Source: Magnetococcales bacterium HCHbin5 (GTDB taxonomy: Bacteria > Pseudomonadota > Magnetococcia > Magnetococcales > Magnetaquicoccaceae). Taken from it: DNA of 41,211 bases. Positions within the stretch are counted from its first letter, which is position 1, and each line of letters begins with the position of its first letter. Of the stretch, positions 1-41,211 are shown piece after piece. The notes under the pieces are model-generated. The model was not told the DNA's origin and did no database searches. It saw only the letters and a list, made by a program, of their open reading frames with translations. A program made the position numbers and the translations under genes. The stretch covers positions 1 to 41,211 of the forward strand of contig PEAG01000025.1 in the NCBI GenBank assembly GCA_002753505.1. Direction: 5' to 3'.

Positions 1-7
1 GGTCTTC

Positions 8-477
8 TTTTAAACGATTGCAGGGGTCCGGGGAGCGTCACGCTCCCCGGTGGGGTGCAGGGGCAAAGCCCCTGCTGAATTGCGCGTTTTCCCAAAGCAA
101 ATTTTCGCAGAAAATTTGCGCAACGCGCACAAAACCTGCCCCGCAGGGGCAGACTCCTGGAGGGCGGCAGCCCGACGCGCACGGTTATGTTACGGAAAAT
201 GTTTGGGTGAGAAACCGGAATCTTCGGAGATTCGGTTTTTTGTTTGACACCAGGCCAGGGATGTTTTTTTTTCCATGCCATCCCATGTTTTGCCCGCTCT
301 CGGTCGGGCTGCCGCCCTCCAGGAGTGCCCCTGCGGGGCGTTTTGGGCGCGCTGCGCCCATTTGCTGCGCAAATGGGCTTTTGGGAAGGCGCGCCTGTTA
401 CATGCAGGGGCTTTGCCCCTGCACCCCACCGGGGACCGTGACGGTCCCCGGACCCCTGCAATTGTTTTAAAAGATTA
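8..477. repeat. Full-length composite palindromic element, copy 1
   Basis: Intergenic element with related, inverted ends. It opens with TTTAAACGATTGCAGGGG and closes with CCCCTGCAATTGTTTTAAAA. Each arm holds a chain of short hairpins: a GGGGAGCGTCACGCTCCCC core on the left and GGGGACCGTGACGGTCCCC on the right, a TGCAGGGGC/GCCCCTGCA stem, an AT-rich hairpin (97-119, stem GCAAATTTTC; the other arm has stem GCCCATTTGC at 356-378), a GCCCC/GGGGC stem and a GGGCGGCAGCCC stem. Between the arms lie about 120 bp of non-palindromic DNA with a small hairpin near 218-238. The two arms are different subtypes, here called beta (left) and alpha (right). No open reading frame in it looks like a real protein. 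Confidence 0.9.
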
Positions 478-486
478 AAGAAACAT

Positions 487-672
487 GGGTAGGGTCATCG
501 TGTTGGTGCAGCTTTGCCCCTGCACCCCACCGGGGACCGTGACGGTCCCCGGACCCCTGCAATTGTTTTAAAAGATTAACAGGTAGGGTGATCGTGTTGG
601 CGCAGCTTTGCCCCTGCACCCCACCGGGAACCGTGACGGTCCCCGGACCCCTGCAATTGTTTAGAAGATTTA
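487..672. repeat. Two solo end-units of the palindromic family in direct repeat
   Basis: Two copies of the right-hand end module follow copy 1 at a spacing of about 94 bp (AGGGTCATCGTG near 491, AGGGTGATCGTG near 585). Each reads GCAGCTTTGCCCCTGCACC, then the GGGGACCGTGACGGTCCCC core, then CCCCTGCAATTGTTT. The second has a one-base defect in its core (GGGAACCG), which breaks one pair. The block stops about 45 bp before the CheA start codon. Confidence 0.85.
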
Positions 673-717
673 AAAAAAAAACGGGCATGATCTCCTGTTG
701 ACGCAAAGGATTCGGGC

Positions 718-2979
718 ATGGCGTTGGACCGCACACAATTTATCGCCTCATTTCTGGCCGATGCGTGGGAACGGGTGGGAGAGATGGACCGTTGTCTGTT
801 GGCATGGGAAAAACAGCCCGAAGGGGAGAGCTGTCTGGATGAGGTGTTTCGTGCAGCGCATACCCTGAAGGGTTCGGCGCGCATGATGCGGTTTCCGGCG
901 ATCTCTGTGACAGCCCATAAAATGGAGGATGTCTTCGGGGCGTTGCGCGAGAAGCGTATTGTCTGGTCTTGTCGGATCGGGGATCTGCTGTTTGCCGGCC
1001 TGGATGCCATCCGAACACTACTGGAGCAGGTGGCGAATGGGGCGGATTCACTGGAGGAGGATGCCGCCCTCTGCCTGGCATTGGAGCAGATAGCCAGCGG
1101 CGAATGGGTTGCTCCGGTTGCGGCGGCGACCGCGGTTCCCACAACGGCTGCGCCGCTGGTGGTGCCGGCGCACGGGGTGGTGGTGGCTCCAGCGACGGAC
1201 CCGGAGTCGGCAACGCCGGTGACGGTTGTGGAGGGACAAAAAGCGGCATCTCCTGCCAAGGCACTGGCCATCCGACCCATTGGACGCAGCGGTGATGCGA
1301 CCATTCGCATGGATGCCAGCCAGGTGGATCGGCTGTTGCAGACGGTGGGGGAGTCGCTCTCATTTCGGCAGCGGATCAAGCGGCGTTTGCAAGATGTCAA
1401 GGAGGCGCAGCGATTAAGCAAGACGGGCATGCGCCGCCGTACCCTGTCGGCCAAGCGGGTGGCCGCTTTGCAGGCCCATCTGCAACAGACGATGCTGCAG
1501 ATGCGGGAAGATGTCAACCTGCTGGATCTGGTTTTTGATGCGCTGCATGCCCATACCCTGGAGATGCGGTTGTTGCCGTTATCCACCCTGTTTGACATGT
1601 TTCCCCGTCTGGTGCGGGATCTGGCCAAGGCGAGTGGCAAGCAGGTTGAGCTGGTGGTGCGGGGTGGAGAGACCCGTTTGGACCGGGTGTTGATTGAAAA
1701 GCTGGGAGAGGTGTTTTTGCATTTGTTGCGTAACGCCATGGATCATGGCATTGAGACGCCGGCGCAACGGCAGTTGCTGGGCAAACCGGCGCAGGGTACG
1801 ATCCATGTATTGGCGGGCACCCAAGGCGGGGAGGTCAGCATTGAACTGCGGGATGACGGGGGGGGGATTGACCTGGAAAAGCTGCAGGAGGTGGCGTTGC
1901 AAAAAGAGCTGGTGACAGCAGAAAAGCTGGCGCAACTCTCTCGCTCCGAGTTGATGGAGCTGGTTTTTCATCCCGGTTTGAGTACCCACTCCATTGTCAC
2001 GGATCTTTCCGGGCGGGGGGTGGGGTTGGATGTGGTCAAAAAAAATATTGTGGAGCTGTTGCAGGGGTCGATTCGAGTGGAGAGCGAGGCGGGCCAGGGC
2101 TGTCGTTTTTTGATGCGTCTGCCGTTGACTCTGGCCACGGTGCGGGTTTTGATGTTTCGGGTTGCCGGGTTGTTGTTTGCCATGGCGGGTTCTGCCATTG
2201 CGGAGGTATTGCGGGTGACGGAGGAGGAGTTGATCCCGATTGTCGGTGGTCAGGCGGTCCGTTTGCGGGAACAGGTGGTACCGGTTCTGTCGTTGGAGGG
2301 GTTGTTGGGTCTCACCGCGTCAGCCCGCATTCATCCCTCCCCCAAAAGCTATCGTACCCTGTTGATTTTGAACAATCGACAAGAGAGTCGGGGGGTGATT
2401 TGTGACGAGTTGGTGGATGAGATGGTGGTGGTATTGAAACCGCTGCCGTATTTCATGCGGCAGCATCCGTTTGCTTCCGGCATGATGATATCCGGTCAGA
2501 ATGAGATTGTGCTGGTATTGGATGGTGGTTTGTTATGGAAACGGATGTTGCAGGGGGGGGGGCGGTTGTCGTCTGCGCCCTCTCCCGATCGTTCGGCAAG
2601 GCCGGTGCAGCGCAAGCATCTGTTGGTGGTGGATGATTCACGCAACACCCGTGAGATTGAGCAGACCATTTTGCAGACTGCCGGTTATCAGGTGAGTTTG
2701 GCTGAGCATGGGGGGGAGGGTTATGAAAAGGCCATCAAGGGTTCGTTTGATCTGGTGGTGACGGATGTGGAGATGCCGGTATTGGATGGTTTTTCTTTGG
2801 CGCGCAAGTTGCGGCGGCATGAACGTTATCAGCATACGCCGATTGTGCTGGTGACTTCGCGGGACAAGGAGGAGGACAAGAGGCGGGGGATTGAGGCGGG
2901 GGCCAGTGCCTACATTGTCAAGGGCACGTTTGAGCAGACCCAACTGTTGGATACGGTGCGGAATTTGTTGGGGGAATAA
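718..2979 (+). CDS. cheA: Hybrid chemotaxis histidine kinase CheA with C-terminal receiver domain
   Basis: Cytoplasmic CheA-type kinase of 753 residues that would take signals from chemoreceptors and pass phosphate to response regulators. The N-terminal Hpt domain carries the phospho-accepting His48 in AAHTLKGSARMM. After a Pro/Ala/Val linker (about 130-190) come the dimerisation helices, the HATPase domain with the N-box HLLRNAMDHGIE (Asn339), DDGGGID and GRGVGLDVV, a CheW-like regulatory domain (about 480-615) and a receiver domain (about 632-750) with Asp683 in VTDVEMP and a Lys in YIVKG. No separate P2 domain is obvious. The ATG follows AAAGGA at a sensible distance. No other che gene is adjacent; repeats flank it on both sides. 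The built-in receiver may act as a phosphate sink, as in other CheA-REC hybrids (inference). Confidence 0.93.
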   Translation: MALDRTQFIASFLADAWERVGEMDRCLLAWEKQPEGESCLDEVFRAAHTLKGSARMMRFPAISVTAHKMEDVFGALREKRIVWSCRIGDLLFAGLDAIRTLLEQVANGADSLEEDAALCLALEQIASGEWVAPVAAATAVPTTAAPLVVPAHGVVVAPATDPESATPVTVVEGQKAASPAKALAIRPIGRSGDATIRMDASQVDRLLQTVGESLSFRQRIKRRLQDVKEAQRLSKTGMRRRTLSAKRVAALQAHLQQTMLQMREDVNLLDLVFDALHAHTLEMRLLPLSTLFDMFPRLVRDLAKASGKQVELVVRGGETRLDRVLIEKLGEVFLHLLRNAMDHGIETPAQRQLLGKPAQGTIHVLAGTQGGEVSIELRDDGGGIDLEKLQEVALQKELVTAEKLAQLSRSELMELVFHPGLSTHSIVTDLSGRGVGLDVVKKNIVELLQGSIRVESEAGQGCRFLMRLPLTLATVRVLMFRVAGLLFAMAGSAIAEVLRVTEEELIPIVGGQAVRLREQVVPVLSLEGLLGLTASARIHPSPKSYRTLLILNNRQESRGVICDELVDEMVVVLKPLPYFMRQHPFASGMMISGQNEIVLVLDGGLLWKRMLQGGGRLSSAPSPDRSARPVQRKHLLVVDDSRNTREIEQTILQTAGYQVSLAEHGGEGYEKAIKGSFDLVVTDVEMPVLDGFSLARKLRRHERYQHTPIVLVTSRDKEEDKRRGIEAGASAYIVKGTFEQTQLLDTVRNLLGE

Positions 2980-3001
2980 TCTTAATCTTAATCTTAATCT
3001 T
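2978..3001. repeat. Hexanucleotide tandem repeat (AATCTT)4
   Basis: Four perfect AATCTT units begin at the cheA stop codon and run into the left end of palindromic element copy 2. Other element ends carry a single TTAATCTTTT flank, so this is probably local slippage of that end flank. Confidence 0.85.
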
Positions 3002-3466
3002 TAAACAATTGCAGGGGTCCGGGGACCGTCACGGTCCCCGGTGGGGTGCAGGGGCAAAGCCCCTGCATGTACGGGCGCGCTTTCCCAGAAGCCCATTTGC
3101 GCAGCAAATGGGCGCAGCGCGCCCAAAACGCCCCGCAGGGGCACTGCTGGAGGGCGGCAGCCCGACCGAGAGCGGGCAAAATGGGGTATGGCTTGGAAAA
3201 AAAACACTCCTGGCCTTATGTCAAACAAAAACCTGCATATCCACAAGTTCCAGTTTCTTACCCGAACATTTTCCATGACATAACCGTGCGCGTCGGGCTG
3301 CCGCCCTCCCGAGGTCGCCCCTGCGGGGCGGTTTTGGGCGCGTTGCGCAAATTTTCTGCGAAAATTTGCTTTGGGAAAACGCGCCGTTCATGCAGGGGCT
3401 CCGCCCCTGCACCCCGCCGGGGACCGTGACGGTCCCCGGACCCCTGCAATCGTTTAAAAGAAGATC
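2999..3466. repeat. Full-length composite palindromic element, copy 2
   Basis: Same architecture as copy 1 but inverted: the left arm is the alpha subtype (hairpin 3091-3113, stem GCCCATTTGC) and the right arm is beta (hairpin 3347-3369, stem GCAAATTTTC). Both cores are the GGGGACCGT/ACGGTCCCC form. The central part reads as the reverse complement of the centre of copy 1, diverged. It fills the gap between the convergent genes at 718-2979 and 3598-3972. Confidence 0.9.
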
Positions 3467-3557
3467 GCAATCACGTTAGCGCATATGGGGCTTAAGCCCC
3501 TGCACCCCGCCGGGGACCGTGACGGTCCCCGGACCCCTGCAATGGTTTTAGAAAAAC
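3467..3557. repeat. Solo end-unit of the palindromic family
   Basis: One end module directly after copy 2: a linker with GATCGCAATCACGTTAGCG, the stem GGGGCTTAAGCCCC, the GGGGACCGTGACGGTCCCC core and the CCCCTGCAATGGTTTT end. The same linker recurs near 22235, 24355 and 24450, so it belongs to the family. About 40 bp without recognisable content separate it from the next gene. Confidence 0.85.
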
Positions 3558-3597
3558 GATGATCTGTACGGGGCGTTGCCTGATCAGCAGGAGCAGG

Positions 3598-3972
3598 TCA
3601 CTTTTCACCCATTTCCAACCGCTCCACATCCGCCAAACGCACCTGCCGACCATCCAACGTATAAAAAATGCGCCCCTGTACCTGACCCCGTAACGCCTCA
3701 TACTCGGTGAAAGCCCCGGTCTGTACATTGACGACACGAATGTGTACCTGTTGATGGGCAAGACGCCAATCGTCATAAATCACCCACAGCACCACCAGAA
3801 CCGCTATTCCCACCAACAGGGAAGCCGCCAGGCGAAACGAGTGCCGCACCTGCACCATCCACCCCGTCGACTGCCCGGCTGCCGACGGCACCCGACCCCG
3901 CCTGGCATGATTTTTACCCAGGAAATAGATGAATAGACCGATCAGCAGCGGCAATAAAATTTTAAAGGTCAT
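3598..3972 (-). CDS. Small two-helix membrane protein, unknown function
   Basis: A 124-residue protein that I do not recognise. It has a hydrophobic segment at about residues 4-18, a basic stretch, a second strong membrane segment at about 48-67 (LLVGIAVLVVLWVIYDD) and a soluble tail of about 55 residues that would lie outside or inside the membrane depending on orientation. I chose the ATG at 3972 because the first membrane helix follows at once; the frame stays open to 4242, but the upstream part overlaps the divergent CBS gene. No good ribosome binding site is visible, so the start is uncertain. The gene is divergent from the CBS-domain gene. Confidence 0.55.
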   Translation of the reverse strand: MTFKILLPLLIGLFIYFLGKNHARRGRVPSAAGQSTGWMVQVRHSFRLAASLLVGIAVLVVLWVIYDDWRLAHQQVHIRVVNVQTGAFTEYEALRGQVQGRIFYTLDGRQVRLADVERLEMGEK

Positions 3973-3992
3973 CAATACACCGTTAACAATTG

Positions 3993-4037
3993 TGAGTCGG
4001 CAAAAAACAGGGTAGCATAACAGGGTATTCCGACTCA
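3993..4037. promoter_or_regulatory. Inverted repeat enclosing a 9-bp direct repeat in a divergent promoter region
   Basis: TGAGTCGG (3993-4000) and CCGACTCA (4030-4037) form a perfect 8-bp inverted repeat with 29 bp between. Inside it AACAGGGTA occurs twice (4006-4014, 4019-4027), 13 bp apart. The region lies between two divergent genes, so an operator or a cruciform is possible. No regulator is identified. Confidence 0.35.
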
Positions 4038-4062
4038 TGGGTGACGGGAAAGGAGAAATCCA

Positions 4063-4527
4063 GTGAAAGCCAAAGAGTTCATGACACGAGAGGTGATTTC
4101 GGTCCCTCCAGAGATGCCTATCCAAGAGCTGGCACAACTCATGACCGAAAAAAAAATCAGCGGGTTGCCCGTTATCGGCGACGTGGGCCTGATGGGTATC
4201 ATCACCGAAGGGGATCTGGTGGACCGGGTAAAAAAAATTCATCTACCCACCCTGATCACCATCATGGATGTGGTCATCCCGGTCTCCGGCGAACGACGCT
4301 ACGAGGAAGAGCTGCGCAAAATGGCCGGCTCCACCGCCCAGGACATCATGACCACCGAAGTGGTGGTGACCGATGAGGAGATGGAACTCTCCGAAGTGGC
4401 CACCCTGCTGAGCGAAGAGAAGGTGGCACTGCTCCCGGTCATGCGCGGAGATCAGGTGGTGGGCATCATCGGCAAACGGGACATCATCCGCGCCATGCTG
4501 GCGGATAACGCCAACACACCGGGCTGA
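4063..4527 (+). CDS. Tandem CBS-domain protein
   Basis: A 154-residue protein made almost entirely of two CBS domains. Residues 1-60 begin KAKEFMTREVISVPPEMPI and residues 90-148 begin AQDIMTTEVVVTDEEMEL; both have the usual D-[LI]-[VI] helix (EGDLVDRV, KRDIIRAM). Paired CBS domains form a Bateman module that binds adenine nucleotides; free-standing ones act as energy or redox sensors on partner proteins, but the partner here is unknown. The start is GTG at 4063, preceded by AAGGAGA. It ends 10 bp before tsaE and is probably co-transcribed with it. Confidence 0.85.
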   Translation: MKAKEFMTREVISVPPEMPIQELAQLMTEKKISGLPVIGDVGLMGIITEGDLVDRVKKIHLPTLITIMDVVIPVSGERRYEEELRKMAGSTAQDIMTTEVVVTDEEMELSEVATLLSEEKVALLPVMRGDQVVGIIGKRDIIRAMLADNANTPG

Positions 4528-4537
4528 TTGCCAGCGC

Positions 4538-5032
4538 ATGACAAACCAGATCCGCCGCCACACCAGCCGATCCGAGGGGGAGACCGAGGCGTTGGGCCAC
4601 GACTTGGCTGCTGGCTTCCCCGCCGGCCTGCTGGTTTTGCTGGAAGGCGACCTCGGCACCGGCAAGAGCGTGCTGGCCCGTGGCATCATCCGTGGGCTGG
4701 GCGTTGACGACGACTATATCACCAGCCCCACCTTTACCCTGGTCAACAGCTATGGAGAGGGCAAACGCCCCATCCACCACTTTGACCTCTACCGCCTCCA
4801 GCAGGCCGATGAACTCGGCCTGATCGGTATGGAAGAGTACCTGGATGACAAAAGCGTGGTGTTGGTGGAGTGGCCAGCCCGCGGGGGCTCCTGGATCCCC
4901 GCCCAGCACTTGCATATCCGGCTGGAATATGTACAATCCCAACCGGATTGGCGGCTGATCCAACTGACCGCCCAAGGTTCACTGGCTCACCTTGCCTTAG
5001 ACAGGTTTCAACCCTATGACCCAACCCCCTGA
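4538..5032 (+). CDS. tsaE: TsaE, ATPase of tRNA t6A biosynthesis
   Basis: P-loop ATPase of 164 residues, the usual length for TsaE (YjeE). TsaE works with TsaB, TsaC and TsaD to place threonylcarbamoyl on A37 of ANN-decoding tRNAs. The Walker A motif is GDLGTGKS (37-44), followed by the family motif SPTFTLVNSY and by FDLYRL and VVLVEWPARG. The frame runs 17 bp into the next gene. The order TsaE then aminoglycoside-phosphotransferase-like kinase then nucleotidyltransferase is widespread in Gram-negative bacteria. Confidence 0.92.
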   Translation: MTNQIRRHTSRSEGETEALGHDLAAGFPAGLLVLLEGDLGTGKSVLARGIIRGLGVDDDYITSPTFTLVNSYGEGKRPIHHFDLYRLQQADELGLIGMEEYLDDKSVVLVEWPARGGSWIPAQHLHIRLEYVQSQPDWRLIQLTAQGSLAHLALDRFQPYDPTP

Positions 5033-5999
5033 CGCCCTGCAGCACTTTTTGCGGCAAACCCTGGGAGAGAGCCCCTTCACCCTGACGCGGGTGGCCGGCG
5101 ACGCCTCCTTCCGCTGCTACTATCGGGTTGAAACCGCTCAGGATCGCTTTATCCTGATGGATGCCCCACCCGACAAGGAAGACTCCGCCCCCTTTCTCGA
5201 TATTGCCCGCTTTCTGGGCCGACACGCTGTCCCCGTGCCTCAGGTGATACACGCCCGCCTGGAACAAGGATACCTGCTGCTGCAGGATTTTGGCGATGTC
5301 ACCTTTTTGGAGGCCCTGCGGCAAAACGTGGACCCCAAACCCCTCTATCGGGCCGCCATCCATACCCTGCTGGAGATTCAGGCCACCCCCATCGACGGCT
5401 CCTGTATCGCCCATCACCGACCCTTTGACCGGGAGATGCTGCGGCGGGAGTTGGCCCTGTTTACCGATTGGTATATCGAAAAAATTCGCGAAACACCGAT
5501 CTCCGACGCGGATCGGCAACAGTTTGAAACCCTCTTCACCTGCCTGCTGGATAAAATTTTGCAGCAACCCACCGTCTTTGTCCACCGGGACTACCACAGC
5601 CGCAACCTGATGTGGCAACAGGGCGAGATCGGGGTGTTGGATTTTCAGGATGCGGTGGTCGGCCCCATCACCTACGATCTGGCCAGCCTGCTGCGGGATT
5701 GCTATGTGGCTTGGCCCGCCGATTTTCGGGCCGAAATGATCGCCCTCTGGCTGGAAGGGGCACGTGTCCGCCTGGGATACACCCCGCACGACCCGCACAG
5801 CTTCCAGCAGGACTTTGACTGGATGGCCATTCAACGCAATCTGAAGGCCATTGGCATCTTTGGCCGCCTTTCGCGTCGAGATGGCAAGCATGGCTACCTG
5901 AATGATATTCCCCGCACGATGGGCTATGTACGGGAGACGCTCAGCCGTTATCCGGCTTTGCAGGGACTGGACCAATTGATCGAAAAATATGCCCCATGA
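5016..5999 (+). CDS. amgK: AmgK, cell-wall amino sugar 1-kinase (MurNAc/GlcNAc kinase)
   Basis: A 327-residue protein of the aminoglycoside phosphotransferase (APH) kinase fold. It has the family start ASFRCYYRV, the catalytic loop VHRDYHSRNLM (Asp192, Asn197) and the metal-binding Asp209 in VLDFQDAVVGP. AmgK phosphorylates recycled N-acetylmuramate or N-acetylglucosamine at the anomeric position. The assignment to AmgK, rather than another APH-fold kinase, rests on its place between tsaE and murU. It overlaps tsaE by 17 bp, and its stop overlaps the murU start as ATGA, which suggests translational coupling. Confidence 0.9.
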   Translation: MTQPPDALQHFLRQTLGESPFTLTRVAGDASFRCYYRVETAQDRFILMDAPPDKEDSAPFLDIARFLGRHAVPVPQVIHARLEQGYLLLQDFGDVTFLEALRQNVDPKPLYRAAIHTLLEIQATPIDGSCIAHHRPFDREMLRRELALFTDWYIEKIRETPISDADRQQFETLFTCLLDKILQQPTVFVHRDYHSRNLMWQQGEIGVLDFQDAVVGPITYDLASLLRDCYVAWPADFRAEMIALWLEGARVRLGYTPHDPHSFQQDFDWMAIQRNLKAIGIFGRLSRRDGKHGYLNDIPRTMGYVRETLSRYPALQGLDQLIEKYAP

Positions 6000-6682
6000 A
6001 TGCCATGATTCTGGCCGCTGGTCGGGGAGAACGGCTCCGACCGTTGACGGATACCATACCCAAACCCCTGGTTGAGGTGCAGGGCCAGCCTGTCATCGCC
6101 TACACCCTGCAACGCCTGGCCCGCCTGGGGGTGACCCGGATCGTTATCAATGCCTTTCATCTGGCTGACAAGCTGGTGGCCTATGTGGGAGATGGAGCCC
6201 GGTGGGGGGTTCAGGTCAGTTGGTCCCAGGAAAAAGAGTGTCTGGATACCGGCGGCGGTATACGCAATGCCCTCCATCTGATGGAACCAACCCCCTTTTT
6301 GGTTGTCAACGGGGACATACTCTGGAATACGGACTTGCGCCCCATGCTGTCGGCCTTTGACCCGGCCCGGATGGATGGCCTGTTGGGTATGGTGGCTCCC
6401 CAGGCCGGCGGTGGCGACTTTTTGTGCGATCCCCGCAGTGGCGCGTTGCAACGGGCGGCAGGAGATCCCAACAGCATGACCTACTCCGGCATCCTGCTGC
6501 TCGCACCCGATGCCCTTGCTCCCTATCCTCTGGCCCCTTTTTCGCTGAACCGTTTTTTTGATGATGCCCTGCGCGTCGGACGGTTGCGAGGCATTCCCCT
6601 CCAGGGAGAATGGGCGGATATGGGTACGCCGGAACGATTGGCAGAAACACGGAAAATGACCTGGATTCCGACGGGTCTTTAA
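5996..6682 (+). CDS. murU: MurU, MurNAc-1-phosphate uridylyltransferase
   Basis: Nucleotidyltransferase of 228 residues with the signature AAGRGERLRPLTDTIPKPLV (7-26), the VNGDILW metal-binding Asp segment and LDTGGGI. MurU makes UDP-MurNAc from MurNAc-1-phosphate, the step after AmgK in the recycling route that bypasses de novo MurA/MurB and so lowers fosfomycin sensitivity in bacteria that have it. The length matches MurU and is shorter than RmlA or GlmU. It ends an overlapping three-gene run. Confidence 0.9.
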   Translation: MNAMILAAGRGERLRPLTDTIPKPLVEVQGQPVIAYTLQRLARLGVTRIVINAFHLADKLVAYVGDGARWGVQVSWSQEKECLDTGGGIRNALHLMEPTPFLVVNGDILWNTDLRPMLSAFDPARMDGLLGMVAPQAGGGDFLCDPRSGALQRAAGDPNSMTYSGILLLAPDALAPYPLAPFSLNRFFDDALRVGRLRGIPLQGEWADMGTPERLAETRKMTWIPTGL

Positions 6683-6685
6683 GGG

Positions 6686-6715
6686 TATACTCGCCACTGG
6701 TGGCGGTTGATCAAC
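6686..6715. promoter_or_regulatory. TATACT hexamer followed by two adjacent perfect palindromes
   Basis: Just after the murU stop there is a TATACT -10-like hexamer (6686-6691), then CGCCACTGGTGGCG (6692-6705) and GTTGATCAAC (6706-6715), then AAAGGGGAG and the ATG of the next gene. No convincing -35 hexamer is present. The palindromes could be an operator at the transcription start or a small hairpin. Confidence 0.3.
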
Positions 6716-6731
6716 AATAAAGGGGAGCCTT

Positions 6732-7373
6732 ATGGATTTTTCTCTGGCACGTACCAATATGGTAAAATCTCAAATTACTCCCAACGGGGTGAACGATCCC
6801 CCGTTGCTGGATGCCCTGCTCGCAATTCCACGGGAAGCGTTTGTGATCGCTACCCATAAAGAGTTTGCCTATTCGGATTACGCGCTGCCCGTCAGTGCAA
6901 CGCGGCGTTCCCTCAAACCCCTGCAAATTGCACGGCTGATTCAGGCGTTGACCGTGAACGACGGGCAGAAAATTTTGGTGGTGGGGGCGGGCAGCGGCTA
7001 TGAAGCCACCCTGCTGGCCCGGTTGGGGGCGGAGGTCTATGCCCTGGAGAGCGACAAGGGTTTGGTTGAACTGGGACAACGGCTTGGCGATGGCTCCATC
7101 GAGTGGCAGCTGGGTGCGTTGGGGTCGGGTTGGTCCGAACGGGCCCCCTTCGATGGCATTTTGCTCTGCGGCGCGGTGGAATCGGTCCCGGAAGCCCTGT
7201 TGGCCCAGCTCGCTCCCCAGGGTCGACTGGTGGCCATCGTCGGCAAACCTGCCGATGTCGTCATGTACGCGCTCCATGTACAGGGCGGAAAGGAGCAAAA
7301 AACAACCCGTCTGTTTGAAACCGTCGCCTTCCCTCTGCTGGCTGAGGAGAGTGCGGCTGCATTTTGTCTGTAA
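6732..7373 (+). CDS. Protein-L-isoaspartate O-methyltransferase-like protein
   Basis: Class I SAM-dependent methyltransferase of 213 residues in the Pcm family. The N-terminus (FSLARTNMVKSQI) and PREAFV are typical of the alphaproteobacterial-type Pcm-like proteins often found near tolC. Motif I is VVGAGSGYEA (84-93), followed by YALE and by FDGILLCGAVESVPEAL. A classical Pcm repairs isoaspartyl residues in aged proteins; members with this N-terminus may have other targets, so the substrate is not certain. AGGGGAG precedes the ATG. Confidence 0.82.
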   Translation: MDFSLARTNMVKSQITPNGVNDPPLLDALLAIPREAFVIATHKEFAYSDYALPVSATRRSLKPLQIARLIQALTVNDGQKILVVGAGSGYEATLLARLGAEVYALESDKGLVELGQRLGDGSIEWQLGALGSGWSERAPFDGILLCGAVESVPEALLAQLAPQGRLVAIVGKPADVVMYALHVQGGKEQKTTRLFETVAFPLLAEESAAAFCL

Positions 7374-7439
7374 TTCAGCCTGTAGACTTTTCATTTGTGC
7401 GTCTGCGTGTGTTGTTGCACGACCAGAGCACAGGCTGAA
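7374..7439 (+). other. Nested inverted repeat in the leader of the small membrane protein
   Basis: TTCAGCCTGT (7374-7383) and ACAGGCTGAA (7430-7439) are perfect 10-bp complements. Inside them is a smaller pairing, either GTGC/GCAC (7397-7400, 7417-7420) or CGTG/CACG. Transcribed, this gives a closed structured leader that ends 29 bp before the next ATG. There is no U-tract, so a normal intrinsic terminator is unlikely. Confidence 0.4.
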
Positions 7440-7468
7440 GATGACAACCTGGTGAAGGAGATGGCCCT

Positions 7469-7660
7469 ATGGCACAGTCACGCGCAGAAGCCATTGCGTC
7501 CAGTTTTCAGCAAGCAAAGGAAGATCCCCCGGTAGAAGAGGTGGCGATAGGAATCGGGGGTGTGATTCTCCTTTTCCTGATTGGCCATTTTATCTCCAAG
7601 GCGCATGCAAAGCGGCTGTTGGAAAAACGCAAACGAGAAAAAGCAAAAAGGGTGGTGTGA
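7469..7660 (+). CDS. Small single-span membrane protein, unknown function
   Basis: A 63-residue protein with an acidic N-terminal part (KEDPPVEEVA), one membrane helix at about 25-43 (AIGIGGVILLFLIGHFIS) and a very basic C-terminal tail (KRLLEKRKREKAKR). By the positive-inside rule the tail should be cytoplasmic. A strong GAAGGAG lies 9 bp before the ATG. I do not recognise the family. Its stop codon overlaps the start of a possible 19-residue reading frame leading to lysC. Confidence 0.65.
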   Translation: MAQSRAEAIASSFQQAKEDPPVEEVAIGIGGVILLFLIGHFISKAHAKRLLEKRKREKAKRVV

Positions 7661-7719
7661 TGGGAGACAGGAAGAGCAAACAGCCCGTCACGATAACAAA
7701 AATCTCCAAGGTGGAGTAA
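7660..7719 (+). CDS. Possible 19-residue micro-ORF upstream of lysC
   Basis: An ATG overlapping the preceding stop (TGATG) opens a frame for MGDRKSKQPVTITKISKVE that ends 7 bp before the lysC GTG. It is basic with no run of a regulatory amino acid, so it does not look like a classical attenuator peptide. It could be a coupling peptide or chance. Confidence 0.2.
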   Translation: MGDRKSKQPVTITKISKVE

Positions 7720-7726
7720 GAGATAC

Positions 7727-8968
7727 GTGAGCCTTATCGTGCAAAAATTTGGTGGAACATCCGTTGGTTCCATTGAGCGGATTCGTTCCGTTGCTGCCCG
7801 GGCCATTGCGGCTCAACAGCAGGGTCATCAGGTGGTGGTCACCGTTTCGGCCATGGCGGGGGAGACCAACCGGTTGGTGGCCTTGGTCGAAGGGATAATA
7901 GAACGCTACAACAAACGGGAGTATGATGTGGTGGTGGCGGCCGGTGAGCAGGTCTCCATCGGCTTGCTGGCCATTGCGATTGAGGCCATGGGGGCGCGGG
8001 CGCGTTCCTATCTGGGATGGCAGGTCCGTTTTTTGACCGATTCCGTCTATTCCAAGGCCCGCATTCAGGAAATTGAAGGGTTCCGCATCCGCGACGATCT
8101 GGAAAAAGGCTATATTGTTGTCATTGCCGGTTTCCAGGGCGTTGATGAAAAGGGTGACATCACCACCCTGGGTCGGGGAGGATCGGACACCTCGGCGGTG
8201 GCACTGGCCGCAGCCCTGGAGGCGGATCGGTGTGATATTTATACCGATGTGGACGGGGTCTATACCAGCGACCCCCGTATTGTCTCCTCCGCCCGCCGCT
8301 TGGCCCGCATCTCCTACGACGAAATGTTGGAAATGGCCTCCCTGGGTGCCAAGGTGTTGCAGACCCGTTCGGTGGAGTTGGCCAAAAAATACAAGGTACC
8401 CTTGCGTGTTCTCTCTTCCCTGGAGGAAGGGGAGGGCACTTTGCTGACAGAGGAAGACGAACTTATGGAAAAAGTTGTTGTTTCTGCCATCACCCACAAT
8501 CGGGATGAGGCCAAGATTACCATACTGGGTGTCCCGGACCGGCCGGGTGTGGCGGCTACGATTTTCAGTGCCCTGGCAGATGCCACCATCAATGTGGACA
8601 TGATCATCCAGAACATCTCCGAAAGCGGTGAGACGGATGTCACCTTTACCGTTCCCAGGGGAGACTACCAGCATGCCCTGGAGGTGTTGGCCATTCCGGT
8701 CAAGCAGATCGGTGCCAAGGAGGTGGTGGGCAATCGCACCATTGCCAAGGTCTCTGCGGTCGGGGTGGGGATGCGCTCCCATACCGGCGTGGCCCAGCGC
8801 ATGTTCAACGCGCTGGCCGCTGACGGCATCAATATCCAGATGATCTCCACCTCCGAAATCAAGATTTCCGTCATCCTGGATGAAAAATACATGGAGTTGG
8901 CTGTGCGTACCCTCCACGATGCCTTTGAACTGGATAAGGATGCGGGGGATCGTGTCATCGCCAAGTGA
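7727..8968 (+). CDS. lysC: Aspartate kinase
   Basis: Aspartokinase of 413 residues that phosphorylates aspartate at the head of the lysine/diaminopimelate, threonine and methionine pathways. The kinase domain starts LIVQKFGGTSVGS (3-15) and has GRGGSDTSAVALAAAL and YTDVDGVYTSDPR. Two C-terminal ACT domains (from about 265, GVPDRPGVAATIFSALA, and about 345, GVGMRSHTGVAQRMF) bind the feedback amino acid. The size and ACT layout match single-function, lysine/threonine-regulated enzymes. The GTG start follows GGTGGAG. The end overlaps cimA by 17 bp. Confidence 0.94.
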   Translation: MSLIVQKFGGTSVGSIERIRSVAARAIAAQQQGHQVVVTVSAMAGETNRLVALVEGIIERYNKREYDVVVAAGEQVSIGLLAIAIEAMGARARSYLGWQVRFLTDSVYSKARIQEIEGFRIRDDLEKGYIVVIAGFQGVDEKGDITTLGRGGSDTSAVALAAALEADRCDIYTDVDGVYTSDPRIVSSARRLARISYDEMLEMASLGAKVLQTRSVELAKKYKVPLRVLSSLEEGEGTLLTEEDELMEKVVVSAITHNRDEAKITILGVPDRPGVAATIFSALADATINVDMIIQNISESGETDVTFTVPRGDYQHALEVLAIPVKQIGAKEVVGNRTIAKVSAVGVGMRSHTGVAQRMFNALAADGINIQMISTSEIKISVILDEKYMELAVRTLHDAFELDKDAGDRVIAK

Positions 8969-10589
8969 AGCTGTTTTCCTTTATGACACCACCTTGAGAG
9001 ATGGCTCCCAAAGCGAGGACGTCAACTTTTCCGTGGTGGACAAGCTGCGTATTGCCGAACGGTTGGATGCCATTGGGATGGATTATATCGAGGGGGGTTG
9101 GCCGGGTGCCAACCCCACCGATGACGCTTTTTTCCAGGAGATCAAAAAGCATCCGCTGCGGCACAGTCGGGTGGTGGCCTTTGGTTCCACCAAACGGCCC
9201 CGGACCACGGTGCAGGAGGATCCCGTGCTGGAGCAGTTGTTGCGCACGGAGGTGGGGGTGGTCACCCTGTTCGGGAAATCCTGGACCCTGCATGTGACCG
9301 ATGCGTTGGGCATCTCGTTGCCGGAAAATTTGGCCCTCATCTTTGACTCCATCCGCTACCTGAAATCCCGTGTCGACACCCTGTTTTTTGATGCCGAGCA
9401 TTTTTTTGATGGCTATAAGGCAGATCCCGATTATGCCTTGCAGGTGTTGCAGACCGCCCGGGAGGCGGGGGCCGACTGCCTGGTTCTGTGTGACACCAAT
9501 GGGGGCTGTCTGGTGCCGGAGGTTGAGCAGATCGGTCGCCAGGTGGCCCGCTTTTGTCAACAGCAGGCCGTTGCATGGGGAATCCATTGCCATAACGATG
9601 CCGGCTTGGCGGTTGCCAACTCCCTGGCAGCCGTTGTGGCCGGGGCGACTCAGGTGCAGGGCACCGTCAATGGCATTGGTGAACGGTGCGGCAATGCCAA
9701 TTTGATCTCCATTCTGCCCATTCTCCAACTCAAAATGGGCAGGACGACCTCTGTTTCTTCCCAGCAGTTGACCCAGTTGACCCGCCTGAGCCGTTTCGTG
9801 GATGAGATTGCCAATCGGGTACCGCAGAAAAATCAACCCTTTGTCGGTACTTCTGCCTTTGCCCACAAGGGAGGGGTTCATGTGTCAGCGGTGATGAAAA
9901 ACACCTTGACCTATGAACATATTCATCCCGAACAGGTGGGCAACCAGCAAAGAATCCTGATCTCCGACCAGTCGGGACGCAGCAATTTGTTGTTCAAATT
10001 GGCGGAGTTTGGCATTACCGACCTGGATCCCCGGGATCGGCGTTTGAACCGGTTGTTGGAAGAGATCAAAGGGTTGGAGCATCGGGGGTTTCAGTTCGAT
10101 GGGGCCGAGGCCTCTTTTGAATTGCGAGCCAGGGAGATGTTTGGCATGTTGCCGGACTATTTTCAATTGCAAGGTTTTCGTGTGATCGATGAACGTCGGG
10201 GTATCGACGGCGAACGCAGCATGGGGGCTGAGGCCACGGTCAAGCTGCAAGTGGCGGGTCAGTTGATCCATCTGGTGGGTGAGGGGGCTGGTCCGGTGGA
10301 TGCGCTGCATGCGGCTTTGAGTCGTGCCCTGGAGGGATTTTATCCCCATGTCAATGAGATGGAGTTGGTGGACTACAAGGTGCGCATTCTGGGTGGGGCT
10401 GGCACGGATGCCAAAGTTCGGGTCTTGACAGAGTGGCAGGACAGTCAGCAAAATTGGGGCACGGTGGGTGTCTCGGACCACATTATTGCCGCCTCATACG
10501 ATGCCATGGTGGATGCTGTGCGCTTTAAACTATACAAAGACGGCGTTTCCCCTGTGCAGGAGAAACGGATTGGGGTTGTCGCCATTTAA
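8952..10589 (+). CDS. cimA: Citramalate synthase (CimA)
   Basis: Enzyme of the DRE-TIM family, 545 residues from the start chosen, that condenses pyruvate and acetyl-CoA to (R)-citramalate for threonine-independent isoleucine synthesis. It begins VFLYDTTLRDGSQSEDVNFS and has HCHNDAGLAVANS and GTVNGIGERCGNANL; the C-terminal LeuA-type allosteric domain spans about 400-540. The residues FLYDTTLRDGSQ and EDVNFSVVDKLRIA with the long length favour CimA over LeuA or homocitrate synthase. I chose GTG at 8952 because GGGGGAT lies just upstream; ATG at 8940 is the alternative. It starts inside lysC, 17 bp from its end. Confidence 0.88.
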   Translation: MSSPSEAVFLYDTTLRDGSQSEDVNFSVVDKLRIAERLDAIGMDYIEGGWPGANPTDDAFFQEIKKHPLRHSRVVAFGSTKRPRTTVQEDPVLEQLLRTEVGVVTLFGKSWTLHVTDALGISLPENLALIFDSIRYLKSRVDTLFFDAEHFFDGYKADPDYALQVLQTAREAGADCLVLCDTNGGCLVPEVEQIGRQVARFCQQQAVAWGIHCHNDAGLAVANSLAAVVAGATQVQGTVNGIGERCGNANLISILPILQLKMGRTTSVSSQQLTQLTRLSRFVDEIANRVPQKNQPFVGTSAFAHKGGVHVSAVMKNTLTYEHIHPEQVGNQQRILISDQSGRSNLLFKLAEFGITDLDPRDRRLNRLLEEIKGLEHRGFQFDGAEASFELRAREMFGMLPDYFQLQGFRVIDERRGIDGERSMGAEATVKLQVAGQLIHLVGEGAGPVDALHAALSRALEGFYPHVNEMELVDYKVRILGGAGTDAKVRVLTEWQDSQQNWGTVGVSDHIIAASYDAMVDAVRFKLYKDGVSPVQEKRIGVVAI

Positions 10590-10602
10590 CGGGAGTTGTT
10601 GA

Positions 10603-10944
<342 letters not shown>

Positions 10945-11000
10945 TTTTCCTCTCTCCTGTTGTTGCATGGAACAACCAAAGAAAGGGGGGGGGACAGTGG

Positions 11001-11035
11001 CCCTGGGGAGGGGGGGAACGTTACCCTCTCCGGGG
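11001..11035. other. GC-rich hairpin between glnB and the cNMP-GGDEF gene
   Basis: CCCTGGGGAG (11001-11010) can pair over ten positions with CTCTCCGGGG (11026-11035), two of them G-U on the plus-strand RNA. A short AACAAC/GTTGTT hairpin lies at 10959-10978. Neither is followed by a U-run. They may slow or end transcription after glnB, or be a decayed piece of the palindromic family. Confidence 0.3.
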
Positions 11036-11084
11036 CGGGTGTGTTGTGGGTTGCGGGCACTCTCCTGATGGCAAAACAGGGTAG

Positions 11085-11963
11085 ATGTACGGTATGAAAA
11101 GAGATTTAGGAAAGTTGTTCAAGAAGGGGGAAATTATTTTTCGCCAGGGGGAGCCGGCGGCCTGCATGTATGTGGTCCAAAAGGGCGAGGTTGAGTTGGT
11201 GGTAGAGTCCGATTTTGGCATCAAACTGTTGGCCACGCTGCAAAAGGGGGATGTGTTTGGCGAGGTTTCCCTCTTTGCGGAAAAGGTTCGCTTTGCCACC
11301 GCCCGGGCGACCCAGGATACCTGGGTGATGACTCTGGATGAAAAGTCTTTTGTCAATCGATTGCACCAGGATCCCTCGCTCGCTTTCCACATGATCCGCC
11401 AGATGGCGCATCGCATTTATGACCAGGATCAGCTGGTGATGCGGGGGTTTATTGACGAAGCCGGTCGCAGTCATGATGTGACGGGATTTGTCAGTTATAT
11501 TGACCTGGTTGCGCTGGTGGAAAAAGAGCTGACCCGCGCCAAGCGGTTATGGCAACCCCTCTCCTTTGCCATTATTGATATTGACCATTTTGATACCCTG
11601 CAGGCCCAGTTTGGTTCGGTGATCGGGGAAGATCTGCTGACCTGTCTTTGCCAAACCATCAAGGGTGTTTTGCGTCGCCAGGATGTGGTGGGCCGTTTTG
11701 GTGAAGATCAGTTTGGTCTGTTGTTGTATGAAGCGGATGGGGAGGCGGCCATCCAGGTACTGGAAAAGGTACGGCGTTCCTTTCAAAACCTTTGGGGGCG
11801 TGTGGAGCACCCGGACATTGTGGCCACCTTCAGTTGTGGCATCGCCTCCTATCCCGATTATGAGAGTTCCGCGCGCCTGCACAAAGCAGCCCACAAAGCC
11901 CTGTCCACCAGCAAGCAGGCGGGCAACCAGATCATACTGGCCGCTGCACCTGCAAAAAAATAA
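11085..11963 (+). CDS. Cyclic-nucleotide-binding domain fused to a degenerate GGDEF domain
   Basis: Soluble protein of 292 residues. Residues 1-115 form a cNMP-binding (Crp-like) beta-roll (FKKGEIIFRQGEPAACMYVVQKGEVELV, GDVFGEVSLF). Residues 130-290 form a GGDEF fold (LSFAIIDIDHFDTLQAQFG, FSCGIASYPDY). The signature is G-E-D-Q-F (206-210), so the second Gly and the metal-binding Glu are lost and diguanylate cyclase activity is unlikely. The inhibitory-site motif R197-x-x-D200 is kept six residues upstream, as in enzymes that bind c-di-GMP there. A c-di-GMP receptor or a structural role is therefore more likely than an enzyme (inference). No DNA-binding domain is present. ATG at 11094 is an alternative start. 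Confidence 0.85.
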   Translation: MYGMKRDLGKLFKKGEIIFRQGEPAACMYVVQKGEVELVVESDFGIKLLATLQKGDVFGEVSLFAEKVRFATARATQDTWVMTLDEKSFVNRLHQDPSLAFHMIRQMAHRIYDQDQLVMRGFIDEAGRSHDVTGFVSYIDLVALVEKELTRAKRLWQPLSFAIIDIDHFDTLQAQFGSVIGEDLLTCLCQTIKGVLRRQDVVGRFGEDQFGLLLYEADGEAAIQVLEKVRRSFQNLWGRVEHPDIVATFSCGIASYPDYESSARLHKAAHKALSTSKQAGNQIILAAAPAKK

Positions 11964-11998
11964 TCGCTACAGCATTGTGATGGCCGTGAGGTGAACAG

Positions 11999-13360
11999 AT
12001 GAGGTTGTCGGCCAATAGCCGGATAGGGATTGTCGGGGGTGGTCCTTCGGGTGCCATGACCGGCTTTTTTTTGTTGGAGATGGCGGAACGGCTCGAGTTG
12101 CCGTTGGAGGTGGATATTTATGAACCCCGTGATTATAAAAAGTATGGGCCGGCGGGGTGCAACATGTGTGCGGGGGTGGTCTCTGAATCCCTGATTCAGA
12201 CCTTGGCCGCGGAGGGTATTCCGTTGCCCTCCTCCTCTGTGATTCAGAGCGGTATTGACTCTTATGTGTTGCACACCTCTGATCTGCCGGTTGTGACGAT
12301 CAACACGCCCGTGGACGAGGTGCGTATTGCGACCGTCTTTCGGGGCAGTGGTCCCAGGAAGCCGATCGGCGATCAATCCTGGAGCAGTTTTGACCATTTT
12401 TTACTGGGCATGGCCCAGCAAAAGGGGGCCAATATTGTGCCCGAGCGGGTGACCGAGTTGGCCTGGGATGAGGGACGCCCCCGACTGACGACGCGGGAGG
12501 GCAACAGCAAGAGCTATGATTTTTTGGTTGGAGCGGTCGGGGTCAACTCGGCGACGCTGGAAAAGTTTGCGGCGTTGGGGTTTTCTTTTGAGTCTCCGGC
12601 GGTGAGCAAAGGGTTTCTGTCGGAGATCTATTTGGGGGCCGAGCAGGTTCAGGCCTGTCTGGGCAGTTCGCTGCACATCTTTTTGTTGGACATTCCCCGC
12701 CTTAAATTTGCCGCGATCATTCCGAAGGTGGAATATGTGACGGTTTGTCTGTTGGGGGAGAATATTGACAAGGCGTTGATTCAGCAATTTATGGAGTCTC
12801 CGGAGGTTCGCAGCTGTTTTCCGCCGGATATGGTTTGGACCTTTGCCGACAAAAGCTGTGATCAGGGGATCGGGCAGGCCTGTCACTGTGGTCCCAAGCT
12901 GAACCTGGGTCCGGCGATCAATCCCTTTGCGGACCGGGTGGCGATGGTGGGGGATGCAGCGGTTACCCGACTGTACAAGGATGGGATCGGTGCGGCCTAC
13001 ATCACGGCCAAGGCTTGTGCGGTCACGGCCCTGTTTTTTGGTATTGCGGCCAGGGATTTTCAGGAGCATTACCAGCCTGTGATTCAGCGCATTGCGGTGG
13101 ACAACCGGATTGGTCGTTTTGTTTTCTGGATCACCTTGTTTTATCAGGAGTGGAATTTTTTGCGGCGGGGCATGGTACAGATGGTCAAGGAGGAGCAGCC
13201 CCTCTCTGGCGTCAAGCGGCGCATGAGCCGGGTTTTGTGGGATACCTTTACCGGCAGTTCCACCTATCGGGAAATTTTGATACGGGCGTTGCATCCCCGA
13301 TTTTTTTTCCATCTGTTGTCTGCCACCTTGCGGGCTTTATGGGCCCATTTACGCAAATAG
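11999..13360 (+). CDS. FAD-dependent oxidoreductase of the geranylgeranyl reductase type
   Basis: Flavoprotein of 453 residues. The N-terminal dinucleotide fold IGIVGGGPSGAMTG (9-22) and the later RVAMVGDAAVTRLYKDGIGAAYITAK segment are those of the geranylgeranyl-reductase/FixC-like family. An early Cys cluster (GCNMCAGVV) matches the PxxYxxxxCGGG-like region of that family only loosely. Members reduce isoprenoid chains or act in other redox steps; the substrate cannot be given here. The C-terminal part from about 370 is hydrophobic and basic and may touch the membrane. GAGGTGA precedes the ATG. The M48 protease gene follows 10 bp later. Confidence 0.75.
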   Translation: MRLSANSRIGIVGGGPSGAMTGFFLLEMAERLELPLEVDIYEPRDYKKYGPAGCNMCAGVVSESLIQTLAAEGIPLPSSSVIQSGIDSYVLHTSDLPVVTINTPVDEVRIATVFRGSGPRKPIGDQSWSSFDHFLLGMAQQKGANIVPERVTELAWDEGRPRLTTREGNSKSYDFLVGAVGVNSATLEKFAALGFSFESPAVSKGFLSEIYLGAEQVQACLGSSLHIFLLDIPRLKFAAIIPKVEYVTVCLLGENIDKALIQQFMESPEVRSCFPPDMVWTFADKSCDQGIGQACHCGPKLNLGPAINPFADRVAMVGDAAVTRLYKDGIGAAYITAKACAVTALFFGIAARDFQEHYQPVIQRIAVDNRIGRFVFWITLFYQEWNFLRRGMVQMVKEEQPLSGVKRRMSRVLWDTFTGSSTYREILIRALHPRFFFHLLSATLRALWAHLRK

Positions 13361-13370
13361 GTCTCCTCAC

Positions 13371-14696
13371 ATGTTTATACCGGACTGGAATCATCCCGCT
13401 CTCTTTTTTCTTGCCTTGGTGCTGGGTGGTCAACTGTTGGAAAGCCTGGCTTTGTTGTTGGACAGCCATAATTTGCGTAAGCCGTTACCCGCAGAGATGG
13501 TCCAGTGGCTGGATGCGGGGGGGTGGGAAAAGACATGTGCCTATACGCGGGCGCGTCATCGCCTGACTCTGTTGGAGTCGTGGCTGGGGTTGTTGCTGTT
13601 GGTTGTTTTCTGGTTTGCGGGGGGCTTTAACGGCTTGAACCGTTGGGTTATGGATTGGCAGTTGGGATCGCTCTTTTCTGGTGTACTCTATATTGGTTTG
13701 TTGATGGGCGCGCTCTATGTGGTTGGCCTGCCGTTCACCCTCTATGGCACCTTTGCTATTGAGGAGCGGTTTGGGTTTAACCGTACCACGTGGAAAACCT
13801 TTGTGGCGGATCAGTTTAAGATGTTGTTGTTGGCTGTGCTGTTGGGTGGGGGGATTCTGGCGGCCATTCTGGTTGCCTTTGAGCGGGCGGGGGAGTGGGC
13901 CTGGCTTTATGGTTGGGTGGGGTTGACCCTGTTCAGTCTGGTATTGCAGTGGGTGATTCCGCGTTGGATTTTGCCTCTGTTCAACCGTTTTTCTCCGTTG
14001 GCGGATGGGGAGCCGCGGCGTGCCATTCTGGCTTATACCCATTCGATCCAGTTTCCCGTGGGTCATATTTTTGAGATGGATGGTTCCCGTCGTTCCAGCA
14101 AGGCCAACGCTTTTGTCAGCGGTTTTGGCAACAATCGGCGTATTGCTTTGTTTGATACGTTGATTCAACAGCATACGGTTCCAGAGTTGGTGGCGGTATT
14201 GGCCCATGAGGTTGGCCATTCCCGGCGGTGGCATCTGCCCAAAATGTTGCTGTTGGGGGTGGTGCATACGGGTATTTTGTTTTATTTGCTCTCCTTTTTC
14301 CTGGCGTGGTCGGGTTTGTACCAGGGATTTTTCATGGAGGGGATGCCGATTTATGCGGGGCTGCTTTTTTTCAGCATTGTGATTGGGCCGATTGATCTGT
14401 TGGTTGGGCCTTTTTTCAAGGCGTTGTCCCGTCGTTTTGAGTATGAGGCCGATCGGTTTGCGGTGGAGACGGCTCCGGAGCCGGGGGCGTTGATTACGGC
14501 GTTGAAGGCGTTGGCGAGGGAGAATGCAGCCCATTTGATGCCGCATCCTTTTTATGTTTTTTTGCATCACAGCCATCCTCCCCTGCTGGAACGGGTGGCG
14601 GCCATGGAGGCGCAGTTGAGCTTTGTAAACGATTGCAGGGGTCCGGGGACCGTCACGGTCCCCGGTGGGGTGCAGGGGCAAAGCCCCTGCATGTAA
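13371..14696 (+). CDS. M48 family membrane metalloprotease (Ste24/CAAX-protease type)
   Basis: Integral-membrane zinc protease of 441 residues. It has several hydrophobic segments, the zinc-binding motif HEVGH (279-283) in VAVLAHEVGHSRRWH, and the third ligand Glu359 in YEADRFA. The N-terminal layout and length match Ste24-type peptidases, which in bacteria probably act in membrane protein quality control. The last 24 residues (Phe418 to Met441) are encoded by the left end of palindromic element copy 3, which also supplies the stop codon, so the natural C-terminus has probably been replaced. The gene is close behind the flavoprotein gene. Confidence 0.88.
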   Translation: MFIPDWNHPALFFLALVLGGQLLESLALLLDSHNLRKPLPAEMVQWLDAGGWEKTCAYTRARHRLTLLESWLGLLLLVVFWFAGGFNGLNRWVMDWQLGSLFSGVLYIGLLMGALYVVGLPFTLYGTFAIEERFGFNRTTWKTFVADQFKMLLLAVLLGGGILAAILVAFERAGEWAWLYGWVGLTLFSLVLQWVIPRWILPLFNRFSPLADGEPRRAILAYTHSIQFPVGHIFEMDGSRRSSKANAFVSGFGNNRRIALFDTLIQQHTVPELVAVLAHEVGHSRRWHLPKMLLLGVVHTGILFYLLSFFLAWSGLYQGFFMEGMPIYAGLLFFSIVIGPIDLLVGPFFKALSRRFEYEADRFAVETAPEPGALITALKALARENAAHLMPHPFYVFLHHSHPPLLERVAAMEAQLSFVNDCRGPGTVTVPGGVQGQSPCM

Positions 14697-15160
14697 CGGG
14701 CGCGCTTTCACCGAAGCCCATTTGCTGCGCAAATGGGCGCAGCGCGCCCAAAACGCCCCGCAGGGGCACTCCTGGAGGGCGGCAGCCCGACTGAGAGCGG
14801 GCAAAATTGGGCATGGCCTGGAAAAAAAACCGATCCTGGCCTTGTGTCAAACGAAAAGCGCAATACGATAAAGCGTAATACGATAAAGCGTAATACGATA
14901 AAGCGTAATACGATAAAGCGCAATATGATAAAGCGTAATATCCAAAGGTTCTGGTTTTTTATCCAAATATTTTCCACGACATAACCGTGCGAGTCGGGCT
15001 GCCGCCCTCCCAAGGTCGCCCCTGCGGGGCGGTTTTGTGCGCGTTACGCCAATTTTCTGCGAAAATTGGCTTTGGGAAAACGCGCAGTTCATGCAGGGGC
15101 TTTGCCCCTGCACCCCACCGGGGACCGTGACGGTCCCCGGACCCCTGCAATCGTTTAAAG
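14622..15160. repeat. Full-length composite palindromic element, copy 3, with an internal expansion
   Basis: Alpha-type arm on the left and beta-type arm on the right (hairpin 15048-15070, stem GCCAATTTTC), the same orientation as copy 2. The left end overlaps the M48 protease reading frame. The centre is lengthened by a 15-bp minisatellite, and the right end is the first unit of a 90-bp tandem array. The element fills the gap between two convergent genes; the open frames through it are low-complexity translations of repeats. Confidence 0.9.
14855..14941. repeat. 15-bp minisatellite
   Basis: Five full units of AAAGCGYAATAYGAT (14855-14929) followed by 12 bases of a sixth. The units differ only at C/T positions. 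The array sits in the non-palindromic centre of element copy 3 and is absent from the other three full copies. Confidence 0.9.
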
Positions 15161-15440
15161 AATGGAAAAACACGCAGTTCATGCAGGGGCTTTGCCCCTG
15201 CACCCCACCGGGGACCGTGACGGTCCCCGGACCCCTGCAATCGTTTAAAGAATGGAAAAACACGCAGTTCATGCAGGGGCTTTGCCCCTGCACCCCACCG
15301 GGGACCGTGACGGTCCCCGGACCCCTGCAATCGTTTAAAGAATGGAAAAACGCGCAGTTCATGCAGGGGCTTTGCCCCTGCACCCCACCGGGGACCGTGA
15401 CGGTCCCCGGACCCCTGCAATCGTTTAAAGAACAGGAAAA
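15081..15440. repeat. 90-bp tandem array of the element end-unit
   Basis: Four units with exact 90-bp spacing (starting 15081, 15171, 15261, 15351). Each holds GCAGTTCATGCAGGGGC, TTT, GCCCCTGCA, the GGGGACCGTGACGGTCCCC core, CCCCTGCAATCGTTTAAAG and an A-rich linker. They are almost identical (CGCGCAG versus CACGCAG at the junction), so the amplification is recent or kept uniform by conversion. The array ends 15 bp before the hlyD-type stop codon. Confidence 0.93.
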
Positions 15441-15444
15441 CGGC

Positions 15445-16845
15445 CTACGGCTCCCGCAAACTTTCGCTGAAAGAACGGGTAATGGGATTGAGAATATAGG
15501 AGGCAATACTGCGAGACCCCACCTTGATCTCCGCATTCAAGGTCATGCCACGAATCAACCGAATCCCCTCCGGCAAATTGTACAGCTTGGTGCTCAACAA
15601 CTCGATACGCCCGGTGTGAACCGCACCCACCCCCTTCTCCTTGCCACCACCACCGCCCTCCTCCTTGCTGTTGGGAGACTCCCCGCCACCAAAAGATTCC
15701 TGGCTGACATAACGGAGACGCCCCTCCAGAGAACCATGCCGCTGATAGGGGAAGGCATCAATCTTGATCACAACCTTGTCACCCACCTTGATATAACCAA
15801 TATCCCGCGAAGGAATCATCACCTCGGCCACAAACACCGCATCCGAAGGGACAATGGTGATCAACAACTCCGCCCCCTGCAACACCGCCCCAGCCGAACG
15901 CTTCGCCACCGACAACACCACCCCATCCACCGGAGCCGTCAACGCTTCAAAATCGGTAATTCGCTTGGCCTTGGTCACCGATTCGTCCACCTTGGCCAAC
16001 TCGGTACGCGCCACCACCAGATTGTCCAACACCTGCCGGGCCCAATCATCGATAAAGGTCTGCCGCTCCGCCTTCTTGGAGAGCAGATTGTGCTGCAACT
16101 CCACCAGATGGTTGACCGCCAACCGATAATCCTGCTCGGCACGAATCCGACTGCTCTGGGAATCCTGATATTGCAGATTGGTACCCGTGCCAGACTTGGC
16201 CAGATCCCGCCGCTTTCCCTCGACATCCCGGTTGATCTCCATCAACTTGGCCAGATGGGTGCGATTCTCCTCCGTGGTGCGAATATTGGCCTGAAACCCT
16301 TGAATCTCTTCGTCAAACATACGCAACCGCGACTGATACTGAGAACGCCGCTGATGCAACAACGCAGCCTGCAACCGCTCGTCTGCATTGGCCTGCGCGT
16401 CTGCCACAAACTCGGTATCGTTGGCCTCACTCTCCAAACGGCGAATCTGCGCCAGCAAAGCCTGCTGCTGCACCAACAAGGCCGCCAAATCCGCCCGGGC
16501 AAAAGTGGGATCAAAGGTTGCCAACACCTGCCCCTTTTGCACCAGATCACCCGCCTTCACCTTCATTTCACGAATGATCGAACGATCCACCGCCTGCAGC
16601 TGGATCGGGGTGGCATCGGTGGTCAATTGACCACTGCCGGTCACGACAATATCGGTGTCAGCCACCGCAGCAATCACCACCATCGCAACAAACATGGCCA
16701 GAATCAGATAATAGGTTCCCATCATGATCGCGGGAGGCTCCACCTCCGTCACCACACCGATACCAGCCTGGAAAGGGATGGCATCTGCGGTAACCTTCTT
16801 TTTTGCGAGACGTTTCAGGGGAAGTTTGATAATAGAAAATGCCAT
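15445..16845 (-). CDS. HlyD-type membrane fusion protein of a type I secretion system
   Basis: Periplasmic adaptor of 466 residues that would link an inner-membrane ABC exporter to a TolC-like channel. It has a cytoplasmic N-terminus, one membrane helix at about 44-67 (YLILAMFVAMVVIAAV), a first lipoyl half (VDRSIIREMKVKAGDLVQKGQVLATFDP), a long coiled-coil hairpin (about 125-300), the second lipoyl half (LTAPVDGVVLSV) and a beta-barrel region. A Gly/Glu/Lys-rich insertion (ESFGGGESPNSKEEGGGGG) lies near residue 400. No ABC partner or tolC is adjacent; the best partner in the window is the ABC gene at 26106-28277. The promoter should lie in 16846-17094. Confidence 0.88.
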   Translation of the reverse strand: MAFSIIKLPLKRLAKKKVTADAIPFQAGIGVVTEVEPPAIMMGTYYLILAMFVAMVVIAAVADTDIVVTGSGQLTTDATPIQLQAVDRSIIREMKVKAGDLVQKGQVLATFDPTFARADLAALLVQQQALLAQIRRLESEANDTEFVADAQANADERLQAALLHQRRSQYQSRLRMFDEEIQGFQANIRTTEENRTHLAKLMEINRDVEGKRRDLAKSGTGTNLQYQDSQSSRIRAEQDYRLAVNHLVELQHNLLSKKAERQTFIDDWARQVLDNLVVARTELAKVDESVTKAKRITDFEALTAPVDGVVLSVAKRSAGAVLQGAELLITIVPSDAVFVAEVMIPSRDIGYIKVGDKVVIKIDAFPYQRHGSLEGRLRYVSQESFGGGESPNSKEEGGGGGKEKGVGAVHTGRIELLSTKLYNLPEGIRLIRGMTLNAEIKVGSRSIASYILNPITRSFSESLREP

Positions 16846-17033
16846 GTTCGATTTATTTCAATTCCAGTCGGAAGGTACAGCAGAGCCAAAGAGGATTTCT
16901 GCTTTGGTAAAAATTTAGTACGCCCGCGATCAGCCGTTCCAGATGGTCCACCAACAGCACGCTCACCCTACCCATGCTGACAAAAACCAGCTATCCTGAC
17001 CTCCTTGCCTATCGTGCCCATAGTACACGTTGC

Positions 17034-17055
17034 ATGGGAACAGTTCAATTCCCAT
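17034..17055 (+). promoter_or_regulatory. Small hairpin upstream of the ABC exporter operon
   Basis: ATGGGAA and TTCCCAT flank an 8-base loop, 40 bp before the start of the ATP-binding protein gene. The rest of the 249-bp divergent intergenic region shows another short stem (CCAAAG/CTTTGG, about 16888-16909) but no clear promoter hexamers. Confidence 0.25.
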
Positions 17056-17094
17056 CCCTCATCTTCACCAAAAAAATAGCCGTTGGTCTAAACC

Positions 17095-18039
17095 ATGATC
17101 CAGATCAAGCAACTAACCCATCTTTACCCACGCCGGAAACGTGCCCCCTTCCGGGCCTTGTCCGGGTTTTCCCTGTCCATCGACCCTCACATTATTTTTG
17201 CGCTGACCGGTCCCAATGGCGGGGGCAAGTCGACCCTGTTCCGCATTTTGTGTGGTTTGACCCGACCCAGCGCAGGCACAGTCTGGATGGCCGGGGTGGA
17301 GAGTGTACACAATCCGGCGGCGGCCCGTCGACTGCTGGGAGTGGTCTTTCAACACCCCGCGCTGGATAAACAGCTCACCGTCCTGGAAAATTTGCGCATC
17401 CATGCCCACCTCCATGGGGTGGACAACACCACCTTTGACCAGCGTCTGCGCTCGGACCTCGGCTGGTCCGGTCTGGAACCACGCCTGCACGACCGGGTCG
17501 GCACCCTCTCCGGTGGCACAGCCCGTCGGGTTGAACTGGTCAAGGCACTGCTCCATCGCCCGCAAATCTTATTGCTGGATGAACCCACCAATGGTCTGGA
17601 TCCAGGCGGTCGCCGTGATTTCATGGAAACCCTGCTGCGCCTGCGCCGTGAGCAGGGGTTGACCGTACTGATGACCAGCCATCTCTTCGACGAAGCCGAA
17701 CAGGCGGACCAGGTCGGCATTCTCCACCAGGGCACCCTGCTGGCTGTGGGTACACCGGACGGGTTGCGCAGCACGTTGGGAGAGGAGATGGTGATTATCC
17801 AAACCAGACAAGCGGAAGAGGCTCTTGCACTGCAGCTCATATTGCAACAACATGCCGGCTTGCAGGTAATACAGCGGGAACAGGAGTTGCGGATCTCAGG
17901 CATTGACCGGGAGACGCTGCAACAGCTTCTCCTGCACCATCGGGAACGGTTTCAATCCCTGGTCATCCAACACCCAACCCTGGAAGATGTCTTTATTCAC
18001 CATACCAGAGTGCCCCACCGGGAAGAGGTATTGTCATGA
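17095..18039 (+). CDS. ABC-2 type exporter, ATP-binding protein
   Basis: ATPase subunit of 314 residues with Walker A GPNGGGKST (39-47), Q-loop VVFQHPALD, signature LSGGTARRVEL, Walker B ILLLDEPTNGLDP and switch His in MTSHLFDEAEQ. The order and C-terminal extension are of the DrrA/NodI/CcmA-like class that works with ABC-2 permeases to export drugs, lipids or polysaccharides; the substrate is unknown. It overlaps the permease gene by 4 bp (ATGA). Confidence 0.92.
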   Translation: MIQIKQLTHLYPRRKRAPFRALSGFSLSIDPHIIFALTGPNGGGKSTLFRILCGLTRPSAGTVWMAGVESVHNPAAARRLLGVVFQHPALDKQLTVLENLRIHAHLHGVDNTTFDQRLRSDLGWSGLEPRLHDRVGTLSGGTARRVELVKALLHRPQILLLDEPTNGLDPGGRRDFMETLLRLRREQGLTVLMTSHLFDEAEQADQVGILHQGTLLAVGTPDGLRSTLGEEMVIIQTRQAEEALALQLILQQHAGLQVIQREQELRISGIDRETLQQLLLHHRERFQSLVIQHPTLEDVFIHHTRVPHREEVLS

Positions 18040-18836
18040 TGCGTCCTGTCTGGTCCATGATTCAGCGGGAGTTGATCCGCTTTTTTCGCCAACCCCACCG
18101 TGTGGTGGGCAGTGTGGCGCAACCACTGATTTTCTGGCTCTTCCTGGGTAGTGGATTCAGTGCCTCTTTTCGCGCCCCCGGCCTGCACGGGATCAGCTAT
18201 CTGGAATATTTTTTCCCTGGCATTATATTGATGTTACTGTTGTTTTCCGGTATTTTTTCCACCATCACCCTCATCGAAGACCGTGCGCAGGGGCTGTTGC
18301 AGGGTATTCTGGTCGCCCCCATATCCCGCATGGCCATCGTGTTGGGCAAGGTGGGGGGAGCCATGGCGGTGGCCCTGTCGCAGGTTTTGCTGCTGTTGGC
18401 AGCCACCCCTTTTCTGGGTCTCCATCTGGGTTGGGAAGAGGGGGTGCTGTTATTGCTGGGTTTGTTGATCGCCACCTTGGGATTCACCGCTCTGGGCTTT
18501 CTGATCGCCTGGCACATGGAGAGTACTGCCGGTTTTCACGCCGTCATGTCGGTGTTTTTGATGCCGCTATGGATGCTGTCCGGTGCCCTGTTTCCCATGG
18601 ACCAGACACCGGGTTGGCTCCAGTGGCTTATGCAGATCAACCCGGTCACCCACGCGCTGCATCTTATCCGGCTGCCGTTCTACCATCAAGCCGGTACACT
18701 GCTGGGGCAGGCAGAGTATCAAACCGCCCTCCTGGTGGCGACTCTTTGGGCGGTGGGCTGCCTGGGGTTGGCCCTCTGGCAAGTCAACCGGGTCGAGTGC
18801 GGCCTGCCCATCGAAGCTGAAACAGCGGCAGATTAA
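18036..18836 (+). CDS. ABC-2 type exporter, permease protein
   Basis: Permease of 266 residues with about six membrane segments and the ABC-2 family features: an N-terminal amphipathic start (MIQRELIRFFRQPHRVVGSV), LFLGSGF, GISYLEYFFPGIILMLLLFSG, and PLWMLSGALFPMDQTPGWLQWLMQINPVTH near the C-terminus, typical of NodJ/DrrB-type permeases. It is the membrane partner of the preceding ATPase. The final codons overlap the stop of the convergent Trm112-like gene. Confidence 0.9.
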   Translation: MMRPVWSMIQRELIRFFRQPHRVVGSVAQPLIFWLFLGSGFSASFRAPGLHGISYLEYFFPGIILMLLLFSGIFSTITLIEDRAQGLLQGILVAPISRMAIVLGKVGGAMAVALSQVLLLLAATPFLGLHLGWEEGVLLLLGLLIATLGFTALGFLIAWHMESTAGFHAVMSVFLMPLWMLSGALFPMDQTPGWLQWLMQINPVTHALHLIRLPFYHQAGTLLGQAEYQTALLVATLWAVGCLGLALWQVNRVECGLPIEAETAAD

Positions 18837-19003
18837 CTGTCCAACCGCCGCGCCTCATCCACCAACATGACCGGAATGCCTTCCCGAATGGCAAAGGCCA
18901 AGCGATCCGCTTTGCAAACCAGCTCGGCCGCGTCCCGATCCAACACCAACTCCCCCTTGCACTGCGGACAGACCAAAAGGGTCAATAGCTCTTTATCAAT
19001 CAT
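18833..19003 (-). CDS. Trm112 family (UPF0434/YcaR-like) small zinc-ribbon protein
   Basis: A 56-residue protein, the standard size for the family, beginning MIDKELLTLLVCPQCKGELV and ending VMLVDEARRLDS. It has the CPQC pair (Cys12, Cys15), a further Cys30 in ELVCKADRLAFAIREGIPV, and the conserved GIPVML segment. Eukaryotic and archaeal Trm112 activates methyltransferases; the role of the short bacterial form is less clear. The gene is convergent with the ABC permease and the two stop codons overlap by 4 bp, so both reading frames end inside each other. The ATG at 19003 is preceded by a poor ribosome binding site. Confidence 0.88.
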   Translation of the reverse strand: MIDKELLTLLVCPQCKGELVLDRDAAELVCKADRLAFAIREGIPVMLVDEARRLDS

Positions 19004-19081
19004 CAGATGTGACCTCGCATTCCGGATACCATGAACAAAAACTGCAACGACTTCCCCCGCTTGTCAATCGATTCCATCCCT

Positions 19082-19111
19082 TCGACAACACCCAGTCACG
19101 CACACTATACC
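19082..19111 (+). promoter_or_regulatory. Candidate sigma-70 promoter for argS
   Basis: TCGACA (19082-19087) and TATACC (19106-19111) are 18 bp apart and resemble -35 and -10 hexamers. They would give a leader of about 125 nt before the argS GTG. The match is moderate, and no other feature is seen in 19004-19240. Confidence 0.3.
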
Positions 19112-19240
19112 AGCATCCTGCGGCCACACGAAAGCAGGAATACAACAGTCGGGTAAAAGTCTCTGTTGCCATTTCCCCCTAAAGATCGTTAAACTTCCCC
19201 TCTTTGTCCCCAGTAAACACAAGAACGATCGGGAGAGAGC

Positions 19241-20959
19241 GTGCGCACCATTATTGATCGGTTGGTCACAACCACCCTGGAACGATTACGCCGCGACGGA
19301 CTCTTTCCAGCCGACACCCCGCTCCACTTTAACGTGGAACGGCCGCGAGATAAAACACACGGCGATTTTGCCACCAATGCCGCCATGGTACTGGCCAAAG
19401 CCGCCAGAATCCCCCCGCGCCTGTTGGCGGAAAAAATAGTCGCCGCCTTGCCGGCCGACCAGGCCGATGTGGAAAAATGCGAGGTCGCCGGACCGGGCTT
19501 TATCAACTTTTTTCTCTCTCCCGCCAGCCTCCGTACCATCATCACCGAGATCCAACAGCTCGGCAACCGTTTTGGCCACAGCCAAATCGGTACCGGCCAA
19601 CGGGTACAGGTGGAGTTTGTCTCTGCCAACCCGACCGGCCCCATGCACCTGGGCCACGGTCGCGGCGCGGTAACCGGCGACGTTATCGCCCGATTGCTGC
19701 AGGCGACCGGCTTTCAGGTGGAACGGGAATACTATATCAACGACGCCGGCAACCAGACCCTGCAGCTGGGCCGCTCCGTCCTGGTGCGCTATCACAGCCT
19801 GTTCGGGGAGGATATTCCCCTGCCGGATGGGTGCTATCCCGGCGAATATGTCCGGGAGATTGCCCGGGCACTGCAAAAACAGGACGGGGACCGCTGGTTG
19901 TCCACCCCTTGGACAGATACCCCGCCCGAAGCGGTCGTAACCTTTGCCATCGACCAATGCCTCGGTTGGATCCGTGACGATCTGGCACTGCTCAACATAA
20001 CCTTTGACACCTGGTTTTCGGAACGCTCCCTGCACCAACAGGGTGGCATCCGGCACGCCATTGCCAAACTGGAAGAGCAAGATCTTGTTTATGAAGGTGT
20101 ATTGGAAGCTCCCAAGGGCAAACAGCCGGAGGAGTGGGAGGCCCGCCCGCAACGTCTTTTCCGTTCCAGCTCCTTTGGCGACGAAGTGGACCGTCCCTTG
20201 CAAAAGTCGGACGGGAGCTACACCTATTTTGCCGCTGACATCGCCTATCATCTCCACAAGGCAGAACGGGGCTTTGACGCCCTGGTCAACATCTGGGGAG
20301 CGGACCACGGGGGATATATCAAACGGGTGCAGGCCGCTTTGATGGCCCTCACCGGCAAAAAGGGGTTGCTGGATGTCCGACTGGTCCAGATGGTCAATCT
20401 GTTTCGTGGTGGCCAACCGGTACGGATGTCCAAACGGTCCGGCACGTTTGTCACCTTGCGGGAGGTGGTGGAAGAGGCTGGCTCGGACGCCGTGCGGTTT
20501 TGGTTTTTGCTGCGTTCCGCCGGGGCGAGTCTGGATTTTGACCTGGAGTTGGCCATGGCCAAGACCAACGACAACCCCATTTTCTACGTCCAGTATGCCC
20601 ATGCCAGGGTCCATTCGGTCTGGCGTCGGCTGCAAGAGAAGGGGTTGGCGGTGGAGGCCGGTGAAGCATCCAACCCGCAACTGGCCCGGTTGACGGAACC
20701 GGCTGAGTATGACCTGATGCGACTGATGAGCCGTTTCCCGGAGGTGGTGGAGCAGGCCGCGTTGGAAAAAGAGCCCCACAAGGTACCCTATTATCTTTTG
20801 GAATTGGCAGCGGCCTTTCACACCTACTATAATGGCCACAAAATTTTGGATGAGGATGCCGACTTGCGGACCGCTCGATTAGCTCTGATCCGCGCCGCAG
20901 CTCTGGTCATCGCCAATGGTTTAACTCTACTAGGCGTTCACGCCCCGGAGCAGATGTGA
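19241..20959 (+). CDS. argS: Arginyl-tRNA synthetase
   Basis: Class I aminoacyl-tRNA synthetase of 572 residues, the usual length. It has the N-terminal Arg-tRNA add-on domain (FNVERPRDKTHGDFATNAAMVLAK), the HIGH-type motif HLGHGRGAV in SANPTGPMHLGHGRG, the KMSKS-equivalent MSKRSGTFVTL, and a C-terminal DALR anticodon-binding domain. The start is GTG at 19241, the first codon of the typical MRTIIDRLV start. The stop overlaps the GTG of the SPOR gene by 4 bp. Confidence 0.95.
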   Translation: MRTIIDRLVTTTLERLRRDGLFPADTPLHFNVERPRDKTHGDFATNAAMVLAKAARIPPRLLAEKIVAALPADQADVEKCEVAGPGFINFFLSPASLRTIITEIQQLGNRFGHSQIGTGQRVQVEFVSANPTGPMHLGHGRGAVTGDVIARLLQATGFQVEREYYINDAGNQTLQLGRSVLVRYHSLFGEDIPLPDGCYPGEYVREIARALQKQDGDRWLSTPWTDTPPEAVVTFAIDQCLGWIRDDLALLNITFDTWFSERSLHQQGGIRHAIAKLEEQDLVYEGVLEAPKGKQPEEWEARPQRLFRSSSFGDEVDRPLQKSDGSYTYFAADIAYHLHKAERGFDALVNIWGADHGGYIKRVQAALMALTGKKGLLDVRLVQMVNLFRGGQPVRMSKRSGTFVTLREVVEEAGSDAVRFWFLLRSAGASLDFDLELAMAKTNDNPIFYVQYAHARVHSVWRRLQEKGLAVEAGEASNPQLARLTEPAEYDLMRLMSRFPEVVEQAALEKEPHKVPYYLLELAAAFHTYYNGHKILDEDADLRTARLALIRAAALVIANGLTLLGVHAPEQM

Positions 20960-22188
20960 CCCCCCGATTTCCAACCTCTGCACGCTTTCGGCGTCACCAA
21001 CGCAACAATTATGCACGCCCGCTGCTGGTCACTTTGTTGATTGGCGGTGGGCTCTTTTTTATGTTTCGTTCCAAAACTCCCGATCCCGTGCAGACGGTTG
21101 CCAAGCCGCCGCCGGTACAGGAGAGCCGTTCCGAGAGCAGGCAGCCCAAAATGGTCCCGGTCGTCACTGAGCCTGCGGAGCGTCCAGCCGCCCCCAAACC
21201 GGTGGTTCAACAGGAGAGCAAGGCCGACCCCAAGTTTGTGCCCATACCGGTCGACAAGCCTGTCCCTCAACCGGCAAAGGCAGCGGCGGCAGAGCCGCGC
21301 CCGGCGGAAAAGGGTCTCAACCGTTCAGAAAGCAAGGCAGAAAAGCCGGCGGTCAAGGCTGATGTCAAAACCGGCAACACGGAGATCAAGCTGGCGATCA
21401 ACCCGGAAAGTGTATCAAAAAGCAGGAGCGAATCCGGCTCCAGCAAGGGAGAGACCAAAGACAAGGTTGCCGCTTCCAACCCCAAGGCGGCACCGCCGCC
21501 ACCCGAACCGCAGCCCAAAAAGGAGGAGCAGGAGGAGTCTTATCTGCATCCGTTGCCGGATGCTTTGCCACCGAAGCTGCGGGAACCGGAGATGGATTTG
21601 ACTTTTTACAAGTCATTGGCCACCAAAAAGATGATTTTGCCAGAGGAACCGACGGGCAAGAGGGTTGTTCCCCCCTTTTTGGCGGCGGCAACGCCGACAA
21701 CCGGCAGCAGCAAAAAGGACTATTCGCCCACGCTACCGGAAAAGTCAGCTCCGTCGAAGGCTGCGCCGGAGGCCCACAAGCCGGAGGCTGAAGCGGTCAA
21801 ACCATCAGCCGATTCCAAAGCACCGGCCATTGAACCCAAAAAGGCTGCGGCCGAGCGCAAGAAGGCGAGCACAGAGCCCAAAAAACAGGCCGATGAGTCC
21901 CAAAAAGCAGCGGATGAGGCGGACAAATCGGCAGAAGAGGCAACCAAAAAGAAAAGCTATCAGGTGCAGGTTGCCATTCTTTCCGACATGAAGCGGGCGA
22001 CCGATCTGGCGGACCAGTTGCGCAGCAGGGGGGCAGTCAATCCTCGTGTCAGCACGGTTAAATACTCTTCCGGGCGTGTGCTGTTCCGGGTGCGGCTTGG
22101 CCCCTTTTCCAGCCAGAGTGAAGCAGCCAAGTCTGCGCAGCGTTGGCAGGCTGCCGGGCAATCCGCTCTCGTTTTTGTTGACGACTGA
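20956..22188 (+). CDS. SPOR-domain membrane protein
   Basis: A 410-residue protein with a short basic N-terminus, one membrane helix at about 22-36 (PLLVTLLIGGGLFFMF), a long Lys/Ala/Pro/Glu-rich periplasmic linker (about 40-330) and a C-terminal SPOR domain (about 333-409, SYQVQVAILSDMKRATDLA). SPOR domains bind denuded glycan at the division septum, so a FtsN-like or other cell-envelope role is likely. Linking to argS is seen in several proteobacteria. The start is GTG inside the argS stop (GTGA). Confidence 0.85.
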   Translation: MTPRFPTSARFRRHQRNNYARPLLVTLLIGGGLFFMFRSKTPDPVQTVAKPPPVQESRSESRQPKMVPVVTEPAERPAAPKPVVQQESKADPKFVPIPVDKPVPQPAKAAAAEPRPAEKGLNRSESKAEKPAVKADVKTGNTEIKLAINPESVSKSRSESGSSKGETKDKVAASNPKAAPPPPEPQPKKEEQEESYLHPLPDALPPKLREPEMDLTFYKSLATKKMILPEEPTGKRVVPPFLAAATPTTGSSKKDYSPTLPEKSAPSKAAPEAHKPEAEAVKPSADSKAPAIEPKKAAAERKKASTEPKKQADESQKAADEADKSAEEATKKKSYQVQVAILSDMKRATDLADQLRSRGAVNPRVSTVKYSSGRVLFRVRLGPFSSQSEAAKSAQRWQAAGQSALVFVDD

Positions 22189-22209
22189 GGATGCTCTTTT
22201 AACCGTTAC

Positions 22210-22320
22210 ATGCTGGGGCTTTGTCCCCATATACGCCAACGTGATTGCGGTCTTTCCTTAAACGATTGCAGGGGTCTGGGGAGCGTCACGGTCCCCAGAC
22301 CCCTGCAATCGTTTAAAAAG
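22210..22320. repeat. Solo palindromic unit with a 59-bp near-perfect palindrome
   Basis: Positions 22258-22316 form two 29-bp arms around a single central C. They match everywhere except one position (AGCGT on the left, ACGGT on the right). The ends are TTAAACGATTGCAGGGG and its complement. Upstream, 22210-22257 carries the family linker (GGGGCTTTGTCCCCATATACG, GTGATTGCGGTC). It sits between the SPOR gene and dapE, both on the plus strand, and ends 32 bp before the dapE ATG. Confidence 0.9.
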
Positions 22321-22348
22321 ATTTTTACACCTCTTGGGAAACCAACCG

Positions 22349-23515
22349 ATGAATCAAAACCTCTCCCCGTTGGAATTGGCCATCGCCTTGATCCAGGTGC
22401 CCTCCATCACCCCACAGGACCACGGCTGCCAAACCCTGATCACCGACTTTTTGCAACCGCTGGGATTCAGCATTTATCCCCTGCGGTCCGGGGAGGTGGA
22501 TAATTTTTACGCCCGAATTGGCACCCAGGGCAAAAATTTTTGCTTCGCCGGCCATACCGATGTGGTCACCCCCGGAGATGCCACCCTGTGGCGTTCCCCC
22601 CCCTTTGCAGCCGCCGTACACGATGGGATATTGATCGGTCGCGGTGCCAGCGACATGAAAGGGGGCATTGCCGCCATGCTGGCCGCCACAGCCCGATTTT
22701 TGCGGGATCGACCCGACTTCGCCACCCACAACAGCCTCTCTTTTCTCATCACCGGCGATGAAGAGGGGGCGGCCACCGATGGTACGGTGCGCCTGCTGGA
22801 GTGGCTGCGCGCCCGGGAAGAGCGGCTGGACTATTGCCTGGTGGGTGAACCCACCTGCATGCACACTCTGGGCGACGGTCTGAAAAATGGCCGCCGGGGC
22901 TCCCTGAATGGTGAATTGATCCTCCATGGTCGCCAGGGCCACGTGGCTTATCCCCATTTGGCCGACAACCCCATCCATCGGGCGGCCCCCATCATTGAAC
23001 GATTGGCCCACCATGCGTTTGACGCGGGCAACGCCCATTTTCCCGCCACCACCCTGCAATTCACCAATATTTATGCAGGAGATGGTTCCAACAATGTCAT
23101 CCCTGGCCAGTTGCGGGTCAGCTTTAATTTTCGCTTCAGCCCCGAAAGCAGCCCCGCCCAACTGGAACAGCAGCTCCGCACTCTGTTGGATCAAATGGAG
23201 CCTCCCGTCTCTTACACCCTGCAAACCCACCTTTCCGGTCTGCCCTTCCTGACGGCCGGTGGTGCGCTGTTGGAGGCGGTCAGTCAAAGTGTGCGGGAGA
23301 TTACCGGCATCACCCCCACCCCTTCCACAGGCGGCGGCACCTCGGACGCCCGGTTTATTTCGTTGGATTGTCCACAAACGGTCGAATTTGGTCTGCTTTC
23401 CGCCTCCATCCACCAGGTGGACGAGCGGTTGGCGGTCGCGGATCTGGATCAGTTAAGCCGTGTCTACGAACGGATTTTGCATACCCTTTTCCCCCCCTCT
23501 CAGGAACCGTCATGA
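22349..23515 (+). CDS. dapE: Succinyl-diaminopimelate desuccinylase
   Basis: M20 metallopeptidase-type enzyme of 388 residues that releases succinate from N-succinyl-LL-diaminopimelate, giving DAP for lysine and peptidoglycan. Metal-site residues are visible in FAGHTDVV, GRGASDMKGG, DEEGAATDG, VGEPT and the C-terminal segment, with the proton-accepting Glu in DEEG. The ATG at 22349 starts the conserved MNQNLSPLELAIALIQVPSIT and follows GGGAAA; a TTG at 22334 is open but has no better support. It overlaps the next gene as ATGA. Confidence 0.93.
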   Translation: MNQNLSPLELAIALIQVPSITPQDHGCQTLITDFLQPLGFSIYPLRSGEVDNFYARIGTQGKNFCFAGHTDVVTPGDATLWRSPPFAAAVHDGILIGRGASDMKGGIAAMLAATARFLRDRPDFATHNSLSFLITGDEEGAATDGTVRLLEWLRAREERLDYCLVGEPTCMHTLGDGLKNGRRGSLNGELILHGRQGHVAYPHLADNPIHRAAPIIERLAHHAFDAGNAHFPATTLQFTNIYAGDGSNNVIPGQLRVSFNFRFSPESSPAQLEQQLRTLLDQMEPPVSYTLQTHLSGLPFLTAGGALLEAVSQSVREITGITPTPSTGGGTSDARFISLDCPQTVEFGLLSASIHQVDERLAVADLDQLSRVYERILHTLFPPSQEPS

Positions 23516-24270
23516 TCTCCCTCACCCAACTCGAACAGTATGCCAATACCCTGCTCAAAACAGCCACGATCTCGGATTACGCCCCCAACGGTGTCCAGGT
23601 GCGGGGTCGTACCGAGGTCAGGCGTCTGGTGACAGGGGTTTCGGCCTGTCAGGATCTGTTTCAGGCCGCAACCGAGCAGGGAGCCGATCTGGTGCTGGTT
23701 CACCACGGCATGTTCTGGGACAAGGAGCCCCGCGTTGTGGAAGGGGGGTTGAAAAAGCGGTTGAAATGGTTGCTGGAGCATGACATGACCCTGATGGCCT
23801 ACCATTTGCCGCTGGATTGTCATCCCCAATTAGGAAACAATATTCAAATTTTAAACCGTCTGCATCTGGAGGCCGGAGAGCCCTTTGGTCTCTATCGGAA
23901 CAGCCATCTTTCGTTTATCGGGCAGGCCCCCCTGCCCCTCTCCCTGTCAGAGTTTGTCGGTCAGTTGCGTGCCCTGTTTGGAGGAGAGCCCCTTGTTTTG
24001 CCTTTTGGTCCTGAAACGGTTCAGCGGATTGCCGTTTGCAGTGGGGCAGCCCCCGAATTGTTGCGAGAGGCCAAACAAAAGGGAGCGGATCTTTTCCTGA
24101 GTGGTGAGGCTGCAGAGCCTGTATACCATTTTGCCCGGGAGGAGGAGATCCATTTTGTCGCAGCGGGCCATCATCGTACGGAAATGTTCGGGGTCCAGGC
24201 ATTGGGAGAGCATCTGGCCGATCAGTTTGCCCTTGAGCATCAGTTTATCGACATCCCCAATCCTCTGTAA
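23512..24270 (+). CDS. Nif3-like dinuclear metal-centre protein (YbgI family)
   Basis: A 252-residue protein of the Nif3/YbgI family, the usual bacterial length. It has ISDYAPNGVQVRG near the N-terminus, the metal-binding LVHHGMFWDKEP, YHLPLDCHPQLGNN and the C-terminal AAGHHRTEMFGVQALGEHLA. Bacterial members bind two metal ions; a GTP cyclohydrolase-like fold is known, but the biological role is not settled. The start chosen is the ATG inside the dapE stop; the frame is open upstream within dapE, but that part does not match the family. Confidence 0.9.
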   Translation: MISLTQLEQYANTLLKTATISDYAPNGVQVRGRTEVRRLVTGVSACQDLFQAATEQGADLVLVHHGMFWDKEPRVVEGGLKKRLKWLLEHDMTLMAYHLPLDCHPQLGNNIQILNRLHLEAGEPFGLYRNSHLSFIGQAPLPLSLSEFVGQLRALFGGEPLVLPFGPETVQRIAVCSGAAPELLREAKQKGADLFLSGEAAEPVYHFAREEEIHFVAAGHHRTEMFGVQALGEHLADQFALEHQFIDIPNPL

Positions 24271-24287
24271 TGCTTACTGATTGTTTT

Positions 24288-24478
24288 TCTAAACAATTGC
24301 AGGGGTCTGGGGAGCATCACGCTCCCCGGCGGGGTGCAGGGGCTTAAGCCCCATGTGCGCTAACCTGATTGCGATCTTCTTGTAAACGAGTGCAGGGGTC
24401 CGGGGAGCGTCACGCTCCCCGGTGGGGTGCAGGGGCGAAACCCCATATACGCTAACCTGATTGCGATCTTCTTGTAAA
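24288..24478. repeat. Two solo units of the palindromic family, direct repeat
   Basis: Unit one (about 24288-24384) has the core GGGGAGCATCACGCTCCCC and GGGGCTTAAGCCCC. Unit two (24385-24478) has GGGGAGCGTCACGCTCCCC and a worn second stem. Both end with the linker CCCCATATACGCTAACC or its variant and GATTGCGATCTTCTTGTAAACGAG. Both carry the G:C form of the variable pair in the core. Confidence 0.88.
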
Positions 24479-24945
24479 CGAGTGCAGGGGTCCGGGGACC
24501 GTCACGGTCCCCGGTGGGGTGCAGGGGCAAAGCCCCTGCATGAACGGCGCGTTTTCCCAAAGCCAATTTTCGCAGAAAATTGGCGCAACGCGCCCAAAAC
24601 CGCCCCGCAGGGGCGACCTTGGGAGGGCGGCAGCCCGACTCGCACGGTTATGTTATGGAAAATATTTGGATAAAAAACCAGAACCTTCGGGTATTGAGCT
24701 TTTTGTTTAAACATGAGGCCAGGAACGGTTTTCTTTCAAATTCCTCCCCAATCTTGCCCGCTCTCAGTCGGGTTGCCGCCCTCCAGCAGTGCCCCTGCGG
24801 GGCGTTTTGGGCGCGCTGCGCCCATTTGCTGCGCAAATGGGCTTACGAGAAAGCGCGCCCATTACACGCAGGGGCTTCGCCCCTGCACCCCACCGGGGAC
24901 CGTGACGGTCCCCGGACCCCTGCAATTGTTTTAAAAGATTAATAA
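24470..24945. repeat. Full-length composite palindromic element, copy 4
   Basis: Left arm beta (hairpin 24562-24584, stem GCCAATTTTC), right arm alpha (stem GCCCATTTGC), in the same orientation as copy 1. Both cores are the GGGGACCGT/ACGGTCCCC form. It lies between the convergent Nif3-like and sirtuin genes. Confidence 0.9.
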
Positions 24946-25050
24946 AAGCATAGGTATGGCCATCATGTGAGCGCATATGGGGCTTCGCCCCTGCACCCCA
25001 CCGGGGACCGTGACGGTCCCCGGACCCCTGCAATTGTTTTAAAAGATTAG
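24946..25050. repeat. Solo end-unit of the palindromic family
   Basis: End module with GGGGCTTCGCCCC, the GGGGACCGTGACGGTCCCC core and the CCCCTGCAATTGTTTTAAAAGATTA end. It stops about 20 bp before the sirtuin stop codon. Confidence 0.87.
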
Positions 25051-25069
25051 AAAAAATCAGAAAAACAGC

Positions 25070-25945
25070 TCAGCCACCCCCACCCTTCCACAACTTCCAT
25101 ATCCCCTCAATGGCCTCGAGAGCCGTCAACGGCAGCGAAATATAACGCTCCTTGTGAACATGATAATCACGGGGATTAATGCGAATCAAAATGGCATGAT
25201 GCAACTTGCCATAGAACTCGGACCGCTTCCGAATGGTCGGCAAAGCCGTGCCCGCACCCACCTCAACGATCACCAAACGACGCTTCGTTACCAACAGATT
25301 TTCCAACCACTGCCAAAGACGCTCCTCCTGCGCCTTCGTCCTCTCTTCAATCCAGCCTTTGTCCCGAAACAACAAAATATTGGGCCGCGCCAAGGCACCA
25401 CATTGCAAACAGGAGGGCAAAGCCCCAATCGCCTGCAAGGATTCCGAATTGATCGCCAGATGAACCCCCTGCGCACTCCAAACCTCATCCCGACAGGGCT
25501 GGGTACACTGCAAATTGTGAATGGAACCATGACACTCGCTGACCTGACTTTCGTCAAAGCCAGCCCGCTGGAACTGCCCATCCACATTGGAGGTCAAAAC
25601 AAAACAACCCTGCGCCTTCTCCCGCCCCATCTCCAACAGCTTGGCAAATCCCTCATGCGGCGTGGTCCGCCGGTACAAGTTGAGCCGATGGCCATAAAAT
25701 CCCCAGGCCAAACGAGGATGCTGCCGGAACCACTTCGGGTTGGCCATCTCCTCAAAGGCCAAATCCATCTTGCGAATCGCCGGATACGCCTGCCAAAACC
25801 CATGGTTGCCACGAAAATCCGGCAGACCGGAGTCTACACCCATCCCAGCCCCTGCCGTGATCAAAAGGGCATCCGCCCCCGCCACCGCATCCGCCGCCCT
25901 GCGGAGCTGCTTTTGGATGTTCTCTCTCTTTTCTTGTGTTTTCAA
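25070..25945 (-). CDS. Sir2-family NAD-dependent deacylase-like protein
   Basis: Sirtuin-fold protein of 291 residues. The NAD-binding loop is ITAGAGMGVDSGLPDFRG (29-46), a variant of GAGxSxxSGIPDFR. The TQNID motif is TSNVDGQF, the catalytic His is in ECHGSIHNLQC, and Cys residues in LQCTQPC and CLQC fit the zinc site. These substitutions define a known bacterial subgroup, so activity on acyl-lysine proteins is plausible but not proved. The TTG at 25945 is preceded by GGGGAAGA; no better in-frame start exists upstream. It lies downstream of the ABC gene, 160 bp away. Confidence 0.8.
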   Translation of the reverse strand: MKTQEKRENIQKQLRRAADAVAGADALLITAGAGMGVDSGLPDFRGNHGFWQAYPAIRKMDLAFEEMANPKWFRQHPRLAWGFYGHRLNLYRRTTPHEGFAKLLEMGREKAQGCFVLTSNVDGQFQRAGFDESQVSECHGSIHNLQCTQPCRDEVWSAQGVHLAINSESLQAIGALPSCLQCGALARPNILLFRDKGWIEERTKAQEERLWQWLENLLVTKRRLVIVEVGAGTALPTIRKRSEFYGKLHHAILIRINPRDYHVHKERYISLPLTALEAIEGIWKLWKGGGG

Positions 25946-26045
25946 TGTATCTTCCCCATTGGCTGTCAGACCATGTCCGTGCAGACTGTGCCGTCGGCAC
26001 CAAGGAATCTCTCACCACCCCCACCCTCAACGAGGGCAAAGGATT

Positions 26046-26071
26046 CTGGGGAAGGGAGTTTACCTCCCCAG
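26046..26071 (-). terminator. Possible terminator after the secretion ABC gene
   Basis: CTGGGGA-A-GG and CC-TCCCCAG pair over nine positions with one bulge and a 7-base loop, 35 bp past the ABC stop on the minus strand. The following sequence is only weakly T-rich, so termination may be partial. Confidence 0.35.
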
Positions 26072-26105
26072 GCACACACCGAATCGAAAAACAGCCGCCA
26101 ACAGC

Positions 26106-28277
26106 TCAGAAACTGTTCTGCTGGTCCCAAAGATGCCGATAAATTTTGCAGCGTTCCAGCAACACATCATGGGGCGCAAAATCGACAACCTCCCCCTTGT
26201 CGAGCACCAGAATGGCATCGGTGGAGGTCAAGGATGAAAGACGGTGGGAGACAATGATCATGGTGCGTCCCGAAGAAATTTTGCTCAAACTGTGGCGAAT
26301 GATGGCCTCACTCTCCGGGTCCAACGCACTGGTGGCCTCGTCAAAAATCAACAACCGCGGACTCAAAAGCAATGCCCTGGCAATCGCAATGCGCTGCCGC
26401 TGCCCACCCGAAAAGTTGGAAGCCCCCTCCTCAACCGGTGTCTCATAGGAGTGGGAAAGGCGATCAATAAATTCATCCGCCCCCGCCAACTTGGCCGCCT
26501 CGATCACCTCCAGCAACGAAGCATCCGGCTTGGCCGCCGCAATATTGTCACGCACCGTACCACGAAACAAAATGTTGTCCTGCAACACCACACCGATACT
26601 GCGACGCAAATGGGGCAACTCAAAATGGCGTATGTCATTGCCATCCAACAGAATCATCCCCTCCTGCGCGGTGTGAATACTCTGGATAAGCCGCGTGATG
26701 GTGGTCTTCCCCGAACCGGATCGACCCACCACGCCAATCATCTGCCCCTCCTCCACCCGGAACGAGACCCCACGCAACGCAGGGGTCGCACTCTTGTCAT
26801 AGCGGAAGGTGACATCCTGAAACTCTATCTGCCCCGTGATGGTGGGACGAATACCGCGCTGGTTGGGATCCCGCTCCGGCGGATAGTTCATCACATGACC
26901 CAACATCTGCACCGACAACGCCGTCTGCTGATACTGGTTGATCAGGCCGACAATCTGCACCAACGGACCGGTCACACGACCTGAAAGCATGTTGAACGCC
27001 ACCAAAGCCCCGATACTGAGGTCACCATCAAAGACCAGAAAAATACCCAGGCTGAGAACGGTCAACCCCATCAACCCCTGCAACATGTGGGTCAGCGTAG
27101 CGGCAATCGCACCAAATTGCCCCACCGAGGTCCGCTGCTCGATGCAGTTGGCCACCTTTCTGTCCCAGGTGGCCTTGCGCAACGGCTCCAACGCCAGAGA
27201 CTTGACCGCACGCATCCCATGCACCGTCTCCACCAGATCCGCGTTGCGGGAACCCTCCGCAATGTAGAGCTGCTCCAACCGCTTTTTGAAGGCCGGTATC
27301 ATCAAGCCGATAATGGCCGCAATGGCAACCGTAAAAAGCAGCACCACCAGGGTCAGAGAACCGCTGTACAACGTCAGCCCAACCAACAACAGCGGCAGAG
27401 CCGAGGCATCCAGCAGGGTATGAAACAGTCCGCCGGTCAAAAACCCCCGGATGGACTCCGTCTGCTGCATATGCCGGATCAGCACACCGGTCGGCATGCT
27501 CTCAAAAAAGGGCATGGGCAAACGCAATAAATGCTCAAAGGTACGCACAATCAACTGGGCATCAATCTTGTTGGTGGCATAAATCATCAACATTTGACGC
27601 ACATAGGTAAACAGACCATCAAACACCGTCGCAATCACCAGAATGATGGTCAAGGTGAACAATGTTTGATGGCTCTGATGCGGAACCACCTTGTCCAGCA
27701 TGATCTGGAAACTCAGCGGCATGACAAAACTGAGCAGGTTGATCATGGTGGCCGCGACAATAATATCACGAAAATATTTGGCGTTTTTCATGATCTCTGG
27801 CAGGAACCAACGCAGATCAAAGGTGCGGGGTTCATCATCCAGATTATACTCGCGCTTGATGAGCAGAATGCTGCCATTCCACTGCTCTTCAAAAGCCTGG
27901 CGGGGCACCAATACCAGACCGGCCTGCTCAGAACGGGGATCCATGACGGCCGCACTGACCGAGCCATCCGCCGCATCCACCACACTGGCCACAATGACCC
28001 AATGGCCCGATTTATGCTCCACCATCACGGGATAGGCCGTGCCCAGGCTGGCCAGATCATCCCACTTGCGGTTTTTGAGCAGTTTGCCTTGCAATCCCAC
28101 ATCGTGCATCAGGCTCAACACAGAGCCGATAATGTCGTCTTCATGGGCCCCCATGAACCGCTCGGGCGTCACCTCTATCCCATGGTGTTGACACACCAGG
28201 AAAAAACAGCGCAAGGCGGATAAAAAGGGCGACAGGCCCATCTGTTCAAGGCTTGGTTGGTCAGTCAATGCACACAC
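26106..28277 (-). CDS. Type I secretion ABC transporter with a C39-like domain
   Basis: HlyB-type exporter of 723 residues. Residues 10-135 form a C39-peptidase-like domain without the catalytic Cys: the expected position is Ser in LSALRCFFLVCQHHGI, as in HlyB where the domain only binds substrate. Five or six membrane segments follow, with VMPLSFQIMLDKVVPHQSHQTL typical of the family. The ATPase has Walker A GRSGSGKTT, signature FSGGQRQRIAIARAL and Walker B LLIFDEATSALD. It probably exports an RTX-like protein with the HlyD-type adaptor at 15445-16845, 9 kb away. The GTG start has no good ribosome binding site; TTG or the ATG at Met13 are alternatives. Confidence 0.9.
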   Translation of the reverse strand: MCALTDQPSLEQMGLSPFLSALRCFFLVCQHHGIEVTPERFMGAHEDDIIGSVLSLMHDVGLQGKLLKNRKWDDLASLGTAYPVMVEHKSGHWVIVASVVDAADGSVSAAVMDPRSEQAGLVLVPRQAFEEQWNGSILLIKREYNLDDEPRTFDLRWFLPEIMKNAKYFRDIIVAATMINLLSFVMPLSFQIMLDKVVPHQSHQTLFTLTIILVIATVFDGLFTYVRQMLMIYATNKIDAQLIVRTFEHLLRLPMPFFESMPTGVLIRHMQQTESIRGFLTGGLFHTLLDASALPLLLVGLTLYSGSLTLVVLLFTVAIAAIIGLMIPAFKKRLEQLYIAEGSRNADLVETVHGMRAVKSLALEPLRKATWDRKVANCIEQRTSVGQFGAIAATLTHMLQGLMGLTVLSLGIFLVFDGDLSIGALVAFNMLSGRVTGPLVQIVGLINQYQQTALSVQMLGHVMNYPPERDPNQRGIRPTITGQIEFQDVTFRYDKSATPALRGVSFRVEEGQMIGVVGRSGSGKTTITRLIQSIHTAQEGMILLDGNDIRHFELPHLRRSIGVVLQDNILFRGTVRDNIAAAKPDASLLEVIEAAKLAGADEFIDRLSHSYETPVEEGASNFSGGQRQRIAIARALLLSPRLLIFDEATSALDPESEAIIRHSLSKISSGRTMIIVSHRLSSLTSTDAILVLDKGEVVDFAPHDVLLERCKIYRHLWDQQNSF

Positions 28278-28465
28278 AGGGGAACCAGCTCGGCCCCCTC
28301 CTTCCTGATATTGGAAAATACGGTTACAGACACCTCAGGGACTGGCCAATCCGGCAGACCCACACAAAAATCGCGTACGCATACTGCAATAAAGAACGGG
28401 GATTGGGAAAACAACCCCAACCCCCGTTTATCGTGCCGACTGGCGTGGGAAAAGGCAAGGCTTTT

Positions 28466-29755
28466 TTAATGGGTGATCGGCGCGTGGGGGTGCCAACCCA
28501 CCGTAAGCATAATGGCCACGAAGCCGAGAATATAGGCCAAGGTGACGTGCCAACCATTTTTCAGCCACGCACCTGCATTTTTGGCCTGGGGAAAAATATT
28601 GGAGACCGCCACCCCGGCCGAGGAGCCAAACCAGATCATGGAGCCCCCATATCCCACCGTATAAGCCAGGACACCCCAATCATACCCCCCCTGTTTCAGG
28701 GCCAGGGCTGTCAGGGGGATATTGTCAAACACTGCCGAGATAAACCCCAAACCAAACGCCGACTTCCAGGAGGCGGGAGGCAGGGTCTCCACCGGCATCA
28801 TGGAAGCACACAACACCAGGGAGAGCAGGAAAATGCTGCCCTTGGTCGATTCCGGCATCAGGGACCAGTCCGGTTGCCGCACCGGAACGGCCAGCAGCAA
28901 GGCAACCCACACCGCCACCCCGATAACGGGGAAAACGTCCGCGACGCCAATAAAAACAACGTTGGCCAACACGTTGGAGGCAATGGCCAGAAACAGGATA
29001 AAAAAGACAATCCCGACCCGCGCCCCATCCACGTGGTGTACCTCGTCGGAGTGTGCAACCCCAATCGGCTGATGCTTATGCTGTTGCAGAGCGGCGGGAA
29101 TGCCGCACACCAGCAGGGCCACGAAAGAACCGACAAAGGCGTTGATCACATCCAGGGGATTGACGCCCGAGATCCACATCATGGTGGTGGTGGTATCCCC
29201 CACCACACTGCCCGCACCCCCCGCATTGGAGCAGGCCACCAGAGCCGCCAGATAGCCGATATGAACCCGCTTTTGAAACACAATGTTGGCCACCGTTCCA
29301 CCAATCAGCGCAGCGGCAATATTGTCCAGAAAGCTGGAAAGAAAAAAGGTCAACACCAGCAGGGAAAAACCACCCAACCAGCCGGAAGGCAAAAAGCGCG
29401 GCAGGATTTCCGGCACCTTGCTCTTTTCAAAATGGTTGGCCAACAGCGCAAAGCCCAACAACAGGCAGAACAGATTGGCCAGAATGACCCACTCATGGTG
29501 CAGATGGTTGATCAACCCACCCACACCCGGAACGGATTTGAAGCCGGTAAAGAGCAACTTGTAGACAACGATGGTCGTCAAGCCGGTTAATGCCACCCGC
29601 AGGGTATGGTGGTGAAACAGAGCCACACCGATCAGGGTACAAGCAAACAGGAAAAAATCGACGGGAATCCCGAACAGGGTCGGCCAACTCCCGCCCAACA
29701 AACCGGCGGCGGCCGCTGCCCCAGCGACCTCATGCACAACCTGCACATCACTCAT
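28466..29755 (-). CDS. NhaD/citrate-transporter-type ion carrier
   Basis: Polytopic membrane protein of 429 residues with about ten to twelve hydrophobic segments, in the ion transporter superfamily that includes NhaD and ArsB. Two inverted halves are visible from the paired motifs SSFLDNIAAALIGGTVAN and ISAVFDNIPLTALAL, where the Asp-Asn pair is typical. The GGAGSVVGDTTTTMMWISG stretch is also family-like. Sodium/proton antiport is the likeliest activity, but the ion is not proved. GAGGAG lies 8 bp before the ATG. It is divergent from the small reading frame and aroE; a 188-bp spacer without clear features separates it from the ABC gene. Confidence 0.82.
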   Translation of the reverse strand: MSDVQVVHEVAGAAAAAGLLGGSWPTLFGIPVDFFLFACTLIGVALFHHHTLRVALTGLTTIVVYKLLFTGFKSVPGVGGLINHLHHEWVILANLFCLLLGFALLANHFEKSKVPEILPRFLPSGWLGGFSLLVLTFFLSSFLDNIAAALIGGTVANIVFQKRVHIGYLAALVACSNAGGAGSVVGDTTTTMMWISGVNPLDVINAFVGSFVALLVCGIPAALQQHKHQPIGVAHSDEVHHVDGARVGIVFFILFLAIASNVLANVVFIGVADVFPVIGVAVWVALLLAVPVRQPDWSLMPESTKGSIFLLSLVLCASMMPVETLPPASWKSAFGLGFISAVFDNIPLTALALKQGGYDWGVLAYTVGYGGSMIWFGSSAGVAVSNIFPQAKNAGAWLKNGWHVTLAYILGFVAIMLTVGWHPHAPITH

Positions 29756-29875
29756 TTGTTAATCTCCTCACATAATTAAATGACAGGACATCAAGGGACT
29801 TGGCTACCGTTGGTCCATACGTGTTTCCGGAATGGGCTAACCGCCATCGCCAGCAGTCAACAAGGCGTGTCTCTT

Positions 29876-30076
29876 ATGCCTATTTTTTGCGAACATTGCC
29901 AGCAAAAAAATTTTATCCGGCGGGGTGTTGTCATGCCAAATGAGTGCGACAGGAGGGATTGGGAAAGGGTACCCATACCACCCCCGCAGTCGGACAATCC
30001 GGCAGTAACAGGCTGTGGGTCGGGTAAAGATTCGATTATGATTCGCAAATCCCAAAAATGGTGTTATAGTGAGTGA
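29876..30076 (+). CDS. Possible small zinc-ribbon protein or gene remnant
   Basis: A 66-residue frame beginning MPIFCEHCQQKNFIRRG, which reads like the first knuckle of a bacterial zinc ribbon (CxxC). Later Cys residues (ECDRR, GCGSG) are irregularly spaced and the remainder has no clear domain. AAGG lies 9 bp upstream. It may be the N-terminal stub of a longer zinc-ribbon protein that has decayed. The -10 element proposed for aroE lies within its last codons. Confidence 0.28.
   Translation: MPIFCEHCQQKNFIRRGVVMPNECDRRDWERVPIPPPQSDNPAVTGCGSGKDSIMIRKSQKWCYSE
30042..30070 (+). promoter_or_regulatory. Candidate sigma-70 promoter for aroE
   Basis: TTCGCA (30042-30047) and TATAGT (30065-30070) are exactly 17 bp apart, with four and five matches to the consensus hexamers. 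They lie about 105 bp before the aroE ATG. Confidence 0.4.
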
Positions 30077-30173
30077 TGTTTGTCAGCCACCCCGTCCGGG
30101 TGCAGGCCCCTTTTGACGCGCTGCGCCCCATCGTCCGTTGCCACTTATTTTTTTAATGATGAGAAGCCTGGTT

Positions 30174-31070
30174 ATGAGCAATACCGCTTTCGATAATCCG
30201 TTTACCCGCATTCCTGACGGTCACACCCGCCTGATCGGGGTGATTGGTCACCCGGTCTCCCACACCCTCTCTCCGGCACTGCACAACCCTGCCCTGGCTT
30301 GGCTGGGTCTGAACATGCGCTACTTGGCTTTTCACGTCCATCCCGCCCAGTTGGAGACGGCTGTGCGGGGGTTTGCGGCCATCGGCATGGTGGGTTTTAA
30401 CGCCACTGTCCCCCACAAGGAGGCATTATTGCCCCTCATGGATTGGCTGGACCCGCTGGCACAACGTATCGGTGCGGTCAATACGGTCTCCATTGACCCG
30501 GATGGCACACTGCGGGGCTATAATACCGACGCCTATGGCTTTATCGATGCGCTGCAAGAGACCGATACCCTCCCGCAGCCTCTGGATCTGTCCAGCAGTT
30601 CGGTCCTGGTGCTGGGAGCTGGTGGTGCTGCACGCGGGGTGGTGGTCGGCCTGTTGGAAGCCGGAGCCAGACAGATTGCCGTGGCCAATCGCACCCCCGC
30701 CCGGGCCGAACAACTGATCGCTGACCTGCGCCCCTGTTATCCCCAGGCCAACCTGACCCCGCTCCCCCTGGAGGCCGACCAACTGCCGCTGGAAAGCTGC
30801 GATCTGCTGGTCAATACAACCCTGCTGGGGTTGCAGGGCGAAGAGATTCAGGTGGTGGAGATGCCGCGCCTGCCGACAACCGCCCTGGTCTATGATATTG
30901 TCTACACCCCAAAAGAGACCCCTCTGTTACGAGCCGCCAAACAGCAGGGCTTGGTAACCTTGAACGGTTTGGGTATGTTGATTCATCAGGGCAGCCGTGC
31001 CTTTGAACTCTGGACCGGACAAAAAATGCCGGTGGCAGCAGTGAGAGAACGGCTGTTGGGTTTGCTCTAA
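30174..31070 (+). CDS. aroE: Shikimate dehydrogenase
   Basis: NADP-dependent shikimate dehydrogenase of 298 residues in the aromatic amino acid pathway. It has the substrate-binding GVIGHPVSHTLSPALHN, the catalytic Lys in NATVPHKEALL, NTDAYGF, and the nucleotide fold VLGAGGAARGVVVGLLEAG followed by NRTPARAEQL, which favours NADP. The ATG at 30174 starts MSNTAFDNPFTRI; the frame is open 12 codons further up without family support. It begins a run of close genes aroE, PDZ protein, map. Confidence 0.92.
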   Translation: MSNTAFDNPFTRIPDGHTRLIGVIGHPVSHTLSPALHNPALAWLGLNMRYLAFHVHPAQLETAVRGFAAIGMVGFNATVPHKEALLPLMDWLDPLAQRIGAVNTVSIDPDGTLRGYNTDAYGFIDALQETDTLPQPLDLSSSSVLVLGAGGAARGVVVGLLEAGARQIAVANRTPARAEQLIADLRPCYPQANLTPLPLEADQLPLESCDLLVNTTLLGLQGEEIQVVEMPRLPTTALVYDIVYTPKETPLLRAAKQQGLVTLNGLGMLIHQGSRAFELWTGQKMPVAAVRERLLGLL

Positions 31071-31088
31071 CGACAAGAGCCTGTTGCC

Positions 31089-31859
31089 ATGCGTACTCGC
31101 TATCGATCCCTGCTCTGCACCGTTATCGGTCTGCTGCTCTTCTCCCGCCCGGCGCAGGCAAGTGGCTGGCTGGGGGTGACCATCCAACCGCCCCAGGGCG
31201 CGCAGGTGGCTGAAATTTATAAGGATGGTCCCGCAGACCGCAGTGGATTGAAAAAGGGGGATGTGATCCGTCAGGTGGATGCCATCCTCGTCCGCTCCCT
31301 GGACCATTTTACCGACCTCATCAACCAGACCCCGGCAGGCCGGGAGGTGACCCTCACCATTTGGCGTGGGAAAGAGGAGATCAAAATCAAGGCGATCCTG
31401 GATAGTGGGGAAGATCACCTCCCCTTCTCCCGTCCCGTGACAGAGCGGTGGTCACAGCCCCCATTCACTGCCCAGCCCCCCCAGAACGCCTCTCCCCCGG
31501 CGGCATTTGGCCAGCCCATGGAGCGGACGGGACGAGAGAGTTGGCGGGCCGCCTCCATCCCCCGGGAGGAACGGTTGCAACCCCCTCCGCCCTCGGTCTG
31601 GTTGGGGGTTGCGCCGGGGGTCGCCCCCGGCGGCGTCGCCATCGTCGATGTTGCACCCCACAGCCCCGCAGAACACTCGGATTTGCGGGCCGGTGACGTG
31701 ATTATCGCCATCAATCGCCAGGCCATTGCCTCCCCGGATGCCCTTGTGCAGGCCCTCAGTACCATGCGACCGGGCGACCTGATAGAGGTCACCTTTAACC
31801 GGGAAGGTCGTACCCTCATGTCCCAGGTGCAGTTGCAACAAGCACCTGCCAACCCATAG
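31089..31859 (+). CDS. Exported protein with two PDZ domains
   Basis: A 256-residue protein with a signal peptide (RTRYRSLLCTVIGLLLFSRPAQA, cleavage after about residue 24). The first PDZ domain (about 26-103) has WLGVTIQPP and GPADRSGLKKGDVIRQVD; the second (about 168-250) has WLGVAPGVAPGGVAIVDV and SPAEHSDLRAGDVIIAIN. A Pro-rich linker joins them. The layout is that of the PDZ pair of DegP/HtrA proteins, but the serine protease domain is absent, so it probably binds protein C-termini in the periplasm. It sits between aroE and map. Confidence 0.82.
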   Translation: MRTRYRSLLCTVIGLLLFSRPAQASGWLGVTIQPPQGAQVAEIYKDGPADRSGLKKGDVIRQVDAILVRSLDHFTDLINQTPAGREVTLTIWRGKEEIKIKAILDSGEDHLPFSRPVTERWSQPPFTAQPPQNASPPAAFGQPMERTGRESWRAASIPREERLQPPPPSVWLGVAPGVAPGGVAIVDVAPHSPAEHSDLRAGDVIIAINRQAIASPDALVQALSTMRPGDLIEVTFNREGRTLMSQVQLQQAPANP

Positions 31860-31874
31860 GTGACTCTATTGGCA

Positions 31875-32651
31875 ATGATTCCCATAAAAACAGCCGAAGA
31901 AATCGAACAGATGCGCTTGAGCTGCCGCCTGGCGGCCCGGACGTTGGTCATGATTGAGCCCCACATTCGCCCGGGCGTGACGACAAACCGTCTGAATGAT
32001 CTGTGCCATCAGTTTATTCTGGACCATGGGGCCACCCCCTCGCCACTCCACTATCGACCGAGCCCCCAGAGTCCCCAGGGCTTTCCCAAATCGATCTGCA
32101 CCTCTGTCAACCATCAGGTCTGCCACGGCATTCCCAGCGACCGGGTATTGCGGGAAAATGACATTATCAACGTCGATATAACGGTCTGCCTGAACGGCTT
32201 TCACGGGGATACCAGCAAAACCTTTTTTGTCGGTCCTCCTACATCCCGCAACAAAAAAATTGTCCTGGTCGCCGCCGAGTGCCTGCAGGTGGGCATCGAG
32301 GCAGCGCAACCAGCGGGTTACTTTGGAGATATCGGTACAGCCATTGAAATTCATGCCCGTAATAGCTATTGTTCTGTGGTGCGGGAGTATTGTGGCCACG
32401 GCATCGGTCGATCCTTCCACGAGGAACCTGCCGTACTCCACTACGCCACCCGGGACCGCGGCGCAAAACTGCAACCCGGCATGATATTTACCATTGAACC
32501 CATGATCAACCTGGGCAAGGCGGATATACGATTGATGCCCGATCACTGGACGGTCGTCACCAAGGACCATACCCTCTCCGCCCAGTTTGAACATACGATT
32601 TTGATTACACCGGAGGGTAATGAAATTTTAACCGTCGCAGATGGATGCTAA
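31875..32651 (+). CDS. map: Methionine aminopeptidase, type I
   Basis: Dimetal peptidase of 258 residues that removes the initiator Met from new proteins. The five metal ligands are visible: two Asp in INVDITVCLNGFHGDTSKTF, His in YCGHGIGRSFHEEP, Glu in FTIEPMI and Glu in QFEHTILIT. No N-terminal zinc finger is present. I chose the ATG at 31875, which starts MIPIKTAEEIEQMR, with AGGTGA 11 bp upstream; a GTG at 31860 directly behind the PDZ stop is possible. An intrinsic terminator follows. Confidence 0.92.
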   Translation: MIPIKTAEEIEQMRLSCRLAARTLVMIEPHIRPGVTTNRLNDLCHQFILDHGATPSPLHYRPSPQSPQGFPKSICTSVNHQVCHGIPSDRVLRENDIINVDITVCLNGFHGDTSKTFFVGPPTSRNKKIVLVAAECLQVGIEAAQPAGYFGDIGTAIEIHARNSYCSVVREYCGHGIGRSFHEEPAVLHYATRDRGAKLQPGMIFTIEPMINLGKADIRLMPDHWTVVTKDHTLSAQFEHTILITPEGNEILTVADGC

Positions 32652-32680
32652 AAATCGGTCAAAGCATGGCCGTTTTTATT
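32650..32680 (+). terminator. Intrinsic terminator after map
   Basis: CGGTC and GGCCG pair (one G-U) around AAAGCAT, flanked by AAAAAT and TTTTTATT that extend the stem as A-U pairs, with a U-run at the end. It starts at the map stop codon. Confidence 0.55.
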
Positions 32681-32832
32681 AAAAACACTTGAATTGCGGT
32701 ATAAAATTTGCTTAGTATTGGAGTTGGATCCTGTACTGTCCAACACGGGTAAGCCACTGATGAGGGGTTGGCCGGTTCTGGTTGCATACCACCCGCTCAA
32801 TCTGCATCGCTGCACACACGCTGGAGAAACCG

Positions 32833-34923
32833 TTGTCTGCATCACCGTTGCCCAGATCCCTGCCCCGTATCAAGGGTATCAACGATGTCATCATGGCGTT
32901 TGGCATTATTGCCATCCTGACCATCATGATCATCCCGATGCCAACAATGATGCTGGACATACTGCTCTCCGTCAATATTTCGATGGGGATCGTCATACTT
33001 TTGACAACTGTCTACGTCCACCGCCCGTTGGAATTTTCCTCCTTTCCCAGCGTATTGCTGATGGCAACCCTGTTCCGGCTGGCCCTGAACATATCCACCA
33101 CCCGGATCATTTTGCTGCATGGCAGTGAAGGGGAGGGCGCGGCCGGGGAGGTGATTCGCTCGTTTGGTCAGTTTGTGGTGGGGGGAAACCCTGTTGTCGG
33201 GCTGATTGTTTTTTCCATTCTGGTCATCATCAACTTTATCGTCATCACCAAGGGTGCCGGGCGTATCGCCGAGGTGGCAGCCCGCTTCACCTTGGACAAA
33301 ATGCCCGGCAAGCAGATGGCCATCGATGCCGATCTGAACTCCGGTCTGGTCTCCGAGGCGGAGGCCAAGGCACGGCGGCGAGAGATTGAGGAGGAGTCGG
33401 AGTTTTTTGGGGCCATGGACGGTGCCTCCAAATTTGTCCGCGGGGATGCGGTTGCCGGCATCCTGATTGTTTTTATCAATATTATCGGCGGATTTATTGT
33501 CGGTGTGGCCCAGCAGGGGCTCTCTGCCAGTGATGCGGCCCACATTTACACCCTGCTGACCGTTGGTGATGGCCTGGTTTCGCAGATTCCGGCTCTGGTC
33601 ATCTCCACTGCCGCCGGTTTTCTGGTCACCCGGGCCTCGAACGATGAACACATGGCCGATCATGTGGCCGGTCAGATTACCGCCCAGCCCCGGGTCATTC
33701 TGCTCAGCTCCGGGGTGTTGGGGCTGTTTGCCCTGATGCCGGGCATGCCCACCCTCTCCTTTTCCATTCTGGCAGCCGGATTGGCCGTCTGGTCTCACCT
33801 GTTGTTTCGTCGCCGGGACGCACGGGAGTCGGCCGTGGCCCAGGAGGAGGTGGCACACGCCAAAGAGGAGTCCAAACAGGAAGAGCCGATTGAGAGCTTT
33901 CTGGCTCTGGACCTGCTGCGCCTGGATGTGGGGTATGGCCTGATCCCCCTGGTGGATGAGAGCCAGCAGGGCACTCTGCTGGAAAAAATTCGCGCCATCC
34001 GCAAGCAGTTTGCCATCGACATGGGGTTTGTGGTGCCCCCCATCCACATCAAGGACAATCTGCAATTCAAGCCGGGCGAGTATGCCTTTTTGATCAAGGG
34101 GGTGGAGGTGGGTCGCGGCGAGTTGCGGCCCGGTAACTTTCTCGCCATGGAGGGGGGATCCGTCACCGGCAAGGTGGAAGGGGTTGCCACCACGGAGCCC
34201 GCCTTCGGACTGCCGGCCATCTGGATCAATGGCAACGATCGGGAACGGGCGGAGATGCTCGGCTATACGGTGGTGGATGCGGCCACGGTATTGGCCACCC
34301 ATGCCACCGAAATGATTCATACCCATGCCCACGAAATGCTCAACCGGCAGGAGGTGCAGCATCTGCTGGATCTGGTCGCCAAGAATCAACCCAAACTGGT
34401 GGATGAACTGGTGCCCAATGTGGTCAACCTGGGGGGCGTTCAGAAGGTGCTGCAAGGGTTGCTGCGGGAGCGGGTTTCCATTCGCGACATGACCACCATT
34501 CTGGAAACGGTGGCCGATTATGCCAAAGTGATCAAACAACCGGCCCAGTTGGTGGAGCTGGTGCGCCAGTCCCTTTCCCGCTCTCTGGTCTCCGCCTACC
34601 TGGATGAGACGGGCGGACTCTCAGCCCTGGTATTGGGAGCGGACGCGGAAAACATGATTGCAGAGGCGATTGTGGATGGGGAGTATGGCTCTTATCTTGC
34701 TTTGGCACCTCGCTCGGCCACTCTGTTTTTGAATCGGGTACGGGACGCGGTGGAACATATCGCCTCTCAGGTGGTCCAGCCTGTCATTTTGACGGGATCC
34801 CGAGTGCGGCCTTTTGTCAAACAGGCAACAGAGGCGGCGATTCCTCATCTTGTGGTCATCTCCCAGAATGAGATACCGTCCAATATTTCCATCCATTCGC
34901 TGGGATCGGTGACACTCTCATGA
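32833..34923 (+). CDS. flhA: Flagellar export gate protein FlhA
   Basis: Integral-membrane core of the flagellar type III export apparatus, 696 residues from the chosen start, the normal FlhA length. It has about eight N-terminal membrane segments, the family signature FRLALNISTTRIIL, the FHIPEP-type loop (AAGFLVTRAS, ARRREIEEESEFFGAMDGASKFV), and a C-terminal cytoplasmic ring domain from about 340. I chose TTG at 32833 because GGAGA lies 6 bp before it and the product then begins MSASPLPRSLPRIKGINDV; the open frame to TTG 32782 has no ribosome binding site. It heads the flagellar cluster. Confidence 0.93.
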   Translation: MSASPLPRSLPRIKGINDVIMAFGIIAILTIMIIPMPTMMLDILLSVNISMGIVILLTTVYVHRPLEFSSFPSVLLMATLFRLALNISTTRIILLHGSEGEGAAGEVIRSFGQFVVGGNPVVGLIVFSILVIINFIVITKGAGRIAEVAARFTLDKMPGKQMAIDADLNSGLVSEAEAKARRREIEEESEFFGAMDGASKFVRGDAVAGILIVFINIIGGFIVGVAQQGLSASDAAHIYTLLTVGDGLVSQIPALVISTAAGFLVTRASNDEHMADHVAGQITAQPRVILLSSGVLGLFALMPGMPTLSFSILAAGLAVWSHLLFRRRDARESAVAQEEVAHAKEESKQEEPIESFLALDLLRLDVGYGLIPLVDESQQGTLLEKIRAIRKQFAIDMGFVVPPIHIKDNLQFKPGEYAFLIKGVEVGRGELRPGNFLAMEGGSVTGKVEGVATTEPAFGLPAIWINGNDRERAEMLGYTVVDAATVLATHATEMIHTHAHEMLNRQEVQHLLDLVAKNQPKLVDELVPNVVNLGGVQKVLQGLLRERVSIRDMTTILETVADYAKVIKQPAQLVELVRQSLSRSLVSAYLDETGGLSALVLGADAENMIAEAIVDGEYGSYLALAPRSATLFLNRVRDAVEHIASQVVQPVILTGSRVRPFVKQATEAAIPHLVVISQNEIPSNISIHSLGSVTLS

Positions 34924-34975
34924 TCGGTATTTTTTCCACATCCACTCCCGTCTTTCAACGCGCTGTGAGCCTATC

Positions 34976-36328
34976 ATGAAAATTTCCACATTTCAGGCGC
35001 GGGATATGCGCGAGGTGCTCAAGGAGGTCAAGGCAAAGCTGGGCGCAGATGCCGTTATCCTGTCGACCCGCAGCATTCGCAGCCCCGGAAGTGGTTTGGG
35101 CCTGGGACGCACCCTGATTGAAGTAACGGCCTGTCCCGGTCCCAACTCCCGAGGTGGCGTGGCCGACACCGGAGAGCGAAAACCGACCCCTCCTCCAGTC
35201 GCTCCAGTCGCTCCGACCGCTGAAAGGCCCGCACCGCCACCGAAACCAACCTCCTTTTCCCGGGTTGTGGATGACGAAATCTCCTACCCGGTTGCGACTA
35301 CTCCGCCGCAGAAGCGGGAGCGGGAACAGGAGCGGGAACAGGAGCGGGAACAGGAGCGGGATCGAGGGCGGGTTGAGCGGAAGGGCACAGCGGCAGAGGC
35401 TGCCTCCCCTTCGGAGGCAACGCCCCCCCGTGAGGTGGCAACAGCACGGGTCTCCCTGGAAGCTGAACCGGTTCCCGCAGCCGATGCGGAGTTGGACAGA
35501 GATCCCCTCCCTGAACCCCCGCTGTCGGCCCGGGCCTCCTTCGATTCTTCCGGCGAGTTGACCGCCCTGGATGCGGAGAGCAAGCGCAACTACAGCTGGT
35601 TGTTGATGCATGGTGTCGAAGAGCCCATTGCGCGCCGGATTGTGCTGATGGACCGGTCCGGCAAGGAGCGGGGGCTGGCGGTGGCATTTCAGCGGGCGTT
35701 AAAGTTTCGGGATCCGTTGGCCGGACCGGCCCGCGTCATCGCCCTGGTGGGTCCGACCGGGGTGGGCAAGACCACCACCCTGGCCAAGGTGGCAGCCGAT
35801 CTGATTCTTAACCGGCAGCGGTCTGTTGGCATGATCACTCTGGACACCTTCCGGGTGGGTGCGGTGGCACAACTGGAGACCTATGCCAAACTGTTGCAGG
35901 TTCGACTGGTGGTGGCTCGTGCCCCTTCGGAGGTCAAAGCGGGACTGCACTCGTTGAACCGTTGCGACTATGTGTTGGTGGATACGGTGGGCTCCAGCCC
36001 CTACAACCGCCGTCAGGTCAACTCCACCGCCACTCTGTTGCCAGACATTGGCGATGACCGGGAGGTGATTTTGTGCATGGCCGCCAATGTGCGTGAGACC
36101 GAACAGCAGGCCATCTACCGACGCTTTTCCATTTTGAAACCGACCGGATTGATTTTTACCAAGTTGGATGAAACCGTGACATATGGAGGCATTCTGAACG
36201 TGTGCATCAAGGCTGACCTGCCCTTGACCATGTATACGGACGGACAGCGGGTGCCGGAAAATCTGGGATGGATGTCTGCCAAGACCTTGTCCAAATGGTT
36301 TGCACGGGACACACAAGCGGATCTTTAA
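34976..36328 (+). CDS. flhF: Polar flagellar placement GTPase FlhF
   Basis: SRP-type GTPase of 450 residues that marks the pole where the flagellum is built. The B domain starts MKISTFQARDMREVLKEVKAKLGADAVILSTR. A long disordered linker follows (about 55-195), then the N-G domain with GPTGVGKTT (259-267), TLDTFRVGAVAQLETYA, DTVGSSPYN (DTAG in most homologues) and TKLDET. The linker contains a perfect REQE-type charged repeat coded by 12-bp units. FlhG directly follows and regulates this GTPase. Confidence 0.93.
   Translation: MKISTFQARDMREVLKEVKAKLGADAVILSTRSIRSPGSGLGLGRTLIEVTACPGPNSRGGVADTGERKPTPPPVAPVAPTAERPAPPPKPTSFSRVVDDEISYPVATTPPQKREREQEREQEREQERDRGRVERKGTAAEAASPSEATPPREVATARVSLEAEPVPAADAELDRDPLPEPPLSARASFDSSGELTALDAESKRNYSWLLMHGVEEPIARRIVLMDRSGKERGLAVAFQRALKFRDPLAGPARVIALVGPTGVGKTTTLAKVAADLILNRQRSVGMITLDTFRVGAVAQLETYAKLLQVRLVVARAPSEVKAGLHSLNRCDYVLVDTVGSSPYNRRQVNSTATLLPDIGDDREVILCMAANVRETEQQAIYRRFSILKPTGLIFTKLDETVTYGGILNVCIKADLPLTMYTDGQRVPENLGWMSAKTLSKWFARDTQADL
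35318..35365 (+). repeat. 12-bp in-frame tandem repeat inside flhF
   Basis: Three perfect GAGCGGGAACAG units (35318-35353) plus a fourth variant (GAGCGGGATCGA). They encode EREQ repeats in the disordered linker. The length is a multiple of three, so expansion or loss would not shift the frame. Confidence 0.9.
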
Positions 36329-36418
36329 TCTCCGGGAGGCAAAGGTTCGCAAGCGCGCGTTGCGGGCCGGGTAGCAGAGTTTTCGGGCCCTGCAAAAGGG
36401 GTAGCACACAGAGGACAC

Positions 36419-37381
36419 ATGATAGAAGATCTTGATAACCAGGTAGCCACACTCAAGGAACTCGCCCGCCAGAAGGCGGCGGCCGGGCCGTTCCCGCCCC
36501 TGGAGACGTCCGTCTCTCAACCCGGACTTTCACAGCGCAAAGTGCCCCATACCATGGCCATTACCAGCGGCAAGGGCGGCGTAGGGAAAACGTTGGTCAC
36601 CGTCAACCTGGCGGTTCAATATGCCCGCAAGGGGTTGAAGGTTTTGTTGATTGATGCGGATCTTGGTTTGGCCAACATTGACGTGGTACTGGGATTGAAC
36701 CCGCAGCATACCATTCAGGATGTACTGGACGGTCGCTTGACCTTGGACCAGGTGGCCATTCCCGGGCCGTTTGGGATCACGGTATTGCCGGCCGCCTCTG
36801 GTGTGGCCGAACTCAGCGATATGAATGAGGCGCAGAGAACGGCGTTCATGGACCATATTGACCATTGGAATGCGGATTTTGATGTGGTTCTGGTGGATAC
36901 CGGTGCTGGGATCTCCCCCAATGTGCGTTTTTTTGTCCTGGCTGTAGAGCGCATCATGGTGGTGGCCACCCCGGACCCGGCCAGTGTCACCGATGCCTAT
37001 GCCTTGATGAAGGTGATGTTCAACAATCATCGGGTTTCCCATTTTGATCTGGTCGTCAATCAGGTCAGGAACAATGCCGAGGCCAAGGAGGTCTATCGTA
37101 CACTCTCCCGGGTGGCAGAAAAATATCTGAATATTGGTCTGAACTATGCGGGCTTTATTCCCGACGATGTGTTACTGGTACAAGCCATTCGACAGCGCAA
37201 AACGGTCTCAGAAATGTTCCCGAATGCGCCCTCTTCAGTCGCTTTCCAGCAACTGTCGGAGAGCCTGATACGTATGTTGCAGCAAAAACGGCAAGATGAT
37301 GGGAGAATGGTCTTTTTCTGGCGGCGTTTGCTGGAAGATTCCGTTCGGAAAACGGGTACACCCATGCCGTCAAACATGTAG
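36419..37381 (+). CDS. flhG: Flagellar number regulator FlhG (FleN), MinD-like ATPase
   Basis: ATPase of 320 residues with the deviant Walker A SGKGGVGKT (50-58), DADLGLANIDVVLG, and VDTGAGISPNVRFFVLA. The extra N-terminal helix (LDNQVATLKELA) resembles the DQAxxLR activator segment of FlhG, which stimulates FlhF. FlhG limits flagellar number at the pole and, as FleN, restrains the master regulator in some bacteria. The last 40 residues (about 280-320) are basic and aromatic, fitting the membrane-binding C-terminal helix region only roughly. GAGG precedes the ATG. Confidence 0.92.
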   Translation: MIEDLDNQVATLKELARQKAAAGPFPPLETSVSQPGLSQRKVPHTMAITSGKGGVGKTLVTVNLAVQYARKGLKVLLIDADLGLANIDVVLGLNPQHTIQDVLDGRLTLDQVAIPGPFGITVLPAASGVAELSDMNEAQRTAFMDHIDHWNADFDVVLVDTGAGISPNVRFFVLAVERIMVVATPDPASVTDAYALMKVMFNNHRVSHFDLVVNQVRNNAEAKEVYRTLSRVAEKYLNIGLNYAGFIPDDVLLVQAIRQRKTVSEMFPNAPSSVAFQQLSESLIRMLQQKRQDDGRMVFFWRRLLEDSVRKTGTPMPSNM

Positions 37382-37511
37382 TGTCGCCTCTCCTTTCGTC
37401 TGAATTTGACCAATACACTGTGTTGTAGGCGGCAGCCACCCGCCCAGGGGACGGGCAGGCAAGAGGGGCAGGCGTTGCGGCTGCAATCAATCAAACCAAG
37501 GGTTACCGTTC

Positions 37512-38276
37512 ATGTCCAGTTCGGTGTTGGATAAAAGCAAAGAGATCTCAGATGCCTGGAACGGCATGTCTCGCGATGAGCTGATTCTCAAATATGCGCC
37601 GATGGTGAAATATATTGCCAGCCGCATTGCCACCAAGTTGCCGCAGTCGGTGGATATGGACGATCTGGTGCAGGTCGGTATTTTGGGGCTGATGGATGCG
37701 ATTTCCAAATTTGATCCTCAGCGGGGGATCAAATTTCAGACCTACGCCGATTTTCGGGTTCGCGGTGCCATTCTGGATGAGTTGCGGGCGGTGGATTGGG
37801 TACCGAGGGCGGTGCGCCAGGTCGCTTCACAGATTCAGGATATCTATTTTCGATTGGAAAGTGTCTTGGGCCATCCGGCGGATGATGCGGATGTGGCCGC
37901 GCACATGGGGGTCTCCCTGACCGAGTTTTATCAGCACCTGGATGCCGTGCGGGGTATCTCCATCCTCTCCTTTGATGATTTGCGCCCCTCCCTGGATGAT
38001 GAAGAGTGGGATGCCATGGATCTGATGGCGGACCCCAACTGGGTGGATCCGGTAGATGCCATCGGTCTGCAGGAGTTGCGCATGGCCATCAGCCAAGCCA
38101 TTCAGGATTTGCCGGAAAAGGAACGATTGGTTGTCACACTCTACTATTTTGAAGAGTTGACCATGAACGAAATCGGCGAGGTGTTGGGATTGACCGAATC
38201 CCGCATCTCCCAACTGCACAGCAAGGCAGCTTTACGTATGCGGGGACGGATTCGTCATTTTGCCAACCGGAAATGA
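37512..38276 (+). CDS. fliA: Flagellar sigma factor FliA (sigma-28)
   Basis: Sigma factor of 254 residues. It has the region 2 segment YAPMVKYIASRIATKLPQSV, DLVQVGILGLMDAISKFDP and TYADFRVRGAILDELR, region 3 (AVRQVASQIQDIYFRLE), and region 4 with LPEKERLVVTLYYFEELT and EIGEVLGLTESRISQLHSKA. It transcribes late flagellar and chemotaxis genes and is held by FlgM until hook completion. The gene follows flhG after 130 bp, the usual order in polar-flagellar clusters. Its stop lies 4 bp before the next ATG. Confidence 0.94.
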   Translation: MSSSVLDKSKEISDAWNGMSRDELILKYAPMVKYIASRIATKLPQSVDMDDLVQVGILGLMDAISKFDPQRGIKFQTYADFRVRGAILDELRAVDWVPRAVRQVASQIQDIYFRLESVLGHPADDADVAAHMGVSLTEFYQHLDAVRGISILSFDDLRPSLDDEEWDAMDLMADPNWVDPVDAIGLQELRMAISQAIQDLPEKERLVVTLYYFEELTMNEIGEVLGLTESRISQLHSKAALRMRGRIRHFANRK

Positions 38277-38280
38277 AAAA

Positions 38281-38823
38281 ATGAGTTATTGGAACCTGCT
38301 GATTGTCATCTGTTTTGCTGTTTTGTATATGGGGTTGGTACTGGTGTTTGCCCAGTTGCGCCGCATGCGCAACGAGGTAAAGGAGTATCACGACCATATT
38401 CAGGCGCAACATGCAGATCCCAACTCGGATCATCGGGCCTATGCCGAGATGATTCGGCGGCAGTTGGCCATCATTGAGGTACAGCTTGGCATCCAGACCC
38501 GTATGGTGGGGGAGCGGTTGCAGGGTGAGTTGCAGGCCATTCAGCGGGAGATGCGTTATTTGAACCGCCCCACCCATGATGGTGAGGGGGGAGGACGGGC
38601 CGGTAATATCCATCCCAGTGAGGGTCGATCCCGTGAGAACACCTATCGGGAGGCACAACTGCTGCTTTCCAATGGGGTGAACGAGGAGCGGGTGATCATT
38701 GAAACCGGTCTTTCCGAGGAAGAGGTCAGACTGTTGAAGCGCATTCCCCGCCAGAATCCAGACAATTACCGCCAGCAGGAACATGGCTATGGCAACGATT
38801 TTCGCCCGATGGACATGGAATAG
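38281..38823 (+). CDS. DUF2802-like single-span membrane protein
   Basis: A 180-residue protein with one membrane helix at about 4-24 (NLLIVICFAVLYMGLVLVFA), a basic start to the cytoplasmic part, a coiled-coil-like middle (about 25-110) and a C-terminal helix pair (EAQLLLSNGVNEERVIIETG, LSEEEVRLLKRI) that resembles DUF2802 and helix-turn-helix-like segments. Proteins like this occur beside chemotaxis and flagellar genes, function unknown. The frame runs back to TTG 38260 inside fliA, but ATG 38281 begins at the membrane helix. It is probably translationally coupled to fliA. Confidence 0.72.
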   Translation: MSYWNLLIVICFAVLYMGLVLVFAQLRRMRNEVKEYHDHIQAQHADPNSDHRAYAEMIRRQLAIIEVQLGIQTRMVGERLQGELQAIQREMRYLNRPTHDGEGGGRAGNIHPSEGRSRENTYREAQLLLSNGVNEERVIIETGLSEEEVRLLKRIPRQNPDNYRQQEHGYGNDFRPMDME

Positions 38824-38856
38824 CACGGCTCGGATGCCGTTTTTGGCCCTTTTTCC

Positions 38857-40023
38857 ATGATTATTTCCGGTGTCATACTGCCGGTCAAAACGGCTCCCGC
38901 CCCCGCCGCCTCAACGACCTCCCGGTTGACGGTGGGGGAGGTGTTGACGGGGCGGGTTACCCAGGTGAATGGCAACGGCCAGGGGGTGGTACGCTTCCCG
39001 GATGGCAGTGGTTTCACCTTTTCCCGTGGTCCGGCGTTGACGTTGGGGGAGCCGGTACAGGTGGAGGTGTTGCGGCTGGAACCGGAGATGGCGTTTCGGT
39101 TGCTGGCCAGCTCTTCCCAGTCGGCCTCTCAGTTGGCGGTTTCAGCGGAGCAGAGTCTGGTGCGCGCCCCGGACCTGTTTGCCAATCTGGTACGCTGGGC
39201 CGGGTTGGGCAACAGCAGCCCGGCGGAGGCAGAGGCCAGTTTGGCCAGCGGTGGCAACAGCGGCAGCGCGCAAGGTTTTGCTGTGCTGGGCAAATCTCTC
39301 GCACATCTGTTGCAGCGGGTTTTGCCCAACCTTTCGGTGCAGGGGCTGTTGGATGGTGAGGTAACGGAGTTGGTCCGTCTGCTGGAGGGTGGCTCCCGGC
39401 AGGATGTGCGGGCGGCGATTCAGCAGTTGCGGCAGGGGGCCATTGGGTTGTTGTTGGCGGAAGAGCGCGGGGTTGGGCAAGCGGCGGCGGCGGGTGCGGA
39501 GGGTTCGGATCTGGGTGCGGTGCGCAACACGATCCACCGGTTGGGTGATCTGTTGGCCATGCAGGAAATTTTGCCCCGCACGCCGCTTGCGGCGGAGGGG
39601 AATCAGCTGTTGGGGTATCGGTTGTTTTGGCTGGTGGAGGGTGGCATGGGTGAGGCCATCTGGTATCGGGAACGCCAATGGTCGGAGCCGGATCAGCAGC
39701 AGGAGCAGGAGGGAGAGTCGTCGTCGGGAGGGGGGGAGGAGAAGCGGTTCACCACGGTATTGCTCACCTTGAACATGACCAACCTGGGAGCCGTGCAATC
39801 CCGTCTTTCGTATGGGGAGGGGCTCTGTACGATCCACATTGCGGCGGAAGAGGAGGAGGCGTTGGTTGCGCTGCGCCGACGGGTTGGGGAGCTGCGTTCG
39901 GCTTTGCTGGAGGCGGAGTTGCCGATCGGGGCATTGGATTTGACCCGGTTGGTACCGGGAGAGTTGAAGGAGAAGAGGATGCGTGCGATGGGGTTGGCCA
40001 GCCATTTTTCTGCGGAGGCTTGA
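38857..40023 (+). CDS. FliK-like flagellar hook-length control protein
   Basis: A 388-residue protein with an N-terminal beta-rich segment (GEVLTGRVTQVNGNGQGVVRF), a long Ala/Ser/Gly/Gln-rich middle, and a C-terminal domain (about 290-375) that fits the Flg_hook family: VLLTLNMTNLGAVQSRLSYGEGLCTIHI, then AALRRRVGELRSALLEAELP-like and LDLTRLVPGEL. FliK senses hook length and switches export specificity through FlhB. The FhlB-like gene next door and its place in the cluster support this. ATG 38857 lacks a strong ribosome binding site. Confidence 0.7.
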   Translation: MIISGVILPVKTAPAPAASTTSRLTVGEVLTGRVTQVNGNGQGVVRFPDGSGFTFSRGPALTLGEPVQVEVLRLEPEMAFRLLASSSQSASQLAVSAEQSLVRAPDLFANLVRWAGLGNSSPAEAEASLASGGNSGSAQGFAVLGKSLAHLLQRVLPNLSVQGLLDGEVTELVRLLEGGSRQDVRAAIQQLRQGAIGLLLAEERGVGQAAAAGAEGSDLGAVRNTIHRLGDLLAMQEILPRTPLAAEGNQLLGYRLFWLVEGGMGEAIWYRERQWSEPDQQQEQEGESSSGGGEEKRFTTVLLTLNMTNLGAVQSRLSYGEGLCTIHIAAEEEEALVALRRRVGELRSALLEAELPIGALDLTRLVPGELKEKRMRAMGLASHFSAEA

Positions 40024-40026
40024 GGC

Positions 40027-40308
40027 ATGGGGCCTGGGGGCAACGCCTCGTTGCGGCAAGCGGTTGCGTTGCGTTATCGCAAGAGCAAGGATGTCGCCCC
40101 ACGGGTGACCGCCTCTGGCCAGGGTCGCATCGCGGAGAGCATCATCAAGAGGGCGCAGGAGGCGGGCATCACCCTGATGGAGGATCCCGATCTTGTCAAT
40201 CTGCTCGGCAAGATACCGGTAGGGGAGGCCATTCCGCTGCCCCTGTACAAGGCAGTTGCCGAGGTATTGGCCTACGTCTACCGGATCAACAAAAACCTCA
40301 ACCCGTGA
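40027..40308 (+). CDS. FlhB C-terminal-domain-like protein (FhlB type)
   Basis: A 93-residue soluble protein that matches the cytoplasmic C-terminal part of FlhB: AVALRYRKSKDVAPRVTASGQGRIAESIIKRAQEAGI, then EDPDLVNLLGKIPVGEAIPLPLYKAVAEVLAYVYRI. The NPTH autocleavage site and the membrane domain are absent, so it is the small FhlB-like paralogue often found after a FliK-like gene in proteobacteria. It may tune the export switch. It begins 4 bp after the FliK-like stop. Confidence 0.88.
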   Translation: MGPGGNASLRQAVALRYRKSKDVAPRVTASGQGRIAESIIKRAQEAGITLMEDPDLVNLLGKIPVGEAIPLPLYKAVAEVLAYVYRINKNLNP

Positions 40309-40338
40309 GGGCCTGGCGCGGCGATTCCGATGGGCACG

Positions 40339-41049
40339 CTATTCTGGTACGCAAGCGGGAATACCGGGGTGAGAATCCGTTGTAAAAAATTCCAGGATTT
40401 CCTCCAACTTCAATATGGCTGTCTGTCCATATCCGCCGATTTTCGGCAACTCATCCGCAATGAGTTTATACAGTTTCTTGGCTGTTTTCGGACCTTCAGG
40501 GCCATCCAGTTGGATCGTGTAAGCGATCCACTCTTCCTGGGGTTTGGCACCACCGGGAATCTCTTCAGTCCCATCACGTATCACCTTGATGAACGTCACA
40601 TGACTGGAAATAAATGCCTCGTGTAAAGCAGGAGAGACACTGTGCCACGGCAGGCTTAGATGAATATCCGCCCGTTTGGATTTTTTCATATTCCCAATCG
40701 TACACTGGTCGGAAAGAAGCCTCTTCAATTGGGAGTCTCTGAAAGCAATCTCGTCAAAATGGTTGCCATTTTGTTGCAAGACGCACTCAATCGGAACAAC
40801 TTCAAGCTCAACCAGAATTTTTTTATCCTGGTATCTCTTGCAAATTTCCAACGCATTTTCATAAACGGAACAGGCCGCCGATCTGGAAGTACCGTAGTAG
40901 GAAAACACAAAATTGGCACATATCAGATGATGCGGATCGGAGACGTTGACAACTTTCAATCCAGCATTTAATACAGACGCTGTAAAATCAGCCTCCAAAT
41001 TATTTTCTGCTATTGCAACATGAACTTCATACTGAACTTTTTGTTCCAT
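40339..41049 (-). CDS. Unrecognised soluble protein of 236 residues
   Basis: I do not recognise this protein. It has no membrane helix or signal peptide. The N-terminal half has alternating strands and helices (YEVHVAIAENN, LKVVNVSDPHHLICANFVFSYYG) and contains four Cys residues; the C-terminal half (about 160-236) has WIAYTIQLDGPEGPKTAKKLYKLIADELPKI. An excellent ribosome binding site, GAGGAG, lies 9 bp before the ATG, so it is likely expressed. It is convergent with the FhlB-like gene, 30 bp away, with no repeat between. The 162 bp upstream show no clear promoter. Confidence 0.6.
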   Translation of the reverse strand: MEQKVQYEVHVAIAENNLEADFTASVLNAGLKVVNVSDPHHLICANFVFSYYGTSRSAACSVYENALEICKRYQDKKILVELEVVPIECVLQQNGNHFDEIAFRDSQLKRLLSDQCTIGNMKKSKRADIHLSLPWHSVSPALHEAFISSHVTFIKVIRDGTEEIPGGAKPQEEWIAYTIQLDGPEGPKTAKKLYKLIADELPKIGGYGQTAILKLEEILEFFTTDSHPGIPACVPE

Positions 41050-41211
41050 GCCTGTATTCTCCTCTATGTCAGATCAATAGTGACAAAAACGGCCTTGATC
41101 ATCGTTTCGTCCACCGACCATGATTATCGCACGCCAGAAAGGGGTGCTGTCAGGGTAGAAAAAGAGTAGGCTCGGTTTGGCAAGTTACCGATTGCCACGT
41201 CACCAATCACC

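Follow-up and report, generated by a model that had tools for sequence, protein, structure and literature searches.

A gene in the genome of the Magnetococcales bacterium HCHbin5 encodes a cyclic-nucleotide-binding (cNMP) domain followed by a GGDEF domain with an altered signature motif, and it raises the question of whether a GGDEF domain that cannot make cyclic di-GMP (c-di-GMP) might still bind it. A sequence-only reading had proposed exactly this, i.e., that the active site (A-site) was lost, that the inhibitory site (I-site) was kept, and that the protein would link two second messengers. We analyzed the gene within its window, i.e., the whole stretch of 41,211 nucleotides (contig PEAG01000025.1, positions 1 to 41,211), and across related genomes. 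The host genome (G000) is 99.45% complete.

Domains, fold and relatives

The gene and its parts are listed below, with residue counts taken over 32 orthologues.

11085..11963, + strand: cNMP-binding/degenerate-GGDEF protein (ORF, 292 aa plus stop)
11118..11369, + strand: cNMP-binding domain, residues 12-95 (Pfam PF00027, E 2.3e-21)
11262..11264, + strand: E60, equivalent of the ribose-binding Glu (Glu in 32/32)
11289..11291, + strand: R69, equivalent of the phosphate-binding Arg (Arg in 31/32)
11370..11510, + strand: linker between the two domains, residues 96-142, with a putative dimer/transmission helix
11511..11927, + strand: degenerate GGDEF domain, residues 143-281 (PF00990, E 1.9e-24)
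11535..11537, + strand: R151, equivalent of PleD R313, second I-site arginine (Arg in 32/32)
11673..11684, + strand: primary I-site, R197-R-Q-D200 (R in 31/32, D in 32/32)
11700..11714, + strand: degenerate signature GEDQF, residues 206-210 (position 4 never E among 32)

Both domain matches exceeded the curated Pfam cut-offs, that of the GGDEF domain with 86.7 bits against 23.8. The true start may lie at Met4, where four named relatives (from Magnetococcales metagenome-assembled genomes and Candidatus Magnetaquicoccus inordinatus) show ATG (two) or GTG (two); these four were not added to the count of 32. When the GGDEF domain was modelled alone from eight sequences, the pLDDT was 87.7, and the model aligned (VIA-align) with the c-di-GMP complex 3ign with a Z score of 22.6 (1.9 Å across 152 residues) and with PleD (2wb4) with a Z score of 21.7. 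This half of the protein is thus predicted to keep an intact GGDEF fold. A full-length model built from five close sequences reached a pLDDT of only 44.3 and was excluded from claims about the fold. The helix that it placed at residues 97-121 has the same low confidence (pLDDT 44); together with a CRP-like layout, it suggests that the linker may hold a dimer/transmission helix. No recognisable output domain was found in the 292-aa protein.

In the N-terminal half, the profile match was accompanied by the cassette Glu and Arg expected of a cNMP-binding domain, i.e., E60 and R69, whose equivalents in CRP-type domains contact the ribose and the phosphate, respectively. The closest matches among solved structures were cGMP- and cAMP-dependent kinases. 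The residue following R69 was F in 22, I in 9 and Y in 1 of the 32 orthologues; in CRP, PKG and PKA this position is occupied by Ser, Thr or Ala. A bulky residue here is unusual, so that cAMP and cGMP are putative ligands only. The genome contained 8 matches to class III cyclases, 27 to GGDEF domains (the present protein included) and 11 to EAL domains and, since enzymes for both messengers are encoded, both a cNMP and c-di-GMP are expected in the cell.

The orthologues were collected by searching 48 genomes of the class (E 1e-30), which gave matches in 33. One (G018) was left out because its match spans the cNMP half only; its C-terminal part resembles, by eye, a receiver domain. The remaining 32 all come from Magnetococcales genomes, and 25 of them are less than 90% identical to each other. 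A profile search (E 1e-35) covered 398 genomes across the phylum, 48 of them belonging to the class, and scored five candidates in most of them. Beyond the order, the scored candidates were matches to the GGDEF half only, in 10 genomes, and none spanned the full length, although such a search could miss full-length relatives that are more distant or ranked lower. A tree built from 73 GGDEF domains recovered the degenerate family as a single clade (SH-aLRT 100). Its nearest neighbours were 15 active-looking GGDEF domains, the two groups standing together with an SH-aLRT of 97; one protein of this active family (L142) has a receiver-like segment ahead of the GGDEF domain. Ratios of mean dN to mean dS among six congeners were 0.07 for the cNMP half and 0.11 for the GGDEF half, rough values because dS (1.3-1.5) was near saturation. 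As judged from these ratios, the GGDEF half is evolving under purifying selection.

Other combinations of these domains were also observed. A separate cNMP-GGDEF family occurs in 31 of the 48 genomes (e.g., G037:C1:1686862-1687818). Its members are 22-25% identical to the degenerate family, the 8 that were read carry GGEEF, and some have no phosphate arginine at the usual position. A complementary distribution of the two families was considered and rejected, 20 of the 48 genomes carrying both. Five proteins of about 330-360 aa (L115, L116, L118, L120 and L060) have a cNMP domain 43-53% identical to the present one and, by eye, a receiver-like C-terminus, and in two more (L129, L130) the same module is followed by a nucleotide-kinase-like part in one and by a hydrophobic, probably membrane segment in the other, also by eye. 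By sequence comparison, the cNMP module is joined to several partners within the order.

The active site and the I-site

The signature motif reads GEDQF at residues 206-210, as the sequence-only reading had stated, and the rest of the A-site has changed with it. At the position of PleD Glu371, the fourth residue of the signature, no orthologue has Glu (R in 25, Q in 6, S in 1). The equivalent of Asn335 is Asn in 0/32 (with one gap), that of D344 is Asp in 1/32, and that of Gly369 is Gly in 2/32; in the 292-aa protein itself, Gln173 and Glu182 replace Asn335 and Asp344. In the nearest active family, by contrast, the A-site positions checked were intact in 14 or 15 of 15. Neither GG(D/E)EF nor the guanine-binding Asn and Asp, which we required of an active diguanylate cyclase, are present in the 292-aa protein, and its GGDEF domain can probably no longer make c-di-GMP.

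The I-site shows the opposite pattern. The earlier claim that the RxxD motif lies at the exact distance found in PleD was borne out by alignment with 2wb4: from R197 to the first G of GEDQF there are 9 residues, as from PleD R359 to G368, and the subdivision of this interval (D362 three residues after R359, G368 six after D362) is identical. Loss of RxxD in orthologues, which had been named as an observation that would count against the idea, was not seen when the alignment was made: D200 was Asp in every orthologue and R197 was Arg in all except one (L030), which has Leu. Among the 154 columns of the GGDEF domain, those of R151 and D200 show no variation, and that of R197 comes 12th in rank.

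How much this retention is worth was assessed against a control from the same genome. After removal of two truncated duplicate rows from an initial 22 of 23, RxxD was present in 20 of the 21 different GGDEF domains that are intact, and R197 and D200 were likewise kept in 15 of 15 members of the nearest active family. We therefore rejected retention of RxxD alone as informative, a weakness that the sequence-only reading had overlooked; being nearly universal in the intact GGDEF domains of this genome, the motif is perhaps retained in part for structural reasons. Four other degenerate GGDEF domains in the genome have the motifs GEETF, STERM, DQNDF and AGDSF (loci include G000:C174:31044-32896, G000:C126:38534-38971 and L018), and RxxD is present in three of the four. 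The string GRFGEDQF also occurs in four otherwise unlike proteins of other groups (L054, L055, L056 and L057), three of them with RxxD ahead of it; these were probably found because the string was itself a search pattern.

A second arginine, also overlooked earlier, proved more telling. R151 aligns with PleD R313, which we take to be the second arginine of the I-site, and presumably with WspR R198. It is Arg in all 32 orthologues, whereas its equivalent is Arg in only 8 of 15 members of the nearest active family and in 7 of the 21 intact GGDEF domains of the genome. In WspR, R198 reportedly completes the I-site from the neighbouring domain, and with either of the two I-site arginines (R242 or R198) mutated the protein was nucleotide-free (PMC2270323). 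A further position, the equivalent of PleD R390, is K228 in this protein and is variable (K in 20/32); by spacing, it corresponds to R794, which belongs to the secondary site of SgmT (PMC3509222). A live I-site is favoured because active-site residues have drifted while the three I-site residues (R197, D200 and R151) stay fixed, and because one of the three is kept more strictly than in active relatives.

Neighbouring genes and a candidate partner

The gene lies in a conserved cluster, with the following neighbours.

7727..8968, + strand: aspartate kinase lysC, ahead of cimA in the conserved cluster
8880..10589, + strand: citramalate synthase cimA (TIGR00977, 704 bits)
10606..10944, + strand: PII nitrogen regulator, GlnB/GlnK family (PF00543)
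11999..13360, + strand: FAD oxidoreductase, weakly geranylgeranyl-reductase-like (TIGR02032, 26.5 bits against a cut-off of 158.8)

That the gene stands behind PII had been noticed before, and this arrangement is a real synteny: in the window 140 bases separate the end of PII from the ORF, and in 28 of 32 loci a PII gene of the same orientation immediately precedes the cNMP-GGDEF gene, at a distance of 14-420 nt. No PII was found in the flanks examined of the four most divergent orthologues (f4, f5, f8 and f9). When 19 longer PII-bearing loci from 18 genomes were read, cimA stood ahead of PII in 18 and lysC in 17, the misses being at contig ends. A link between PII and GGDEF proteins has a precedent in Azospirillum, where GGDEF is reported as a recurring domain among the targets of the PII protein GlnZ, and a diguanylate cyclase was pulled down by GlnZ (PMC7646526). 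Protein contact was demonstrated in that case, whereas in Magnetococcales the two are linked as neighbouring genes.

On the other side, 19 of 32 loci have the FAD oxidoreductase as the next gene in the same orientation, 15-213 nt beyond the cNMP-GGDEF gene. It was not seen to adjoin the gene in the other 13, five of which offer less than 430 nt of sequence on that side, the rest being without the oxidoreductase. In one congener (G024), the M48 peptidase gene comes right after PII, and both the cNMP-GGDEF gene and the oxidoreductase are missing at the locus. Scored by hand in the 48 genomes, with at least 57% identity taken as presence of the oxidoreductase, both genes occurred in 30, cNMP-GGDEF only in 2 (G019 and G046), the oxidoreductase only in 3 (G016, G017 and G047), and neither in 13 (Fisher P 2.6e-7, treating genomes as independent and ignoring relatedness). 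Completeness is 69-80% in the five genomes that carry one gene without the other. The identity of the enzyme as a geranylgeranyl reductase was not adopted, its score being far below the cut-off, and no close solved relative was found (best E 0.15).

To this we can add 59 oxidoreductase loci that do not adjoin the cNMP-GGDEF gene, of which 14 belong to the group of the window's oxidoreductase and 45 to a second group, 43-52% identical. In the second group, a cNMP gene lay within 500 nt in 34 of the 45 loci (among L195-L252), in 32 of these 34 downstream on the same strand; where there was room of 400 nt on both sides, the figure was 32 of 37. The chance of such a neighbour is about 0.1% per locus, a rough estimate that used the four cNMP matches of the window's genome and, like our other chance estimates, treated columns or genomes as independent. 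The window genome's own second-group oxidoreductase (L194, on G000:C144) is separated from a cNMP gene by 753 nt. In the cNMP partners of the second group, the equivalent of E60 was Glu in 20/34 and that of R69 was Arg in 31/34. No cNMP gene was found within 500 nt in any of the 14 non-adjoining loci of the first group, which argues against a fixed partnership. From these gene orders, a pairing of cNMP and flavoenzyme genes seems to be repeated across Magnetococcales. Because members of the flavoenzyme family are encoded beside cNMP-domain proteins again and again, the oxidoreductase, which had escaped earlier notice, is the strongest candidate for the protein's output. No paper on an oxidoreductase with a cNMP protein was found in the open-access literature.

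Elsewhere in the window, a 647-aa ORF (15037-16980), flanked by the M48 peptidase gene and an ABC transporter gene, gave no significant Pfam or NCBIfam match. A flagellar group (32782-37381 and 38857-40023) encodes a FHIPEP-family export protein, an SRP54-type GTPase, a ParA/MinD-type ATPase and a FliK-type hook-length protein, the first three presumably FlhA-, FlhF- and FlhG-like.

The favoured explanation and its alternatives

We consider it probable, though with considerable reserve, that the protein is a dead-cyclase receptor for c-di-GMP joined to a sensor of cAMP or cGMP; as far as alignments can tell, the earlier interpretation is thus supported. In the mechanism that we propose, a dimer of c-di-GMP would bridge R197 and D200 of one GGDEF domain and R151 of its partner, and a cNMP bound to the N-domain would shift the linker helix and change the pairing of the two GGDEF domains, so that each nucleotide would influence the action of the other. 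Having no recognisable output domain, the protein would work through contact with another protein, the FAD oxidoreductase of the adjacent gene being the likeliest target and PII a possible one. The strict conservation of R151 counts for the receptor explanation. Against it stand the presence of RxxD in nearly all intact GGDEF domains of the genome, the loss of the I-site arginine in L030, the variability at R390, and the absence of PII near the four most divergent orthologues; against the proposed partner stand the 13 loci where the oxidoreductase was not seen to adjoin and the 14 non-adjoining loci lacking a cNMP gene.

Known proteins match parts of this design. CdgA of Bdellovibrio, a dead GGDEF domain with RxxD, binds c-di-GMP with a Kd of about 2 μM (PMC3271064), and SgmT of Myxococcus binds it via its I-site (PMC3509222). 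The present protein resembles these two and PopA of Caulobacter in having lost the A-site and kept RxxD, and it has the second I-site arginine as well; the receptor role reported for them would here be an extension by analogy. It differs from all three in its cNMP fusion, the PII gene upstream, Arg or Gln as the fourth motif residue, and the absence of a kinase or receiver domain. XC_0249 of Xanthomonas also combines cNMP and GGDEF domains and ties a cyclic mononucleotide to c-di-GMP signalling, but it is a catalytically active, cGMP-activated diguanylate cyclase (PMC3770947), whereas the present family has lost the A-site. In Bd1971 of Bdellovibrio a cNMP domain likewise controls a c-di-GMP domain, in that case an active EAL phosphodiesterase rather than a receptor (PMC8846402). 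With PleD and WspR there is a match of R197-D200 and R151 to R359-D362 and R313 of PleD, although in those proteins the I-site serves feedback inhibition of an active enzyme (PMC2270323).

Four other explanations were weighed. The most serious, although we think it unlikely, is that the GGDEF domain binds no nucleotide, that RxxD and R151 serve contacts within the fold or the dimer, and that the domain is a dimerisation or docking module driven by the cNMP domain alone, perhaps docking PII. The near-universality of RxxD in the genome's intact GGDEF domains, its presence in three of the four other degenerate ones and the GlnZ targets of Azospirillum are all in keeping with this; however, if its role were purely structural, R151 would not be expected to be invariant here and yet present in only a minority of intact domains of the genome and about half of the nearest active family. 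We find it improbable that the degenerate A-site binds GTP or another guanine nucleotide, making the domain an allosteric sensor like FimX, which has a degenerate motif and is reported to be activated by GTP (PMC8846402). The third motif residue is still Asp in 29/32 and the equivalent of K442 still Lys in 24/32, but Asn335, D344 and Gly369 have been almost entirely replaced.

That the protein might still be a weak diguanylate cyclase is very improbable indeed: VCA0965 makes c-di-GMP with an AGDEF motif (PMC3974145), so that some degenerate motifs are active, but AGDEF retains the two acidic residues, whereas here Glu371 is R, Q or S in 32/32 and the guanine-binding residues are lost as well. 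There is, in our estimation, only slight likelihood that c-di-GMP is bound as we propose while the N-domain responds to a ligand other than cAMP or cGMP, an option for which the bulky residue after the phosphate arginine speaks, and against which stand the almost invariant Glu60 and Arg69 and the structural matches to cyclic-nucleotide-dependent kinases.

The dead-cyclase receptor, if this is what the protein is, represents a known kind of receptor in a new form and not a new kind of system. Crosstalk between cNMP and GGDEF domains is already known in active enzymes, as are dead GGDEF receptors; the combination is the new part, and a search of the open-access literature found no described protein with a cNMP sensor and a dead, I-site-bearing GGDEF domain. 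If both messengers bind, the protein would be a direct coincidence detector for cAMP or cGMP and c-di-GMP. Its place behind PII in the lysC-cimA-PII cluster makes a link with nitrogen state directly testable, and its pairing with an uncharacterised flavoenzyme likewise. A more ambitious extension, which we regard as speculative and doubtful, is a hub with three inputs, i.e., an adaptor that would read cAMP or cGMP and c-di-GMP, contact PII (2-oxoglutarate, ATP/ADP) and gate the FAD oxidoreductase. If this were true, nitrogen state and two second messengers would converge on one flavoenzyme, and cNMP-gated flavoenzymes would form a wider module, the same enzyme family pairing with plain cNMP proteins elsewhere.
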